Assembly: GCF_014645795.1 (NCBI RefSeq)
Contig: NZ_BMMK01000015.1
Span: forward strand, 1-64,000
Length of the DNA: 64,000 nt
Direction: 5' to 3'
DNA from: Longimycelium tulufanense
GTDB taxonomy: Bacteria; Actinomycetota; Actinomycetes; Mycobacteriales; Pseudonocardiaceae
Shown here piece after piece: positions 1-64,000 of the stretch. How positions within the stretch are numbered: the stretch's first letter is position 1; each line of letters starts with the position of its first letter. The notes under the pieces are model-generated. The model worked only from the letters and a program-made list of their open reading frames with translations, was not told the DNA's origin and did no database searches. The translations under genes and the position numbers were made by a program.

Positions 1-97
1 GAGCACGACGAGGACGTTGACACCCCTGCCCGATCGGCGGAGCCGGCCCATGCCGTAGCCGAGGCCAGATAGCAGAGCCCGCTGAAACCGAGTAGAC

Positions 98-123
98 GAC
101 CCCCGCGCCTGGCCGCGGGGGTC
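98..123. terminator. GC-rich perfect hairpin, terminator-like
   Basis: A 10-bp perfect stem (GACCCCCGCG / CGCGGGGGTC) encloses a 6-nt loop. No T-run follows, which is usual for actinomycete terminators. It may end a gene lying to the left of the window. Confidence 0.5.
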
Positions 124-345
124 ACCAGCGATCACGACCAACAGCGCTCAACGCACGACTGCTCGCCCAACTACGGCGCCCGTGGCGAGCTTCGTCGCGG
201 GCGCCGGCCGTTGACCCGCATCACCACCCGCTCGGCGGTCGGTGCGTGCGCAGAAAGGGTGGTTGCTGCCGCCTTGCTTTTGGCGGCTCCGCTTCATCTT
301 GGTCAACCCGGCGCCGCCCGAATCCCAGGCGATCCAAGCCCCTCC

Positions 346-385
346 ACCCTGAGACGTTTCCACCGTGCCCATGCCGTCTCAGGGT
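346..385. repeat. 11-bp inverted repeat with 18-nt loop
   Basis: ACCCTGAGACG (346-356) and CGTCTCAGGGT (375-385) are exact complements. No gene lies within 300 bases, so this could be a terminator, a structured RNA or a transposon-end remnant. I cannot tell which. Confidence 0.45.
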
Positions 386-718
386 GACAAATCATGCTGC
401 GCTCGCGCCGAGCAAAGGCAGAGGCCCGGAACTGGACACGGTCCCTCGGGAGCAAGATCATGACGTGCCCGAAAACGCAACACCGTGAGCGAGGTGCCGG
501 GTTCTGATCCACGGCACGTTGCCGAAGTCGCGATCTGGCAACGGCGATGCTGGCACAAGCTAGTCCTCCCGTCTCATCCCATTTCTAACCTATAGTCGAG
601 ACACCGTGTTCATTGCGGCGGGTGCCCCTTCCTTCTTGGCTATGGCCATGGTGTCCGTGCGAGGGGAGGTGCGCTTCGCTGACGCATAGCACGATCCTCG
701 CATTGCTGGGGAGATGAC

Positions 719-1735
719 ATGATCAGTGTCGAGAACCTGGTGAAGACCTTCCCCAGCCGGAGCGGGAACGTCGTGGCATTGGACGGCGTGTCGCTGGAGG
801 TGCCGCAGGGCACCGTGTGCGGCGTCGTCGGGCAGAGCGGTGCGGGCAAGTCGACCCTGGCACGCTGCATCGCCCTGTTGGAGAAGCCCGACTCCGGCGC
901 CATCCGGGTCGACGGCACCGATCTCGTCCGGCTCAACGGCGCCGACCTACGTTCCGCACGCCGGCAGATCGCGCTCGTCGAGCAAGAGGACATCCTGTTC
1001 GAGGTGCGTACGGTCGCCGGTAATGTCGCGCTCCCGCTGGAGGTAGCTCGCACAGCACGCCTCGAGCGCCGTGCGCGCGTCCTGGATCTGCTTGACCTGG
1101 TTGGTTTGGCGGACAAGGCCGCCGCCTACCCGGACCAGCTCTCGCGCGGCGAGCGGCAACGGGTGGCGATCGCCCGCGCCTTGGTGGCTCGGCCGTCGGT
1201 CCTGGTGGCTGACGATCCGACATCGGCACTCGACAAACAAACCACCGCGATGGTGCTCGGCGTGCTCGATCGTGTCCGTGCCGAGCTGGGTGTGACGGTT
1301 CTGATCGTCACACATGACATGGAGGTCCTCAGGCGTGTCTGTGACCGGGCCGCCGTGCTGGAACACGGACGGATCATCGAACACGGCAGCGTGCTCGACT
1401 TGGTGACCCAGACCGAGAGCCGCGTCGCGGCCATGCTGTTGCCCGAGGTCAGCGCCGTCACCGAACCCGGGGTAGGCAGCGGGGAAGCATCCGGGTCGTA
1501 CGACAGAGTTGTGGACCTGATCCTCGTAGGATTTGCGGCAGTCGGCGCTTTGCTGCCGGAAGCAACCAGTCGATTCCGTGTCAACCTCGCCCTGTTGGGG
1601 GGCGGACTCACCCGGCTCGGTGAGACCCCGGTGGCGCGGTTCCGGATTGGACTCACCGGTGAACACACGAACGTCACGCTGGACTTCATCAGTCAGCACG
1701 GCGGGCTCGTCCAACCCATCAGCCGTCGACATTGA
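719..1735 (+). CDS. MetN-like ABC transporter ATP-binding protein with C-terminal NIL domain
   Basis: Likely ATPase subunit of an importer of the methionine-uptake (MetN) type, acting at the inner face of the membrane. The 338-residue protein has a Walker A (GQSGAGKS, about 37-44), a Q-loop (VEQED), a signature LSRGERQRVAIARAL and a C-terminal region from about residue 260 that resembles the NIL substrate-sensing domain of MetN. GGGGAG lies 5 nt before the ATG, which fixes the start. Two oddities: the Walker B reads VADDPTSALD, so the usual catalytic glutamate is aspartate, and no permease (MetI) or lipoprotein (MetQ) gene lies next to it. The next gene is convergent hrpA. Family assignment is firm; substrate is inferred from the NIL region only. 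Confidence 0.85.
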   Translation: MISVENLVKTFPSRSGNVVALDGVSLEVPQGTVCGVVGQSGAGKSTLARCIALLEKPDSGAIRVDGTDLVRLNGADLRSARRQIALVEQEDILFEVRTVAGNVALPLEVARTARLERRARVLDLLDLVGLADKAAAYPDQLSRGERQRVAIARALVARPSVLVADDPTSALDKQTTAMVLGVLDRVRAELGVTVLIVTHDMEVLRRVCDRAAVLEHGRIIEHGSVLDLVTQTESRVAAMLLPEVSAVTEPGVGSGEASGSYDRVVDLILVGFAAVGALLPEATSRFRVNLALLGGGLTRLGETPVARFRIGLTGEHTNVTLDFISQHGGLVQPISRRH

Positions 1736-1984
1736 GGCCGGCGGCCCGCAGTGATTCTGATCTCGGCAGGCATTTGGACGGATTCACACTGTCGTGACTC
1801 GTCAGCAACAACAACCCGAAGCGGTGTACCTCAACGTGCTTCCTGCTGAGCCGCTTTCCTGGGCTGACGGCCGGCCGCCGTGAAGGAGGCTGAGCTCTGT
1901 GGCGGCGGCACACCCGTCCGCCCATCGGAGGCGCCGAGGAGGCGATGCCCACCGCATCGGAGAATGACGGACGTGACCGCCCTG

Positions 1985-4900
1985 TCAGCGGCCCAACTGC
2001 TCCATCGCGCGGTAGATCCGCTTGTCCGACACGGGGTAGGCGGTCTTGAGCATCTGTGCGAAGTAGCTGATCCGCAGCTCCTCGATCATCCAGCGGATCC
2101 GCCGAACCCCCTCGGCCGCCGGCGACCCGGCGGGCACCTTCGCCTTGAGCTCTGCGAACGCGTCCTGGACCTGCTGAACCTGGTACATCCACTCCCGGTC
2201 CCGGACGGAATTCTCCGGCAGTCGCTCCAACCGCCGCTCGACACCCCGCAGGTAGCGGACCAGGTGCGGGAGCTGGACCGCGCCGGTGGCCGTCACGAAT
2301 CCGCGGTACACCAGGCCGGACACCTGCTCGCGGACGTCGGCCAGCGACTCGTCCAGGTTCGGCCCGCGCACGGCCTGCAGCCGGTTCTCCACGTCGTGCC
2401 AGGCGGCGAGCACCTGTCGGACGTGGGTGATCACCTGGAACGCCGTTTCCGCAAGCCCGGAGCGGACCTTCTCCAGCAAGACCGTGAAGCCGTTCTCGTC
2501 CCAGGCCGGCCCGCCCGCATCGGCCATCAACCTGTCCGCGGCACAGGCGATGCAGTCGTTGAGCAGCTCGGGCACGCCCTGGTGCGGGTTGTGGCCCAGG
2601 GTCAGCCTCGCCTTGTTGTCCAACCGGGCCACCAGGCCCTTGACCGGCGACGGCACGTTCAGCAGCAACAGCCGTCGCGTTCCCTCCCACATCGACCGAC
2701 GCTGTTCGGCCTCGGTGTCGAGCACGCGGATGGCGACGCTGTCGCCCTCGTCCACCAGCGCCGGATAGGCGGTCACCACGAAACCCTCACGCCGCTGCTC
2801 GAACGTGCGCGGAAGCGTGCCGAAGCTCCAGGAACTTAGCCCACGTTGCTCGACATCGTTGCCGGCGGCGGAAAGCGTGGCCCGCACCTCGCTCCGCAGC
2901 CGCTGCTTCAACGTGTCGAGGTCCTTGTCCTCGGCCACAACCCGGTTCTTCTCGTCCACCACCTCGAAGGTCATCTTCAGATGCTCCGGGATCCGGTCGA
3001 GCTGCCACGCCTCGCGCGGCACCGCCACCCCGGTCAGCTCCCGCAGCGCACGTTCCAATGCGTCCAGCAGCGAACCGGCATCCGGCCCCATCCGGAACAG
3101 CACAGCCTTGGTGTACTCCGGGACCGGGACGAAGTTGCGGCGCAGCGCCTTGGGGAGTGAGCGCAACAACGCCGACACCAGTTCCTCCCGCAAGCCCGGA
3201 ACCTGCCAGCTGAAATGGTCGCCGTCGACCTGGTTGAGCACGGCCAGCGGCAGGCGCACCGTGACGCCGTCGGCACGCTTGCCCGGCTCGAACTGGTAGG
3301 ACAACCGCAGCTGCCGGTCCCCACTGGACCAGTAGTCGGGATAGTCCTGCTCGGCAACGTCGGCCACACTGTCGTTGACCAGCATGGACTTGTCGAAGGT
3401 CAACAGATCCGGCTGCTTGGGGCGAACCTTCTTCCACCACGTGTCGAAGTGACGCGCCGACACCACCTCGGCGCCGACGCGCTCGTCGTAGAACTCGAAC
3501 AGGGTCTCGTCGTCGACGACGATGTCCCGGCGCCGTGCGCGGTGCTCGAGCTCCTCGACCTCCCGCAACAGCTCGCGGTTGCGGTGGAAGAAGGCGTGCC
3601 GGGTGTCCCAGTCGCCCTCCACCAGGGCATGCCGGATGAACAGCTCACGCGCCAGCTCCGGGTCCACCCGGCCGTAGTTCACCTTGCGCGACACCACGAT
3701 CGGCAACCCGTACAAAGTCACCTTCACGTAGGCCATCACCGCACCCTGCTTCTTCTCCCAGTGCGGCTCGCTGTACGTGCGCTTGACCAGGTGCTGTGCC
3801 AGGTCCTCGGCCCACTCCGGCTCGATGCGCGCCGCCACGCGCCCCCAGAGCCGGGAGGTCTCCACCAGCTCCGCGGCCATCACCCAGCGCGGCTGCTTCT
3901 TGAACAACGTCGAGCCGGGGAAGATGGCGAACCGGGCGTTGCGCGCGCCCAGGTACTCCTGCTTCTGCGGATCCTTCAACCCCAGGTGCGACAACAGGCC
4001 CGCCAGCAGCGACTGGTGGACCTGCCGCGGGTCCGCCGGGGCGGAGTTGACCGCGATTCCCAGCGACCGCACGACCTGGCGAAGCTGGCTGTAGATGTCC
4101 TGCCACTCCCGCACCCGCAGGTAGTTGAGGAACTCGGTCCTGCACAGCTTGCGGAACTGGCTGGAGGACAACGTCTTCTGCTGCTCCCGTAGGTACTCCC
4201 ACAGGTTCAGGTAGGACAGGAAGTCCGAGTCCTTGTCCCGGAACCGGGCATGCTGCTGCTCGGCAGCCTGCTGCTTGTCCACAGGCCGCTCTCTTGGGTC
4301 CTGAATGGACAGTGCGGCCGCGATGACCATCACCTCGCGCACGCAGCCGTGGCGGTCGGCCTCCACAACCATCCGGGCCAACCGCGGGTCCAGCGGGAGC
4401 TGCGCGAGCTTGCGTCCCAGTGATGTCAGCCGCTTCCGCGGATCGGACTGGCTCGGGTCCAGCGCTCCCAGCTCGTGCAGCAGTGCGACGCCGTCGGAGA
4501 TATTGCGGCGTTCGGGCGGGTCCACGAACGGGAACTCCGCGATGTCGCCCAGTCCCAGCGCGGTCATCTGCAGGATGACCGAGGCGAGGTTCGTGCGCAG
4601 GATTTCCGCGTCGGTGAACTCCGGCCTGCTCTCGAAGTCCTTCTCCGAGTACAGGCGGATGCACACACCCTCCGACACCCGGCCGCATCGACCCTTGCGC
4701 TGGTTCGCCGACGCCTGTGAGACCGGTTCGATCGGCAGCCGCTGCACTTTCAGCCGGTGGCTGTAGCGGGAGATACGCGCCGTGCCGGGATCGATCACGT
4801 ACTTGATCCCGGGAACCGTCAGCGAGGTCTCGGCAACGTTCGTGGCGAGAACGATCCGACGTCCGGTGTGGGGCCGGAAGACCCGGTGCTGCTCGGCCGA

Positions 4901-5896
4901 GGACAACCGCGCATACAGGGGCAGGATCTCGGTGTTGGGTAGCTGCATCTTCCGCAACGCGTCAGCGGTGTCACGGATCTCCCGCTCGCCGCTGAGGAAG
5001 ACCAGGATGTCGCCGGACCCCTCGACGCGAAGTTCGTCAACGGCGTCGCAGATCGCCTGCGTCTGGTCCCGATCGCGGTCGACCTGCTCCGCCTCGTCGT
5101 CGATGATCGGGCGGTACCGCACCTCGACCGGATAGGTCCGACCGGACACCTCGATGATCGGGGCGTCACCGAAGTGACGGGAGAACCGTTCCGGGTCGAT
5201 CGTCGCCGAGGTGATGACCACCTTGAGGTCGGGTCGTCGGGGCAGCAGCCGCCTGAGGTAGCCGAGCAGGAAGTCGATGTTGAGGCTGCGTTCGTGCGCC
5301 TCGTCGATGATCAGTGTGTCGTACTGGGCGAGCTGGCGGTCCTGCTGGACCTCGGCCAGTAGGATGCCGTCGGTCATCAGCTTGACCAGGGTGTCGGCGC
5401 CGACCTGGTCGGTGAAGCGCACCTTGTAGCCGACGGCATCGCCCAGCGGGGTCCCCAGTTCCTCGGCCACCCGGTCGGCCACGGTGCGGGCGGCCAGCCG
5501 GCGGGGCTGGGTGTGCCCGATCATGCCGCGCACCCCACGGCCCAGTTCCAGGCAGATCTTCGGGATCTGCGTGGTCTTGCCGGAACCGGTCTCCCCGGCC
5601 ACCACGACCACCTGGTGGTCGCGGATCGCCGCCAGGATGTCGTCCTTGCGCCGGCTGACCGGCAACGCCTGGGGGTAGGTGATCTCGGGCACGGCCGCCC
5701 GCCGCCGCTGCAACCGCAGCTCGGCCGCGTCCAGGTCGGCGGCGATCTCGTCCAACACCGCCCGCCTGGCCTCGGCGTCCCGCACCTGGCGCACGCCGTC
5801 GAGCCGGCGCCGCAGCCGGCGCTCGTCGCGCAACGTCAGCTCGGGCAGGCGTCCCCGCAGGTCGGCAGGCGAGGGTGTCACAGGCAGCGTCCCCAT
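1985..5896 (-). CDS. hrpA: ATP-dependent RNA helicase HrpA
   Basis: DEAH-box RNA helicase of the HrpA family, a cytoplasmic enzyme linked in other bacteria to mRNA processing and rescue of stalled ribosomes. The frame stays open upstream, but an ATG at 5896 begins MGTLPVTPSPADLRG and gives 1303 residues, close to the 1300 of E. coli HrpA. Motif I is GETGSGKT (101-108) and motif II is DEAH (198-201). These are followed by the SAT motif (ITSATID), helicase C-terminal domain, HA2 region, OB-fold and the long DUF3418-type C-terminal half typical of HrpA. It is convergent with the ABC ATPase and appears monocistronic. Confidence is high from full-length architecture. Confidence 0.97.
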   Translation of the reverse strand: MGTLPVTPSPADLRGRLPELTLRDERRLRRRLDGVRQVRDAEARRAVLDEIAADLDAAELRLQRRRAAVPEITYPQALPVSRRKDDILAAIRDHQVVVVAGETGSGKTTQIPKICLELGRGVRGMIGHTQPRRLAARTVADRVAEELGTPLGDAVGYKVRFTDQVGADTLVKLMTDGILLAEVQQDRQLAQYDTLIIDEAHERSLNIDFLLGYLRRLLPRRPDLKVVITSATIDPERFSRHFGDAPIIEVSGRTYPVEVRYRPIIDDEAEQVDRDRDQTQAICDAVDELRVEGSGDILVFLSGEREIRDTADALRKMQLPNTEILPLYARLSSAEQHRVFRPHTGRRIVLATNVAETSLTVPGIKYVIDPGTARISRYSHRLKVQRLPIEPVSQASANQRKGRCGRVSEGVCIRLYSEKDFESRPEFTDAEILRTNLASVILQMTALGLGDIAEFPFVDPPERRNISDGVALLHELGALDPSQSDPRKRLTSLGRKLAQLPLDPRLARMVVEADRHGCVREVMVIAAALSIQDPRERPVDKQQAAEQQHARFRDKDSDFLSYLNLWEYLREQQKTLSSSQFRKLCRTEFLNYLRVREWQDIYSQLRQVVRSLGIAVNSAPADPRQVHQSLLAGLLSHLGLKDPQKQEYLGARNARFAIFPGSTLFKKQPRWVMAAELVETSRLWGRVAARIEPEWAEDLAQHLVKRTYSEPHWEKKQGAVMAYVKVTLYGLPIVVSRKVNYGRVDPELARELFIRHALVEGDWDTRHAFFHRNRELLREVEELEHRARRRDIVVDDETLFEFYDERVGAEVVSARHFDTWWKKVRPKQPDLLTFDKSMLVNDSVADVAEQDYPDYWSSGDRQLRLSYQFEPGKRADGVTVRLPLAVLNQVDGDHFSWQVPGLREELVSALLRSLPKALRRNFVPVPEYTKAVLFRMGPDAGSLLDALERALRELTGVAVPREAWQLDRIPEHLKMTFEVVDEKNRVVAEDKDLDTLKQRLRSEVRATLSAAGNDVEQRGLSSWSFGTLPRTFEQRREGFVVTAYPALVDEGDSVAIRVLDTEAEQRRSMWEGTRRLLLLNVPSPVKGLVARLDNKARLTLGHNPHQGVPELLNDCIACAADRLMADAGGPAWDENGFTVLLEKVRSGLAETAFQVITHVRQVLAAWHDVENRLQAVRGPNLDESLADVREQVSGLVYRGFVTATGAVQLPHLVRYLRGVERRLERLPENSVRDREWMYQVQQVQDAFAELKAKVPAGSPAAEGVRRIRWMIEELRISYFAQMLKTAYPVSDKRIYRAMEQLGR

Positions 5897-6453
5897 TACG
5901 GTTGGCAAGGATAGGAAACGGACCGTCCGGTGCGAACCGCTTTTCCCGGCCCGGGCCTGGTCGGTATCCGGTCGGGACGGCAGGACGGCGGCAGGTGAAC
6001 CACGCGGCCCGGGACCGCGGACCGAAGACCCGCCGTACAAAATAACGAAGGTTGCCCTGTTCCTACCGGCGGGAAGCTCGTGATCCACGCCGCGTCCGGA
6101 TCACCACGCAGGCGCTGCAGAGAGTGATGTACATGTGGGACGCCCGTGTCCATGGCCGGGCCGTGTGGGCGATCGGCGGGGGCGACCAGGCAGTCCGACC
6201 CCGCGAACTCCGGTAAGCGGTCCCTACGGGACGGCCTCGCGGCGCGCTCGCGCACGCCTTCCGCGGCGGGTGGTCCGGCGTCGCCCGTGGCCGTGGCCGC
6301 CTGCGTTCGGCGGTGGGCGGTGCTGGCCGCTCGGACACCGACCGGCGCCGGTGGCGGTACCGCAGCGGAGCGGGATCCGACATCAAACGTTCTCCCCGGC
6401 AGCGGCCGAGGAGAACGTTGCGCCCCTCACCGGGGCGGGCGACCCCGACGGGG
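5897..6453. other. Upstream region of hrpA, no gene seen
   Basis: About 560 bases between the hrpA start and the end of the small IF-2-like gene. Frames on both strands run through it but none has a ribosome site with protein-like content. A terminator-like hairpin for the small gene lies at 6386-6419. The rest should hold the hrpA promoter, which I could not place. Confidence 0.5.
6386..6419 (-). terminator. Hairpin after the IF-2N-like gene
   Basis: AACGTTCTCC (6386-6395) and GGAGAACGTT (6410-6419) form a perfect 10-bp stem with a 14-nt loop, 35 bases past the stop codon at 6454. On the minus strand the stem is followed by TTTGATG. Position and shape fit an intrinsic terminator. Confidence 0.5.
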
Positions 6454-6702
6454 TTAGCGAACGGGCTGTCGACCCAGCCGCTCGCACACCTCCGCCGCGA
6501 TCCACTCATCCACCAACGAGGATGGGGTACAGCCGCGGATGCCCAGGTCGTGAAGCTCTTCGAGCAGCTCGGGGAGAGAGATCCCGAGCTGCTCGGCAAG
6601 GCAGTAGACACGCAGTGCTCCCCGTCTGGGCAAGGGCACCCGTCCGAGCGGAACCGAACCCTCATCGCGGTGAGCAGTGATGTTCGTACCGTTTCCGGAC
6701 AT
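6454..6702 (-). CDS. Small protein with IF-2 N-terminal-like domain
   Basis: An 82-residue protein. Residues about 29-70 (RVYCLAEQLGISLPELLEEL, then an LGI turn and an SSLVDEWIA segment) follow the pattern of the IF2_N domain, a small helical module found in repeats at the N-terminus of translation initiation factor IF-2. Here it stands alone, without the GTPase. The ATG at 6702 has GGGGA about 9 nt upstream. Stand-alone IF2_N proteins occur in actinomycetes, but I know of no defined role; binding to the ribosome or to nucleic acid is only a guess. The next gene upstream is divergent. Confidence 0.7.
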   Translation of the reverse strand: MSGNGTNITAHRDEGSVPLGRVPLPRRGALRVYCLAEQLGISLPELLEELHDLGIRGCTPSSLVDEWIAAEVCERLGRQPVR

Positions 6703-6891
6703 TGATCAGTCCCCGTTCATTGGAGGGAGCAGCACGCGTTCTCGGGAGAGGAGACGCGTACATTTCGCACCGTACGTCACCTTTGGTCCGGTTGTGCACC
6801 GCCTGATCGAGTGGGCTACCAGCGGTAGCGGTCCCGCGCGAGTGGCGTGGCCACTACGACGGGTGCGGGCCCGCGGGGGAGGATCGGAGCC

Positions 6892-7668
6892 GTGACCGAG
6901 CAGCTGCTGGCCTGGCATCCACGCACCGGCCTGGCGCCCGACACCGACCCCGAGCCGCCGCGCTTGCTGGCCGCGGACTCCTGGCTGGTGTGCGACGGGA
7001 CGGCCCGGGGCCTGGGCCGGCACCGCGACCGCTTCCTGGCCGGGTGTGCTGCCGCCGGGGCCGACGTGGACGAGGTCGCCGAGTTCTGGCCGGCCACGCT
7101 GGCCCAGCTGCCCCGCCACGGCGCATGGTTCCCCCGCGTCGAGCTCGTCGCGGGCAGCCCGTACCCCCGGCTGCGGCTGCGCCCCGCACCCCGGCGCACC
7201 GACCGGGCCCGCGTCTGGGCGACCGCCCCACCCGATCCCCGGCACGCACCCCGGCGCAAGGGCCCGGACCTGGAGGCGTTGGCCGCCCTGCGCGCCGCAG
7301 CGGCCGAGCTGGACGCCCAGGAGGCGCTGCTGACCTGCCCCGACGGGCTGGTCCTGGAGGCGGCGAACGCGAGCCTGCTGTGGTGGGAGGGCGACGTGTT
7401 GTGCGTGCCCGACCCCGAACTGCCCGTACTCCCGGGTGTCACCACGACCCTGCTGCAGGAGGAGGCGGTGCGGCGCGGCATCGACGTCCGGCCCCGCCGG
7501 TGCCGGCTCGCCGAGCTGGCCGGGCGGGAGGTCTGGGTGGCCAACGCGCTGCATGGCATCCGCCCCGTCGTGGAGTGGGTGGGCGCCGCGGTGCCGGTCG
7601 GCACCCCGGCCCGGGCCGCCGGGTGGCGGCGATGGTGGGAGTCGTGCGCCGAGCCGCTGCCGGGCTAG
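6892..7668 (+). CDS. Class IV aminotransferase-like protein (aminodeoxychorismate lyase / BCAT fold)
   Basis: PLP-dependent fold-type IV enzyme. GTG at 6892 is preferred over an upstream in-frame start because GGAGGATCGGAG lies just before it; this gives 258 residues. The middle carries RRKGPDLEAL, whose lysine matches the Schiff-base lysine of the family. The C-terminal half has the DGLVLEAANASLLW segment and LPGVTTTLL, the usual cofactor-phosphate region. Length fits 4-amino-4-deoxychorismate lyase (PabC) better than branched-chain aminotransferase, but no pabA/B lies nearby, so the reaction is unproven. Divergent from the IF-2N-like gene. Confidence 0.8.
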   Translation: MTEQLLAWHPRTGLAPDTDPEPPRLLAADSWLVCDGTARGLGRHRDRFLAGCAAAGADVDEVAEFWPATLAQLPRHGAWFPRVELVAGSPYPRLRLRPAPRRTDRARVWATAPPDPRHAPRRKGPDLEALAALRAAAAELDAQEALLTCPDGLVLEAANASLLWWEGDVLCVPDPELPVLPGVTTTLLQEEAVRRGIDVRPRRCRLAELAGREVWVANALHGIRPVVEWVGAAVPVGTPARAAGWRRWWESCAEPLPG

Positions 7669-8175
7669 GGCCGGGCCCCCACCCGGCACGCTCTGATCAA
7701 CATGCCTTCGACCATAAGGGCCAGCGACGCGGCTGCCATCCCTCTGTCGAGCGTGTCGCCCGCCACGGAGGTCAGTCCCTGCGCCGCGGGCGCGGGCGCA
7801 GGGTTCCCAGCTGTTGGGCGCCTTGTCGGTGCCCGTCGGGGTGCACTAAGATCACCTTTCTCTCGGTGAGAGCCAAGCCAGCGACACCCTGCGGCGGCAG
7901 GTGGAACACGCCGACCAGGTACGTTGCCTGGTGTTCCGCCTTCGGGCGGCGTCCACGGTTAGTTGCGTCGGGAGTCAAACAGACCCGCTGGAATCCGTGT
8001 AAGACCAGCTTGGCTGGCGGTGGTACTGCCACGGGAAGACCCACCCCCGCGCGGGCCAGTGCCGGTGCCGCAAGGCGCCGGCTGCTCGACGCTCGATGGA
8101 CTGAGGTTTGCCGATACTTCGAGTAACGGGACAATGGTCGTCTGGTCGACGGCACGGCCCGACGGGAGGCCCGCC
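7669..8175 (+). promoter_or_regulatory. Long structured leader upstream of ppdK
   Basis: About 500 bases with no convincing gene. Two adjacent hairpins stand out. One pairs GGAAC (7903-7907) and ACCAGG (7914-7919) with CCTGGT (7927-7932) and GTTCC. Next comes a 5-bp stem CCGCC/GGCGG closed by a TTCG loop (7936-7949), the very stable cUUCGg tetraloop in RNA. The segment may be the ppdK 5' leader. It matches none of the riboswitch cores I tested by eye (cobalamin, TPP, glycine, FMN, ydaO). Confidence 0.45.
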
Positions 8176-10857
8176 ATGGCGACCACGTGGGTCTACGACT
8201 TCGCCGAGGGCCACAAGGACCTCGCGGACCTGCTCGGCGGCAAGGGCGCCAACCTCGCCGAGATGAGCCGGCTCGGCCTGCCGGTCCCGCCGGGCTTCAT
8301 CATCACCACCGAGGCCTGCCGTGCGTACCTGAGCACCGGGTATCCACCCGAGCAGCTGTGGCCCCAGCTTCGGGAGCACCTGGCCGGGCTGGAGCAGCGG
8401 ATGGGCCGGCGTCTCGGTGCCGCCACCGACCCGCTGCTGGTGTCGGTGCGTTCCGGGGCGCGTTTCTCCATGCCCGGCATGATGGAGACCGTCCTCAACA
8501 TCGGCGTCAACGACGCTTCCGTACAGGGACTTGCGCATCGTTACGGCGAGCGCCTGGCCTGGGACTGCTACCGGCGGCTGGTCCACATGTTCGGCACGAC
8601 CGTCCTCGGCGTCCCCAACGAGCCGTTCGCCGCCGCGCTGGATGCGACCGGCGCGGGGGAGTCGGACGTCACCACCCTGCGCGGATTGGTGCGCACCTAC
8701 CAGGACCTGGTCCGCCGGCACTCCGGCCGGGACTTCCCGCAGGACCCGTGGGAACAGCTCCAGTTGGCCGTGCGGGCCGTGTTCGACAGCTGGCGGGCCC
8801 CGCGGGCCGTGCTCTACCGCCGCCAGGAGCGCATCCCCGATGACCAGGGCACCGCCGTGAGCGTGGTGGCCATGGTGTTCGGCAACGCAGGCCCCGACTC
8901 CGGGACCGGTGTCGCCTTCACCCGGGACCCCGCCACCGGGGCCCGCGGCGTCTACGGCGACTACCTCCCCAACGCCCAGGGCGAGGACGTGGTGGCCGGT
9001 GTACGGACCCCGGTGCCGCTCCACGAGCTCGCCGACCGCGACCCACGCTCGTACCGGCAGTTGCTGGACGCGATGACCACACTGGAACGGCATTACCGGG
9101 ACCTGTGCGACATCGAGTTCACGATCGAACGCTGCGAGCTGTGGATCCTGCAGACCCGGGTGGGCAAGCGCACCGCGGCGGCCGCGTTCGTCGTCGCCGC
9201 GCAGCTCGCCGAGGAAGGCGTGATCGACCGGGACGAGGCATTGACCCGGGTCAGCGGAGCCCAGCTCGGACAGCTGATGTTCCCCCGCTTCGACCCCGGC
9301 CCGGACCGGCGACGACTGGCCACCGGGATCAACGCGAGCCCTGGCGCGGCGGTCGGCCGCGCGGTCTTCGACTCCGCCCGCGCCGCCGAGCTGGCCAGCG
9401 CCGGCGAGCGCGTCGTGCTGGTCCGCCGCGAGACCAACCCCGACGACCTGCCCGGCATGGTCGCCGCCCAGGGCGTGCTGACCAGCCGTGGCGGCAAGAC
9501 CTCGCACGCCGCCGTGGTGGCGCGCGGGATGGGCAAGCCGTGCGTGTGCGGTGCCGACGCGTTGGAGGTCGACGCGGCCGCCCGCCGGGCCGTCGCGGCC
9601 GGCGACGTGGTGGTGCCCGAGGGCGACGTGATCTCGGTGGACGGCTCCACCGGCGCCGTCTACCTCGGCGAGGTGCCCGTGGTGCCCTCCGCGGTGGCCG
9701 AGTACTTCGAGCGGGGCGGCCGGCCCGAGGGCGACGGCGACGAGTTGGTGTGCGCGGTCGACATCCTGGTCCGGCACGCCGACCGGGTTCGTGGGCTGGG
9801 TGTGCGCGCCAACGCCGACACCCCCGCCGACGCCGCGCGCGCCCGGCGCATGGGTGCGGAGGGCATCGGCCTGTGCCGGACCGAGCACATGTTCCTGGGC
9901 CCGCGGCGCAAGCACGTCGAGCGGCTCGTCCTGGCCGACAACGACACCGAGCGGGAATCCGCACTGGCGGAGCTCCTGCCGCAGCAGCGCGAGGACTTCG
10001 TCGCGATCCTCCGCGAGATGGATGGGCTGCCGGTCACCATCCGGCTGCTTGACCCGCCGCTGCACGAGTTCCTGCCCGATCTTGCCGACCTGACCGCCCG
10101 GGTCGCCGTCGCCCGCACCCGCGGTGAGGACGCGACCGAGGATGAGCGGGTGTTGCGGGCGGTCCGCCGGCTGCACGAGCACAACCCGATGCTGGGGCTG
10201 CGTGGGGTCCGGCTCGGGTTGGTGTTGCCCGGGCTCTACACGATGCAGGCGCGAGCGATCGCCGAGGCCACCGCCGACCGGATCGCGGCCGGCGCTGACC
10301 CGCGGCCGCAGATCATGGTGCCGCTGGTGGCCGATGCCACGGAGTTGGCCCTCACCCGGCGGGAGATCGCGGGCGTGCTGGCGGAGGTCGCCGGGCGGAC
10401 CGGACGCGACCTGCACATCCCGATCGGCACCATGATCGAGGTGCCGCGCGCGGCGGTCACCGCCGACCGGATCGCCCGGCACGCCGACTTCTTCAGCCTC
10501 GGTACGAACGACCTGACGCAGCTGGTGTGGGGGTTCTCCCGGGACGACGTGGAGGCCGAGTTCTTCGCCCGCTACCTGGAACTGGACGTCTTCGCCGACT
10601 CGCCGTTCGAGACGCTGGACCGCACGGGCGTGGGCGAGCTGGTACGGGCGGCGGTGCGCGGTGGCCGCTCCGCCCGGCCGGACCTGGAGATCGGCGTCTG
10701 CGGGGAGCACGGTGGGGATCCGGCTTCGGTCGGGTTCTTCGCCGGGGCCGGCCTGGACTACGTTTCCTGCTCCCCGTTCCGGGTACCGGTTGCGCGGCTC
10801 GCGGCAGGGCGCGCCGCGGTAGCCGGTCGCGCCGCACCGAGCGATGAGTCTGTCTGA
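8176..10857 (+). CDS. ppdK: Pyruvate, phosphate dikinase
   Basis: Interconverts ATP + pyruvate + phosphate and AMP + PEP + diphosphate in the cytoplasm, joining glycolysis and gluconeogenesis. ATG at 8176 follows GGGAGG by 6 nt and gives 893 residues, the usual PPDK length. The N-terminal ATP-grasp region begins with GGKGANLAEM and contains SVRSGARFSMPGMM. The phosphohistidine domain carries GGKTSHAAVVARGMGKPC with catalytic H444. The C-terminal PEP/pyruvate barrel has GTNDLTQ and the catalytic cysteine C842 in GVCGEHGGDP. These features separate it from PEP synthase. A hydrolase and P450 follow on the same strand after a 90-base gap. Confidence 0.97.
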   Translation: MATTWVYDFAEGHKDLADLLGGKGANLAEMSRLGLPVPPGFIITTEACRAYLSTGYPPEQLWPQLREHLAGLEQRMGRRLGAATDPLLVSVRSGARFSMPGMMETVLNIGVNDASVQGLAHRYGERLAWDCYRRLVHMFGTTVLGVPNEPFAAALDATGAGESDVTTLRGLVRTYQDLVRRHSGRDFPQDPWEQLQLAVRAVFDSWRAPRAVLYRRQERIPDDQGTAVSVVAMVFGNAGPDSGTGVAFTRDPATGARGVYGDYLPNAQGEDVVAGVRTPVPLHELADRDPRSYRQLLDAMTTLERHYRDLCDIEFTIERCELWILQTRVGKRTAAAAFVVAAQLAEEGVIDRDEALTRVSGAQLGQLMFPRFDPGPDRRRLATGINASPGAAVGRAVFDSARAAELASAGERVVLVRRETNPDDLPGMVAAQGVLTSRGGKTSHAAVVARGMGKPCVCGADALEVDAAARRAVAAGDVVVPEGDVISVDGSTGAVYLGEVPVVPSAVAEYFERGGRPEGDGDELVCAVDILVRHADRVRGLGVRANADTPADAARARRMGAEGIGLCRTEHMFLGPRRKHVERLVLADNDTERESALAELLPQQREDFVAILREMDGLPVTIRLLDPPLHEFLPDLADLTARVAVARTRGEDATEDERVLRAVRRLHEHNPMLGLRGVRLGLVLPGLYTMQARAIAEATADRIAAGADPRPQIMVPLVADATELALTRREIAGVLAEVAGRTGRDLHIPIGTMIEVPRAAVTADRIARHADFFSLGTNDLTQLVWGFSRDDVEAEFFARYLELDVFADSPFETLDRTGVGELVRAAVRGGRSARPDLEIGVCGEHGGDPASVGFFAGAGLDYVSCSPFRVPVARLAAGRAAVAGRAAPSDESV

Positions 10858-10946
10858 CGGTGGTGGGGGAGCCATCCTGGATGGACTCCCGTAGCCGGTC
10901 CCGTTCGCGTGAAACCGACCCCGAACGTCAGAATGGAGCGTGGACT

Positions 10947-11798
10947 GTGCTGCGGCCGGTGCCACCCATTCGCTCGTCGATTGACGAGGCCGAACGCGCT
11001 AACTTGCCGGGCATGGTCAACAGCTATCGGCTGCTCGGCGAGGGACCCCACGGCGTCATCGCGCTGCACGGCTGGTTCGGCGATCACCGTAGCTTTGCTC
11101 CACTATGGACAGACCTGGACCAGGAACGGTTCACGTGGGCCTTCCTGGACTACCGCGGATACGGCGGAAGCCGTGACCTGGCGGGGGAGCACACGCTGGA
11201 GGAGATCGCCACGGATGTGCTCACCCTGGCCAACCACCTCGGTTGGGAACGGTTCAGCCTAGTCGGTCACTCGATGGGTGGGGTCGCGGCGCAGCGGGTG
11301 ATCGCCGACGTACCCGAGCGCGTCCGCCGGCTGGTGGGTGTCACTCCCGTGCCGGCCAACGGAGTTCCCTTCGACGAGCAGGGCTGGGCGTTGTTTGCGG
11401 CAGCACCCAACGATCCGGACCGGCGCCGCGCGATCATCGACCTCACCACCGGGGGACAGCTTTCCGGCCGCTGGCTGGACCGGATGGTGCAAGCTTCGCT
11501 GGAGGCCGCACACCCGGATGTTGTAGCCGCCTATCTTCCGCAGTGGGCACACGCGGACTTCGCCTCCGCGATCAGTGGTAGTCGCCTGCCGGTCAAGGTG
11601 CTCGTGGGGGAGCGCGACCCGGCGTTGCCCGCCGAGTTCATGCGCGCCACCTGGCTGACCCACTACCCGCGTGCCGAGCTGGAGGTGCTGGCCGGTGCCG
11701 GTCACTACCCGATGGAGGAGACCCCGATCGCGTTGCTGAGCAGCATCGAGGAGTTCCTGGGGCGGCAGGACGATGAGGCTGACGCGCCAGATCGTTGA
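10947..11798 (+). CDS. Alpha/beta hydrolase
   Basis: Serine hydrolase of the alpha/beta fold. The oxyanion region is ALHGWFGDH and the nucleophile elbow is GHSMGG. A late Asp (VGERDPALP) and His (AGAGHYPMEE) complete the triad. GTG at 10947 has GGAG 8 nt upstream and is preferred; an ATG at 11013 would also keep the whole fold. The last 26 bases overlap the P450 gene, so the two are almost surely co-translated. Substrate unknown; an ester or lactone linked to the P450 product is plausible but unproven. Confidence 0.85.
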   Translation: MLRPVPPIRSSIDEAERANLPGMVNSYRLLGEGPHGVIALHGWFGDHRSFAPLWTDLDQERFTWAFLDYRGYGGSRDLAGEHTLEEIATDVLTLANHLGWERFSLVGHSMGGVAAQRVIADVPERVRRLVGVTPVPANGVPFDEQGWALFAAAPNDPDRRRAIIDLTTGGQLSGRWLDRMVQASLEAAHPDVVAAYLPQWAHADFASAISGSRLPVKVLVGERDPALPAEFMRATWLTHYPRAELEVLAGAGHYPMEETPIALLSSIEEFLGRQDDEADAPDR

Positions 11799-13089
11799 TC
11801 CCGACACGTACGTCCACGGAGTGCCTCACGCTGCGTTGGCAGCGTTGCGTTATCGGGTACCGGTGGTGTGGTGCGAGGAGCCCGCGGTGGACTCCTGGCC
11901 GGCCGGTCCAGGGTTCTGGGCGGTGCTGCGTCATGCCGAGGTCCGCACCGTGCTGCGCGCGTCCCGGACCTTCTCGTCGCAACTGGGCGCAACCCAGATC
12001 CGTGACCCAGCCACCCCGGCCCAACTGGCTTATGTGCGCAGGATGATGCTCAATCTGGACCCTCCCGAACACACCCGGCTCCGGGGTCTGCTGACGGCCG
12101 CGTTCACTCCGCGGGCGGTTGCACGGTTGGAGGAGCGGATCCGGCATCGCGCCTACGAGCTCGTGCGTGCCGTCACCGAGCGCGGCGAGTGTGACTTCGC
12201 CACCGAGGTCGCCGCGGACCTGCCCCTGCTCACCCTCGCCGAAATGTTCGGTGTCCCCGAGTCCGACCGGTGGCTGATGTACGACTGGAGCAACCGTGTC
12301 ATCGGGTACCAGGACCCGGAGTACGCGGTGAGCGCGGTGTTCGACGGCGGGGCGGGAGCGACTCCGATGGCTCGTCGAGCTCTCGCCCTACGCCCACGCC
12401 CCGATGCACGGGGACGTATGCCCAACCCACGTACCCGATCCGGCATGCCGGACCTCTACGCGTACGCACACGAACTCGGTGAGTACAAGCGACGCCATCC
12501 CGGTGCCGACGTGATGAGCGTGCTGATGGGGCAGGTTGATGCCGACGGCGGGCGGGTGAGCCTCGAGGAGTTCGAGAACCTCTTCTGGCTGTTCTCCGTC
12601 GCCGGTAACGAAACACTGCGCAACGGGCTTCCTGGTGGCCTGCTGGCATTGCTCCGACACCCCGAGGCATTCGCCCGCCTGCGGACGGAACAGGCGCTGC
12701 TGTCCACCGCGGTGGAGGAGATGCTGCGTTGGTGGACGCCGGTGATGCATTTCCGACGCACGGCCAGCCGTGACGTCGAGCTGGGTGGCGCGACCATCCG
12801 AGCCGGGCAGAAGGTCGTGGTCTGGTTCTCCTCGGCCAACCGCGACGAACGCGTGTTCGACGAGCCCGACCGGTTCGACCCCGCCCGCCGCCCGAACGAT
12901 CACCTTACGTTCGGTTACGGGCCCCACTTCTGTCTTGGCGCACACCTTGCTCGCGTGCAGATGCGTGCCCTGTTCGCCGCCGTGTCGGACCTGTGGTCAA
13001 AGGTCGAGCTTGCCGGTGAGGTGGTGCGGCTTCGCTCGAACTTCCAGAACGGGATCAAGCATCTGCCCATCAGGTTCCGGCCTCGCTGA
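11773..13089 (+). CDS. Cytochrome P450 of the CYP124/125/142-like type
   Basis: Haem monooxygenase of 438 residues, cytoplasmic, without membrane anchor. The haem loop is FGYGPHFCLGAH with ligand C387. The I-helix motif is AGNETLRNG, the AGNE form seen in steroid- and lipid-oxidising CYP124/125/142 enzymes rather than AGxDT. The K-helix ExxR (EEMLR) is present. An Arg/Pro-rich segment near residues 200-225 may be part of the substrate lid. The ATG lies inside the hydrolase gene. No ferredoxin gene is adjacent, so redox partners must come from elsewhere. Family certain; substrate class inferred from the I-helix. Confidence 0.93.
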   Translation: MRLTRQIVDPDTYVHGVPHAALAALRYRVPVVWCEEPAVDSWPAGPGFWAVLRHAEVRTVLRASRTFSSQLGATQIRDPATPAQLAYVRRMMLNLDPPEHTRLRGLLTAAFTPRAVARLEERIRHRAYELVRAVTERGECDFATEVAADLPLLTLAEMFGVPESDRWLMYDWSNRVIGYQDPEYAVSAVFDGGAGATPMARRALALRPRPDARGRMPNPRTRSGMPDLYAYAHELGEYKRRHPGADVMSVLMGQVDADGGRVSLEEFENLFWLFSVAGNETLRNGLPGGLLALLRHPEAFARLRTEQALLSTAVEEMLRWWTPVMHFRRTASRDVELGGATIRAGQKVVVWFSSANRDERVFDEPDRFDPARRPNDHLTFGYGPHFCLGAHLARVQMRALFAAVSDLWSKVELAGEVVRLRSNFQNGIKHLPIRFRPR

Positions 13090-13117
13090 CGTGTGATCGC
13101 TGGATGCTACACGCCGC

Positions 13118-13786
13118 TCACATAGCCTGCCGGTAGGTCAGGAAGTAACGCCAAAAGAGGAGCCGAGTGATGGTGCAGCTCGGAAGAAGATTCGCAGCTT
13201 GCTGCTTGATCTCGGGCAACGCCATTGTCGGGCGACAGACCGGTGCCTGCATCACTGCGGCGTCCTGGCGCGATAGCTCCTCGCGCAACGCGACCACACC
13301 GCGGGCGACGAGGTTGATCGCCGCCGCGGGAAGGCTGATCAGGTGGTCCACGGGCGTGCTCTCCCGATAGCAGCCAAGGATGACGAGTACCCCGCCAGGT
13401 GCGAGTGCGTCCCGCAGCCGGGTCACGGTGTCGAAGGGGACGTGGTGGATGCTGGCCAGGCAGGAGATGTAGTCGTAGCCGGCCTTGGGCAAGGCGACCG
13501 TGGTGACCTCCGCACACCGGAACCGCACGGACACACAGTGGGCTGAGAGACGCTTCCCAGCCTGGATCACTTCCGCTGAACTGTCGATCGCGTCCACCTC
13601 GAGCCCCCGTGCGGCGAGCTTTCGGGCGAACAGCCCGACACCGCAACCCACATCGAGAGCGCGACGCGCCCTGCTGGGCACCTGACGCAACAGCAGCCGG
13701 TGGTAGTGATCGTTGTGGTCGAAGGGCACGGCAGACCACGATGCCACGGCGGTGGAGGCCCCACGGCGCGGAGTGGGAGCCCCCAC
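13118..13786 (-). CDS. Class I SAM-dependent methyltransferase
   Basis: A 222-residue Rossmann methyltransferase. Motif I is LDVGCGVGLFARKL, followed by an acidic strand end (VDAIDSSAEV), a motif with SCLASIHHVPF and LAPGGVLVI. The frame begins 11 nt after the nrdB stop, so it is probably the third gene of the nrdAB transcript. The exact start is uncertain: GTG codons at 13786, 13747 and 13729 are all possible and none has a clear ribosome site. A 14-bp palindrome (13784-13797) sits at the junction and could reduce read-through. Acceptor substrate unknown. Confidence 0.85.
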   Translation of the reverse strand: MGAPTPRRGASTAVASWSAVPFDHNDHYHRLLLRQVPSRARRALDVGCGVGLFARKLAARGLEVDAIDSSAEVIQAGKRLSAHCVSVRFRCAEVTTVALPKAGYDYISCLASIHHVPFDTVTRLRDALAPGGVLVILGCYRESTPVDHLISLPAAAINLVARGVVALREELSRQDAAVMQAPVCRPTMALPEIKQQAANLLPSCTITRLLFWRYFLTYRQAM

Positions 13787-13797
13787 CGCCGGCGGTG

Positions 13798-14832
13798 TCA
13801 GAACTCCTCGTCCAGTGATACCGAGCCACTCACCGCCACCTGGTAAGCGGAAACCCGGCGTTCGAAGAAGTTCGTCAGCTCCTGGGCGTCCTGCAGCTCC
13901 ATGAACGGGAACGGGTTGGTATCGCCGAACACCGCGGGCAATCCCAGCCTGGTCAGCCGCTGGTCGGCGACGTAACGCAGGTACCGGTGCATGTCCTCGG
14001 CGTTCATTCCGGGCAGGCCGTCGCCGCAGACGTCACGGGCGAACTGCAGCTCGCACTCCACCGCCTCCCGCAGCATCTGCGTCACCTGGCGTCCCAGCTC
14101 CTCGTCGAACAGCTCTGGCTCCTCGGAGCGCACCGTGTCGACCACGCTGAACGCGAAGTTCATGTGCATCGACTCGTCCCGGAAGACCCAGTTCGTCCCG
14201 GTCGCCAGCCCGTCGAGCAGGCCACGGGACCGCAGCCAGTAGACGTAGGCGAAGGCACCGTAGAAGAACAGGCCCTCGATACAGGCGGCGAAGCAGATCA
14301 GGTTCAGCAGGAACTTCCGCCGGTCCTCCACCGTCCGCAGCTCGTCCAGCGCGTCGATGGAGTCGATCCAGCGGAAACAGAACTCGCCCTTCTGCCGGAT
14401 CGAGGGAATGTGCTCGATCGCCGCGAACGCCTGGGCGCGCTCCTCGTGGTCGGGAAGGTAGGTGTCGAGCAATGTCAGGTAGAACTGGACGTGCACGGCC
14501 TCCTCGAACAGCTGCCGCGACAGGTACAACCGCGCTTCGGGCGCGTTGATGTGCTTGTACAGATTGAGGACCAGGTTGTTGGCGACGATCGAGTCGCCGG
14601 TCGCGAAGAACGCGACCAGCCGCTTCACCAGGTGGTGCTCACCAGTACTGAGCTTGCCCAGATCGCTGACGTCGGTGGCGAGGTCGACCTCCTCGACCGT
14701 CCACGTGTTGCGGATGGCGGCCCGGTACTGCTCGTAGAAGGCCGGGTACCGCATGGGCCGCAGCGTCAGGTCCATGCCCGGGTCGAGCAGCAGCGTACGG
14801 GCCGGGGTCGTCTCGGTGGTCGGGGTGGTCAC
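13798..14832 (-). CDS. nrdB: Class Ia ribonucleotide reductase, beta (radical) subunit
   Basis: Provides the tyrosyl radical, generated at a di-iron site, to NrdA for reduction of ribonucleoside diphosphates. The GTG at 14832 overlaps the nrdA stop as GTGA, which decides the start and gives 344 residues. The helical bundle carries the iron-ligand helices (a FEEAVHVQ segment and a later RDESMHMNFAF segment). The C-terminus ends in SVSLDEEF, the acidic/aromatic tail that binds NrdA. Co-transcribed with nrdA and therefore under the cobalamin riboswitch. Confidence 0.95.
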   Translation of the reverse strand: MTTPTTETTPARTLLLDPGMDLTLRPMRYPAFYEQYRAAIRNTWTVEEVDLATDVSDLGKLSTGEHHLVKRLVAFFATGDSIVANNLVLNLYKHINAPEARLYLSRQLFEEAVHVQFYLTLLDTYLPDHEERAQAFAAIEHIPSIRQKGEFCFRWIDSIDALDELRTVEDRRKFLLNLICFAACIEGLFFYGAFAYVYWLRSRGLLDGLATGTNWVFRDESMHMNFAFSVVDTVRSEEPELFDEELGRQVTQMLREAVECELQFARDVCGDGLPGMNAEDMHRYLRYVADQRLTRLGLPAVFGDTNPFPFMELQDAQELTNFFERRVSAYQVAVSGSVSLDEEF

Positions 14833-17162
14833 TGGCACGCCTCGCAGATATCGGGATTTTCCAAGGAACAGGTCACGTCGTCGGCGGGGGATGCCCCCGC
14901 GGGCGCGGCGCCGGCCACGGTGGCCAGCGCGATCCGGGTTGCCGGCCGGGATCGCAGGTAGTAGGTGGTTTTCAGACCGGCCCGCCACGCGTAGGCGTAC
15001 ATCGAGGAGAGCTTGCCGATGGTGGGCGCGGCCATGAACAGGTTCAGTGACTGGCTCTGGTCGATGTAGGGCATGCGCGCTGCGGCGAGGTCGATCAATG
15101 CCTTTTGCGGCAGTTCCCAGGCGGTGCGATAGAGCCGGCGCAGTTCCTCGGGCAGGTCAAGCCCCTGCACCGAGCCGTCGGACTGCTTGAGGGCGTTCCG
15201 GGTCGCCCGGTCCCACCGGCCCAGCTTCTTCAGGTCCGCCACCAGATACGGATTCGCCTGGAGGAACTCACCTGACAGCGTCTCGCGTTTGAACGAGTTG
15301 GACACCAGGGGCTCGATGCACTCCGAACAGCCGGCAATCGAGGCGATGGTGGCCGTCGGTGCGATCGCGGCTAGCAGCGAGTTGCGTAGTCCTGAACGCC
15401 GCACCCGTTCCCGAAGAGCCGCCCACCGCTGCGGATGCACGGGGTCGGCCTGCGGGAAGTGGTCCGGATGCAACACGCCGCGCGCGGCGCGCGTATCCGG
15501 GAACGCTGGATGCGGGCCGTGCCGCTCGGCCAGCCCCACCGACGTTTCGTAGGCGGCCAGCGCGATCTCCTCGGCGATCCGGGTCGACAGCGCCAGCGCC
15601 TGCGGGGAGTCGAAGGGCAGCCGCAGCCGGAAGAACACGTCGGCCAGGCCCATCACGCCCAGCCCGACCGGACGCCAGCGCCGGTTGCTGCGCGCGGCCG
15701 CCTCGGTGGGGTAGTAGGTCAGGTCGATGGTGCGGTCCAGGAAACGCACGGCGGTGCGCACCGTGTCCGCCAGCCCCACCCAGTCCAGCTCGTCCCGGTC
15801 CAGGTGCGCGGCGAGGTTCACCGAGCCCAGGTTGCAGACCGCCGTGGCGTCATCGCTGGTGATTTCGAGGATCTCGGTGCACAGGTTGGACAGGTGCACG
15901 ACATTGTCCGGACGCGCCGTCTGGTTGCAGGCCCGATTCGCCGCGTCCTTGAACGTCATCCAGCCGTTGCCGGTCTGCGCCAGCGTGCGCATCATCCGCC
16001 CGTACAGCTGGCGCGCCGGCACCGTGCGCGCCGCCTTGCCCGCCGCCTCGGCCTCCCGGTAGGCGGCGTCGAACCGCTCACCCCACAGGTCCGTCAGCTG
16101 CGGCACGTCCGCCGGATCGAACAGTGACCACTCCTGGTCGGTCTCGACCCGGCGCATGAACTCGTCGGGCACCCACATCGCCAGGTTGAGGTTGTGCGTG
16201 CGCCGCGCCTCATCCCCGGTGTTGTCCCGCAGCTCCAGGAATTCCTCGACGTCGGCGTGCCACGGCTCCAGGTACACGCACGCCGCTCCCTTGCGGCGGC
16301 CGCCCTGGTTCACCGCGGCGACCGAGGCGTCCAGCGTACGCAACCACGGCACGATGCCGTTGGAACGCCCGTTGGTCCCACGGATCCGCGAACCCCGGGA
16401 ACGAACCCGGGTCCACGAGATGCCGATCCCACCGGCGTACTTGGACAGCCGGGCCACCTCGCCGTAACGCTGGTAGATCGACTCCAGCTCGTCGCGCGGG
16501 GAGTCCAGCAGGAAGCACGAGGAGAGCTGGGGATGCCTGGTGCCGGAGTTGAACAGCGTGGGCGAGCTGGGCAGGTAGGCCAGCCGGCTGGTCAACGCGT
16601 ACAGCTCGGCCGCCTCGGCCACCGACTCGGCCAGCCCGCACGCCACCCGCAGCAGGAAGAACTGCGGGGTCTCCAGGACCCGGTCGGTACGCGGATGCCG
16701 CAGCAGGTACCGGTCGTAGACGGTGCGCAGCCCGAAGTACTCGAACCGGTCGTCGGCGGCGTGATCGACGAGCGCGGCCAGCTCTCCGGCGTGCGCGGCC
16801 ACGAACTCGGCGGTGCGCACCGACAGCAGCCCCTCTGTCCGGGCCACGGCGATCGCCGACGGGAAGTCCACGATCCCGTGCTCGGCGACCTCGTCCCGGA
16901 TCTGCCGGGCCAGCAGCCGGGCGGCCAGCCGGGAGTACTGCGGGTCCTCGCCAATCAACGCCGCGGCCGCGCGGACGGCCAGGTCGCGCAGCTCCACCCG
17001 GTCCGCCCCGGCGCGTCCGCCGCTGCGGACCGCGGAGAGCACGCGCTCGGGGTCGGTGTCGGGCAGGTCCCGGGCGCAGTCGCTTACCTCGACCCGCACC
17101 GCGGCGAAATGGTCTCGTTCCGGTGCCGGGGGAACCGTCACCCCGGCGGCGACAACGGTCAC
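14829..17162 (-). CDS. nrdA: Class Ia ribonucleotide reductase, alpha (catalytic) subunit
   Basis: Makes deoxyribonucleotides from ribonucleoside diphosphates. GTG at 17162 with AGGAGAG just upstream is chosen over the longer frame, giving 777 residues. An ATP-cone region fills about the first 90 residues. The barrel carries LPSSPTLFNSGT, a SCFLLDSP segment, the NLCTEI loop and the radical-site ACNQTARP region. The C-terminus ends in an ICEACQ cysteine pair that re-reduces the active site. Coupled to nrdB by a 4-nt overlap. The aptamer some 160 nt upstream implies repression when adenosylcobalamin is present, as known for Streptomyces class Ia enzymes, and so a B12-dependent class II enzyme elsewhere in the genome. 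Confidence 0.96.
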   Translation of the reverse strand: MTVVAAGVTVPPAPERDHFAAVRVEVSDCARDLPDTDPERVLSAVRSGGRAGADRVELRDLAVRAAAALIGEDPQYSRLAARLLARQIRDEVAEHGIVDFPSAIAVARTEGLLSVRTAEFVAAHAGELAALVDHAADDRFEYFGLRTVYDRYLLRHPRTDRVLETPQFFLLRVACGLAESVAEAAELYALTSRLAYLPSSPTLFNSGTRHPQLSSCFLLDSPRDELESIYQRYGEVARLSKYAGGIGISWTRVRSRGSRIRGTNGRSNGIVPWLRTLDASVAAVNQGGRRKGAACVYLEPWHADVEEFLELRDNTGDEARRTHNLNLAMWVPDEFMRRVETDQEWSLFDPADVPQLTDLWGERFDAAYREAEAAGKAARTVPARQLYGRMMRTLAQTGNGWMTFKDAANRACNQTARPDNVVHLSNLCTEILEITSDDATAVCNLGSVNLAAHLDRDELDWVGLADTVRTAVRFLDRTIDLTYYPTEAAARSNRRWRPVGLGVMGLADVFFRLRLPFDSPQALALSTRIAEEIALAAYETSVGLAERHGPHPAFPDTRAARGVLHPDHFPQADPVHPQRWAALRERVRRSGLRNSLLAAIAPTATIASIAGCSECIEPLVSNSFKRETLSGEFLQANPYLVADLKKLGRWDRATRNALKQSDGSVQGLDLPEELRRLYRTAWELPQKALIDLAAARMPYIDQSQSLNLFMAAPTIGKLSSMYAYAWRAGLKTTYYLRSRPATRIALATVAGAAPAGASPADDVTCSLENPDICEACQ

Positions 17163-17294
17163 GCTCTCTCCTCGCGAGCTCGACAGCCGTCGTCCGGGGC
17201 AGAAGGTGGGTACGCGGAACCGGGCCGGCACCGCCGGCTTGCGCGGCGTGCCGGTCTGGCGTCCGCTCGGGCCCACCCGCGAGACCCCGGACCA

Positions 17295-17315
17295 GCGCGC
17301 ACCGGCGGTGCGCGC
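17295..17315 (-). promoter_or_regulatory. Hairpin just past the cobalamin aptamer
   Basis: GCGCGCACCG (17295-17304) and CGGTGCGCGC (17306-17315) are exact complements around one base; a real loop would open 3 or more nt. It begins 7 nt after the aptamer's 3' end, where an expression platform would lie. No T-run follows, so attenuation by Rho or occlusion is as likely as intrinsic termination. Confidence 0.55.
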
Positions 17316-17321
17316 ACCGGT

Positions 17322-17505
17322 GGCAGGTCTTCGGACTCGCGGGCGGGCCGGGCCGACCTCGACCCGGCGGACCTACTGGCCGTCGCTTCCCGGGCGCCTG
17401 CGCGTCCAGTGCTCGACCCTCCCGATACTCCGGAAGGGTGACGGCGGTCGTTCCCGCTCACCGCTGCGGGGCAGTCCCGGAGTCACACCGGGTTCCCTCT
17501 TGCCT
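17322..17505 (-). promoter_or_regulatory. Cobalamin (adenosyl-B12) riboswitch of nrdAB
   Basis: Read on the minus strand, the core runs GAGGGAACCCGGTG, then GACTCCGGGACTGCCCCGC, AGCGGTGAGCGGGAACGACC, and ends with GAGTCCGAAGACCTGCC. These are the conserved blocks of the cobalamin aptamer, including the GGGAA/CCGGTG element and the 3' B12-box type closing strand. It lies about 160 nt upstream of nrdA and in the same direction. Established knowledge: such riboswitches turn off class Ia nrdAB in Streptomyces when B12 allows the class II enzyme to work. Confidence 0.93.
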
Positions 17506-17615
17506 CGCTCCGCCCGGCCGACGGGTGGAGCGAACCACCAGCGCCGGAGAGACTACATCCTGGGGTTGGCCCGGCAAGCAACCCCAACATGTGCGCGTGT
17601 CGCCGGGCTCTGGTA

Positions 17616-18368
17616 TCAGAAGATGGCGTCCTCGGCGATCCCGGTCGAGGCGTGCAGCACCCCGTCCAGCCCCCGCAGGCGCTCGACCAGCTGGGTGATG
17701 GACTGTCGCCCGCGCAGCCGCAGCGACACCGCGGCAACCCGCTCCTCGACGGCGGGGATCTCCCGCTGCTCCCGCTCGACCTCCAGATCCACCACCACCC
17801 AGCCGCTGTGCGTGCAGGTCGCCAGTGCCCGTCGGAGCACCCCGTGGCCGTCGAGATAGGTGAGCCGTACCTCGTGCAGTTGGTGCCGGGTCCGCATGGC
17901 GCCACGGAGCAACCACGGATACCCGAGCACCACGAGGAAGTGCGTCCCGGTGATGGCGAGGGCGAGCCACAACAGGCCGCCACCGCAGGCCATGCCGATG
18001 GCCGCGGTGACCCACACGGTGGCCGCGGTGGTCAGGCCGCGCACGGCGTCACGCCGGACGAAGATCAGCCCGCCCCCGATGAAACCGATACCGGAGACGA
18101 TCTGTGCGGCGACCCGGGAGGGGTCCAGCGCCACGCTCTGCACCCCGAGCAGATCCCCGAACCCGTACTTGGAGACGAGCATGAACGCGCAGGCGCCGAG
18201 GCCGACGAGGGTGTGCGTGCGCATGCCGGCGTTCTTTGCCCGGAACTCCCGCTCGAATCCGACGAGCGTCGAGAGTGCCAGGGCGACCGCCAACAGGCCG
18301 ATCACGCGGAGATCGTCCACCTGTGCGTGCTCCGAAGCCAGCATTACGCCAACTGTAGTACCCGACAT
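17616..18368 (-). CDS. MgtC/SapB family membrane protein
   Basis: Integral membrane protein of 250 residues. Four or five hydrophobic helices fill the N-terminal 150 residues, with the family motifs GFEREFRAKNAGMRTHTLVG and a GIGFIGGGLIF stretch that together define MgtC/SapB. The C-terminal 90 residues look like the soluble ACT-like domain. MgtC proteins are tied to survival in low magnesium and to modulation of F-type ATP synthase in pathogens; the role in soil actinomycetes is unknown. ATG at 18368 and ATG at 18344 are both possible; neither has a strong ribosome site. It ends upstream of the nrdAB riboswitch and is transcribed in the same direction. Confidence 0.9.
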   Translation of the reverse strand: MSGTTVGVMLASEHAQVDDLRVIGLLAVALALSTLVGFEREFRAKNAGMRTHTLVGLGACAFMLVSKYGFGDLLGVQSVALDPSRVAAQIVSGIGFIGGGLIFVRRDAVRGLTTAATVWVTAAIGMACGGGLLWLALAITGTHFLVVLGYPWLLRGAMRTRHQLHEVRLTYLDGHGVLRRALATCTHSGWVVVDLEVEREQREIPAVEERVAAVSLRLRGRQSITQLVERLRGLDGVLHASTGIAEDAIF

Positions 18369-18857
18369 TGTGGCGTGCCGCTTCCCCCCGCCTCGCGATG
18401 GCCGCTGGGCGGGATGGCGCGGTAGCCGTAAGGCTTGTCACCAACCGCGGGGTGGTGCTGATGAGGTTGTCGTGGTTGAGCGATTCGGGTGGTGCTCGGC
18501 CGAGATACGCGAGGACACTCCCGGCCGTTGTCGAACGCCCGGGTATCGCTTGCGGACGTCCGGTTTGACCAGCATGTTCTCCGGTTCGTGTGGGCGGGGC
18601 AGCCGGCTCGCGTGCCGGCCGCGCGGCCGGCATGTCCTCGGTGGTTCGGCCGCAGTTCGGTTGCGTCCACCAGCGGATCTGGCTCGTTGCCCTGCGATTC
18701 CGGCGCTGTAACGGGAATGTGTGTTGGGAAGATTTCTCCTGTGCGTGATTGGGTCCGGTCCGGATCGGGTACGACGAGTGGGACGGGTTCCGCCCGCCCG
18801 GAGGCGATAAAGAACTGCTGCCCCTGTGGTTCGCGCGGCGCGTACCGGGCGGGATGA

Positions 18858-18900
18858 GCGGTGGGGACGTGACCTCCCCCAAGGGTTACGTCCCCACCGC
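18858..18900. repeat. 17-bp hairpin (one G-U) between mgtC and the MFS gene
   Basis: The arm at 18858-18874 (GCGGTGGGGACGTGACC) pairs with 18884-18900 (GGTTACGTCCCCACCGC) over 17 positions with one G-U pair and a 9-nt loop. It is the strongest hairpin in a long gene-free stretch. No gene end lies near, so it is more than an ordinary terminator or marks the end of an unseen transcript. Confidence 0.6.
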
Positions 18901-19014
18901 GGGTCACCGAGAACGGCTACTACTCGCCAATTCTTCTACTTGGGCCGGAAGGGATCACACGACGGGTGCACGGTCGAGCTACCCCCCGTGACGGCACACT
19001 GTCGGCGTTCCTGG

Positions 19015-19132
19015 GCACGTCCGTCGACTGTTCCCGCTTCAACCTCGACTCACGTCGACCTTACATCGAGTTTCGCCGTCGAGCACGTCCGTTTCCGTTG
19101 ACTGCTAACGAAAGGTTACCGCGCACGTCCGT
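19015..19132. repeat. Three direct copies of GCACGTCCGT
   Basis: Exact 10-mers start at 19015, 19083 and 19123 (spacings 68 and 40). They lie 590-700 bases before the MFS start. They could be protein-binding sites, or remnants of a duplicated sequence. Confidence 0.4.
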
Positions 19133-19720
19133 ATGCACGGTCGGATTACCGAGCCCAGGTACGAATGGTTTCCCGTGTGGTCCGGTCCACCGGCGTGCTT
19201 CGTCGTCCCTGATCGGGTACCGGAGCCGATTCCGTGGTGTGGTCCGCTCCCGTTCTCCGATGATTATCCGGTGCAGGCTCACCGGGATCGCTCCTGCCTC
19301 TGGCCGACGATACCGCGGCCCGGCGGACCGGAACGCCCGTGCTCCTCGAGCAACAGGGACCGAGGGGCACTGCAAAGGTCCTCTTTGGACACTAAGAGGT
19401 TGCGCGGTGGAATGGTGAGAACGAGGCCGCGTCGCGGTTGCCCGGCCCCCGCACCGCCGTGCTGGGTACCTGGTTCGGATCACGTGCCATTACTGCGATT
19501 GCGGTGTCGAGCACGTCACTCCGTCGGGTCCGATCATGACCCGAGCGGTCCCCTCCAACCCCGTCGAGTGCCGGCCGAAGCGGTCAACCGGCTGGTCCGG
19601 GAGCGTGGGAAGCCTTCAGTTCCTGGGAGCGGGTTCCTAGCGTGAGCGCGGGAATCGCCGGGTGGCGAAACCGGGGCACCCGGCGACGGACGGGTGAGTA
19701 TGACGGGTGAAGGAGTCGCG

Positions 19721-20962
19721 ATGTCCGCACCATCCCCGCCGAGTCCGCGCGAGACACCCATGCGGTCGGTACCGATACGACCGGGGGCCGAACTGGCGCC
19801 GTTCGGTCGCACGGTCCTCGTGATGACACTCGCCGCCCTGCTGGTTCCGGGCCAGATGTACGTGGTTCTTCCCCTGTTGACCGGAATGTCCGGGGACTGG
19901 GGTGGCAACCCGCAGCGGATGGTCTGGACGCTCACCGCGTTCGGGCTGGCCTTCGTCATGGGAGCGGTGGTGGCGGGTCCGTTGGCGGACCGGTTCGGGC
20001 GTCGACCGGTGGTCATCGCCGGTCTGGCCGTGGTCGCGTTCGCCAGTGCCGTGCTGGCGGCCGCTCCCTCGCTGGAGGTCGGTGTCTGGTCGCGGGTGGC
20101 GCAGGGGATCGGTGCGGCGGCGTTCTCCCGGGTGGCGTTGACCTATCTCGGTGAGCGGGTCGTGCCCGGGAGGCGGTGGGCCGCGTGGTCGGCCATCACC
20201 ACCGCCGCGTTCGCGTCCCTGCCCGCCGGACAGGCCGCGGCGGAGTTCCTGGCGGCGATCGTCGGATGGCGAGGAGTGTTCGGGGCCAGCGCCGTGGCCA
20301 GCGTGCTGCTCGCAATGCTGGTCAGGCTGGTGATGCTCCCCGATGTGCCGGCTGGCGAGGAACCCACCACGTCCGTCCGGGTTCTGGGTCACTTTGTCGC
20401 CCGTGGCCGGGTCCTCCTGCTGAGCCTGGTCATGCTCGCCACGCTGGCCAGCCTCGGCAGCGTCTTCACCGTTGCGCAGCTGGCAGCTCCGACCGACTGG
20501 AACACCGACACGACTTATACGCTCAGCGCGTGCTCCGCGGCGGTGATCGTCGTCGTGGCGGCAGCTACCGTGTGGTTGCGACGCTGGCCACCGACACGCC
20601 TTGCTGTTGTCGCGCTCCTGGTTGCCGCACTGGCCACTGTCGTCCTCGCGCTGGGTGGGCGTTCCGTCCCGGTTGCCGTGCTGGCAGTGTTGACGCTCGT
20701 GGCCGCGACCGCTGTCGTACCTTCGGCGTTGGTGTCGGCGGCACTCTCGATGGTGGGTCAGGCGACGGGGCCGCTGACCAGCCTGCTGGTGCTCGTGGCG
20801 CTGCTGGGTGCCACCCTCGGGCCACAGCTGGTGGCGTGGGGGAGTGGCACGGGGTTTGCGGCGGTGTTGCTCATGGTGGGACTGGTTCAGCTCGTGAGCG
20901 CCGGGTTGGTGTTCCTCGCCGAACGACAGGCATCGGCGGCCTCCGGGCGGGCGTCGCGGTGA
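19721..20962 (+). CDS. MFS transporter, drug/arabinose-efflux type
   Basis: A 413-residue, 12-helix major facilitator, probably a proton-driven exporter. ATG at 19721 has GAAGGAG 6 nt upstream, better than the ATG at 19694. After a hydrophilic N-terminal tail, helix 2-3 carries motif A as GPLADRFGRRP, and helix 5 follows a GERVVPGRR loop. It resembles the AraJ/YdhP-like arm of the family, but the substrate cannot be read from sequence. It stands alone; the stop codon overlaps a doubtful downstream frame by GTGA. Confidence 0.88.
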   Translation: MSAPSPPSPRETPMRSVPIRPGAELAPFGRTVLVMTLAALLVPGQMYVVLPLLTGMSGDWGGNPQRMVWTLTAFGLAFVMGAVVAGPLADRFGRRPVVIAGLAVVAFASAVLAAAPSLEVGVWSRVAQGIGAAAFSRVALTYLGERVVPGRRWAAWSAITTAAFASLPAGQAAAEFLAAIVGWRGVFGASAVASVLLAMLVRLVMLPDVPAGEEPTTSVRVLGHFVARGRVLLLSLVMLATLASLGSVFTVAQLAAPTDWNTDTTYTLSACSAAVIVVVAAATVWLRRWPPTRLAVVALLVAALATVVLALGGRSVPVAVLAVLTLVAATAVVPSALVSAALSMVGQATGPLTSLLVLVALLGATLGPQLVAWGSGTGFAAVLLMVGLVQLVSAGLVFLAERQASAASGRASR

Positions 20963-21399
20963 AGCTGCTGAGCGTGACGGGCCGGGACCAGTGGTTCCGG
21001 CCCGCTTCTGCGATCGCGGTTGGCCCGGCCAACGCCGCGACGCTCGACGGCCAGCCGGTTCCGTGGGACGGGCGGGCGAGGCGCCTTTGGCGTCGCAGCG
21101 GGGTTTTCCGGGGGATCGGTGCAATGGTCCTCGCCGTTGTTGGTGGATCGTGGTGGGGAGCCGATAGTTCGTGGGGCGTTGCAGTGTCTGGCGAGGTCTT
21201 GCTACCGGTGGGCCGGTCCCTGATGCGGAGTATGCGTGGTTTGCCGGATGTCGCGGCGCGGGTGGACACTGGACCCGATCTTGGCCGACGAGTTGACCGC
21301 GGCTCCATACCTGCATCACCCGAGCCGTTGCCCGACTACTCGAAGCCGGCCCCGGCCAGCCGGCGGATGTTCCCGAGGAGCAGGAAAGGTCTGGCTTGA
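20959..21399 (+). CDS. Doubtful 146-residue frame coupled to the MFS gene
   Basis: A GTG at 20959 overlaps the MFS stop as GTGA, and the frame stays open to 21399. The first 40 codons have the G/C third positions of real genes, but this decays toward the 3' end and the product matches nothing I know. A hydrophobic stretch (GIGAMVLAVVGGSWW) lies mid-protein. It may be a degraded or spurious gene; a proper homology search would decide. Confidence 0.2.
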   Translation: MKLLSVTGRDQWFRPASAIAVGPANAATLDGQPVPWDGRARRLWRRSGVFRGIGAMVLAVVGGSWWGADSSWGVAVSGEVLLPVGRSLMRSMRGLPDVAARVDTGPDLGRRVDRGSIPASPEPLPDYSKPAPASRRMFPRSRKGLA

Positions 21400-22332
21400 C
21401 CGGTGTGACCGGTTTGATCGTGGGATTCCCGGCCATCCACCACACGACGCCTGTCTCGCCTGCGGCTGGTGTGTGCTGGTCAGACGCCTGTCAGTCACGT
21501 GGTTACAGCCGCCGGTGTCAGTTCCCGGGCACGACGGGCTGCGGGGCGTCGTCCGTCGCCCCCGATTCTTGAGCGGTTCTGCGTCGAATGGCCCCTTAAC
21601 TGTTGTGAAAACGAAAATTTTCGGATTCTTTGTCTGGTTGGGCCACCGCGGCAGACGTGTGGTTCTGCGGAAGCCGTGATCGATTGGCTCCTGACTCGGT
21701 GCAGTCTTCCCCTGTGTCTCTCAGCGCACCTCTGGTGCATCCCCGCGGCCCCAGGCTCGGCGGGTGAATGGGTTCCGCGGCCGAGCGCACCTCCTCCCCT
21801 TCTCGGTCTCTCATTGCGAGAGCAAGCCCCGGACCGCCGCGCCGGTGCTATCTGGACAGGGTCGTGGCACGGCGAACGACTCATTGCGAGAACCGATAGG
21901 TTCCCCATCTTGAACGTCGAGGCACCCGGAAATCCCCCTCAGAGGGGAGATGCGAGCTTTTTCGCGTGGGCGATGACCCGCGGCGTCGTCCCCTGGTCAT
22001 GACACCGATAGCCCCGGTGGAAATGGCGTGTGCGGGGGTGGTTGAGGCTTGCACTGGGCAGGGGGACAACAACTAGTACCGCGATACCCTAAGCAGGGTT
22101 GGACACCACCGACCCCGTGATCGTGCGTGCTTACAGCACATCGATGCCCGACCCGATGTTGCGTTGGGCTGATCTCGACAGTCATGACCCATGGTGCGTG
22201 CGGAGCCCTCGCACCACATCCGTGCGGAATCGAGCAGGACGCCAGCGAAGACGTCTATCCAAGATCGTCCGCGCCGGCGTCTCAACCAGTATCCGAAGGC
22301 GCGATATGAGCACAGCTAGCAGGGGGCATTGA
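21400..22332. other. Gene-free region before the polysaccharide operon
   Basis: Roughly 930 bases without a credible gene. It holds a 12-bp palindrome CGAAAATTTTCG (21612-21623) in a locally AT-rich patch, and two copies of CTCATTGCGAGA at 21810 and 21880, exactly 70 bp apart, the first with CTCTC/GAGAG arms. These could be control sites of the operon that starts at 22333, or a longer leader. No -10/-35 pair was convincing. Confidence 0.45.
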
Positions 22333-23094
22333 GTGGACGCACTGGATATCTTTCGCATCCTCCGAGCTCGTTGGCTCCTCACAAGCATGCTGCTGGTCGC
22401 TCTGATTGTCGGCGTATTCACGATCATGACCGCGACGCCACCGACGTACCGGGTGTCGTCGGTCGACATGGTGATGCGTAAGCAGGGAACCGGGACCGGC
22501 CCGGATCAGAACAACCCCTACGCGAACAGCGACAGGGCCAACACGGAGCTGGCCACGATGCTCGTGACCCTGCTCAAGTCCCCCAGGGTCGAGCAAGACC
22601 TCACCAGGGACCGCGCCGTGGGAGAGGTGGAGATCTCCAACGAGATCAGCACGCTCGAGCCGACGAGCAGGCTGCTCACCGTCACCGTGAGCGGCACGAA
22701 TCCGGACGACGTCCGCGAGGTCGCCCAAGCCTTCCGCAAGCGTGCCGGTGAGGCGCTGGAACGTCGACAGGCCGACGCCAAGGTGCCGGCGGACCAACGC
22801 ATCGTCCTCGACGGGGTCGTCGCGCCGGACTCGGTCACGGTCACCCGCGCCGGTCAGCTTCGGTCTGCCGGTATTGCCGGATTTGCCGGTCTTGTTGGTC
22901 TCGTGCTGACGGTGCTGCTCGTGGACCGTGCAGCCGGTCGACGCCAACCCACCCGGAGCAGCGATAGCGGCCCGCAAGAGGGGGGACCGACGTCGGAACC
23001 CGGTCCGGAGGAACGGAAGGCGAAAGCCATCACCGCAACCACACGTTCGGGAGCGGACCGGGAGACCCGCGCGAACGGGCGGGTGCGGCAGTGA
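22333..23094 (+). CDS. Wzz-like polysaccharide chain-length regulator
   Basis: A 253-residue membrane protein with the polysaccharide co-polymerase layout: short cytoplasmic start (MDALDIFRILRARW), first helix about 17-33, an extracytoplasmic helical region, second helix about 180-203, then a 50-residue charged tail. Such proteins set chain length with a Wzy polymerase. No fused or adjacent BY-kinase is present. GTG start with AGGGGG 8-9 nt upstream. The stop overlaps the next start by 4 nt (GTGA). First gene of a seven-gene operon. Confidence 0.8.
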   Translation: MDALDIFRILRARWLLTSMLLVALIVGVFTIMTATPPTYRVSSVDMVMRKQGTGTGPDQNNPYANSDRANTELATMLVTLLKSPRVEQDLTRDRAVGEVEISNEISTLEPTSRLLTVTVSGTNPDDVREVAQAFRKRAGEALERRQADAKVPADQRIVLDGVVAPDSVTVTRAGQLRSAGIAGFAGLVGLVLTVLLVDRAAGRRQPTRSSDSGPQEGGPTSEPGPEERKAKAITATTRSGADRETRANGRVRQ

Positions 23095-24404
23095 CCGCGG
23101 TTGCCACCCTCGCCCCGGCCCACCGCCCACGGTTCGCACCGCATACGGCCCTGGTGGTGTTCGGTGCGTGCCTGGCGCTGCCACAGGACCTCGCCGTAGC
23201 CGGTCTCGACTCTCCCATCACACCGGCGCGCGTGGTGGCCGTGGGTTGCCTGCTGTGGTGGGGAGTGGCGCGCCTGGTGGGTGGACTGGGCCTGCGACGG
23301 GGGAGCAACCCGGTACGTGCGGCGACATTGCTCATGATCTGGGTTCTGCTTGTCACCCATGCCATCGCGTTGGCAAGCGGCGTTGTCGACCTCAAGATCA
23401 CTCAGAGTGACTCCCGACTGGCGGCCTTCGTGGTTTACGTCGGGTTGGCGCTTCTTGCCGCGGACGGGTTGGATCGTCTCAATGCGGTACGGGCCGTAAT
23501 GGGGGCGTTGGTGATCGCGGCGACCCTCTCGGCGTTCGCCGCCGTCCTCCAATACGCGGTGTCCTTCGACCTCCGCGGGCTCCTCGTGTTCCCGGGGCTG
23601 GAGTTGCGCGACCTGACCCCGGTGATCACCGAACGTGGCGGGCTCAAACGATCTCTGGGGTTCGCAAACCACCCCATCGAGCTCGCCGCGGTGTCGACAG
23701 CCTGCGTTCCCCTCGCCCTGCACCTGGCGAAGTTTGCGTCGTGGCGGATGTTCTGGCTTTGCTGCGCCGCAGTTCTCGTCGCCGGACCGGTCGTCAGCGT
23801 CTCGCGCACCGGCCTGCTCGGCCTCGTGCTGGTCATGCTCGCGCTGCTGCCACGGTGGGGATCGGCACGATGGTCCCTCATGGTCACCACCCTCGGCGGA
23901 ATCGGCGTGTTCGCCATGACACTGACGGGCAAGCTCGCCGACGTGTGGAGCCAGGTCGTGCTGGACGCCAACAAGGACACGTCGGTGCTGCACCGAACCT
24001 CCGTCTGGGACTATGTGGCGGAGCAGGTGACAGCCCGGCCGTTGAGCGGCCAGGGCTTCGGCACCTACACCCAACCGGCCCAGCCGTACCTGGACAACCA
24101 GTACCTGTTCACGGCCGTCGAGTCCGGGATACCCGGTCTCCTGGCCATGATGGTGTTCCTCGCTGTTCCGCTCTGGTGGGCACACCGGGTTTGGCGGATC
24201 GGGGCGCACTCCGAGACCATTGCCAGGCGCGAGCGCCTCGCCCTCTCCGACGCAGGCTGGGCCATCGGAACCGCGCTTCTGGTGTGTGCGGTCAGCTTCG
24301 GCACCTTCGATGCCCTGTCGTTCCCCCAGATGAGGGGCTTCATCTTCACGCTGATCGGCGTGACGGGAGCGTTGGTCGTGCTGACCCGGGGACGGCAGTC
24401 ATGA
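23091..24404 (+). CDS. O-antigen ligase / Wzy-type polymerase-like membrane protein
   Basis: A 437-residue protein with 10 or more hydrophobic helices and a large loop between the last helices. Within that loop, HRTSVWDYVAEQVTARPLSG followed by a GQGFGTY segment matches the Wzy_C/O-antigen ligase pattern (an arginine and a GxG near the loop). It likely polymerises or transfers lipid-linked repeat units outside the membrane. GTGA overlap at the start and ATGA overlap at the stop (24401) tie it to both neighbours. Confidence 0.85.
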   Translation: MTAVATLAPAHRPRFAPHTALVVFGACLALPQDLAVAGLDSPITPARVVAVGCLLWWGVARLVGGLGLRRGSNPVRAATLLMIWVLLVTHAIALASGVVDLKITQSDSRLAAFVVYVGLALLAADGLDRLNAVRAVMGALVIAATLSAFAAVLQYAVSFDLRGLLVFPGLELRDLTPVITERGGLKRSLGFANHPIELAAVSTACVPLALHLAKFASWRMFWLCCAAVLVAGPVVSVSRTGLLGLVLVMLALLPRWGSARWSLMVTTLGGIGVFAMTLTGKLADVWSQVVLDANKDTSVLHRTSVWDYVAEQVTARPLSGQGFGTYTQPAQPYLDNQYLFTAVESGIPGLLAMMVFLAVPLWWAHRVWRIGAHSETIARRERLALSDAGWAIGTALLVCAVSFGTFDALSFPQMRGFIFTLIGVTGALVVLTRGRQS

Positions 24405-24643
24405 GCGGCCGCGATCGACGTCGATCCCCTGTTCCCGAGGCCAGGCCGATGCGAATCGGGTTCGCCGCAGGCTCATGCGAAGGAACAACTCCCGCTCAGG
24501 ATCACCCACGGGCACGGCGAGTACACCAGTATCCGGGGTACGGATCCGTGCCGGACGGAGCGAGCACGAGCGACAACGCCGACCAAAGCCGGATGAACCA
24601 GTTCGCCGCAACGACGTCATCACGTCGACTGGAGGACGTTCCC

Positions 24644-25687
24644 ATGAGCAAGACAGGACCGGTGGAGAGAACGTCGGGAGATGCGATGGCGAGCGCGGAG
24701 AACGCGATCGGCATGCCGGCACTGATCGGCCCGGCGCCACCCCCCGTCACGGTGGGGCTTCCGGTCTACAACGGGGAGCACTATCTCTCAAGCTCATTGG
24801 CTTCCCTGCTCTCGCAGACGTACGAGGACTTCGAACTGCTGATCTCCGACAACTGCTCGGATGACGCTACAGAGGAGATCTGTCGTACGGCTGCCCGAAG
24901 CGATCCGCGGATCCGCTATGAGCGCCAGGACCGCAACGTAGGTGTGATCGAGAACCACAACTGGCTCGTCCGGAACGCACGCAGCCCGTTCTTCACCTGG
25001 GCATCCTCCGACGACGCCTACGCGCCGGAGCGGATCGAGCGGATGTACGTCGCCCTGCAGAACGACGACAAGGCGGTGCTGGCGTTCACCTGGGCGAGAC
25101 AGATCGACGAGAATGATGCGCAGGTCGGTTCGTGGCACAACCCCTGCCGAACTGCTCATCCCGATCCTGCCGTGCGGTTGTACGACCTTCTCGCCTTGGT
25201 GCACGAGAACTATCACTGCTACGGGCTGGTCCGCAGGAATGTCATGCTTCGGACGATGCTGGAACCACCGGTCTGGAACAGCGACCGGATCCTGGTTGCG
25301 GAGCTGACGCTGCACGGCCCATTCGTCGAGGTGGCGGAAGAGCTTCTCTGGCACCGACTCCACGACCGGAGGGTGAGTGCCAGCCTGACCCACCGTCAAT
25401 TCTACGCGACACAGCGGATGAATATCCCGCGCATTGTCGCCCCCAGCGCCGAAGAAGGCTACTGGTACCTCCGGGCCGTACTCCGCTCCCCGGTCCGTGG
25501 TCGGGATCGGGTTCGCACACTCGCCGCCCTACGCCCTTGGCTGCGCGACAACTGGATGCGGGTGGGCTACCACCTGGCCCGTGGTGTGACGGACGGTGTG
25601 CTCGAACTGGTGGGTCTTCGTGGTCGATCCTTGCGTGACCAGCGCGCTCGACGAGTGATGAGCCAGAAAGGAGGGTTGGACGGATGA
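24644..25687 (+). CDS. GT2 family glycosyltransferase (first of three)
   Basis: GT-A-fold sugar transferase of 347 residues. It opens with VTVGLPVYNGEHYL, has SDNCSDDATEE for nucleotide binding and the metal-site ASSDDAY. Two starts compete. An ATG at 24644 has a strong GGAGG 8 nt upstream. An ATG at 24401 overlaps the previous stop as ATGA but adds 81 residues of low-complexity, unconserved-looking sequence. I prefer 24644. The stop overlaps the next start (ATGA at 25684). Sugar unknown. Confidence 0.85.
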   Translation: MSKTGPVERTSGDAMASAENAIGMPALIGPAPPPVTVGLPVYNGEHYLSSSLASLLSQTYEDFELLISDNCSDDATEEICRTAARSDPRIRYERQDRNVGVIENHNWLVRNARSPFFTWASSDDAYAPERIERMYVALQNDDKAVLAFTWARQIDENDAQVGSWHNPCRTAHPDPAVRLYDLLALVHENYHCYGLVRRNVMLRTMLEPPVWNSDRILVAELTLHGPFVEVAEELLWHRLHDRRVSASLTHRQFYATQRMNIPRIVAPSAEEGYWYLRAVLRSPVRGRDRVRTLAALRPWLRDNWMRVGYHLARGVTDGVLELVGLRGRSLRDQRARRVMSQKGGLDG

Positions 25688-26619
25688 CACCACCGGTCAT
25701 GGCTGCGGTAGTCAGTTATCAATCCGCCGCACATCTTCCCAACCTGATAGCCAGCATGCCGGCGGGTTTCGAAGGTGTCTCCCGATGGCGTCTCGTAGTG
25801 GCGGACAACGGATCCACTGACGGTAGCGCCGACGTCGTGCGTTCCCTTGCGCCGGAGTCGGTCGTGGTGGATATGGGCGGCAACCTCGGCTATGCCGCCG
25901 GGATCAATGCCTGCGCGGCGCTCGCCGATCCAGACGAGGCGCTGTTGGTGCTGAACACCGACGTGGTCCTGGAGCCCGGGATGGTGCGTACGCTGCTGGA
26001 CGCTTGCGAACGCGATGACTCGATCGGAGTCGCGGTTCCGGAGATCAGGCGACCGGACGGCTCTGCGGAACCCACGCTGCAGCGTCGCCCCACTCCGCTC
26101 CGCACGTTGACCGGACCTGCCCTGGGCAGGTACGTACCCGCCCTGGGCAGCGAGATGCCCGAGGACGCGAGGTGGGCTGACTGGGCGTGGGGTGCCATCC
26201 TGTTGGTACCGGCGCAGGTACGCAGGGTCGTCGGACCGTGGCGCGATGATCTCTTCCTCTACTGGGAGGAAACCGACTACTGCCGGCGGGTCACGGACGC
26301 CGGGTGGCGGGTGCGAAGGGTTCCTGATGCTCGCGCGGTGCACCGTGGTGGGCATCGGAAGCGTTCCCCTTCCCTGTGGGCGCAGCTGGTCACCAACCGG
26401 GTCGTGCACACGGCACGGTGGGATGGGCGTCGCGCAACAATCTTGACCTGGTCCGCACTGGCACTGCGCCAACTGTTGCTGATGCCCTTGGGAAGGCAGA
26501 TCCACCGGCAGGCGCTGGCAGCGCTCTGGACCGGGCGGCAGCTCCTGCTTCGCGGTGAACCCACGCATCCCGCAGCACCAACGGAGTTCCTCAGCCAGCC
26601 GAACAGGAGCCTTTCCTGA
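25684..26619 (+). CDS. GT2 family glycosyltransferase, rhamnosyltransferase-like
   Basis: A 311-residue GT-A enzyme. The N-terminus carries VVSYQSAAHL and VADNGSTDGSADVV, the metal site is LNTDVVLEPG, and the acceptor region has YWEETDYCRRVTDAGW, an EDxDxxxR-type motif of WbbL-like rhamnosyltransferases. It begins with a 4-nt overlap and ends in a TGATG overlap, so it is coupled on both sides. Confidence 0.88.
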   Translation: MTPPVMAAVVSYQSAAHLPNLIASMPAGFEGVSRWRLVVADNGSTDGSADVVRSLAPESVVVDMGGNLGYAAGINACAALADPDEALLVLNTDVVLEPGMVRTLLDACERDDSIGVAVPEIRRPDGSAEPTLQRRPTPLRTLTGPALGRYVPALGSEMPEDARWADWAWGAILLVPAQVRRVVGPWRDDLFLYWEETDYCRRVTDAGWRVRRVPDARAVHRGGHRKRSPSLWAQLVTNRVVHTARWDGRRATILTWSALALRQLLLMPLGRQIHRQALAALWTGRQLLLRGEPTHPAAPTEFLSQPNRSLS

Positions 26620-27443
26620 TGTGTGCCTTGAGACGGCACCCGGTGGTGCGCCAAGTGGGTCTGAACGCACTCCAGCTGCTCGGCGGTCGTAGTGCACTGA
26701 GCGAGCGTCTGTGGCGGGTGCGATCCTTGCAGGCGCGTATCAACGCGACCAACGCAGAGTACGACGAGGTGGCAAGGCTCCACGCCCGAAGGGGGACATA
26801 CCCGTCGGCATTGGTGGCGGTGGTGATCCCGACGTTTCGGCGCCCGGAGCAGCTCAGCGAGGCGGTGCGCAGCGCGCTTGCACAGACGGTTACCGACCTC
26901 GCCGTGATCGTGGTGGACGATGGTGGCGGTATGGTGGGACTCCTTCCGGAGGACCCACGGATCACGGTCCTGTCATTGAGCAGGAACTATGGAAGCTGCG
27001 GCCTGGTACGGAACGTAGGGATTCGGCTGAGTCGCTCGCCGTTCGTCGCCTTCCTCGACGACGACAACACCTGGCGCCCCAACCACCTGGAGGAAGCGCT
27101 CACCGCAATGCCGGATGGTCCCGGCCTGGTCTACACCGGGGTGAAGCGGAGCCGACGTGATGGATCCATAGTGGACATTCTGGGCAGACCTTTCGATCGC
27201 CGCCAGCATGCACACCTGCCGTGGATCGACATCAGCAGCATCGTCGTTCGTCGCTGCCCTAAGGTGAGGTTCGATCCCGCCCGGCGTCCCAACGACGTGT
27301 ATGCCCGGGAGGACTGGGAGTTCGTCCACCGACTCTCCAAACGGATGCGCACCGTGTACGTACCCGAGGTGACCGTGAACTATACGGTGCACGACGGGAG
27401 CTACTACCAGGACTGGAGCTGGCTTCGGGCTGGACTGACCTGA
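26619..27443 (+). CDS. GT2 family glycosyltransferase (third)
   Basis: A 274-residue enzyme with a 60-residue N-terminal extension before the GT-A core (VAVVIPTFRRPEQL, VVDDGGG, metal site FLDDDNTW). A later REDWEFVHRL motif resembles the ED-W acceptor motif. The extension is hydrophobic enough in places to touch the membrane but is not a clear helix. TGATG overlaps join it to the genes on both sides. Confidence 0.85.
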   Translation: MCALRRHPVVRQVGLNALQLLGGRSALSERLWRVRSLQARINATNAEYDEVARLHARRGTYPSALVAVVIPTFRRPEQLSEAVRSALAQTVTDLAVIVVDDGGGMVGLLPEDPRITVLSLSRNYGSCGLVRNVGIRLSRSPFVAFLDDDNTWRPNHLEEALTAMPDGPGLVYTGVKRSRRDGSIVDILGRPFDRRQHAHLPWIDISSIVVRRCPKVRFDPARRPNDVYAREDWEFVHRLSKRMRTVYVPEVTVNYTVHDGSYYQDWSWLRAGLT

Positions 27444-29014
27444 TGGCCCACGTTCTCACCCTCGGTAGCCGGTTCCGGCGCGGCCTGTCATTGAGCTTAC
27501 TCAACACAATGCTTACGCGGTCGGGCTCGGTGCTCTTGGGCATGGTGTTGGCACGCCTGCTGGCGCCGGAGGAATTCGGTGTCTATGCGGTCGCCCTGCT
27601 CACGCTGAACCTGTTGCTGACCTTCAACGACTTCGGCGTTGCCGTCGCGGTCGTCAGGCACGAGGGCGACGTGCGTCCGATGCTTCCGACAGTCTGGACG
27701 ATGTCGATCATTGGCGGAGCGCTCGTGTTCTTGGCATGCCTCTTGGCGGCGCCGTTCATAGCGTCGGCGCTGGGGGCACCACAAGCGACCGGGGTGGTGC
27801 GGCTGATCGCCACCAATGTTCTGCTGGATGGCTTTGCCGGTGTTCCCGGTGCCATGCTCGCGCGGCGGCTGGCACAGGATCGGCGGCTGGTGTCCGACCT
27901 CTCGGGCATCGTGCTCGGCTTGGTGCTGACCGCTGTACTCGCGTTTCATGGATGGGGTCCGTGGGCGTTGGCGGTGGGAAACGTTGCGGGCACCGCCTTG
28001 ACGGTCGTGCTTCTCATCGCGCTGTCCGGTGAGTACCCGCGGCTCGGCTTCGACCGCACGCAGTATCTTGGCGTGGCTCGGTACGGATCGACGGTCGTGA
28101 TGTCGTCGCTGATGCTCATCGGGTTGCAGACCGTTCCGCAGGCGGTCGCGGGAAGACTGCTCGGTGCCACGACGCTCGGCCTGTTCTACTTGGCGAACAC
28201 GGTGGCGAACTGGCCCGTCTCGATGATGCGCTCCACCATGGAGCGGATCACTGTAGCGACCTTCGCCCAAGCACGGGACGGTAGTGCGAACCTGGGTGAG
28301 GTCGCCGGCCGCGTGCTGGGGATCGTGGCGTCCGTGGTGCTCCCCGGTGCGGCCGGACTTGTCATGCTGTCGGACCGGATCGTGTGGTTCGCCTACGGCC
28401 CGAGCTGGATGGCTGCCGCTCCGGTGTTGGGTCTCATCGCCGTGGCCGCCGCTGTCGGCCTGCTGACCGAACTGATGCTCGCGTTGCTCATCGCCATGGG
28501 CAAGGTCATGTCGGCGGTGTTGCCGCAGATCGCCTGGCTGCTGGCCTTGGTGCCCTGCACCATCGTCGGTGCGGAATGGGGAGGCGTCGCCGGAGTCGGA
28601 TGGGCGCAGCTCGCCGCGGTGCTTCTCGTTGCGGTTCCCGTTCATCTGTGGGCCCTGGGCCGTGCCGGCGTGCAGCTGTTGACCATGATGAAGGCGGTTG
28701 TCGCTCCCGTGCTGGTCGCGGTCGTGCTCGCGATCGTCCTGTTCGGTATCCGCACCCTGCTACCGGAAGCGATGCCCAGCATCCTGGTCGGTGGATTGCT
28801 GACCGGTGTCGTGGTCGGCTGCGCCTGGATTCGCGCCGGGAGGCGGGCAGGCGCCGCACTGGACGAGGTCACGGTCGGTGTGGACCACGCGGGAGAGGAG
28901 GGAGAACAGGATGCGAGCTGGTTCGAAAGGACAGCTTTACCAGGCGCTGAAGTCGCGGCTGTACCCGGATCACCCCGGGTGGCCGACAGCGCTGGGACCG
29001 CGAACTGCCCGTGA
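27443..29014 (+). CDS. Wzx-like lipopolysaccharide/oligosaccharide flippase
   Basis: A 523-residue MOP-superfamily transporter with about 12-14 helices. The start LSLLNTMLTRSGSVLLGMVL and an LLAPEEFGVYAVAL turn are typical of the polysaccharide flippase / WzxC group. It would move lipid-linked repeat units across the membrane to the polymerase encoded upstream. Its start overlaps the previous stop; its last 104 bases overlap the acetyltransferase gene. Confidence 0.9.
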   Translation: MAHVLTLGSRFRRGLSLSLLNTMLTRSGSVLLGMVLARLLAPEEFGVYAVALLTLNLLLTFNDFGVAVAVVRHEGDVRPMLPTVWTMSIIGGALVFLACLLAAPFIASALGAPQATGVVRLIATNVLLDGFAGVPGAMLARRLAQDRRLVSDLSGIVLGLVLTAVLAFHGWGPWALAVGNVAGTALTVVLLIALSGEYPRLGFDRTQYLGVARYGSTVVMSSLMLIGLQTVPQAVAGRLLGATTLGLFYLANTVANWPVSMMRSTMERITVATFAQARDGSANLGEVAGRVLGIVASVVLPGAAGLVMLSDRIVWFAYGPSWMAAAPVLGLIAVAAAVGLLTELMLALLIAMGKVMSAVLPQIAWLLALVPCTIVGAEWGGVAGVGWAQLAAVLLVAVPVHLWALGRAGVQLLTMMKAVVAPVLVAVVLAIVLFGIRTLLPEAMPSILVGGLLTGVVVGCAWIRAGRRAGAALDEVTVGVDHAGEEGEQDASWFERTALPGAEVAAVPGSPRVADSAGTANCP

Positions 29015-29594
29015 CGGCCGGTCGGTCCGACTGCGGCCACCGCGACTCGCCGACGCGGAGCAGTGGAGCGCACTGGTTCGTCGGGAGCGGATGGCGTTGG
29101 AACCATGGTGGCCCACCAGTGTCCTGCCCTGGGAGGACCGCTTCACGACCAGGACGTGGTACGAGCGGTGGGCCCGGCTCCGGTGGTCGGCCCGACGTGG
29201 GTACAGCCTTCCTGCCGTGATCGAGGTCGATGGCCGGCTTGCGGGTGAGGTGGTCATCGATCGCATCGATCGGACACAAAGGTCGGGCGAGGCAGGGATG
29301 TGGATTGCGGCGGAGCATCATGGCAGCGGGGTGGCCAGTCACGCACTTCAGCTCATCATGAGTCATGCCTTCGGCCCGTTGGACCTCCACCGCCTGGTCG
29401 CTCCGATCGCGGTGAACAACCGGGCGGCGGCCGTTCTCGCGGCATCGCACCGGTTCAAGCGAGAGGGCGTCATGCGGGACTACATGCACGTAGGGGGCCG
29501 ATGGCGAGACCACGTACTGTGGTCCGTGCTGACGAACGAGTTCATCTCCTCACTCACCGCGGCGTCAGCAGAAGCCGCACCCCGGCCGACGTAG
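28911..29594 (+). CDS. GNAT family N-acetyltransferase (RimJ/RimL-like)
   Basis: A 227-residue acetyl-CoA-dependent transferase. ATG at 28911 follows GAGGAGGGAGAACAGG, which outweighs the upstream in-frame start. The acetyl-CoA site region reads AEHHGSGVASHAL, followed by the NNRAAAVLAASHRFKREG segment that marks RimJ/RimL-type enzymes. It overlaps the flippase by 104 nt, so it belongs to the operon. Known parallels acetylate an amino sugar or a protein N-terminus; here decoration of the glycan is a fair inference. Confidence 0.88.
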   Translation: MRAGSKGQLYQALKSRLYPDHPGWPTALGPRTARDGRSVRLRPPRLADAEQWSALVRRERMALEPWWPTSVLPWEDRFTTRTWYERWARLRWSARRGYSLPAVIEVDGRLAGEVVIDRIDRTQRSGEAGMWIAAEHHGSGVASHALQLIMSHAFGPLDLHRLVAPIAVNNRAAAVLAASHRFKREGVMRDYMHVGGRWRDHVLWSVLTNEFISSLTAASAEAAPRPT

Positions 29595-29922
29595 TTCGCG
29601 TTGGCCAGGCAGCTCAGGTGACGCCCGGAAGTGCCTGGACCTCGTTCCCGTGGGTGCTCCGGGCGCAGCCTTCTCCTGCTGCGGCGCGCCCGGGTGCGGC
29701 GAGCGGGGTCGAGCACTACCCGAGTAGCGCTGGCTGCGTTCCGGTCCGAAGGCTTCGCGCCTCGAACCTGTGTGGGTCGGGCTGAGTTCGATGACTCCTC
29801 CACGCAGGTCAGTTCCCGAGGGATAGGGAGCTCGACGATGTTCGGCTCACTCCAGGACGGGAGCTGTTGCGGGCGTCGGCGGCGAGCCGACGCCGAAGGG
29901 CGCGCTGGTTCCTACCCGGGCG

Positions 29923-29962
29923 CCGCGCTGGTCGGTACCGACGCTCTACCGACCCAGCGCGG
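29923..29962. terminator. Hairpin between convergent GNAT and regulator genes
   Basis: CCGCGCTGGTCGGTA (29923-29937) pairs with TACCGACCCAGCGCGG (29947-29962) with one bulged base and a 9-nt loop. It lies 20 bases past the stop of the minus-strand regulator and can serve both directions. The rest of 29595-29981 holds no gene. Confidence 0.7.
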
Positions 29963-29981
29963 TCCCCGGTGACCAGGACCG

Positions 29982-30497
29982 TCAGTTCCCTTCGCTTGTC
30001 CGTTCGAGCAGGTAGCCCCGCCCCCACGCGGTGCGCACCACCAGGCCGAGTGCGGTGATCCGCCGGCGCAGCCGCATGATGTGCAGGTCGAGCGCGTTAC
30101 GGCTGGCGTTGCCGGCCCGCGCGGGCAGCCGCGCGGCCAGCGCCTTGCGCGGAACGAGCTGGCCGAAGTGCGTGACCAGCAGGTCGAGCAGCTCGGCCTG
30201 GGTCGGCGAAATGGTGACCGACCGAGCGCCGAACCGGAGCACGCCGCTGGGATCCAGCTGCGGGATCCGGTGCGAGCTAACCCTGGCCCGCAACGCGGCC
30301 ACCCGGGCCTTCAGGTCGGACTTGCAGATCGGTGCCCGGACCCAGTCCTCCCGGACGTCCGAGCAGATCGGAGCGGTGGCGCCGCGTTCGACGACGAGCA
30401 GCCGGGGCACGCCCATCGCCCGGCAGTGGTCCCGCAGGGCCGCCTCGGCCGGCCAGCGCACCAGCTGCACCTCGTCCCTGTCCACAGTCGTGAGCAT
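29982..30497 (-). CDS. Winged-helix (OmpR/PhoB-type) regulator with a reduced N-terminal domain
   Basis: A 171-residue DNA-binding protein. The C-terminal 90 residues form an OmpR-type winged helix (SPTQAELLDLLVTHFGQLVP, a recognition-helix segment NALDLHIMRLRRRI and RTAWGRGYLL). The N-terminal 75 residues are too short for a full receiver and show no phospho-acceptor Asp in the expected place, so control by phosphorylation is unlikely. ATG at 30497 has GGGGAG 6 nt upstream. No partner kinase nearby. Targets unknown; the 658-base region upstream may hold its sites. Confidence 0.85.
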   Translation of the reverse strand: MLTTVDRDEVQLVRWPAEAALRDHCRAMGVPRLLVVERGATAPICSDVREDWVRAPICKSDLKARVAALRARVSSHRIPQLDPSGVLRFGARSVTISPTQAELLDLLVTHFGQLVPRKALAARLPARAGNASRNALDLHIMRLRRRITALGLVVRTAWGRGYLLERTSEGN

Positions 30498-31155
30498 CTT
30501 GGTCTCCCCAACCAAGTTCCGACTCGCCGGACGCGACCGTCTCGATCGGTTCCGTCGAGTCTCCCCAGTATCCCCAGTACGGGTCGCTCGCTTGTGTCCG
30601 GCGTCGAACCGTCGGCCTCAATTGAGCGACCCGAGCCGATTTAAGCTTGATCGCTTGACTGAGGCAAGCGGGATCACCGGGTCGGCCTAATGCTCTCGGT
30701 GGGGTACGCGGAGCTTTTTTAGGAAGCGACTATCGGGTTCCAGCGCCGGCTCTATTAGCGGGTCGACAGGGCCAGGATGCCCGCCTGGCCGGCACCCGTT
30801 ACCCGGTCGCGGCGAACGGTCCACGAACCGGCTTTTCCGTGCTCGAGCGGGGGTGTAGGCATGTTTATGGGGTATGCTGTACCGCCGATCGGCCGTATCT
30901 GTTGAGCGCGGAACGGGGCAGTCGGCGGTGAATTGGACGAGTCTCGAAACCCGTGGGTATCCGCGGGTGAAGTCCGGGTGAGGTTTTCGCGTTCCCGGAA
31001 AGCCCGAAACGGACATGTGTCGCCGTTCGGCGGTTGCCGGGAAGGGGGTGTATAATAGACGCCCGCGTTATCGGTTTACCGTCACCGCTATTCGGGATGG
31101 TCCGGTCCGGTTGGTCTCCTGGTGCGAAAAAGGAACCGCTGAGTCGGACCTTGGT
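30498..31155. other. Intergenic region between two regulators
   Basis: No convincing gene. It contains a small stem CGCTTG/CAAGCG (30652-30670), a TCAATTGA palindrome near 30618 and a consensus-like TATAAT at 31051-31056 with no good -35 at 17 bp. The promoter of the regulator at 30497 must lie in its left part. Confidence 0.45.
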
Positions 31156-31854
31156 TCAGCCCTGCTGGCCAAAGGTTAACCGAGAGGTGATCCGGTAACG
31201 GTCGCCACGGTGCACCGACCTCGCCAACTCGACCACCCGGCCCTCGCCGTCCCTGGTGACCCGCTCGCACAGCAGGGCGGGGGAGTAGGGTGGCACCGTG
31301 AGCGACTCCGCCTCGACCGGATCCACCACCGTGGACTCGATCGTCTGTACGGCATCGGCGACCGTGATCCCGTACCGCATGCGCAGCAACCGATAGAACG
31401 ATCCGACCTCCAGGTCCCGGGCGGTCAGGTCGGGCACGAGGAGGAGCGGTAGTCGGAGCCGTTCCAGCGCCATCGGCTCGGTGCCAACCAGCTGCAGCCG
31501 GGTCACCCGCAGCACCTCGGTCGCGGGCGATACCTGCAGCCGCTGGCCGAGCCGGGCGCCGGCCGGAACACTCTCGAACCGGAGGACCCGGCTGGTCCAC
31601 TCACCCTCGGCCGCGGGCGAGAGAATCGAGTCGTGCACGGCGGGGACGAACTCCGGCGCGGTGCTCCGTGCGGTGGTGAAGGTTCCGCGGCCACGCTGGC
31701 GCACCACTAGGCCAGCCCGGGCCAGCTCCGCCAGGGCCGTGCGCAGGGTCGGCCGCGAGACACCGAACTGCTCGGCGAGGACCCGCTCGGGCGGAAGGAC
31801 CTCCCCGGGACCGTGTTGCTCGACCAACTCGGTCAGTCGTTCCTTCGCGAGCAC
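31156..31854 (-). CDS. GntR/HutC family transcriptional regulator with UTRA domain
   Basis: A 232-residue ligand-controlled repressor. The N-terminal winged helix carries LPPERVLAEQFGVSRPTLRT and ends at the usual RGRGTF turn. From about residue 80 onward the fold follows the UTRA (chorismate-lyase-like) effector domain, with the family segments VPAGARLGQRL, ERLRLPLLLVPDL and the closing GDRYRITSRLTF. HutC-type regulators answer to sugars, histidine intermediates or phosphonates; no catabolic gene lies beside it to suggest which. Start chosen at GTG 31854, with GGAAAG upstream. Confidence 0.92.
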   Translation of the reverse strand: MLAKERLTELVEQHGPGEVLPPERVLAEQFGVSRPTLRTALAELARAGLVVRQRGRGTFTTARSTAPEFVPAVHDSILSPAAEGEWTSRVLRFESVPAGARLGQRLQVSPATEVLRVTRLQLVGTEPMALERLRLPLLLVPDLTARDLEVGSFYRLLRMRYGITVADAVQTIESTVVDPVEAESLTVPPYSPALLCERVTRDGEGRVVELARSVHRGDRYRITSRLTFGQQG

Positions 31855-32888
31855 GCGCTTCTTTCCGGCAGAGCCCCCAGCACACACAGCGCAACCGTAG
31901 CAACGCGCGAGGTTCGTCCCGGTAGCCCGAGTGGTCAAGGTGTCGGGGCAAGAGGTTTGACAGAAGGTCAGGTCCGCACGCGGGGAAACCTGCTGAGCCA
32001 GCGGAGACGCGCGTGGGCCCAGAAACACGACCGGCCCGGGGTCCCGTCGCCGGTCCCGGTGGTCGGCCCTGCTGTTGCGGCGACTTTCTGGGGGACCACC
32101 GCTGGTCATCAGCTCTGCGCTGTGTCGGACACGGATGGGCCCGGTGACAGTTGCGCGGCCAAAATTCGCCCCACGATGACCGCCGCGCGGAGCAACGTCG
32201 GCTCCCGTGGCGGCACCGCCCCTGACAACGTCGCCGAGTGAGACGGCCTGCACGACGCTGGTTGGGTGCGGAGGAGGGACACGCGGTGCAAACGCTGTTC
32301 ACACCGTCGTCGGTGCGTATCCCGAGATCTCGGCGAAGACACCCTCGCCCGCGAACACTCACGACCGGCTGGCTACGTCGGGAGGCCGGCAACGGTGACC
32401 TGTGGTCACCGGGTCCCTGCGCGGCGACCCCATCGCCGTGGCGAGTGGCTTCCCGGCACCGGCCGAGGCGCCGGACAACGCTGGTCCCGCTGGTCCGAAA
32501 GGCGGTCCCCGCGCACGCGGTGTGAGGAATACCAGGACTCGGTGGGTCTACCGGTTGGGGGCTTTGGGGACACGCGTCGTTGCGCCCGGTGGTCGCCTTC
32601 TCCATACCTGGGCTTGGGCCCCGGGGCGCTGACCTGCGGCGGAACGAGTGAAGATCACCGCCCGGAAGGGGCAGGTGGCCTCGACGTCCGGCTCGCCGCA
32701 AGCCTCCCGGTTCGACCAAGGCCACTCGAACGGCGGGTAGGCGATCAGTCGGGAGAATTTTGTGCGTGTCGTCCCCAAACCGGTGGCGTTGCGAGGATAC
32801 TTGCCGCGAGTCCGTCACCCGACGGGTGTTGCTCCGTCCCTACGACGGCAGACACCTATCCCACCCGATGGGGAGGGAGAGCACCGTG
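31855..32888. other. 1-kb region without a recognised gene
   Basis: Frames are open on both strands because of high GC, but none shows a ribosome site plus recognisable protein. I see no strong repeats. The gntR promoter lies at its left end; GGAGGGAG for the next gene lies at the right end. Confidence 0.5.
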
Positions 32889-33173
32889 ATGACGATGCGC
32901 AACGACGCGCCCCCCGGTGGCCGCGAGGAGAACCTCGCCGAGCTCGCCGAGGCCCTGTTCTGCAGTCCGCTGCGGCCTGCGGACCACCCCAGCCCCGACC
33001 AGGTGCGCGCTGCGGTGCGCGCCAGCCTGCTCGCGCACAGCAACGACCCCGGCCTGTGCGCTTGCGAGCTCGCCCAGGCATACGGCGAGTACCCGGAGAT
33101 CACGGTCACCCGGATGCGCTGGTGCCGGGAAGCCGTTGCCGAGGCGTACGGCCTCGGCCTCGCAGCGCACTGA
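32889..33173 (+). CDS. Conserved small actinobacterial protein
   Basis: A 94-residue acidic, helical protein. The ATG at 32889 follows GGAGGGAG by about 8 nt; GTG at 32886 is equally possible. It has an N-terminal ENLAELAEALFCSPL segment, a PSPDQVRAAVRASLL helix, CACELAQAYGEYPE and RMRWCREAV near the end. I recall similar unnamed proteins in many actinomycetes, but no function. It stands alone with its own ribosome site. Confidence 0.75.
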   Translation: MTMRNDAPPGGREENLAELAEALFCSPLRPADHPSPDQVRAAVRASLLAHSNDPGLCACELAQAYGEYPEITVTRMRWCREAVAEAYGLGLAAH

Positions 33174-33688
33174 CTCCGTCGGGTCGTCGAGGGACGGCCT
33201 GCTCCTCGAGCTGGACAAGGTATGTGGTGCTGGTGGGACGTGAGGGGCCGAAGGTACTTCGGCGCCACCCCATCAGCAGGGCTGAGGAGTAACCGCCGTA
33301 CGGGCCTCGGGCGTGGAGCGGTGGGCTTTCCGGTTGCAGCGTCCCAGAATCATGGTTACGGCCCCGGGCTTCGACGGCACCAAGCATCCGGGCGTTGGTT
33401 GTTCCGGTGACGACACCCGCGGTCGGTTGGGTCTGCGACGTGTCAGGCTGAACTTGGTCAAGGCCGTCCCGGCGCGCTCGCGGGCTCAGGCCCGTCCCGG
33501 GTTCGGTGCGTTGAGGAGGCCGGCGACACGCTCGCGGGTCCAGAGGATCGAAAGCGTTGCTCCGCCAGCGAACTCGGCGCAGCCGAACGTTAGATCATGA
33601 GGCGGTAGGTGCAGGTTTTCCTCGGTGTTCCAATGGATCGGCTCGGTGAGTGTTCCATCGACGCAGTCGTCCGGTCCTGGAGGTCTCG
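33174..33688. other. Intergenic region, nothing recognised
   Basis: About 515 bases with no credible gene on either strand and no strong hairpin. GGAGG at its right end serves the secreted protein. Confidence 0.5.
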
Positions 33689-34210
33689 ATGCCTTCCCGC
33701 GTCCCGCTCCGCCTTGCCGCTTGTGCTGCTGCTGTCGCCGGTCTCGTCGTTGGGTTACCGCTACCGGCCACCGCGTCCGACACCATGACGGTCTGCATGG
33801 GTAGCCCCACCCCGTCGGGATGGGTTGAAGTGAAATACAGCACCAATTATAGGTGTGGCCGTCCCGGAAGCACGCACAATGCCAAGACGATTCGGAAGGT
33901 CACGAGCGTCTCTCCGGGCGGAACGGTCGCCGCTTGCACATCCAGCCCGCGTCCCGCCGGATGGGCGGTCACCCGCTACCGCTACGTCTCCAGCTGCGAG
34001 ATCAGCAGGTTTGGCAGCAGCAACAACAACACCCAACAGATGCTGGTGAACCTGAACGGGCTTCCCTCCGGAAGCATCCGAGCCGTCTGCGGAGCCTGGT
34101 CCGCCCCCCAGGGTTGGGCCATCGTGAGCCGACACCGGGACTACGGCTGTGTGTACAGCCGGTTCGGCAGCCCCACATCGGACAACGCCGCGACCATACG
34201 TAAGTTCTGA
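33689..34210 (+). CDS. Secreted protein with three C-x8-W-x10-C repeats
   Basis: A 173-residue exported protein. Residues 1-29 form a signal peptide that ends near ATAS; ATG at 33689 has GGAGG 7 nt upstream. The mature part is three tandem repeats of about 45 residues, at 33-71, 80-121 and 130-173. Each shows the same frame: Cys, 8 residues, Gly-Trp, 10 residues, Cys (C36-W45-C56, C83-W92-C103, C134-W143-C154), then a Gly/Asn-rich stretch and a hydrophobic-Arg end such as TIRK. Six cysteines suggest one disulfide per repeat. No enzyme motif. A small extracellular binding protein is likely. I do not recognise the family. Confidence 0.8.
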   Translation: MPSRVPLRLAACAAAVAGLVVGLPLPATASDTMTVCMGSPTPSGWVEVKYSTNYRCGRPGSTHNAKTIRKVTSVSPGGTVAACTSSPRPAGWAVTRYRYVSSCEISRFGSSNNNTQQMLVNLNGLPSGSIRAVCGAWSAPQGWAIVSRHRDYGCVYSRFGSPTSDNAATIRKF

Positions 34211-34336
34211 CGGCCCACTGCATGACCGGGTCCGCCCGACCAGCACCACAGCTGACATTCGGAACTGTCGAGCAGCGGCAGGGACGCGCAACCGCTCCCT
34301 GGCCACGCCCAGACCGTCAAACATGAGACTGCTCGT

Positions 34337-34370
34337 CGTGAGTTTCACGTACTAGATCACGCTGCGTGAT
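34337..34370. promoter_or_regulatory. Two adjacent dyads sharing a CGTGA/TCACG half-site
   Basis: CGTGA-GTT-TCACG (34337-34349) is followed by ATCACGC-T-GCGTGAT (34356-34370). Dyad centres are 20 bp apart, about two helix turns, so two dimers could bind one face. It lies between the secreted protein and the gene at 34501. Confidence 0.45.
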
Positions 34371-34500
34371 TCCCTGACTTGGCACGGTAATCAGAGCCAT
34401 CAACGTGGACAGCGATCGACACAGTGTCGGCGTGCCGCCGCCCAGGCTCCGACGTTTGCTCGCACAATGAGGGCGACAACAAAGGTCGGGGTGGTCCCAT

Positions 34501-34836
34501 ATGCCGAACTGGGACGACTGGCACCGGGTGGAGTTCTTCCGCGTCCTACGGGGGCGGCGTCTTCTCTGGTACACGCAGCGCATCAACGACCACGGCTTCT
34601 ACCTGTGGCGGCGACGTAACCACGATCCCGTGGCCGAGTACACCAAAGCCGTCGCGGACGAGTGGTTCGAGCGGGAGGGCAGACCCGCCGGGGAGCGGTG
34701 GGCCATCCGCGTCTCGCGGCTGGACGACGGCCAGTCGGCCACACCGCTCTGCGAGATCGAGATCACCACGTGTGGGGACGGTCGGCCGGCCACCCGGCTG
34801 GTCCGGTGCCTGCGCATGAGCCGGAGTTCGCGGTGA
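34501..34836 (+). CDS. Hypothetical protein, 111 residues
   Basis: A basic, tryptophan-rich, probably cytoplasmic protein that begins MPNWDDWHRVEFFRVLRGRR and contains two beta-strand-like stretches (WAIRVSRLDD, PLCEIEITTCG). The GTG/ATG choice is settled by ATG at 34501 with GGGG about 9 nt before. Third codon positions are strongly G/C, which supports coding. It ends 22 bases before the convergent folate gene. I do not recognise it. Confidence 0.6.
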   Translation: MPNWDDWHRVEFFRVLRGRRLLWYTQRINDHGFYLWRRRNHDPVAEYTKAVADEWFEREGRPAGERWAIRVSRLDDGQSATPLCEIEITTCGDGRPATRLVRCLRMSRSSR

Positions 34837-34858
34837 CGCGACCGCGGAACCGCTAGAG

Positions 34859-35635
34859 TCACCGCCTCGCGCGGAGTTCGGCGAGGAACGGGATCGAGGC
34901 GATCTTCTCCTCGGTCAGCTCCGGCCACCGGACCCGCGCCGGTGCGCGCCGCCCGTCGTGCTGGCAGTTGATCACCCGCTCCGGCGTGACGATGTAGTCC
35001 ACGCGCGCGTCGTGCTCCACGGTCGGGATTGCTCCCTCCGGCAACACCTGCAGCTCGTGCACGGTGGTGACCACCACCGTGTCCGGACCGATGAGCCCGG
35101 CCTCGGTCGCGATGGCGAACTCCAGGTCGCTGAAACCCCCACCCTTGCCCAGCCGGGCGCCGTCGGGAGCAGCCGCCACGCATCCGGTGACCACCACATC
35201 CACCGACTCCAGCTCCGCCACCCCAACCCGCCGCGCTGACCGGGAAGCGCTCTTGATCGAGGACGCCTTGCGTGGCGGATCCGCCAGATGTGCGGGATCG
35301 AGCAGGAAGAACGGCGCCGGATCGGCCAGCCGCGGTACCGCCATGTATACCGTCTTGCCGTCTTCGAGCGCACGTTGCCGGACCGGCCACTGCGGGGAGT
35401 CGGGGTTCGCCTTGACCGTGCGTGCCCCACGCCACACCGCGGTGTCCCGGAGCCGCCCGGCCGCGGCCTCGGCACCGGTGAAGTTGGGGATGCGCCCGCG
35501 GGCGCCGGGGAACCGGGTGACCCGGGCGTCGGTGAGGGCGGCCCAGACCTGCTCGCGCAGGTCCGCCTTGGCCGCGAGCAGCTCGGGTGGACCGCCCGCG
35601 TCGCGGTCGTGCCGGGGATGCGCTCGTGGAGCCAC
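34859..35635 (-). CDS. 5-formyltetrahydrofolate cyclo-ligase family protein
   Basis: ATP-dependent conversion of 5-formyl-THF to 5,10-methenyl-THF is the family reaction. GTG at 35635 gives 258 residues. The core has KADLREQVWAAL at the start, KTVYMAVPRL, a glycine-rich LGKGGGFSDLEFA nucleotide loop and a VVTTVHELQVL strand; LGKGGG(F/Y)xD is the family signature. It is longer than the classic enzyme (about 190 residues) and closer to the MTHFS-domain-like branch, so the exact substrate is less sure. Divergent from murT. Confidence 0.85.
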   Translation of the reverse strand: MAPRAHPRHDRDAGGPPELLAAKADLREQVWAALTDARVTRFPGARGRIPNFTGAEAAAGRLRDTAVWRGARTVKANPDSPQWPVRQRALEDGKTVYMAVPRLADPAPFFLLDPAHLADPPRKASSIKSASRSARRVGVAELESVDVVVTGCVAAAPDGARLGKGGGFSDLEFAIATEAGLIGPDTVVVTTVHELQVLPEGAIPTVEHDARVDYIVTPERVINCQHDGRRAPARVRWPELTEEKIASIPFLAELRARR

Positions 35636-35819
35636 GCGCCCACGGTACGGCCCCCGAACGGGGGACACGCCGCCACGGTCCCTGCACCCGGGGAGCGGAT
35701 GGCACGATCGGCAACAATTGGACGGCAGCACACGACGGAGCTGGCAACCCCGCGCGTCGACGCGCGTCCTCCCCGACGGGACGTGGTCGCAACGCGACGC
35801 GGTGCCCAGCGGCTGACGG

Positions 35820-37091
35820 ATGGGACGGCAGATGGTGGTGGGCCTGGTGGGTTCGCGCGACCCGGGTGGCAGGCGACGGCGGACGATCGCGGCGACCAAG
35901 CTGGGCCGGGGCGCGGCCTGGCTGTCGCGGACGGCCGGCCTCGGCGAAGGCGCGATCATCGGTGGCCGGGTCGCGATGGCCCTGGACCGCGAGGTGCTGG
36001 CCGGGCTCGCCCGCGGCCGCACCGTGGTGTTGGTCACCGGCACCAATGGCAAGACCACGACGACCTCCATGGTCTCCCGGGCACTGTCCGTCGCCGGCCC
36101 GGTAGCCACCAACGCCACCGGTGCGAACATGCCGGACGGCCACGTGGCCGCGCTGATGGCCGACCCGCAGGCCCGGTACGCCGTGCTCGAGGTCGACGAG
36201 ATGCACCTCGACATCGCCGCCGCGCAGACCAGGCCCGCCGTGATCGTGCTGCTCAATCTCAGCCGGGACCAGATCGACCGGGTCGGCGAGGTGCGGACGG
36301 TGGCGGCGCGGCTGCGGGAGGTGGTCCTGGCCAACCCGCAGGCCGTCGTGGTGGCCAACGCCGACGACCCGATGATCGTGTTCGCCGCGTCCCCGGCGCA
36401 GCGCGCGGTGTGGGTGTCGGTCGGTGGCGGGCGGTGGACCGGCGACGCGATGAGCTGCCCGCAGTGCGGTGAGCGGCTCGACCTGGCCGGGGACGGGTGG
36501 GCGTGCTCGTGCGGGCTGCGTCGGCCGGACCCGACCTGGAGCGTCCGTGACCACGCGGTGCGGACCGACGGCGGTCGGGAGCTGGCGCTCGACCTGAAGT
36601 TGCCGGGCTCGGTCAACGACGGAAACGCCGCGCTGGCGATGGCGGCGGCGGCCCAGCTCGGGGTGGTACCGGAGGCCGCGCTGCCCAGGATCCGGGAGGT
36701 GACGCAGGTCGCCGGCCGCTACGGCGACCTCACCCTGAGCGGCCGGAAGGTGCGGCTGCTGCTGGCCAAGAACCCCGCGGGTTGGCACGAGATGATGGAG
36801 CTGGTGCGCACGAGCGGCCGGCCGGCCATGTTCGTGGTCAACGCCCGGGAGGCCGACGGGTTCGACCTGTCCTGGCTGTGGGACGTGCCGTTCGAGCACC
36901 TGGCCGGGATGACGATCGTGGTCGCGGGGGAGCGGGCGGCCGACATGGCGGTGCGGCTGCGTTACGCGCGCGTCGAGGTTGTTATGGAGTCCGATCCGGT
37001 GGCGGCGGTGCGGCTGGCCCCGCCGGGCGAGCTGGACGTGGTCGCCAACTACACCGCCTTCCGCATGCTCCGGTTGAAGGGTGAGGCCTGA
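35820..37091 (+). CDS. murT: Lipid II isoglutaminyl synthase, Mur-ligase subunit MurT
   Basis: With GatD it amidates the D-Glu of lipid II to D-isoglutamine. The 423-residue protein has a Mur-ligase ATP site GTNGKTTTT (74-82), a zinc-ribbon-like CPQCG...CSCG four-cysteine insert (about 217-235) and the C-terminal DUF1727 domain with KNPAGWHEMM. All three are family hallmarks. The TGATG overlap with gatD gives 1:1 translation. ATG at 35820 or 35832; no clear ribosome site for either. Confidence 0.95.
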   Translation: MGRQMVVGLVGSRDPGGRRRRTIAATKLGRGAAWLSRTAGLGEGAIIGGRVAMALDREVLAGLARGRTVVLVTGTNGKTTTTSMVSRALSVAGPVATNATGANMPDGHVAALMADPQARYAVLEVDEMHLDIAAAQTRPAVIVLLNLSRDQIDRVGEVRTVAARLREVVLANPQAVVVANADDPMIVFAASPAQRAVWVSVGGGRWTGDAMSCPQCGERLDLAGDGWACSCGLRRPDPTWSVRDHAVRTDGGRELALDLKLPGSVNDGNAALAMAAAAQLGVVPEAALPRIREVTQVAGRYGDLTLSGRKVRLLLAKNPAGWHEMMELVRTSGRPAMFVVNAREADGFDLSWLWDVPFEHLAGMTIVVAGERAADMAVRLRYARVEVVMESDPVAAVRLAPPGELDVVANYTAFRMLRLKGEA

Positions 37092-37810
37092 TGGGTGGGA
37101 CGTCGTCGGTCCGGATCGCACTGGTCTTCCCCGACCTGTTGGGGACCTACGGGGACCGCGGGAACGTTGCGGTGCTTGCCGAGCGGCTGCGGCTGCGCGG
37201 AGTCGACAGCGAGGTCATCGAATGCAACGTGGGTGACTTCGTGCCCGCCGACTGCGACATCTACATGGTCGGCGGCGGCGAGGACGTGGCACAGCTCGTG
37301 GCGGTTCGTCACCTTCGCCGGCAGGGCACGCTCGCGGCGGCGGTGGAGCGGGGTGCGGTCGTGCTCGCGGTGTGCGCGGGCATGCAGATCATCGGCACGT
37401 CCTTCGTCGGCACGGAGGGTGTCGTGCACGGCGGGTTGGGGCTGCTCGACGTGAGCACCCGGCCGATGCCCAAGCGCGCTATAGGTGAGCTGGTCGTGCG
37501 GCCCACCTCGTTGTTCGGTGACGAGCTGCTGACCGGGTTCGAGAACCACGGCGGCTGCACCTACCTCGGCCCGGACGCGAGCCCGCTGGGGGCGGTGGTT
37601 TCCGGCGTGGGCAACGGTGTCAACGGCGTGGACGGTGCGGTCCAGGGCAGGGTGGTTGGTACCTATCTGCACGGTCCCTGCCTGGCACGCAACCCGCGGT
37701 TCGCCGACAAGCTGCTGACCTGGGTTACCGGGACCGAGCTGGCGTCGTTGTCGATCCCCGAGGTCGAGGCGTTGCGGGCGGAGCGGCTGCGTGCCGTCGG
37801 GGTGCGCTGA
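37091..37810 (+). CDS. gatD: Lipid II isoglutaminyl synthase, glutaminase subunit GatD
   Basis: Class I glutamine amidotransferase that hydrolyses glutamine and passes ammonia to MurT. The 239-residue protein has the nucleophile C95 in AVCAGMQIIG and the catalytic H194 in TYLHGPCLARNP. As known for GatD, no acidic third residue follows the usual class I pattern. It overlaps murT by one base-shared TGATG and is closed by a strong terminator 21 bases downstream. Confidence 0.95.
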   Translation: MGGTSSVRIALVFPDLLGTYGDRGNVAVLAERLRLRGVDSEVIECNVGDFVPADCDIYMVGGGEDVAQLVAVRHLRRQGTLAAAVERGAVVLAVCAGMQIIGTSFVGTEGVVHGGLGLLDVSTRPMPKRAIGELVVRPTSLFGDELLTGFENHGGCTYLGPDASPLGAVVSGVGNGVNGVDGAVQGRVVGTYLHGPCLARNPRFADKLLTWVTGTELASLSIPEVEALRAERLRAVGVR

Positions 37811-37830
37811 GGCCCTGTCCGCCCGTTGGT

Positions 37831-37857
37831 CGGGGTCCCGGTCAGACCGGGACCCCG
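37831..37857 (+). terminator. Intrinsic terminator of murT-gatD
   Basis: CGGGGTCCCGGTC and GACCGGGACCCCG are perfect complements around one A, giving an 11-bp stem with a 5-nt loop. AGTTTCTTTG follows, a fair T-rich tail. It lies 21 bases past the gatD stop. Confidence 0.88.
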
Positions 37858-38260
37858 AGTTTCTTTGAGCGCGTTGGGAAAGTCTCGGCGGGGCACGGTG
37901 ACCGGTCAATCGTGGCCCCTCGCTCCACTCCCGCAACGCCGCTGGCTCGGGATCGAGCCGAGATCAACCAGTCGGGCGGTGAGGTGCGGAAACGTGGGCG
38001 CTCGTAGCCTGTGTGATCGCCTAAGTATGCGGTATTTACCGTACCCCGAGCCGTTCGTTTGCGGCTGGTGTAGCACTCTCCGGCCGCTTTCCCGCAACGT
38101 CCTCCAGGGCTGGACCCAGGCAGTCGCGGTTCCCTGACTGGGTGATCTTGTGCTGGCTGCCAGCCTTCTGACCGGGTGTTTTGTGCCTTGAAGCCATGCT
38201 CCGGGGGAAGATTGCTCGACATCGAGAGATCCTGCTGGCAGCCTGGTCCCATGCGAAACG
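37858..38260. other. Region between convergent gatD and the POP-like gene, with repeats
   Basis: No gene seen. CGGTATTTACCG (38030-38041) is a 12-bp dyad. An imperfect direct repeat compares CTGACTGGGTG (from 38135) with CTGACCGGGTG (from 38168), each followed by TTGTGC. GGCTGCCAGC (38155-38164) and GCTGGCAGCC (38234-38243) are exact inverted copies 69 bases apart. One of these may end the POP-like transcript. Confidence 0.4.
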
Positions 38261-40342
38261 TTAGGAAGACCTCCGAGGCAGGGGAAGCGCGGCACTCTCG
38301 CGCCCACCACGGCTCGCCGTGGCCCGTAACCCCAGTTCGGCCATCAGGAACGCGAGCTGTTCGGTCTCGCGGAGAACCACGTCCGCTGGTTCGGTCTCCG
38401 CATGGTGCTGACGCACCCGCAGCAGAACCGGATACTCCGCGGTGGTGGCGCTCTGCAACCGGGCCGCCACCTTGCGACCGTGCCAGGCGGGGCAGGTCCG
38501 GTCGGCGGCGCCACAGTCGACGAGCACCGCCGGGTATCGGACGCCGTCGCGGATCCGGTGGTAGGGCGAGTAGTCGTGGAGGGTGGCGGCGTCGCCCGGG
38601 TCGTCCGGGTCACCGAGCTCGACACCGACCATGGCCATGGTGGCGGGATCGTGCTTACACCGCAGCAGGTCGAGCACCGGTGCGTCGAGCACGCAGGCGC
38701 GGAACAGCTCCGGCCACCGGGTCACCGCGACTGCGGCGGGAAGGGCACCGAGCGCCGTACCCAGCACTCCGATTCTGTCCGACGTTGTGCATCCCTGACG
38801 GATGAGGTCGCTCGCGATCGCGTGCAGGTCCTCGAAGGTGACGTGTTTGGTACGGCGGCGGGCGGCACGCCACCACTCGCTGCCATACTCGCCGCCCCCA
38901 CGCAGGTGGGCATGGACGTAGATCCCGCCGAGGTGTACCCATGCCGCGGGGATCGCGGAGCGGTAGGCCGGTAGCCAGGCGAGGTTGCGCGCACCGTGGG
39001 CGCCGATGAGCAGGGGCCGAGGGACAACGTCCCGGATATCCGAGCGCGTAACGATCTTGTAGGGAATGGGTGTGTCGTCCGCGCCGCGCGCGGTTTCGTT
39101 GTGCACGACGACATTGGGTACCGCAGCTTGCGGTCGGGTGAGTTCTTCCAGGGAGGAGGTGGTCAAGTCATACCGGTAGGTGGCCGGTGCGCGCGTGATC
39201 GAGGAGTAGGCGAACGTGCAGCCGTTCCCGGCGGGGCTGATCGGACTGGCGGCGCGGGTCGATGCAGGGCGGACCATGCCCGGCTCCGGCAGGGTGATCT
39301 CGCCGCGCGGCTCCCCACCGGGCGAGATGCGGCGTAGCCGGGTGGCGCCGTCGACGTACTCGGAGAGCACCAGATCCGTGCCGACCGTGGTGATGGAGAC
39401 GAGCACGGCGTTGCTCGACGGGACGAGCTCCCGCCAGGCGGACCGGTCCTCGGAGCGGCCCGCCAGGGGAATGGCGACGACCCGTCCCCGGGGCGCGCCA
39501 TCGTCGGTGACCGCGATCAGCTCGTCACCGACGATGACACCGCGGAAGGTACCGCGCAGGCCGCGGAGAAACGGCCGCCAGCACACGCAGGCGGACAGGT
39601 CACGGAGGTAGAACGGCCGGCCCGGTCCGTAGGCCAGGGCCCAGCGGCCGTCCGGGGAGACACTGATCCGACGGACCGGAAAGGCGGGCGGGAGCGCCTG
39701 CCGCTCCAGGTCGAGCAACGCGCCCGCCTGGGCAAGACGGGCGAGGAAGACCCCCTTGGCTCGGCGGGGCTGCTGCCGGTCGAGGACGACGCAGAAGAAC
39801 CGACGGCTGTCCGGAAGCCAGGTCACCCGGTAGGTGCCCAGTTCGGGCAGCCCGTCGACCACGGTCTCCCCTGAGTTGACATTGAGCACGCGAAAGAGTG
39901 GAAGCCGGTCCGGGCTGGTCAGGCTGTAGGCCAGCCGCCATCCGTCGGGAGAGGGCTGCCAGTCCAGGGCCACCGTTGCGGTGGGACCCAGCAGGTTCGG
40001 GTCCACCAGGACGCGGCCGGGTCCGGTCGGGATGTCCGACACCTCCAGGACCGGGTGGCGCGCCCCGGTGGGAACCCGCTCCCGGAACCAGCGACGTCCG
40101 TACCGCTCCGGTGGATGGTCCGGCCGGAGCGCGGTGAACCGACGCACCGCGTCGATCGCCGTGGACCAGACGGGCGTGGCACGCAGCCGGCGGGCGGCGA
40201 ACCTGTCCTGGGCGGCCTGCCAGGCGAACACCTCCGGGGTGGCGCGCTCCAGCCACTGGTAGTCGTCCTCGAACTCGAGGCCGCCGATGCGGTTGGGCTC
40301 CGGGCGGCGTGGTGTGACCGGGTAGCGGAGCAGAGCGGGCAT
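38261..40342 (-). CDS. Prolyl oligopeptidase (S9) homologue lacking the catalytic serine
   Basis: A 693-residue S9-family protein: an N-terminal segment (FEDDYQWLE), a beta-propeller to about residue 410, then a C-terminal alpha/beta-hydrolase domain (LLIGAHGARN, LRGGGEYGSEWW). Family members of this type (FlaP-like) remove class III lanthipeptide leaders. But the nucleophile elbow, normally GGSxGG, reads LGTALGAL, so the serine is Ala530 (codon GCG at 38755-38753). Asp614 (AADRTCP) and His646/647 (RQHHAE) are kept. It is either inactive, a binding protein, or uses other chemistry. ATG at 40342 with GGAGG 5 nt upstream. Downstream of, and on the same strand as, the LanKC gene. Confidence 0.9.
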   Translation of the reverse strand: MPALLRYPVTPRRPEPNRIGGLEFEDDYQWLERATPEVFAWQAAQDRFAARRLRATPVWSTAIDAVRRFTALRPDHPPERYGRRWFRERVPTGARHPVLEVSDIPTGPGRVLVDPNLLGPTATVALDWQPSPDGWRLAYSLTSPDRLPLFRVLNVNSGETVVDGLPELGTYRVTWLPDSRRFFCVVLDRQQPRRAKGVFLARLAQAGALLDLERQALPPAFPVRRISVSPDGRWALAYGPGRPFYLRDLSACVCWRPFLRGLRGTFRGVIVGDELIAVTDDGAPRGRVVAIPLAGRSEDRSAWRELVPSSNAVLVSITTVGTDLVLSEYVDGATRLRRISPGGEPRGEITLPEPGMVRPASTRAASPISPAGNGCTFAYSSITRAPATYRYDLTTSSLEELTRPQAAVPNVVVHNETARGADDTPIPYKIVTRSDIRDVVPRPLLIGAHGARNLAWLPAYRSAIPAAWVHLGGIYVHAHLRGGGEYGSEWWRAARRRTKHVTFEDLHAIASDLIRQGCTTSDRIGVLGTALGALPAAVAVTRWPELFRACVLDAPVLDLLRCKHDPATMAMVGVELGDPDDPGDAATLHDYSPYHRIRDGVRYPAVLVDCGAADRTCPAWHGRKVAARLQSATTAEYPVLLRVRQHHAETEPADVVLRETEQLAFLMAELGLRATASRGGRESAALPLPRRSS

Positions 40343-40380
40343 CGCGACCTCCGAGGAATCAGGATGGTGGACGGATCTGG

Positions 40381-40833
40381 TTAGGTCCGATGTGGACGGA
40401 AGAAGGTGGTGACGCTGATACGGAACCGGGTAATCCGGTCCGGCGGAACGGGATGGCCGAACACACGAGGGCCACGCCCGAGGTAGTTCGGAAGGGGCAG
40501 GCTGGCGTGCTGGTCGGTGATGCCACCAGCCCGGCCGCTGGTGGGGCTGGGCTCACGGGACGACGTCGCGGTGCCCGGCGCATGAGCGGGCCGACGGAAG
40601 GTGCTGGGAGGTGCGGAGGTGCGGGGCCGAGGGGAGGAAGTCTCGGGTTCGGGGAGTGGTTGCGGGCTCATGGGTTGGCCTTCCACAGGGGACGCGCGGG
40701 GTGTGGGCGGGCTTGGAGGGAAGGGGCGGGAGGGGGTGGGGGGAGGGGGACCGAGGGAGGACGGGGCTGATGTGCAGGGCGTCGGTGCCGAGTCGGGCGG
40801 AGACGGGTGCTGACGTGGGATGAGTAGATACAT
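40381..40833 (-). CDS. Proline-rich reading frame between lanKC and the POP-like gene
   Basis: The open frame gives 150 residues from ATG 40833, where AGGAGG lies only 2 nt before the start, or 96 from ATG 40671, where GGAAGG has normal spacing. It is very rich in Pro, Ser and Thr up to about residue 100. The last 45 residues look more like real protein (LPLPNYLGRGPRVFGHP, then RITRFRISVTTFFRPHRT) and have mostly G/C third positions. It has one Cys in the long form and none in the short form, so it is not an ordinary lanthipeptide precursor. Its place between two RiPP-type genes makes it the best local candidate for a substrate. Could also be non-coding. Confidence 0.35.
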   Translation of the reverse strand: MYLLIPRQHPSPPDSAPTPCTSAPSSLGPPPPTPSRPFPPSPPTPRASPVEGQPMSPQPLPEPETSSPRPRTSAPPSTFRRPAHAPGTATSSREPSPTSGRAGGITDQHASLPLPNYLGRGPRVFGHPVPPDRITRFRISVTTFFRPHRT

Positions 40834-40935
40834 GACCTCCTGCCGGTGGGTTCGGGGACGCCGTGCCCCCGGACACCGGATGTGGTGCCGGGGAAGGACC
40901 GGGTGGGGGTGGCGCCGCCCCGCGCTGGGCGGTGG

Positions 40936-43530
40936 TCAGCGCGGAGCGGCGCCACAGGCCGCCGGACGGCGGCAGACCAGGTCGGCCGGCAGGAAGGGAA
41001 GGAAGTCCCGTCGGCTTTCGAAGACCGTGGTGAGGGCGAGCAGCACGCCCGCCGCCCCGGTCGCGAGGTCGGTGGACAGCCGGAGCAGTTGGTCGCCGGG
41101 AAAGGCCAGCCGGCCGCGGTGGAACTCCGCGTGCCAGGACAGGCGGCGCAGGTGCGTCCGGATGTCGGGGTCGGCCAGGCAGGGCCGGTCGCTGGTGGCC
41201 GCCAGGCAGGCCAGCAACCCGGCCTGGCCGGTGAACAGCCCCGGAAAGGTGGCCGACTCGCTGCGGCAGGTGCGGCGGATCCGACCGTAGGCCAGGGCGA
41301 GCCGCTCGTCCTGGCGGTGGCGGAGGAACTCCCGCAGCACCAGGCTCATGCCGGCCGTACCCGTGCCGAGAAATGGCACGAGCCGGCGCCGGGCGGCGAC
41401 CTGCAGCGTGTCGCGCGGGCCGACCTCGCACAGATCGAGATCGTGACGCAGCGCGGCCGCCGCGAGATCGAGGAACGCACTGTCGGCTGTCTCCCGATGG
41501 CAGCGAAGAAAAAACAACCCGATCCCGGTCGCGCCGTGCAGCAGACCGGCAGCCCTGGAAGGGCCCGGTCGGTCCGAACGGATCGGATCGGCCAGTCGGT
41601 CCGCGATCGCCATCGCGCTGCGAAAAATCCCGTTGTCCCCCGTGGCGTGCGCGAAGTAGAGCAGGTTCAGCCCCACGCCAGCGAGACCGCCGTAAAGGCT
41701 GCGGGCTAGCAGGCCCGAGCTCATCATCTCGATCGCACGATCCAGCGTGGACAGCGCAGCCGCCCGCCGCCCCAACTGGTCCAGGGCGTAGGCGATGCCG
41801 TGCAAGCCGTTGTAGAAGCCGACGGGATGGGTGTCAGCGCGCCGGGCAGCTCGCTGCAGCCAGTCGACGTGCCTGGAGTCGACCGGGGTCCCCGCCGTGG
41901 CCAGGGCGAGCAGCACGCCGGCGGCACCGTGCGCGAGGTTGAGCCCACCGGACCGGAACTGCGCCACATCACCGGGGAACAGGCGGTCGCAGCGGTCCGG
42001 GGTCGCGGTAGCGCGGATGCCCTCGCTCAGGGAACGGCGCAGCCGGGGCCAGTCCTCCGGCTCCGGCGCGGCCAACACGTCCCGGCCCGGCCGGTGGGAG
42101 CCGCTCTCGTTGCCGCGGCCAGCCCGCAGGTCACGACGCATCCGCGCGACGAAGGTCTCCGGCACACCGAACCGCTCACCCAACACCCGCAGGAACATCT
42201 CGGTCTTGCCGGGGTCACGCGCACACAGCAACGGCGCGAACGGCAGGAACAACCACAGCGCGGTGCACGCCAGGCCGTAGCGGTCGATCGCGGCGCCGGT
42301 ATGCCCGGCCGGCGCGGCAAACCCCGGGGTCGCGGCCGGGACCCGGTCTGCTGCCACGAGCGGCGTGGCCAGCTCCAGGTCGACCAACACCACACCACCA
42401 TCCGGACGAACGACCACATTGGACGGACGGACGTCCCCGACCACCACACCGCGCTCGTGGATGGCGGCCAGCGCCGACCGCAGGCGGCCGACCACATCGA
42501 CCACCCACGCGGTGAAGACGGCGACCTCCCGCGGGGTGGGCGCCGGCCGGCCCAGCGGGTGCCGTTGAGCGGCCAACTGGGTCAACGGCTCACCCTCCAC
42601 GTGCTCCTGGACCAGAAAGTGCCGGGTGTCGTGGGTGAACGACCCGAGCACCCGGGGCACCACGTCGAGATCGGTGAGGCGGGCCGCCATCGCACGCTCG
42701 TTGTCCAGGCGGGCCACCGCATCCACCTCGTCGGCGTCCAAGCCCGCCATCGGCCACGCTTCCTTGAGCACGACCTGCCGCCGGGTGCGCCGGTGCCGGG
42801 CCAGATACACCCCCCCGCCGTTCACCAACCGGACCGGCCGCTGCACCCGGTAAGGCAGGCAGTCCTCCCCGGACCCCGCGGCCGGCATCCGTTCGGCGAG
42901 AAACGGCGGCACCTCCACCCACGGCGGCACCCGGAACGTCGTCGTGGTGGGGTCCGGGACGAGCCGACCGGTGGGGTCGACCAGCGCGGGCGCCAGCTCA
43001 CCGTCGTCGTCCAAACGATGCCGGTGCCGGAAGGCGCCGTACCGCACCGAAAGCGGCCCCGGCCGCCACGGCAGGTCGCCGAGCACGGTGGGGCCGGTCT
43101 GCCCGGACAACGCGTTTCCCAGGGCGGTGAGGGTATGGTGCAGCTCCGCACAGGTCGTCGGGTAGATCACGCAGAACCGGCCGGCCGCGGTGCGGTCGGC
43201 CTCCCGGGAGTTGGTGAGCCGCAGCGCCGCCCTGCTGCGCAGGAACCTGACCGGAAGACGCATCCGAAGGCAGTAGCGCCATACCGTCGTCAGGATGTGC
43301 TCCGCATTGCCGGTGTCCGCGGCCACGTGCACTTTCCAGCCCTGATCGGGAAGGGTGCGATCGATGGGAGACAGCCGAATCCAGAGCCCGTGCTCGGTCC
43401 GGCGCCATCCGGCGGGCGGCTCGCGGGTGGCCAAACCGAACGTGCTCGCGGAGTCGTCCCAGCGGTGCGGGGAGTCGTAGAAATGCGGGTCGGCCAGGCA
43501 GTGCGTTAGGTAGCGCGCGGCCATTTCCAT
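40936..43530 (-). CDS. Class III lanthipeptide synthetase (LanKC / RamC-like)
   Basis: Phosphorylates Ser/Thr of a precursor peptide, eliminates phosphate and cyclises with Cys, giving lanthionine or labionin rings. ATG at 43530 with GGGGAG upstream gives 864 residues; the open frame beyond it is noise. An N-terminal lyase-like region spans 1-220. The kinase domain holds Lys256 (VVLKEAW), GDVRPSN (Asp366, Asn371) and VDLE (Asp384). The C-terminal cyclase from about 500 repeats GxxxGxxG motifs (AHGAAGVLLAL, LYGGLAGVGLNL, LHGATGIG, FTGQAGLLA). The zinc ligands of LanC and class IV enzymes are absent, which marks class III. Next to a NarL-type regulator and a POP homologue, as in ram/fla-type clusters. 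Confidence 0.93.
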   Translation of the reverse strand: MEMAARYLTHCLADPHFYDSPHRWDDSASTFGLATREPPAGWRRTEHGLWIRLSPIDRTLPDQGWKVHVAADTGNAEHILTTVWRYCLRMRLPVRFLRSRAALRLTNSREADRTAAGRFCVIYPTTCAELHHTLTALGNALSGQTGPTVLGDLPWRPGPLSVRYGAFRHRHRLDDDGELAPALVDPTGRLVPDPTTTTFRVPPWVEVPPFLAERMPAAGSGEDCLPYRVQRPVRLVNGGGVYLARHRRTRRQVVLKEAWPMAGLDADEVDAVARLDNERAMAARLTDLDVVPRVLGSFTHDTRHFLVQEHVEGEPLTQLAAQRHPLGRPAPTPREVAVFTAWVVDVVGRLRSALAAIHERGVVVGDVRPSNVVVRPDGGVVLVDLELATPLVAADRVPAATPGFAAPAGHTGAAIDRYGLACTALWLFLPFAPLLCARDPGKTEMFLRVLGERFGVPETFVARMRRDLRAGRGNESGSHRPGRDVLAAPEPEDWPRLRRSLSEGIRATATPDRCDRLFPGDVAQFRSGGLNLAHGAAGVLLALATAGTPVDSRHVDWLQRAARRADTHPVGFYNGLHGIAYALDQLGRRAAALSTLDRAIEMMSSGLLARSLYGGLAGVGLNLLYFAHATGDNGIFRSAMAIADRLADPIRSDRPGPSRAAGLLHGATGIGLFFLRCHRETADSAFLDLAAAALRHDLDLCEVGPRDTLQVAARRRLVPFLGTGTAGMSLVLREFLRHRQDERLALAYGRIRRTCRSESATFPGLFTGQAGLLACLAATSDRPCLADPDIRTHLRRLSWHAEFHRGRLAFPGDQLLRLSTDLATGAAGVLLALTTVFESRRDFLPFLPADLVCRRPAACGAAPR

Positions 43531-43649
43531 CAATAGCTCCCCGCTTTCCCAGGTCCCAGTTTGCTGGTTCCTCGCCGGGTCGACTGAAACGATGCGCCGT
43601 CGGAGGGCCGGTCGCCCAGTCCCCAGATTTGTGGACTGGCGCAGGCGGG

Positions 43650-44333
43650 TCAGGACAGCATTCGCTGCAGCCGCGCCTGACGGGCGAGCCGAGCCAGTTG
43701 TACCGGACCGCTTATCGCGAATTTTGCTCGTATTCTCCGCACGTAGGTCTCCACCGTTCCCACCGCCACTCCCATCCGCCGCGCGGCCTGCGCGTGGGTG
43801 AGCCCGGTGGCCAGGTGACCCAGCAGCTCGGCCTCCCGCGGCGCCAGCCGCGGGGCGGGGGCGCGCACACTGCGCCGGATCACCTCGGCCACCGGCCCGT
43901 GCAGGTAGAGGTGACCCCGGGCGACCTGCAGGATGGCCTCCCGGAACACCTGCTCGCTGGCGTCGGTGGTGAGATAGCCGTCCGCCCCGGCGTCCAGCAG
44001 CACCAACGTGGCCGCCAGGGTCAGCGAGCTGGACAGCAGTACCAGGCGGCAGTGCCCGGCGAGATCGTGCGTGAGGCGGAGCAGACCGACGCCGTGCCGG
44101 GAGTGGATGCCCAGCACCAGCACGTCGTACTTGGTCAGCTCCTCCAGATCGGGGACGTCGGAAAAGCACCGGACCAGTCGGACGTCGGGGGTGGTGGCAA
44201 ACATCGAGGGGATTCCCCGCCGGATGACCGGTCTCTCGTCGACCACGGCAACGGTCACCCCGAAGTTTCGGGGCGTCGCCTGCTCCCGGTTCTGCAGCCG
44301 CGTCGCGCCGCTGTACTCGTGCGTGACTGCCAT
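43650..44333 (-). CDS. Atypical NarL/FixJ-type response regulator (RamR-like position)
   Basis: A 227-residue regulator. The C-terminal LuxR helix-turn-helix reads LAPREAELLGHLATGLTHAQ, then RRMGVAVGTVETYVRRI. The receiver is degenerate: the acid pocket is VVDERPV, the phospho-Asp strand reads DVLVLGIHSR with Gly where Asp should be, and the conserved Lys is Thr in GYLTTDA. So it is probably not switched by a kinase; known atypical actinomycete regulators bind ligands instead. ATG at 44333 has GGGAG 8 nt upstream. It lies 119 bases upstream of lanKC, same strand, and likely controls it. Confidence 0.9.
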   Translation of the reverse strand: MAVTHEYSGATRLQNREQATPRNFGVTVAVVDERPVIRRGIPSMFATTPDVRLVRCFSDVPDLEELTKYDVLVLGIHSRHGVGLLRLTHDLAGHCRLVLLSSSLTLAATLVLLDAGADGYLTTDASEQVFREAILQVARGHLYLHGPVAEVIRRSVRAPAPRLAPREAELLGHLATGLTHAQAARRMGVAVGTVETYVRRIRAKFAISGPVQLARLARQARLQRMLS

Positions 44334-44683
44334 TCCCACGCTCCCTAGTGGAAAATTGTTCACCGCCCCGGCCCGCTGGGGCATTGCACGCGGGTTCGCC
44401 TGCTCCTCCTGCGATTCACCCCCTTCGTGACTTCATCTCGAGCTGATGTGAGAATGTTTCGTAAGTAGTTTCCCGGGTTACTCCGTGCGAATTCCCCCGT
44501 CCCGACTATCGCTGCTCCAGCCGGGTATGGTTAGCGTCGCGGAGAAAATCTGTCGATCTTCACCCATCTGGTCGATTAAGCAGGCAAGCCGGGTGGGGGT
44601 GGCCGGTTGTCCTTCACCGCCCGTCCCCGCGGGGCCGGACATCCGGCCGCCTCGCCCGCCCCGATCAGGAGAGGATCACACGC

Positions 44684-44794
44684 ATGGCCGGCGGCCGCCG
44701 GAGCATGTTGCGATCACTTTCCGTCACCCTGCCGAGGATTGTCCTCGCATGGCAACCGGAAGCGGGCGGAAGAGCCGAACGGTGGCACAAGTGA
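44684..44794 (+). CDS. Candidate 36-residue mini-ORF
   Basis: ATG 44684 has AGGAGAGG 8-9 nt upstream, a good site. The product starts MAGGRRSMLRSL and is basic and amphipathic. The stop overlaps the next mini-ORF as GTGA. G/C at third positions is only moderate, so it may be spurious or a regulatory leader peptide. Confidence 0.3.
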   Translation: MAGGRRSMLRSLSVTLPRIVLAWQPEAGGRAERWHK

Positions 44795-44919
44795 AGCCGA
44801 ACGGACGCCCACCGGAGAGCGAACCAGAGAATACTGGTGCCTTCCGTGCCAAACGCTGCCGTCTCGGGCCCGGCCCTACCGAGTCCGCTACGTCCATCGG
44901 GGTTGCTATCCCCTGGTGA
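44791..44919 (+). CDS. Candidate 42-residue mini-ORF
   Basis: GTG 44791 overlaps the previous stop by 4 nt. The peptide ends GPGPTESATSIGVAIPW, a hydrophobic Ser/Thr-containing tail after a basic, charged start with one Cys (AKRCRL). Leader-plus-core layout is suggestive of a RiPP precursor, and the LanKC cluster lies 0.6 kb away on the other strand. Third-position G/C is about two thirds, lower than real genes here. Weak support. Confidence 0.3.
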   Translation: MKPNGRPPESEPENTGAFRAKRCRLGPGPTESATSIGVAIPW

Positions 44920-44996
44920 TCGCTTCTCCGCGGCATCGGATCCGACAGCGGTTCGACATAGTCGCGGCAACGGTGAGTCCCGGCTGTGGTGAGGGA

Positions 44997-45476
44997 TCAA
45001 GCACCCCTGCCACCGATCACGAGAACTGCGCCGAGAGCCACCAGCAGCATCACCTTGAGCGTTTCCAGCAACACGTACCAAAGATGCAGCCGCGAAGGCG
45101 GCGGCGGGTCTTCGGCCTGCCAACGCTGCGCACGCGCGTCGAGCGCGGGCCGCAGCCATGCAACCTGGGCCAGCAACACCACGGACACCAGCACCTGGAA
45201 GATCATGACCCGCGCGGAAACCAGAGGGGATGGGCCAACCGTAGCCACCGGCTCCAGCAGCACGGCGACCGCAGGCACCACCCACAGCAGCATCGCACAG
45301 CCCATCTCCACCCGGTTGAGCGCACGGAAGACAATCCGCCCGATGCCCAGCCCGAGAGCCCGGGTCACCCCCGGAGCACGAAACTTGAGCGGGGCCTCCA
45401 CGAAGGAAATGCCCAACACCAAGCCCAGCCAGACGAACGGTAACCCGGTCTGGACGGTCACCAGCACGGCTTGCAC
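44997..45476 (-). CDS. Conserved membrane protein, DUF4149/TMEM205-like
   Basis: A 159-residue protein with four hydrophobic helices (about 10-28, 55-78, 83-105, 135-155). The conserved segment FVEAPLKFRAPGVTRALG and IGRIVFRALNRVE recur in unnamed actinobacterial membrane proteins. GTG at 45476 with GGGGG upstream; the long open frame beyond is not protein-like. Function unknown. It may be a single-gene unit, convergent with the mini-ORFs. Confidence 0.75.
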   Translation of the reverse strand: MQAVLVTVQTGLPFVWLGLVLGISFVEAPLKFRAPGVTRALGLGIGRIVFRALNRVEMGCAMLLWVVPAVAVLLEPVATVGPSPLVSARVMIFQVLVSVVLLAQVAWLRPALDARAQRWQAEDPPPPSRLHLWYVLLETLKVMLLVALGAVLVIGGRGA

Positions 45477-46113
45477 CCAGCCCCCATTCCGCGGCCCACA
45501 CCCGACGCACCCGCGGGGCACACCCCACATCGGTCCTGCGGCCAGCCCGCACCTGTGGCGACGAAACGCCGCTGTCCACCCATCGGCTACCACTACCATC
45601 CTGGTCGCGGCCGGCGGCCGCGCCAGGGAATTTGGTCCCGAGATGCACGGACCTAGGGCAGGGGCAACGAGGTCCCGTGCGACCCCATACCGGACCATCG
45701 CCGCATACGACGAACCGGTGACCCGAGGCCCGCGACGTCGACGGTCGTGGCCGGGCAGCAACAGGCCACGGCGACCATCCCGTGACTCCCAAGATGGTGC
45801 TGACCAGTACGAAGCAACCGGCGAACAGCCGCGATGGCCAACCATGTGCTGCCACCAGCGCCCGCGGGGACGAGAGAGCAACCCACCCCCTTCCGGCGTA
45901 ATACAACATTGATGCGACGAACTGAGCGAGGTCCGGGAGGGCTGGCGCGTACAGAACACGGGAGCCCGGGAACGAGATGAACGGCCCCGTTGGCGTGAAA
46001 CCGGCCCGCCGGTCTGTCGACCGCGAAGCGCCGCGGACCCGCCTCGTGCTCCCGGGGAAGCTCCTCCCCGCAGCGGCCCGGCGCCCGATACCGGCGCGCT
46101 CCCGCTGCCCGCG
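45477..46113. other. Region without a recognised gene
   Basis: About 640 bases; frames are open in both directions by GC bias only. No strong repeat. It should contain the promoter of the membrane protein at 45476. Confidence 0.45.
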
Positions 46114-46155
46114 CGGACGGCGCCCCTGCTTGCAGGGGAGCGGGGGCACCGTCCG
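46114..46155 (-). terminator. Double-stem hairpin after the oxidoreductase-like gene
   Basis: An outer CGGACGG/CCGTCCG pairing (46114-46120 with 46149-46155) encloses a perfect CCCCTGC-TT-GCAGGGG stem (46123-46138). It lies 13 bases past the minus-strand stop at 46168 and fits a terminator. Confidence 0.65.
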
Positions 46156-46167
46156 TGGCATGGCGAT

Positions 46168-46983
46168 CTACCCGCCTTCGAGAGGGGGAGCCGGCCGCAG
46201 GACTGTGTCGTCCCTCCGTGGGCCAGCCACCCGCGCGTCACCGGTATGCCAGGCCGGGCCGGTGTCCCAGACGGCAAGGACTCCGGCGGTCGCGGGTGCC
46301 AACACGGTGGGCAGCGCTGGAGCGTCCAAAGTGCGCGCCACCTCATACATCTCCGGCGCCGACTGCCAGGCACGTTTGGCCAGCGTCGGCCGACAGTCCG
46401 GGTCGGCCAGCGAGCTCGGCAGGCGCAGCGCCTCGGTGAGTAGGGCTTCGGTGACACCGTGGCGGTCGGCCAGGGCCTGCACCGCCGCCGCCAACGCACG
46501 GCTCGCGGTCTCGTAGGAGGCGAACGCCATCAGCAACACGCCCGCCCACCCGAGCTGTTCACCCAACCGCGCCCGCTCGACGCGGCTCCCGTCAACCAGC
46601 CGCGCCACCGACCGCACCGCAAGCCGAGGGCCGGACAGAAAGAGCCGAGCGGTACCCAACCCTTCGGCAAGAAGACCGATGACCGCGGCGTCCACCACCG
46701 TGGCACCGGCCGCGGACAGCATGGCCGCGAGCAGCCGCGCCCGCCCCGGGCTGGGCGGGCCGGCGTCGACGCAGATGCCCGCGAACCCGTGCGTGGCGAT
46801 CCGACGCGCCACCGTCTCGACGCCCGCCGGCGGACCCAGTGACACCGCGATCCCCACGCGGCACAACGCGGTGGGCAGGTCCACGACGGGAAACCCGGCC
46901 GCCAGCACCGCGCGCCGGCCGGCCTCACCCGCAGGCCAGCACGGCACGGTACGCCCGGGCCGTAGCACCACCACGGCGTTCAT
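46168..46983 (-). CDS. Dehydrogenase-like protein with DUF1932 C-terminal domain
   Basis: A 271-residue protein. The C-terminal half (LGWAGVLLMAFASYETAS, then ADRHGVTEALLTEALRL) follows the DUF1932 / 6-phosphogluconate-dehydrogenase-like domain. The N-terminal half keeps Rossmann strands (GIAVSLGPPAG, GICVDAGPPSPG, ATVVDAAVIGLL) but lacks the first strand with the GxGxxG dinucleotide loop. The ATG overlaps the regulator's stop as ATGA, so the missing loop is not a start-site error. NAD(P) use is therefore doubtful. Coupled to the TPR regulator. Confidence 0.7.
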   Translation of the reverse strand: MNAVVVLRPGRTVPCWPAGEAGRRAVLAAGFPVVDLPTALCRVGIAVSLGPPAGVETVARRIATHGFAGICVDAGPPSPGRARLLAAMLSAAGATVVDAAVIGLLAEGLGTARLFLSGPRLAVRSVARLVDGSRVERARLGEQLGWAGVLLMAFASYETASRALAAAVQALADRHGVTEALLTEALRLPSSLADPDCRPTLAKRAWQSAPEMYEVARTLDAPALPTVLAPATAGVLAVWDTGPAWHTGDARVAGPRRDDTVLRPAPPLEGG

Positions 46984-48332
46984 CCGGCGACGCCGGGAAG
47001 GGCGGGAACGGTTGGTGCGCCACAGAAACTCATGATCTCGTCCCACAGGTCCATTGCCAGCGCGGAGGTCTGGTAGTGCGGTCGGCGCAGCGCGTTGGCC
47101 ACCTGCCGCAGCCGGCGATGCACGCTGTCGGTGCGGCGCCGGGCCGACACCTGCAACACCTCGTGCACCTCGTCGGCGGCACCCTCCAGGTCCTGCCGGC
47201 CCAGCCGGGCCGCGGCCAGGTCCAGCCGAGCCAGGCACAACTCACCGAGCCGCCGCCGCTCCGGCGGCTCGGCGTGGTAGAGCTCAACCGCCTCGAGCGC
47301 GTGCCGCTCAGCCGACACCAGATCGGGCGCCCCGCCCAGCCACAGCCGGGCGGTTGCGGCGTAGAAGATCTGCTTCGCCACCGGGAAGGCGAGCATGCCA
47401 CCCGGGTCGTCCTCGCCGGCCACCTCGTTACGGGCCTGCTCGGCCCGACGCAACGCGCCCTCGGTGGCCCGCCGGTCCCGCAGCCGGCCCTGCGCCCTGG
47501 CCTCAATCGCCGCGAGCCGCACCCGCGCCGTGCCGGCCTCGGGCACGTAACGCCACCCGTCCGCGGCAAGGTCCACCGCGGTCCGCGGCCGGTCGTCCCA
47601 GTACGTGATCAGCGCCTGCGTGCCGCGGACCCACGCCCGCAACGTGTTGCTGCCGGCCAGTTCGGCACACAGGAACGCGGTACGCGCCTGGGTCTCGGCC
47701 GCAGCCAGCCAACCCAGGTCGAACGAGGCGTTCGCCAGCACACCGCACAACACGCCCGCCACCAGGTACAGCTCCCGGGTCTGGTTCGGATGCTGCCGCC
47801 CCTCCAACAACTCGAACACCCGGTCGCGCAACTCCCGCAACTCCAGAAAAACCGGATACACCGGGCGGTTGGGATAGGTCGCCACGATGCGCGCCGCATC
47901 GGCGCGGAACTGCTCCAGGGTGTGCGGGCCCACGTTGGTCTGCTCGGCGAACTGCCCGAACCGGGCGGACTCGGTGGCTGCCATCGCGATCTCCCTCTCC
48001 AACGACCTCGCTGTCGCCTCCTCCGGCGGACCGTCCTGGTGGCCGACGACCGGCTCCCGGGCACCGACGACCGGGTCGAGCCGCGGCGGGCCGAACAGCT
48101 CCTCGGCCGGCTCGGCGAACATGTGCTCCAGCACCCGGCACGTCGCCGGGTGCGGCAACCCGCCGAGCCGGCCGGCCAGCCACCGGCTCGCGTGTCGCTC
48201 CGAGACCGCCATGGTGCGGCCGATCTGTTGCGAGGCCGCCCGGAACTCGGCACAGAACTCCTGTGTGGTCAACCGGCGTTGGCGGACCAGCTGCTCGACT
48301 CTGGTGCGGGGAACGGGACTGGGGCCGGCCAC
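46980..48332 (-). CDS. XRE-like regulator with TPR-type C-terminal region
   Basis: A 450-residue protein of a class common in actinomycetes. The N-terminal 70 residues carry a helix-turn-helix (TTQEFCAEFRAASQQIGRTM, then SERHASRWLAGR). From about residue 120 to the end it is all helical, with repeated Ala/Leu/Arg-rich helix pairs typical of TPR repeats, for ligand or peptide sensing. GTG at 48332 with GAGGGGG upstream. Its stop overlaps the next gene by 4 nt. The divergent promoter carries the repeats at 48421-48450. Confidence 0.8.
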   Translation of the reverse strand: MAGPSPVPRTRVEQLVRQRRLTTQEFCAEFRAASQQIGRTMAVSERHASRWLAGRLGGLPHPATCRVLEHMFAEPAEELFGPPRLDPVVGAREPVVGHQDGPPEEATARSLEREIAMAATESARFGQFAEQTNVGPHTLEQFRADAARIVATYPNRPVYPVFLELRELRDRVFELLEGRQHPNQTRELYLVAGVLCGVLANASFDLGWLAAAETQARTAFLCAELAGSNTLRAWVRGTQALITYWDDRPRTAVDLAADGWRYVPEAGTARVRLAAIEARAQGRLRDRRATEGALRRAEQARNEVAGEDDPGGMLAFPVAKQIFYAATARLWLGGAPDLVSAERHALEAVELYHAEPPERRRLGELCLARLDLAAARLGRQDLEGAADEVHEVLQVSARRRTDSVHRRLRQVANALRRPHYQTSALAMDLWDEIMSFCGAPTVPALPGVAG

Positions 48333-48420
48333 GGCTGCACCCCCTCGTCGGGACGCTCGCGGAGTCGGGTTCGCGCCAACAGTACGAATCGACCAGATCT
48401 TTACCAGCGTGCTAACGGAG

Positions 48421-48450
48421 GATGTCCGGACGATGTCCGGCAGATGTCCG
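48421..48450. promoter_or_regulatory. Three GATGTCC heptamers at an 11-bp period (SARP-like operator)
   Basis: GATGTCCG starts at 48421, 48432 and 48443. The repeats are exact over 8 bases, with 3-4 bases between. Heptamers spaced by one helix turn are the binding layout of SARP/OmpR-type activators. The site lies in the 213-base gap between the divergent regulator (48332) and the gene at 48546. Confidence 0.65.
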
Positions 48451-48545
48451 TGATCGTCGACGCGCTGTCGCCGGTGCCGGTCCCACAGTTCTAGACGCGT
48501 CCGGCCCGCCGCCAAGGGCTTTGCCGGACCGGGGAGGTGGGCACG

Positions 48546-49646
48546 GTGCGAACGCGCGAAATGGCACCGACGAACGAGGTCGAATGGCAGGTACGGGACA
48601 TCCGCTGCCGTCGGGGCGGACCGCAGCGGTTGCCGGTGGAACACGCACCCCTGGGCCGGGCGCTGCGTTACCGGCGCAGCGCCGGCCAGTCACCGCCTCC
48701 GGGATGCCTGCCGTTGGTGCGGGCCCGCGGTTGGCTCGCCGATCTCGGCCAGGGCGGGCTGGCGGAGCTGTTACTCGGGTTGGCGGCCGTGGCCGCCCTG
48801 CACGAGATCACTCCGAACCTCCGGCTGCACTACAGCGGACGCCGGGCGCGACTGATGGGCAGATGCGCGCTCCCGGTGACCGCAACCGAGGCGTGGGGCC
48901 CGCACATCGTGCGGACCGAGAGCCGGTCACCGGTCCGGTTCCGGATCAACGCCGAGGAACCACCCGCCTGGCTCGACCACGTGGCACCCGGGGTGGTCGA
49001 GGTGCACTCGGCGTTGCCGATGCGGCATTACCTCGCCATGGAACAGTCCTTGGGTGCCCGGCTGTCCCGGGACCACACGCCCGCCCCGCTGTTCCCCTCG
49101 GGTGTGACCACGATCCCCTGGCACGTAGTGTTCGTGATCTCGCAGGCCGACCCGGCCTACCGCGACTACCGCCCCGCGGATTTCGCCGCGGTCGCCAGCG
49201 AGCTGATGCGCACCCGCAGTGCCCCGTGGCGCTTCACGGTGGTCCTGCCCCGCACCTACCGGTCCGTCCCCGGCTTCGACGAGCTGCCCGTGACCCTGGT
49301 GCACGCCCCCGACCCGGCGGAATGCGTGGACCTGTTCGCGGCTGCTGAGCTGGTCATCGGTACGGACCACGGGCTGACCCAGCTCGCCGGGCTGACCGCT
49401 CGAGCCGACGGCAGCGGGCCGCACGTCGTGGGACTCTACGCCCGGCGGCCCCACACCAAGTGGACAACCGGCTCCCCACGACACCACGCCGTGGCGACCC
49501 GATTCGCGCAGATGCTGTCCCTGGCCGACCGGTCGCCGGCCCGGGACGAGCTGGACGAGCGCTGCTGGGGTGGAGCGGCCGACCTGTGTACCGTGCCCCG
49601 CTCCCTCGTGGCCGACTTTGCCGCGCGCTGCGCTGGTTGGTGGTAA
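48546..49646 (+). CDS. Glycosyltransferase-like protein (GT9/GT-B-like fold)
   Basis: A 366-residue cytoplasmic protein. GTG at 48546 has GGGGAGG 8 nt upstream. The layout is two-domain, with a mid-protein PWHVVFVISQADPAYRDY hinge and a C-terminal ELVIGTDHGLTQLAGLTAR segment. That segment matches the nucleotide-sugar site of GT9 (heptosyltransferase-like) proteins, where the usual form is (V/I)(S/T)xDxGxxHLA. Actinomycetes lack LPS, so a heptose/LPS role is not implied; natural-product glycosylation is a guess. Divergent from the TPR regulator and probably controlled through the shared repeats. Confidence 0.6.
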   Translation: MRTREMAPTNEVEWQVRDIRCRRGGPQRLPVEHAPLGRALRYRRSAGQSPPPGCLPLVRARGWLADLGQGGLAELLLGLAAVAALHEITPNLRLHYSGRRARLMGRCALPVTATEAWGPHIVRTESRSPVRFRINAEEPPAWLDHVAPGVVEVHSALPMRHYLAMEQSLGARLSRDHTPAPLFPSGVTTIPWHVVFVISQADPAYRDYRPADFAAVASELMRTRSAPWRFTVVLPRTYRSVPGFDELPVTLVHAPDPAECVDLFAAAELVIGTDHGLTQLAGLTARADGSGPHVVGLYARRPHTKWTTGSPRHHAVATRFAQMLSLADRSPARDELDERCWGGAADLCTVPRSLVADFAARCAGWW

Positions 49647-50259
49647 CCCGGATCCGCCATCCTGCCCGCTGCCGGAAGAATGTCGATCGTCCGTCTCCGT
49701 TGGGACCAGCACGTCCGCCAGACCGGTTCGGTGTCGTCCGACTGTGTGGCAGCGGCGAGCCGTCGCCCCCAGGAATTCCGGACGATGTCGTGATCGGACA
49801 CACGGCATGGACCCGAAGAGGGCTTCGGGTCTTGCCCACCGAGCCTTTGTCACCGTCCATCGAACCTTGTGACGAGGGCGAGAAACCCACCGCATGCCTG
49901 TGCCTGCCGCGAGTTTTGGGCTCAGTGCCAGGCCGGGGAGGGCAACCAGCCTCGTCCACCTCGCTGGCAGGCCGCCATATCCGGGCGCCGATCATGGTCC
50001 CAGGCGTTTCCGCAGCAGACCTGTGGCGTCGCCACCTCCGGGTCCGGCCAGGTGATCATTGCGTCCTCATTGCCCGCGGATTGCCGAAAAATTCACGGTG
50101 AAATAGGTCTCTCACCGTAGATCCGGGTTGGGAAACGATCCAGGTCGCTCGTATCGTTGGACTCGGCTGGACAGCGTCGCCAGCTGTCACACGGTCCTCC
50201 CCTCTTCGACATATTTCGAAAACTTCCTCCGACGTGTCGCGCGCTGTGAAGGGACAGCC
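49647..50259. other. Region between the GT-like and MFS genes
   Basis: About 610 bases with no recognised gene. A 7-bp stem ACGGTGA/TCACCGT (50095-50118) lies 140 bases before the MFS start. The MFS promoter is not obvious. Confidence 0.5.
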
Positions 50260-51456
50260 ATGCCTGCTGACCGCCGTCCCGGGACCGCCGCCACCTCCGG
50301 CCCGGTCCCGCGCCCCGCCCCCACCGCGACCGCCCGGCGGCGCCGGCTCGCCTTCCTCGCGGTGGCGGGTGGTTTCCTCGCCCTGGGAGTGGGTTTCGGC
50401 AACTGGGCCGTCCGCGTCCCCGACGTCGCCCACCGGCTCGGGCTCGACCACGCGGAGCTGGGCACCCTGCTGCTGATGCTGGCCGTCGGCTCGCTGCCCG
50501 GCATGTCGCTGGCCGGCGCGCTGGCGGCCCGGCTCGACGCCGCCGTGCTCGCCATCGGCTGCCTCGGCCTGTTCGCCGTCAGCATCGCCATCCCGCCGTG
50601 GGCCGATGGCGCCGGTTCGCTCGGGTTGGCCCTGTTCCTGCTGGGCGCGGCCAACGGCGCGTTGGGCGTCGTGCTCAACGGACAGGCCGCCCTGCTGGAG
50701 CGTGTCCTGGGCCGGCCGGTGCTGTCCACCTGCCACGCGGTGTTCAGCCTGGGCGCCTTCGCTGGCTCCCTCACCGGCAGCACGATCGCCAATGCCGGTC
50801 TCCCGGTGCACTGGCACCTGGTCGGCGTCGCGGTTGTCCTCCTCGCCCTGACCGTCGGGTTCGCCCCGCACTTCGTGCGCAACCCGCCCGCACCCGGTGC
50901 CCGGCCCTTCGCCCGACCCAACCGCACTCTGGTCGCGTTCGGCGTCCTCGCTTTCGCCGTGCTGCTGGGGGAGGGAGCCGCGACCGACTGGAGTGCGGTC
51001 TACCTCCGCGACGTCCTCCACGCCAGCCCCGGGACCGCCGGCCTGGCCTATGCCAGCTTCGCGCTGACCATGGCCGGGGGCCGGTTCGCCGGTGACTGGC
51101 TGGCCGGGCGGTTCGGCCAGTCCCCGGTGGTGCGGGTGGCCGGCGTGGTCGCCTCCGCCGGCGTCCTGGTCACGCTGCTCGCGCCGACCGCGGCGGTGGG
51201 GATCGTGGGGTTCGGGCTGCTCGGCGCGGGAGCCTCGGTGGTGTTCCCCCAGGTGATGGCCTCGGTCGCCCGCCGGTTCCACGCGCCGGCCGCAGCGATC
51301 TCCGCCGTGTCCAGCGTGGGCTACCTGGGTTTCCTGCTCGGACCGGCGTTGATCGGCTACGTCTCCCACGCGCTCAACCTGCGCGTGGGCCTCGTTGTCG
51401 TGCTCGCCTGCGCGGTGGCCATCGTCGGTCTCTCCGGCCGGCTGCGCGCCGCCTGA
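50260..51456 (+). CDS. MFS transporter, YbjJ/FucP-like group
   Basis: A 398-residue, 12-helix transporter. ATG at 50260 has GAAGGGA upstream; the longer frame is not protein-like. The first helix (FLAVAGGFLALGVGFGNWAV) and the loop RVPDVAHRLGLDHAELGTLL are typical of the YbjJ-like group, in which the start of the second cytoplasmic loop is AARLDAA rather than a full motif A. Later GRFAGDWLAGRFG is the motif-A copy of the second half. Substrate unknown. Ends at a strong bidirectional terminator. Confidence 0.88.
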   Translation: MPADRRPGTAATSGPVPRPAPTATARRRRLAFLAVAGGFLALGVGFGNWAVRVPDVAHRLGLDHAELGTLLLMLAVGSLPGMSLAGALAARLDAAVLAIGCLGLFAVSIAIPPWADGAGSLGLALFLLGAANGALGVVLNGQAALLERVLGRPVLSTCHAVFSLGAFAGSLTGSTIANAGLPVHWHLVGVAVVLLALTVGFAPHFVRNPPAPGARPFARPNRTLVAFGVLAFAVLLGEGAATDWSAVYLRDVLHASPGTAGLAYASFALTMAGGRFAGDWLAGRFGQSPVVRVAGVVASAGVLVTLLAPTAAVGIVGFGLLGAGASVVFPQVMASVARRFHAPAAAISAVSSVGYLGFLLGPALIGYVSHALNLRVGLVVVLACAVAIVGLSGRLRAA

Positions 51457-51532
51457 GCCCAGCACGCCGAGGTCCGGTCGGGCAGGCCGAGCAACCGTTC
51501 CGGCTTCGCCGGATGCCGATGTGACAGGGAAA

Positions 51533-51575
51533 CGTCGGCTGTCCCGAAACCAGGGAGGTCTCGGGACAGCCGACG
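51533..51575. terminator. Bidirectional terminator, 15-bp perfect stem
   Basis: CGTCGGCTGTCCCGA (51533-51547) and TCGGGACAGCCGACG (51561-51575) are exact complements with a 13-nt loop. It lies between two convergent stops (51456 and 51586) and can close both. Confidence 0.88.
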
Positions 51576-51585
51576 CCGGTGTCGC

Positions 51586-52620
51586 TCAGTTGACCTGAGC
51601 GTTGACGTCCCGGACCTGGGTGTCCTTCTGGGCGGGGGTGAGCCGGGCCCCGTTACGCCGGCGGGCCACGGCCTCCCCGGGCTCGAGCAGGCCGAGCTGC
51701 GCGGCAAGCACCCCGGCCTGGAACCGGCTGCGGGCCCCCAGCACGTCCATCAACGCACGCACGTGCCGTTGCGTCGTCCGTAGCCCGATCCCCAACTGCG
51801 ACGCGATGTTGCGGTCGGTCATCCCCGTCGCGAGCAAGGCCAGCACCCGGCGTCTCAGGCTCGGATCGGCACCGCCCCGGTCGGGCAGGCTCACCAGCGG
51901 CGTGGCCTGCCGCCAGCACGCCTCGAACAGGTTGGCCAGCAACGAGACGAGAGTGGGCACCCGCACCAGCAACGCATCCGGCGGATCACCCTTGGTGGTC
52001 GCCGGCAGCAACGCCCACTGCCGGTCCACCAACGCGAGCTTGGTGGGGATGTCGGGCAGGACCCGGATCAACTCGCCCCGGCGGCTGCGGTTGGCCAGCT
52101 CCGGCATGGTCTCGTCACAGACGCCGGACTCCTCGTGCACCGTCCGGTACACCACGCCCCCGCTGGGCGTCGCCCGGGCGGCCTGGTTGGCGGGCGTGCC
52201 CACGTAGGGCGGCTTGTCGAACTGCCAGACCTCGTAACGGGCGCAGCGCTGCAGGTGCGCCCAGCAGTCGGCGATCGCGGGCAGGCCACGGATCAATTGC
52301 ACGGGGGCCGGACCCTCCCGCCCCCGCGAGTAGGACGCGATGAGCCCGGGCAACAACGCGCGGGCTCGGGCCAACCCCTCCTGCAACGGGCCGAGGCATG
52401 CCTCCACGGCCGCCTCCGGCGGTACCGGCACCCACCGGTCGGGTCGGCGGGGGTCACGGGTCACCAGGCTACGGGCGTCCAACGACCGCAGCACCTCCTC
52501 TGTAGCCGCGCGATCACGGCGAGCCACCGCGGCCAGCTCGGCCGTCGTCAGCCCGGGTCGGGCGAGGACGAGCTCGTGGACCCGCTCCTCGTCCGCACTC
52601 AGTCCGAGGGCCTCCCACAC
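51586..52620 (-). CDS. TrmB-like / LuxR-type transcriptional regulator
   Basis: A 344-residue regulator. GTG at 52620 has AAGGAG 8 nt upstream, better than the longer frame. The N-terminus has a TrmB-like winged helix (DEERVHELVLARPGLTTAEL). The C-terminal 70 residues form a LuxR helix-turn-helix (RRVLALLATGMTDRNIASQL, then GIGLRTTQRHVRALMD). The middle is a PLD-like sensor domain often seen with these. It is divergent from the secreted serine protease and may control the two secreted peptidases, though such regulators also act elsewhere. Confidence 0.85.
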   Translation of the reverse strand: MWEALGLSADEERVHELVLARPGLTTAELAAVARRDRAATEEVLRSLDARSLVTRDPRRPDRWVPVPPEAAVEACLGPLQEGLARARALLPGLIASYSRGREGPAPVQLIRGLPAIADCWAHLQRCARYEVWQFDKPPYVGTPANQAARATPSGGVVYRTVHEESGVCDETMPELANRSRRGELIRVLPDIPTKLALVDRQWALLPATTKGDPPDALLVRVPTLVSLLANLFEACWRQATPLVSLPDRGGADPSLRRRVLALLATGMTDRNIASQLGIGLRTTQRHVRALMDVLGARSRFQAGVLAAQLGLLEPGEAVARRRNGARLTPAQKDTQVRDVNAQVN

Positions 52621-52827
52621 GTGGCGAACTCCTTGCCGCAGCGGCGAATCCGTCGTCCAGCACAGTCCTACCAGTGATCGGTTCCGCCGCAGTAGGGCCG
52701 TTCGACGGGAGCCGGTCAGGCGGCAATCCGCCAGCGACGACCGTCCGAGCGGGATCGGCTCTACAGTCCAGCGTCGAAGCCCAGCCGCCGCACCCCTGCA
52801 CGGATGTCCGCGACGAGGAGGCATTCC

Positions 52828-53688
52828 ATGGGCGGTACGAGCGGCGGCTGGCGGGCGGCCGCGTCACTGGCGGCCGTGGCTGCGTTCCTGCTGGGCGCGC
52901 CCGCGGCGGGCGCGGCCGGCGACCCCACCGACGACGCCACGCGGTACTGGACCACCGAACGGATGGCCGGGGCCGTTCCCGAACCCGCGCCACCCCACAC
53001 CGAACACGTCTCCGATCCCCCGGTCGACGCGAGCGTCGAGCCCACCGAAGTGGCCAGGCTGACCGCCGTCGCACGCCCGTACACCGACCCCGACAAGCGG
53101 GTCCACGGCAAGGTCTTCTACACCAAGAACGGCCGCAACAGCTGGTGCTCCGCCGCTGTGGCGACCGCGCCGAACAAGAGCCTGGTCTGGACGGCGGCAC
53201 ACTGTGTCGCCGGTGCCGGCAACGTCACCTTCGTCCCCGCCTACAACTCCGCCGGCAAGGGCGACGCACCCTACGGACGATGGTCCGCCCGCAGGGTGGC
53301 GACCAGTGGCAATGACCACGCGGTGGTCGTTGTCAACCGGCTGAACGGCCGGTTCCTGCAGGACGTGGTGGGCGCCAGCGGGATCCGTTTCAACGGGCCG
53401 GTCGACGGGCGCACCACGATCTGGGGCTACCCCGGCCAACGCGGCTGGACCGGGCGCGACCTGACCTACTGCCACCAGCCGGTCCGGGTCAACGGCGGCT
53501 CCGCGACCACCTCCTGCGCCACCCAGCCGGGCAGCAGCGGGGGTGGCTACGTGACCGGGGCGAGCTCCCCGACCGGGCTGGGCCAGCTCTGGGCCAACCA
53601 CACCGCGGGCGACGGCGTCAGCTACGCCCGCGGCTCGGTGTTCGGCGCCACCGCCAAGCGCCTCTACGACGCGAACGCGCGGTCGTAG
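52828..53688 (+). CDS. Secreted trypsin-like serine protease
   Basis: A 286-residue exported protease of the chymotrypsin fold. Residues 1-30 are a signal peptide. A pro-region extends to about residue 90. The triad is His125 (TAAHC), Asp163 (GNDHAV) and Ser237 (GSSGG); it resembles the V8/glutamyl-endopeptidase-like actinomycete secreted enzymes. Cys pairs at 107/126 and 215/230 could form disulfides. ATG at 52828 with GAGGAGG upstream. The aminopeptidase gene follows after 102 bases with its own ribosome site. Confidence 0.92.
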   Translation: MGGTSGGWRAAASLAAVAAFLLGAPAAGAAGDPTDDATRYWTTERMAGAVPEPAPPHTEHVSDPPVDASVEPTEVARLTAVARPYTDPDKRVHGKVFYTKNGRNSWCSAAVATAPNKSLVWTAAHCVAGAGNVTFVPAYNSAGKGDAPYGRWSARRVATSGNDHAVVVVNRLNGRFLQDVVGASGIRFNGPVDGRTTIWGYPGQRGWTGRDLTYCHQPVRVNGGSATTSCATQPGSSGGGYVTGASSPTGLGQLWANHTAGDGVSYARGSVFGATAKRLYDANARS

Positions 53689-53699
53689 ATCCCCGTGCT

Positions 53700-53744
53700 G
53701 CCGGTGCGGTCGGCGCACGGCGCGCTCCCGCCGGCCGCACCGGC
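53700..53744 (+). repeat. Hairpin between the two peptidase genes
   Basis: GCCGGTGCGG (53700-53709) and CCGCACCGGC (53735-53744) pair perfectly across a 25-nt loop. It may lower read-through or stabilise the upstream message. Confidence 0.5.
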
Positions 53745-53790
53745 GCCTCAGTCGTGCCGCCGCCACACCCCTGCGATCCGGAGGATCCAC

Positions 53791-54729
53791 ATGAAGTCCG
53801 TCAAGGCATTGCTGGGCGTCGTGCTCGCCCTGCTGGTGGGCGTGGCCGGGGCGCTACTCGGCCCGGCACCGGCGTTCGGCGCGGCACCGGCCCGGGCCGA
53901 ACTCTCCGCGCCACCGCAGATCCCCGCCGAGAACATCATGCGGCATCTGCGCCAGTTCCAGGCGATCGCCGACCGCAACGGTGGTAACCGCGCCCACGGC
54001 CGACCCGGCTACCGGGCCTCGGTCGACTACGTCAAGTCCCAGCTGGACGCGGCCGGCTTCCGCACCAGCCTGCAGCCGTTCTCCTACCGCGGCGCCACCG
54101 GATGGAACCTGATCGCCGACTGGCCCAGCGGGGACCCCAACCAGGTCGTGTTCCTCGGCGCACACCTGGACGGCGTGCCAGCCGGGCCCGGCATCAACGA
54201 CAACGCCTCCGGATCGGCCGCAGTGCTGGAGACCGCGCTGACGGTCGCCCGCACCAACCTCAAGACCCAGAAGCGGTTGCGGTTCGGTTGGTGGGGCGCG
54301 GAGGAACTGGGCCTCATCGGCTCCCGCTACTACACCGGTAACCTGCCGGCCGCCGAGCGGTCGAAGATCAAGGCATACCTGAACTTCGACATGGTGGGGG
54401 CGAAGAACACCAGGACGTGGGGCGTCTACAACGACGACCCGAACCTGCGCCGGATGTTCGAGAACCACTTCCGCAGCAAGGGAGTCCAGACCCGTCCGAT
54501 GAATATCGGTGGCCGCTCCGACCACGCCTCGTTCAAGAATATCGGGGTACCGGTGAGTGGCATCGCCAGCGGGAACGACCCCTGCTACCACGCGCGCTGC
54601 GACACGATCAACAACGTCGGTGCGAACGTGGTGGCAACCAGCACCAACGCCGCAGCGCACGGTGCCTGGACCCTGGCTGGCACGGCAGGCTCCAGACTGC
54701 CGGGGCGGGAGCTTCGGCTCGCCAGCTGA
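53791..54729 (+). CDS. Secreted M28 zinc aminopeptidase
   Basis: A 312-residue exported enzyme with signal peptide 1-30. All five metal ligands of the M28 (SGAP-like) family are present: His125 (GAHLDGV), Asp137 (GINDNASG), Glu172 of the E171-E172 pair (GAEELGLIGS), Asp200 (LNFDMVG) and His267 (CYHARCDT); Glu171 is the catalytic base. It would remove N-terminal residues from peptides left by the serine protease upstream. ATG at 53791 with GGAGG upstream. Confidence 0.95.
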   Translation: MKSVKALLGVVLALLVGVAGALLGPAPAFGAAPARAELSAPPQIPAENIMRHLRQFQAIADRNGGNRAHGRPGYRASVDYVKSQLDAAGFRTSLQPFSYRGATGWNLIADWPSGDPNQVVFLGAHLDGVPAGPGINDNASGSAAVLETALTVARTNLKTQKRLRFGWWGAEELGLIGSRYYTGNLPAAERSKIKAYLNFDMVGAKNTRTWGVYNDDPNLRRMFENHFRSKGVQTRPMNIGGRSDHASFKNIGVPVSGIASGNDPCYHARCDTINNVGANVVATSTNAAAHGAWTLAGTAGSRLPGRELRLAS

Positions 54730-54882
54730 CAACAAGACTGTTTGGTACGCCGTTCTCGTCGTGGTGCACGACCATGCCGAGGACGGCGTTCCTCGTCGAC
54801 GGTGGCCGTGACTCTCGGGTGCACGCGGCACCGGCGTAGGGGTATCTACCCGAGGCTGCCAGCCACGATCCTGAGCGCTCGG

Positions 54883-55524
54883 TCAGACGTCGACTTCGAC
54901 GAAGGTCGGCTCGCCGAGTATCACCGAGGCGCGGCCGCTGGTCGTTTCCGCAAGCCACGACTCGAAGGAGGCGATCTCGGGTTCGGCGACGGCCAGCTCG
55001 AAACGAACCTGGTCCCCGTAGTGCACGTCCCGGACCAGATAGCCGGCCCCGCGTAGATCATTCTCGAACCGGCCGGCACTGGCGTGGTCGACCACGGTGG
55101 ACACCACGCGCACCGGACGACGCTCGGCCACCCCCACCCGGTCGATCGCCTCGGCCGTGGCGCTGCTGTAGGCACGGATCAGTCCACCCGCGCCGAGGAG
55201 TACCCCACCGAAGTAGCGCGTCACCACCGCGACCGTGTCGGTCAGCCCCCGCCGCCGCAGCACCTCCAGCATGGGCACCCCCGCGGTCCCAGCAGGTTCC
55301 CCGTCATCGCTGGACCGCTGCGTACCGCCGTCCTCCCCGAGGACGTAGGCCGAGCAGTTGTGCCGAGCGTCGAAGTGGAGCTTGCGGCGCGCCTGGATGA
55401 AGGCACGGGCCTCCGCCTCGTCATGCACCCGGGCGAGGGCACAGACGAACCGCGACTTCCTGATCTCGATCTCGTGCTCGCCGGCACGCCTGATCGTGTG
55501 GATCGTCGGTCCAGGTTGTGACAT
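54883..55524 (-). CDS. YigZ/IMPACT family protein
   Basis: A 213-residue protein of the YigZ family. The N-terminal UPF0029/IMPACT domain has KSRFVCALARVHDE, HNCSAYVLGE and DGEPAGTAGVPMLE, then VAVVTRYFGGVLLGAGGL. The C-terminal DUF1949-like domain ends VILGEPTFVEVDV. IMPACT proteins affect translation control in eukaryotes; the bacterial role is unclear. ATG at 55524 with a weak AGGT. Monocistronic by layout. Confidence 0.95.
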   Translation of the reverse strand: MSQPGPTIHTIRRAGEHEIEIRKSRFVCALARVHDEAEARAFIQARRKLHFDARHNCSAYVLGEDGGTQRSSDDGEPAGTAGVPMLEVLRRRGLTDTVAVVTRYFGGVLLGAGGLIRAYSSATAEAIDRVGVAERRPVRVVSTVVDHASAGRFENDLRGAGYLVRDVHYGDQVRFELAVAEPEIASFESWLAETTSGRASVILGEPTFVEVDV

Positions 55525-55863
55525 GACCTACCAACAGCGCGCTCGCCGGACATCGTTCCCGGCGAGCCTACCCGCGAGTTCGCGGGTCTTCCCTGTGCGG
55601 CCGCCCTCGGCGAAGGGCGGGAGATGTTCACGTCCGCGGGCACGGCAGCCCGGCGAGTTCACTCGATTTATTTCGCGCACACGGCTGGCCGGGTGGATTT
55701 CCCGCCCCACCCCGGCCACCCAGGGACACCTCGGGTGCTCTCATCGCGTCATTCCCCGCCCCGAGGTGATGACCTCGGCCGCCGCACCTGTCCTCGACCG
55801 GACCCTGCCTGTCACAGTTTGTGACTGATTCGGAAGCGCAACGTGATGTTGTTGGGAGTAGCC
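55525..55863. other. Intergenic region between yigZ and a conserved hypothetical
   Basis: About 340 bases; divergent promoters should lie here. CAGTTTGTGACTGATTCGG near 55815-55833 is AT-richer than its surroundings. No gene or strong hairpin seen. Confidence 0.5.
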
Positions 55864-56502
55864 ATGGTCGCTCCGTCGCACGAGGACACCACCCTCCGTC
55901 CCGCCCCGGTCCTGCGCGGCGGCGTCACCGTCCCGCGGCAGCGGGCCCGCTCCACCGACGAGGTCTGTTGGCCCGCCCGACTGTCCGAACTGGCCCGGCA
56001 CGCCAACGCGGTGCTGGCGGACTGGATCGCGACCGGCACGATCTTCCAGCGGGTCCGGGACGCGACGTCGGTCGAGCTGACCAGGCACCCGGCGCTCGAC
56101 GATCCCGACGCCGCCGACGAGCTGGCCGGCATCACGGTCGCGGTCGCCCTGCGGTGGTTCCGGGACACCGTGCTCGCCGGCGACGGTTGGACACCCGAAC
56201 CCGGGTCCCGGCTGGAACCGTTCTTCCTCGGCCAGTGCCTGCTCCGGTTCCCGCACGAGTACCGGCGCTGGATCCGGGAGCACGACACCGCCTCGACGGT
56301 TGTCGGCAACCTCGAGGAGCTGGTGAACATGGCCGACCTCGACCCGGCGGTGGACCCCGAGCGAGTCGTGCTGTCCCGCGAGGAGCTGGCCGACGGCGGT
56401 CACACCGTGCCGGACACCCGGGCGCGCTGCATGGCCCTGCTCGACGCCATCGGCCATCTGGGGCGAACCCGCGCCCGACGCTCCTCGCACGGCTGGTGGT
56501 GA
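55864..56502 (+). CDS. Conserved actinomycete hypothetical protein
   Basis: A 212-residue helical protein. ATG at 55864 has GGGAG 5 nt upstream, preferred over 55843. It has a segment FFLGQCLLRFPHEYRRWIRE with a following VVGNLEELVNMADLDP helix, and a charged linker region ELTRHPALDDPDAADE. I recall similar proteins in actinomycetes without a function. It resembles parts of sigma-factor helices only superficially. Ends 136 bases before the convergent GH4 gene. Confidence 0.65.
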   Translation: MVAPSHEDTTLRPAPVLRGGVTVPRQRARSTDEVCWPARLSELARHANAVLADWIATGTIFQRVRDATSVELTRHPALDDPDAADELAGITVAVALRWFRDTVLAGDGWTPEPGSRLEPFFLGQCLLRFPHEYRRWIREHDTASTVVGNLEELVNMADLDPAVDPERVVLSREELADGGHTVPDTRARCMALLDAIGHLGRTRARRSSHGWW

Positions 56503-56638
56503 CCGCGACACGAGCGACGCGCTTGTGCGTCGGCCCACTCCGAACCGTCGTCGGCCACCTGGTCACGCCCCGGTTCCCAACCCGGCCACCGGTTCAACCC
56601 GGTCCGTGGTCCTCCCCGCGAGATCGGTCGCGCGTCCG

Positions 56639-57976
56639 TCACGCGAGGTCGGCCAGCCCCGGTAGGGCGGCAACGTAGTCGTCAAGGACGCGCTCGGCCG
56701 CCCGCACCGAGTCGACCAGCGGATGTGCCGCCATGGCCAGCAACGCATCCCGGCGCGACCGGTGCACGGCCGCCGCGATCGTCGCCCGGTCGGCGGCCTT
56801 CACCTGCTGCATCAGTCCGAGGAAGTGCGGCTCCACGGGCCCCAGCGCCACCGGCCTTGGGCCGTTGCCGTCCACCTGGCACGGCACCTCCACCACGGCG
56901 TCCGGATCGAGGCCGGCGACCACGCCCCGGTTGCGCACGTTCAGCACCAAAGTGTCCCGGTGCCCGGTGACGACCGCACGCAGGAGCCGCAACGCCACCT
57001 CCTCGTACCCGCCACCGGTCAGATCCTCCGTGGCCCGCTTACCAGACCCGGCGACGGCCCGCCCCTCGGCGAAATAGGTGCGTTCCCGCTCCTGCCGAAC
57101 CTCGGTCCACAGCTGCAGGGCCCGGTCGGTGGCCCCGCGGACCTGCTCGTAGAACCGGTCCTGCTGGTCCCGCAGGAACTCTCCCCGGGTGATCTCCTGC
57201 GCCAGCACCTGCTCCCGCACCTCGCGGGCGAAGTAGTAGTAGTGCAGGTACTCGTTGGGGATGGCACCCAAGGTGCGCAGCCAGGACGCGCCGAACAGCC
57301 GCCCCTCCTCGACACCGGCCAGCGCCTCGGGATCGTCGAGCAGCCGGGGCAGCTCGTCCCGACCCGCGACCAGAACCCGGCGCAGCCAACCGAGGTGGTT
57401 CAGCCCCACGTAGTCGAACCAGGCACGGTCCATCCCCACCCCGAGCGCGGCGGCCACCCGGCGGAACAACGCGACGGGGGAGTCACAGATCCCCACCACC
57501 CGGTCACCCAGTACCGCCGACATCGCCTCGGTCACCACACCCGCGGGATTGGTGAAATTGATCAGCCAGGCAGCGGGAGCCACGGCCGCGAGCCGCCGCG
57601 CCACCGTCAGGACCACCGGGACGGTGCGTAGCGCGAAGCTGATCCCGCCCACGCCCACCGTCTCCTGCCCGAGCAGGCCGTGCCGCAACGCGATCCGCTC
57701 GTCCAGCGCCCGCCCCTGCAGGCCGCCCACCCGCACCGCGGAAAAGACGACGTCGGCGCCGTCGAGAGCTTGGTCGAGGTCGGTGGTCACGCACAGCCGC
57801 GGCCGCCACGGCCGGTCCCGGGCCTGCTGGTCCAACACGGCACGAATCGCCTCGAGCCGGGATCGGTCCACATCGTGCAGCACCAGCTCTGCCACCAGCC
57901 GTTGCGGGTCGTCGAGCAGGCGACCGTGCACCACGGGCACCCGGAAGCCCCCGCCACCCAGGATGACGAGCCTCAA
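56639..57976 (-). CDS. Family 4 glycoside hydrolase (6-phospho-glucosidase-like)
   Basis: NAD+- and Mn2+-dependent enzyme that cleaves glycosides by redox elimination. The N-terminus binds NAD (LVILGGGGFRVP). The metal/substrate motif is GICDSP, followed by YVGLNHLGW. 6-Phospho-beta-glucosidases usually have CNVP and 6-phospho-alpha-glucosidases CDMP, so the substrate stereochemistry is open. The start codon is TTG at 57976, with GGGAGG 6 nt upstream. 445 residues, full length. Divergent from a PfkB kinase, which suggests joint sugar use. Confidence 0.92.
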   Translation of the reverse strand: MRLVILGGGGFRVPVVHGRLLDDPQRLVAELVLHDVDRSRLEAIRAVLDQQARDRPWRPRLCVTTDLDQALDGADVVFSAVRVGGLQGRALDERIALRHGLLGQETVGVGGISFALRTVPVVLTVARRLAAVAPAAWLINFTNPAGVVTEAMSAVLGDRVVGICDSPVALFRRVAAALGVGMDRAWFDYVGLNHLGWLRRVLVAGRDELPRLLDDPEALAGVEEGRLFGASWLRTLGAIPNEYLHYYYFAREVREQVLAQEITRGEFLRDQQDRFYEQVRGATDRALQLWTEVRQERERTYFAEGRAVAGSGKRATEDLTGGGYEEVALRLLRAVVTGHRDTLVLNVRNRGVVAGLDPDAVVEVPCQVDGNGPRPVALGPVEPHFLGLMQQVKAADRATIAAAVHRSRRDALLAMAAHPLVDSVRAAERVLDDYVAALPGLADLA

Positions 57977-58167
57977 GTCCGGCCTCCCGTAAGGAGAAAG
58001 GTCGGGCGGACCCTAACAGTCGCGAACGACATCGCGGCCCGCGGCCCGGGCCCGTGGCATCGGGTTAGCCCGTCCGGCGCATCCTCGCCCACGAAGTTGT
58101 CGCGCCCGACATGACGGGGGGAGACTCCACCAACCAGCACCGTCCGTGACCGCGGGAGGCGAGTGCC

Positions 58168-59256
58168 ATGGCGGAGTCGGTCACCGGCCTACCGGGCGTG
58201 GCCGAGGCCGGCCGCAACGGTCCCGCGGGGCGGCAGCCCCACCTCGACGTTCTGCTGTCCGGCACCGTCTTCCTGGACATCATCTTCACCGGGTTGTCCC
58301 GGCCCCCGACGGCCGGGACCGAGGTGTGGGCCAGCGGGTTGGGCTCCAGCCCCGGTGGGGTGGCCAACCTCGCGGTGGCGCTCAGCCGGCTGCGACTGCG
58401 CACCGGCCTTGCCGCGGCGTTCGGCGAGGACGTCTACGGAGACTTCTGCTGGGAGGTCCTCGCGCACCAGGAAGGGGTGGACCTCAGCCACTCGCGCCGG
58501 TTCTACGGCTGGCACTCCCCGGTCACGGTGTCGCTGTCCCTGGACCGTGACCGCAGCATGGTCACCCACGGGCATCCCGCGCCGGTCGGTGCGGACGACC
58601 TACTCCGACCACCACCGCTCACCCGGGCCTGTTTCGTGCACGTGGACCTACACAACGACAAGTGGGTCTGGCGATCCAAGGAGCAGGGGGCACTGCTGTT
58701 CGCCGACGTGGGCTGGGACCCCACCGAGCAGTGGGAACCCAGCCGCCTCCGTGAGCTGCGGGGCTACGACGTCTTCCTTCCCAACGCCGTCGAGGCCACC
58801 CGCTACACGCGCAAGGAGGATGTGCGGAGCGCGGCGGCCGTGCTTGCCGAGATCGTGCCCGTGGTGGTGGTGACTCGGGGCAGCGCCGGCGCGTACGCCC
58901 TCGACTCCCGGACCGGCGAGGAGGTCGACGTGCCCGGCCTCAACGTCAACGCCCTCGACCCCACCGGTGCGGGGGATGTCTTCGGCGCCGGCTTCGTGTT
59001 GGGGACGCTGGCGGGCTGGCCACTGGCCGACCGGGTGCACTTCGCCAACCTATGCGCGGCGTTGTCGGTGCAGCACTTCGGCGGCTCGCTGTCCGCACCG
59101 GGCTGGTGCGACATCGCCGCATGGTGGCGGCACATGGGCCGGCGAGAAGGGGAGAGCCTGAAGCGTTATGCGTTCCTCGACGAGTTGCTTCCCCGGCACG
59201 GCTGCGCCACCGTGCGCCGGGCGAGCGCCACGATCGGTCTTCGCGGCATGCCCTGA
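58168..59256 (+). CDS. PfkB family carbohydrate kinase
   Basis: ATP-dependent sugar kinase of 362 residues. It has the N-terminal glycine pair region (LGSSPGGVANLAVAL) and the C-terminal DPTGAGDVFGAGF with the catalytic Asp. A 60-residue C-terminal extension follows. Sugar class unknown. Divergent from the GH4 gene by 191 bases with likely shared control. A tandem 14-bp duplicate overlaps its stop codon. Confidence 0.92.
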   Translation: MAESVTGLPGVAEAGRNGPAGRQPHLDVLLSGTVFLDIIFTGLSRPPTAGTEVWASGLGSSPGGVANLAVALSRLRLRTGLAAAFGEDVYGDFCWEVLAHQEGVDLSHSRRFYGWHSPVTVSLSLDRDRSMVTHGHPAPVGADDLLRPPPLTRACFVHVDLHNDKWVWRSKEQGALLFADVGWDPTEQWEPSRLRELRGYDVFLPNAVEATRYTRKEDVRSAAAVLAEIVPVVVVTRGSAGAYALDSRTGEEVDVPGLNVNALDPTGAGDVFGAGFVLGTLAGWPLADRVHFANLCAALSVQHFGGSLSAPGWCDIAAWWRHMGRREGESLKRYAFLDELLPRHGCATVRRASATIGLRGMP

Positions 59257-59274
59257 AGACGGCATGCCCTGAAG
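59245..59274 (+). repeat. Tandem 14-bp duplication at the pfkB stop
   Basis: GGCATGCCCTGAAG occurs at 59245-59258 and again at 59261-59274, 16 bases apart. The first copy spans the stop codon TGA. It looks like a recent slip duplication. Confidence 0.6.
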
Positions 59275-59514
59275 GGGATGCGGAGTTTGCGGGCAACACC
59301 GACCGCGTCGGGTGGTTGTCCTCGCGCTGCTCATAGTGTTGTAGGCGGTCTGCGCGCCCCACTGTTTCTCGGCGGTGTCCCGACCGAAGTGACCGCGCGG
59401 CCAGCGAGGTACGCACCGACCGGCCACGTTCGGCCAGCTTCAACTCGTGGTGTTTCCTCGTAGTGGCAGCGGCTTGGCCGCGTCCCCACGCGGGTTGGTA
59501 TTGATCACAATGAA
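59257..59514. other. Between convergent pfkB and tetR
   Basis: About 260 bases with no gene. The minus strand has a short stretch with protein-like features but no start or ribosome site. No terminator hairpin was clear. Confidence 0.4.
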
Positions 59515-60090
59515 TCAGGCGTTCTCGACCGCGGCCAGTATGTGCGGCAGGATGCGGTCGATCGGTTCGGTGGACTGGGCGACCCGGCACAGCAGCACGG
59601 CGCCTTCCAGGGTCGCGAGCATCAACTCGGCCAGGCTTCGTGCCTGCGTCGCGGGGGTCCCGTGTGCCCGCAGGCCATCCCCCAGTTCCGCCACCCAGCC
59701 GTCGTACGCCGCGCGGCAGGCAACGGTGAGCGCCGTGGACCGCGGCACGGAGTCGAGCGCGATCGTGGTGAGGGGAAGTCCCTCGAGGAATCCCGAGGCA
59801 CGCAGCTCCTCGGCGAAGTGGTTGGCCATTGTGCTGATCCACTCCCGCGCCGTGGCGCACTCCCGGCGGTGGTGCCTGATGAACTGGCGGAGCTCGCGGG
59901 CCCATTCGGTGACCGTCGCCACCGCCATCTCCTCCTTCCCACCGGGGAAGAGGAAGTAGACCGATCCGCGCGGTGCCCCGCTGTGCTCGATGACCTGCGC
60001 CAGGCCGGTGCCCTGGTAGCCGTGCCGACGGAACAACGTACGGGCACTGGCGAGGATCCGGTCCTTGGAGTCCGACCGCGGCCTGGGCAC
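59515..60090 (-). CDS. TetR/AcrR family repressor
   Basis: A 191-residue regulator. The helix-turn-helix is KDRILASARTLFRRHGYQGT, then LAQVIEHSGAPRGSVYFLFP. The KEEMAVATV helix and the long C-terminal ligand domain resemble the LmrA/YxaF type. GTG at 60090 has AAGGAGG 5 nt upstream. It lies divergent from the KASIII-OleC operon with a perfect palindrome between the two, so it likely represses that operon and itself. Confidence 0.92.
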   Translation of the reverse strand: MPRPRSDSKDRILASARTLFRRHGYQGTGLAQVIEHSGAPRGSVYFLFPGGKEEMAVATVTEWARELRQFIRHHRRECATAREWISTMANHFAEELRASGFLEGLPLTTIALDSVPRSTALTVACRAAYDGWVAELGDGLRAHGTPATQARSLAELMLATLEGAVLLCRVAQSTEPIDRILPHILAAVENA

Positions 60091-60133
60091 GAGACCCTCC
60101 TTGATCACAGCGAGTTGACGGACATGATCACCC

Positions 60134-60145
60134 TAGTTATAACTA
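60134..60145. promoter_or_regulatory. Candidate TetR operator, perfect 12-bp palindrome
   Basis: TAGTTATAACTA is fully self-complementary and AT-rich in a GC-rich gap. It lies 43 bases upstream of the tetR start and 224 bases before the ketosynthase gene. The short size and position suit a TetR site. Confidence 0.7.
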
Positions 60146-60368
60146 TGAATGTCGGTCTACCTACTCAGCGTGAGGCACCTCCCCGGGCCGGAGGTCGACC
60201 TACCGGGACACAGTCGTTCCGCTGAGTCCCCTGAAGACCGAAGTCACGACCGAGTGCGGTCAGTGTCGTCCGCCGCTGTGGCAAGTACCGGACCCGTCAT
60301 GCCCGCTGCCGGGCATGCCCGGGGTGGGTCACGGCTGGCCGACGACCGGCGGTCCGAAGGAGGAGGCG

Positions 60369-61418
60369 ATGACGCACACCCGTTTCGAGTCGATCGGGGC
60401 TTACCTGCCATCCACGGTGGTACCAACCCGGGATCTCGTGGCACGGATGAAACACACCCCGCCGTTCGACCTGGAAACAGTCACCGGGATCCGCAGAAGA
60501 CACGTCCACGACACGACATCGGAGTCCTATGAGGACTCCTTCACGATGGCCCTGCGCGCCGCGGGCGAGTGCCTGGGTCGATCCCGGTACGCGGCAGCGG
60601 ATCTCGATGTGATCATCTCCACGTCGATCACCCGGTTCCGCGGGCCGGACCGGTTCTACTTCGAACCCTCGTTCGCACTCATGCTGGCCGACGAACTCGG
60701 TGCGCGCTCGGCCATCCACTTCGACGTTTCCAACGCCTGCGCCGGCATGATCACCGGGGTCCAGATACTGGACCGCCTGATCAAGGCCGGCGTGGTGCGC
60801 AACGGCATGGTGGTCAGTGGTGAGCAGATCACCGCGATTGCCGAGACGGCCGTGCGGGAGATCACCGATCCCTACGACCCGCAGTTCGCCTCGCTGACCG
60901 TGGGGGACTCGGCAGCGGCGGCCATTCTCGACGAGTCCACCGACGAGAACGACCGCATCCACTACGTGGAGCTGATGACCTGCGCGGAGTACTCCCACCT
61001 GTGCATCGGGATGCCCAGCGACGCCAACCAGGGTATCGCCCTCTACACCGACAACCAGCAGATGCACAAGGAGGACCGGCTGCGGCTGTGGCCGAGCTTC
61101 CAGGGCGACCTGCTGGCCAAGATGGGCCGCACCTTCGCTGACGAGCAGTTCGACTACGTCATCCACCACCAGGTCGGTACCCGCTTCATCGCGAAGATCA
61201 ACCGGTTCGGCGAGGCTGCGTTCGGTAGCCCCATGCCGGAGTCTCCCGCGGTGGTCTCCGACACCGGGAACACCTCGTCGACGTCCCACTTCGTGGTGCT
61301 GCACGAGTACCTGAAGGCGGGCCGGGTGCGGCCCGGCGCCAAGTTCCTGCTCGTCCCGGCCGCCTCCGGTGTGGTCACCGGCTGCCTGTCCGCCACCGTG
61401 TCGTCTCTCGAGGTGTGA
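60369..61418 (+). CDS. OleA-like ketosynthase III, catalytic subunit
   Basis: A 349-residue thiolase-fold enzyme. ATG at 60369 follows GGAGGAGG. The catalytic Cys is C124 in SNACAGM, His is H267 in VIHHQ and Asn is N301 in GNTSST, the complete KASIII/OleA triad. Glu99 in FYFEPSF sits where OleA proteins carry the glutamate that reaches the partner's active site. OleA joins two acyl chains head to head to a beta-keto acid. Coupled to a second ketosynthase (start 61420) and an OleC-like enzyme. Divergent from tetR. Confidence 0.9.
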   Translation: MTHTRFESIGAYLPSTVVPTRDLVARMKHTPPFDLETVTGIRRRHVHDTTSESYEDSFTMALRAAGECLGRSRYAAADLDVIISTSITRFRGPDRFYFEPSFALMLADELGARSAIHFDVSNACAGMITGVQILDRLIKAGVVRNGMVVSGEQITAIAETAVREITDPYDPQFASLTVGDSAAAAILDESTDENDRIHYVELMTCAEYSHLCIGMPSDANQGIALYTDNQQMHKEDRLRLWPSFQGDLLAKMGRTFADEQFDYVIHHQVGTRFIAKINRFGEAAFGSPMPESPAVVSDTGNTSSTSHFVVLHEYLKAGRVRPGAKFLLVPAASGVVTGCLSATVSSLEV

Positions 61419-61419
61419 T

Positions 61420-62337
61420 GTGGGAACCACCATCAAGGCCACCGCGGTGAGCGCGGACCCGGCCCTCAACAGCTCCATCCGGCACGCGTCCACCGCCGCG
61501 ACCCGGTGCCTCGAGCGCGCCGGGATCAGCACCGACCAGGTCGACCTGCTCATCAACGCGGGCGTGTACCGCGACCGGAACATGGCAGAGCCCGCCATGG
61601 CCGCGCTGATCCAGAAGGAGGTGGGGATCAACCTCGACTACATCGAACACCCCACTCCGACGCCCGGGTTCTCCTTCGACCTGATGAACGGTGCCTGCGG
61701 CATGCTCAACGCGGTCCAAGTCGCCGATGCCTACCTGCGATCCGGGAACGCCGAGTACGCGCTCGTGGTGTCCGGCGACGCACACCCCGGTAACGGCTCC
61801 GCCCGGGACAAGGACACGCACCAGTTCCCCTACGCCGCCTCCGGTGCCGCCATGCTGCTCCAGCGAGGTCTGGACACCGAAGCTGGATTCGGACGGGTAC
61901 GGGTCAGGGTCAGTGCCGGTGCACGACGGGGTGTCGAGGGCTACCTCCCCGTCTCGACGATGGGCACAGAGGGACGCCGCCGCATCACCGTGCAGCAGGA
62001 TGACGACTACGTGGACCAACTGGTGGCGCTGGCCGCCGAGGCCGTCCGCGAGTACGTCCAGGTGGAGAACGTCGACCTCACCGGCACCTTGCTCGTCACC
62101 TCAAGGCCCACCCCGGACTTCGCCATCCAACTGGCGCAACGTCTCGGCGTACCCGAGGAGTCCGCCCTCACCGCGACGGGGGTCGAGGGCGACCCGCACT
62201 CCTCGGCACTGACCTTCGCCTACGAGGAGGCGGTTGCCAGCGGACAAGTGCGTGCGCACGAACAACTGTTGTTCGTCGCCGCCGGGGCCGGGATGACCAC
62301 GGCGTGTGCCCTCTACCGTCCGGAGCCGCAGAGCTGA
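61420..62337 (+). CDS. KASIII-like partner subunit lacking catalytic His/Asn
   Basis: A 305-residue thiolase-fold protein. GTG at 61420 with GAGG upstream. It keeps a Cys (C93, NGACGML) and the Glu of the EP motif (E57, NMAEPAM), but the HQxN site reads SRPT and the GNTS site reads EGDPHSS. So it cannot do the full KASIII reaction alone. This is the pattern of heterodimeric OleA pairs (LstA/LstB, NltA/NltB), where one subunit does chemistry and the other supplies Glu. It is 45 residues shorter than the first subunit at the N-terminus. Ends in a TGATG overlap with the next gene. Confidence 0.88.
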   Translation: MGTTIKATAVSADPALNSSIRHASTAATRCLERAGISTDQVDLLINAGVYRDRNMAEPAMAALIQKEVGINLDYIEHPTPTPGFSFDLMNGACGMLNAVQVADAYLRSGNAEYALVVSGDAHPGNGSARDKDTHQFPYAASGAAMLLQRGLDTEAGFGRVRVRVSAGARRGVEGYLPVSTMGTEGRRRITVQQDDDYVDQLVALAAEAVREYVQVENVDLTGTLLVTSRPTPDFAIQLAQRLGVPEESALTATGVEGDPHSSALTFAYEEAVASGQVRAHEQLLFVAAGAGMTTACALYRPEPQS

Positions 62338-64000
62338 TGACCGAGGCCACACAAGACTCGAGCAGCGAGTTAGCCATTCCGGAACGGCTGCGACGTCACG
62401 CACGGGAACTACCTGACAAGAAAGCCCTCATCTACGCCGACGGGGAGCGCGGAGGACGTGTGGTGTACAGCCACCGCACCTATCGCGAGATCGACCATGA
62501 GTCGGACGCCTACGCCGCGGGGTTTTCCGACCTCGGCATAGGTCAGGGCACGAAGACCATCCTCATGCTTCGCCCGGCCCCCGAACTGTTCGCGGTTGTT
62601 TTCGGGCTACTGAAGATCGGTGCCGTCCCGGTGATGGTTGATCCGGGCATGGGTGTCCGTCGGATGCTGCACTGCTACCGGACCGTCGGGGCCGAAGCAT
62701 TCATCGGGATTCCCGAGGCACACGCGGTCCGCGTCCTCAACCGGACCACGTTCTCCTCGGTCAAGGTGAACGTGACCGCGGGATCGCGGTGGTTCTGGAA
62801 CGGTCCGAGCCTTCGCGACCTGGCGGCCCGACGGTGCACACCGCCCTACACCGCGATGGTTCCGGATGACCTACTCGCGATCAACTTCACCACCGGCTCC
62901 ACCGGTGCGCCGAAGGGGGTGGAATACACCCACGGCATGCTCGACGCGATGCTTCGGCAGATCATCGATACACACGGACACGGAAGCGATCACGTCTCGC
63001 TGGTGACACTCCCGCTGTTCGGGATCTTCGATCTGCTCCTCGGCGCCACCGCGGTCCTTCCCCCGGTGAACCCCACCAAGGTCGCCAAGGCGGACCCGCA
63101 GGTGCTCGTGGAGGCGATCAACCGCTTCGGGGTCAGCACGATGTTCGCCTCGCCCGCGCTGCTCGCCCGACTCAGCAGTCACACGCGTGACAACGGGCTT
63201 CAGCTCTCCAACCTGCGTTGCGTGGTGTCCGGTGGAGCACCGGTGGACGACGCGATCGTGGCCTCGATGCTCGAGACGTTGGGACCACCCGTCAACAACA
63301 GGTTCTTCGCCACCTACGGGGCAACTGAGGCATTGCCGATCGCAGCCATCGACGCCGCGGAGATCGTGGCCGGGACGCGGGTGAAAACACACGAGGGCAG
63401 TGGGACGTGTGTTGGTCGACCCGTCACGGGCGTGGAGGCCACGGTTGTCCGGGTCACCGAGGATCCGCTACCCGAGTGGTCGGACGGCTTGGTCGTCGAC
63501 CGCGGAGAGGTGGGGGAGATCACCCTCTCCGGTTCCTCGGTGAGCCGCCGGTACCACGCTCCGCTGCATGCGAACGCCTTCGCCAAGATCCGACAGGGAG
63601 ACCGGGTCTGGCATCGCACCGGCGACCTCGGTTGGATCGACGAAGACAACCGCATCTGGTTCTGCGGGCGGAAAAGCGAACGAGTATATACCGTTTCTGG
63701 GCCACTGGATACGGCTCGCTGTGAAGGCATCCTCAATGCGCACCCCGATGTGCACCGGACCGCGCTCGTCGGGATTGGTGAGCGACAACGCCAAACCCCG
63801 GTGATCTGTGTGGAGCTTCGCCCGGAGCTGTCGGACGACGAACAGCGCCGGGTCCGGCGTGAGCTGCGTGCGATCGCGCAACGCCATGCCATGACGAGTG
63901 GGATCGACCACTTCCTGTTCCCGCCGAAGTTCCCGGTCGACATCCGGCACAATGCGAAGATCAACCGACGTGCGCTGGCTTCGTGGGCGGAGCGCCAGAT
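62337..64000 (+). CDS. OleC-like beta-lactone synthetase / acyl-adenylating enzyme (cut by window end)
   Basis: Adenylate-forming enzyme; the stop lies beyond 64000. ATG at 62337 shares a base with the previous stop. 554 residues are visible, near full size. The ATP loop is FTTGSTGAPKG (184-194), with GATEALP and HRTGDLGWIDEDNR later. The C-terminus carries KFPVDIRHNAKINRRAL, a strong mark of OleC. OleC turns beta-hydroxy acids into beta-lactones; a reductase (OleD/NltD/LstD-like) should lie next to the right. Confidence 0.9.
   Translation, partial: MTEATQDSSSELAIPERLRRHARELPDKKALIYADGERGGRVVYSHRTYREIDHESDAYAAGFSDLGIGQGTKTILMLRPAPELFAVVFGLLKIGAVPVMVDPGMGVRRMLHCYRTVGAEAFIGIPEAHAVRVLNRTTFSSVKVNVTAGSRWFWNGPSLRDLAARRCTPPYTAMVPDDLLAINFTTGSTGAPKGVEYTHGMLDAMLRQIIDTHGHGSDHVSLVTLPLFGIFDLLLGATAVLPPVNPTKVAKADPQVLVEAINRFGVSTMFASPALLARLSSHTRDNGLQLSNLRCVVSGGAPVDDAIVASMLETLGPPVNNRFFATYGATEALPIAAIDAAEIVAGTRVKTHEGSGTCVGRPVTGVEATVVRVTEDPLPEWSDGLVVDRGEVGEITLSGSSVSRRYHAPLHANAFAKIRQGDRVWHRTGDLGWIDEDNRIWFCGRKSERVYTVSGPLDTARCEGILNAHPDVHRTALVGIGERQRQTPVICVELRPELSDDEQRRVRRELRAIAQRHAMTSGIDHFLFPPKFPVDIRHNAKINRRALASWAERQ

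Follow-up and report, generated by a model that had tools for sequence, protein, structure and literature searches.

A six-gene operon (A to F, all on the plus strand) begins at the edge of the window, that is, the whole 64,000-nucleotide stretch of DNA that was analysed, and continues for 5 kb past its end, occupying positions 60369-69052 of contig C15. Adjacent genes either overlap or are separated by 1-4 nt, each of the six reading frames is open and the catalytic residues are in place. The three ORFs found in the range 60134-64000 are A, B and C, in the order first described. The first-pass annotation had presented them as three coupled genes following a TetR regulator; the coupling stands, but the TetR gene is not in line with them, being divergent from A and outside the operon. 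The features are:

59515..60108, minus strand: TetR-family regulator with an LmrA/YxaF-like C-terminal domain (Pfam TetR_N, 2.8e-9; TetR_C_13_2, 1.8e-25)
60134..60145, no strand: perfect 12-bp palindrome TAGTTATAACTA, between the TetR gene and A
60369..61418, plus strand: A, LstA-like catalytic KAS-III subunit with Cys124, His267 and Asn301, and also Glu99-Pro100
61420..62337, plus strand: B, LstB-like partner subunit, supplying Glu57 and without the Cys/His/Asn triad
62337..64000 in the window (gene to contig position 64307), plus strand: C, OleC/LstC-type beta-lactone synthetase
64304-65335 of contig C15 (window numbering), plus strand, past the window end: D, OleD/LstD-type reductase
65340-68357 of contig C15, plus strand: E, LstE-like NRPS with condensation fold, adenylation domain and carrier
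68354-69052 of contig C15, plus strand: F, LstF-like formyltransferase

Counts of related loci cover the best 80 of 129 relatives, and weaker lst-like loci fall outside them. The lst operon of Streptomyces toxytricini is absent from the loci found, and the cluster on the S. globosus plasmid NZ_CP030864.1 serves as its stand-in. None of the 80 related loci matched the TetR protein at E<=1e-5, and the TetR gene is at most a local regulator. With up to one mismatch allowed, the palindrome TAGTTATAACTA occurs just once in the window, and not at all in 100 shuffles; picked out after the sequence had been read, it might be a candidate operator. A search for inverted repeats in the gap between the TetR gene and A gave one imperfect pair of 13 nt, which was set aside.

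A starts at ATG 60369, with a good ribosome site (AAGGAGGAGG) upstream, and numbering from this codon bears out the positions first given for its Cys, His and Asn residues. B starts at GTG 61420 and contains both Glu57 and Cys93. Both proteins match ACP_syn_III and ACP_syn_III_C in Pfam. When 92 A and 92 B proteins are aligned together, the Cys/His/Asn triad is kept in 92/92 A proteins, while the B proteins have Ala, Ser or Gly in the catalytic Cys column, a gap in the His column (92/92) and Asn in 0/92 in the Asn column. Glu57 of B sits in the column of LstB Glu60, where Glu is found in 94/94 proteins compared. The earlier description of B was therefore right about Glu57 and about the missing His and Asn sites, but Cys93 is not a kept site, since its column is next to that of the catalytic cysteine and is poorly conserved (Cys in 44/94). 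The residues published for LstA (Cys128, His271 and Asn305) and LstB (Glu60; PMC12141560) are numbered identically in the S. globosus annotation. The triad of A has the LstA spacing, four residues earlier, and the Glu of B lies three residues earlier than LstB Glu60.

Calling A and B an OleA pair, as was done at first, needs a qualification. By sequence scores both are nearer FabH structures than OleA structures, and because these overall scores favour FabH, the OleA-type assignment rests on the split pair, the gene company and the Glu-Pro motif that A has at the position of OleA Glu117 (FabH 8vd9 shows a gap at that Glu). Three further KAS-III-like genes lie elsewhere in the genome.

C contains the OleC motif PVDIRHNAKI, as previously noted, and runs beyond 64000 to a stop at 64307, with a hydrophobic C-terminal extension of about 100 residues. 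Pfam finds an AMP-binding domain; both NCBIfam models for olefin beta-lactone synthetases match, at 548 and 442 bits, short of the respective cut-offs (900 and 850), and the best NCBIfam match, at 606 bits and above its cut-off of 478, is to a family of fatty acid CoA ligases. The best NCBIfam matches of D are two OleD-type models, at 207 and 205 bits, below the cut-off of 580. That A, C and D are of OleA/C/D type would suit a head-to-head olefin pathway (ole) with OleB located elsewhere in the genome. We regard such a pathway as extremely improbable: no oleB-like gene or alpha/beta hydrolase is present among the six operon genes (60369-69052), and the split A-B pair is of the lst/nlt type. 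Moreover, the oleABCD pathway is not known to include an NRPS or a formyltransferase, and neither has a known role in olefin synthesis.

The layout of the first three genes had been likened to those of lipstatin and nocardiolactone, with a long-chain beta-lactone as the natural product to expect, and it had been proposed to read past 64000 for a reductase, an NRPS, a formyltransferase or oleB. The first three were found, as D, E and F, in an operon without an oleB-like gene, which supports the beta-lactone and decides for the lipstatin type. The nocardiolactone-type and olefin readings were dropped once this DNA had shown D, E and F. In a nocardiolactone-type pathway, the product of A-B-C-D would be a plain dialkyl beta-lactone, with E and F belonging elsewhere. 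A-B-C-D without an E-type adenylation domain does occur, both in the Nocardia loci and in a single genome of the same family (G230), and A and B resemble Nocardia and S. globosus equally, with identities of 58-62% and 42-49%, respectively, to Nocardia loci (among the best 80 of 129 relatives) versus 59% and 41% to S. globosus. However, E begins 4 nt after D, F overlaps E, A to F stand together in one locus in 17 of the 80 related loci (best 80 of 129), and both the adenylation domain of E and F group with lst-type loci, so that we consider a nocardiolactone-type product very unlikely. As identity does not set A and B closer to S. globosus than to Nocardia, the lst assignment derives from E and F.

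In the tree, F falls among the lst F proteins and is separated from the F-like genes at other NRPS loci (support 100/99). Its branch is long, at 0.79-0.82 changes per site, and the tree tool flags the placement of such branches as unsure. F-like formyltransferases at other NRPS loci were found in 11 genomes of one genus of the same family (g30); at the 8 of these loci whose surroundings were read, A, B or D scored above 55 bits in 0/8, and at least two adenylation domains were present in 6/8. An origin of F by borrowing from such formyltransferases was rejected, as the tree puts F with lst F. Among 390 genomes of the family, only the present one has both B and F. The RpoB of the organism is 90-91% identical to that of two genomes of the same family, 85% to that of Antrihabitans and of a genome of family f2, 78-82% to two partial copies from Nocardia beijingensis, 78% to that of S. 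flavotricini and Allosalinactinospora, and 76% to the partial copy of the Dactylosporangium-MAG; these values serve to exclude groups, and the family may be Pseudonocardiaceae.

Residues 1-415 of E gave zero matches at E<=1 with Pfam and phmmer. Their structure model (pLDDT 87.6) matched structures of which most, among the 50 matches listed, are titled NRPS condensation-type, the first being the AzeD dehydratase (E 8e-22). As modelled, the N-terminal part of E is a condensation domain, revealed by its fold alone.

The adenylation code of E, DGHLVVVIVK, is unlike those of all 26 relatives compared, and comparison with published codes assigned no amino acid to it. Seven domains of the S. globosus/S. 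flavotricini group have the code DIFALL[AG]V[AV]K, which we take to specify Leu. Lipstatin, from which the anti-obesity drug orlistat derives, carries N-formyl-leucine on a C22 backbone. The six genes and their order equal those of the S. globosus cluster, as would be expected if lipstatin itself were the product. Yet of the ten code positions, E shares just the first and the last with the seven domains (and the ninth with 2/7), and in the tree its adenylation domain is sister to an Asn-like clade and not to the S. globosus group; with a code so unlike that of this group, lipstatin itself is unlikely. The closest adenylation domains, at 51-57% identity, belong to Asn-code lst-like loci (best 80 of 129 relatives), although 6/10 positions differ from the Asn-like code DLTKLVEIGK. 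The amino acid on the product is thus, judging from the code, probably neither leucine nor asparagine, and, the code being unlike those of the relatives, the product to be expected would be a lipstatin congener with a different N-formyl amino acid. Because the Asn-code clade is the sister group of the adenylation domain, which yet differs from it at 6/10 positions, and because F is of the lst kind, we suggest, tentatively and against somewhat unfavourable odds, that this N-formyl amino acid may even be new to the compound family, whose known compounds carry Leu, Val, Ala, Gly or Asn.

In gene order and gene content the operon agrees with the lst-type cluster of S. globosus, which argues for the lipstatin type rather than for the Nocardia type or the olefin pathway. 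From the gene content, order and coupling observed here, together with the catalytic residues, the condensation-domain fold and the place in the lst group, we estimate at roughly 0.86 the probability that the operon makes a lipstatin-family beta-lactone. We infer the reactions and their order from the work on S. toxytricini and from known chemistry. An A-B heterodimer would join two fatty acyl-CoAs without decarboxylation, in an active site presumably formed by the Cys, His and Asn of A with Glu57 of B reaching in. For an lst-type cluster, the substrates would be a C14 3-hydroxy-dienoyl and a C8 acyl chain. D would reduce the resulting beta-keto acid to a 2-alkyl-3-hydroxy acid, the carboxylate of which C would adenylate before closing the beta-lactone. 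E would load the amino acid, F would N-formylate it, and the condensation domain of E would transfer it to a free hydroxyl in one of the acyl chains, so that an N-formyl-aminoacyl ester results. Through its strained lactone, such a product would be expected to inhibit lipases and other serine hydrolases. Decay or silencing of the cluster could account for the presence of both B and F in a sole genome of the family, for the unusual adenylation code and for the long branch of F; six open frames with their catalytic residues kept argue against it, and we give this explanation little credence.

The operon is a complete cluster of the lipstatin type in an actinobacterium that is not a Streptomyces and whose genus is represented by one genome in the collection compared, and it is a concrete target in the search for a new lipase or serine-hydrolase inhibitor. 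The comparison also suggests a rule by which the adenylation code and the gene after lstE (formyltransferase or acetyltransferase) could be read to predict the amino-acid cap.

The lipstatin-type pathway is already known, and the operon adds a member to it. The six-gene order is identical on the S. globosus plasmid; Streptomyces NBC_01001 has the same order except that a small additional ORF precedes the NRPS, and in Rhodococcus H-CA8f, again with this order, the C extension forms an ORF of its own. The S. globosus cluster shares with the operon, besides the order of A to F, the LstA triad, the LstB Glu, the condensation-adenylation-carrier arrangement of E and the formyltransferase; in addition to the values for A and B given above, identity is 49% for C, 56% for D, 50% for F, and 45% and 39% for the condensation and adenylation parts of E. 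It differs in its adenylation code and in the place of A, which in the operon groups with Dactylosporangium-MAG and Allosalinactinospora loci, not with S. globosus. The nlt loci of Nocardia share A, B, C and D and a stand-alone homologue of the E condensation domain, but those read among the best 80 of 129 relatives are without an E-type adenylation domain and without F. The Asn-code lst-like clusters (Allosalinactinospora, S. inhibens, S. sioyaensis, S. kronopolitis and others), which are likely of the esterastin type, share A to E with the operon, and in 5/7 a GNAT acetyltransferase takes the place of F. The oleABCD systems of Xanthomonas and others share the Glu-Pro of OleA and the OleC- and OleD-type enzymes, and their pathway is described with a homodimeric OleA and with OleB (PMC7064751).

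The genes at the right edge of the window are the first half of one operon, A-F, which continues past position 64000, as read from the DNA beyond it (contig C15, 159,475 bases, of a 6.83 Mb genome in 114 contigs). The reductase, NRPS and formyltransferase genes for which the first-pass annotation had suggested looking downstream are present there, as D, E and F:

59515-60108, minus strand: TetR gene (Pfam), left flank, divergent from the operon
60369-61418, plus strand: A, LstA-like KAS-III subunit (Pfam ACP_syn_III + ACP_syn_III_C)
61420-62337, plus strand: B, LstB-like KAS-III subunit (Pfam ACP_syn_III + ACP_syn_III_C)
62337-64307, plus strand: C, OleC/LstC-type beta-lactone synthetase (Pfam AMP-binding)
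64304-65335, plus strand: D, OleD/LstD-type reductase (Pfam 3Beta_HSD/epimerase)
65340-68357, plus strand: E, LstE-like NRPS (Pfam AMP-binding, AMP-binding_C, PP-binding)
68354-69052, plus strand: F, LstF-like formyltransferase (Pfam Formyl_trans_N)
69074-69823, minus strand: YidC-like gene (Pfam), right flank, facing the operon

All junctions from A to F are 1- or 4-nt overlaps or 1- or 4-nt gaps. A second possible ATG for A lies at 60315, but the ribosome site, AAGGAGGAGG, precedes 60369. The stretch separating A from the divergently oriented TetR gene contains a perfect palindrome (60134-60145, TAGTTATAACTA) that matches nowhere else in the window. Elsewhere, the window holds a cobalamin riboswitch (17305-17554, minus, 59.9 bits) and a tRNA-Arg call (47462-47557, minus; anticodon GCG, 96 nt), odd in both anticodon and length, that may be a pseudogene or a miscall.

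The top NCBIfam matches of D are two OleD-type models (207 and 205 bits, below the cut-off of 580). C scores 548 and 442 bits against the two olefin beta-lactone synthetase models, under their cut-offs of 900 and 850, and its top match is a fatty-acid-CoA-ligase family model (606 bits, above the cut-off of 478). The C-terminal ~100 residues of C form a hydrophobic extension common to most related C genes; on the Rhodococcus H-CA8f plasmid its counterpart is encoded separately, by a small gene that lies after C and before D (L112:11564-11851). Residues 1-415 of E have no sequence match at E<=1 in Pfam or the PDB. A structural model of this region (pLDDT 87.6, pTM 0.88), for which 32 aligned sequences including its own were used, has 266 PDB chain matches at E<=0.001; the best 50 of the 266 are, by title, mostly condensation, cyclization or epimerization domains of NRPSs, or enzymes containing such domains, the first being AzeD, titled a dehydratase. 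The region carries FHGVMDG where the five Asn-code relatives compared have HHAVMD[GA]. In F, the motifs NVHNGPLP and VDAGIDTG display the N-x-H and D that we take to be functional formyltransferase residues.

Cys124, His267 and Asn301 of A and Glu57 of B are as first annotated, and A and B share these residues with the published LstA and LstB, the spacing within A being identical: numbered from the annotated starts, the S. globosus plasmid proteins (NZ_CP030864.1) carry precisely Cys128/His271/Asn305 and Glu60. According to a review of LstAB (PMC12141560), LstA and LstB are soluble only together, activity is lost in the LstA Cys128Ala, LstA His271Ala and LstB Glu60Ala mutants, and the two subunits couple a C14 3-hydroxy-dienoyl-CoA to a C8 acyl-CoA. 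Cys93 of B had been described as kept; however, in the window's protein and those of 93 related loci its position holds Cys in only 44/94 (Val in 32, Thr in 15), whereas Glu57 is Glu in 94/94. When 92 A and 92 B proteins are aligned together (L044 and L073, cut or frameshifted, excluded), Cys93 falls one column behind the catalytic Cys of A, and B has Ala, Ser or Gly at the Cys column, a gap at the His column and never Asn at the third; the glutamate, part of a Glu-Pro motif, is present in 92/92 B and also in 91/92 A proteins. B therefore retains the glutamate but none of the three triad residues. Since the glutamate is invariant and the nearby Cys variable, the LstB-type subunit looks like a pure glutamate donor.

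In profile searches of structures, A scores higher against FabH than against OleA (130 vs 92 bits), as does B (65 vs 53 bits), 3row and 4kti being the structures that we take to be OleA. PMC7064751 calls the Glu-Pro motif specific to homologues of OleA. The putative assignment of A and B as OleA-type rests on this motif, the split pair and the adjoining OleC and OleD genes. Genes, residues, fold and grouping are established here; the reactions and their order we infer. Judging by their domains and by what is known of lipstatin, E would give the aminoacyl ester and F would carry out the N-formylation. According to PMC7064751, OleA, OleD and OleC lead to a beta-lactone, and clusters without oleB make beta-lactones.

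Adenylation codes were taken from an alignment of 27 domains, with the tenth position (Lys) set, not read. The ten positions are presumably those of the GrsA numbering. The code of E, DGHLVVVIVK, is found in 0/26 other domains. The S. globosus/flavotricini/avidinii group (n=7) has DIFALL[AG]V[AV]K; an Asn-like group (n=7) has DLTKLVEIGK, six positions unlike the window's and close to DLTKLGEVGK, which we take to be the Asn code; the remainder are DLM[GS]L... (n=6), DI[FI]ALV.VGK (n=2) and DMA.VISI.K (n=4). F is missing from 6/7 Asn-like loci, the best F match in those six genomes (2.7e-7) lying elsewhere in the genome. In F's place, 5/7 carry a GNAT acetyltransferase gene directly behind lstE (L021, L031, L033, L035, L073), overlapping the E stop or beginning <=15 nt away; a search at E<=1e-10 gave no such gene in S. 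flavotricini, nor in the genome of the window. The exceptions are S. hygroscopicus ATCC 21589 (L039), with the Asn code and F, and Wenjunlia (L020), with an Asn-like code and neither F nor GNAT. Adenylation code and cap gene are therefore associated in most of the Asn-like group. As esterastin carries N-acetyl-asparagine and no formyl group, this group served to test whether the code reading is meaningful, and the Asn-code/GNAT clusters are likely esterastin-type; no title among the literature matches listed reports an esterastin cluster. Given the association, the presence of F and its own code, the product of the window's operon should be an N-formyl ester with a different amino acid.

Four aligned B proteins, used as the query against 84,980 species genomes, gave 129 relatives. 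Among the best 80, an E-type adenylation domain (>300 bits) occurs in 23 loci, and together with F in 17 (Streptomyces, Kitasatospora, Rhodococcus and one further actinobacterium). The 47 Nocardia loci among these 80 have neither (0/47), and 41 have a homologue of the E condensation domain as a separate gene; L036, L056, L075, L080, L082 and L090, which lack it, are truncated at contig ends. Loci such as L018 and L030 are also cut, and absences there carry no meaning. The Nocardia homologue is positioned behind D (for example, L037:13957-15114, and L045) and suggests that nocardiolactone-type pathways may include a step of acyl transfer. Within the family of the window, where its genus is represented by this genome alone, B occurs in 3/390 genomes (E<=1e-15) and F in 12/390 (E<=1e-25), and the two occur together only in the window's genome; in an even phylum sample, B occurs in 9/396, its own included (E<=1e-20). 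In genus g30 of the same family, LstF-like formyltransferases also lie in NRPS loci that lack A, B and D (L123-L130), possibly siderophore clusters. The window's genome is NRPS-rich, with 15 Pfam condensation family matches (contigs C1, C5, C7 and C8), none of them the operon's E.

In trees (ultrafast bootstrap/SH-aLRT, starred at 95/80), A groups with a Dactylosporangium MAG and Allosalinactinospora (94/95, unstarred; deeper forks 80/80), and for the E adenylation domain the sister group is the Asn-code clade of seven (91/88, unstarred). F forms an isolated long branch within the lst F proteins; adding eight F-like genes from NRPS loci of other kinds leaves the lst F proteins, the window's included, apart (100/99).

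No report of an lst-type cluster in the window's own family was among the literature matches listed, which cover the relevant literature in part; those matches tie lipstatin and its cluster to Streptomyces. PMC7413640 places nocardiolactone clusters in Nocardia, and the beta-lactone cluster that PMC7064751 describes as predicted in A. atraurantiacus has another set of genes. The operon is of a known kind; new are its host group and adenylation code. A and B are 59% and 41% identical to those of S. globosus, and 58-62% and 42-49% identical to those of the Nocardia loci. By identity they are no nearer to the former than to the latter, and the grouping with lipstatin-type clusters therefore comes from E and F.
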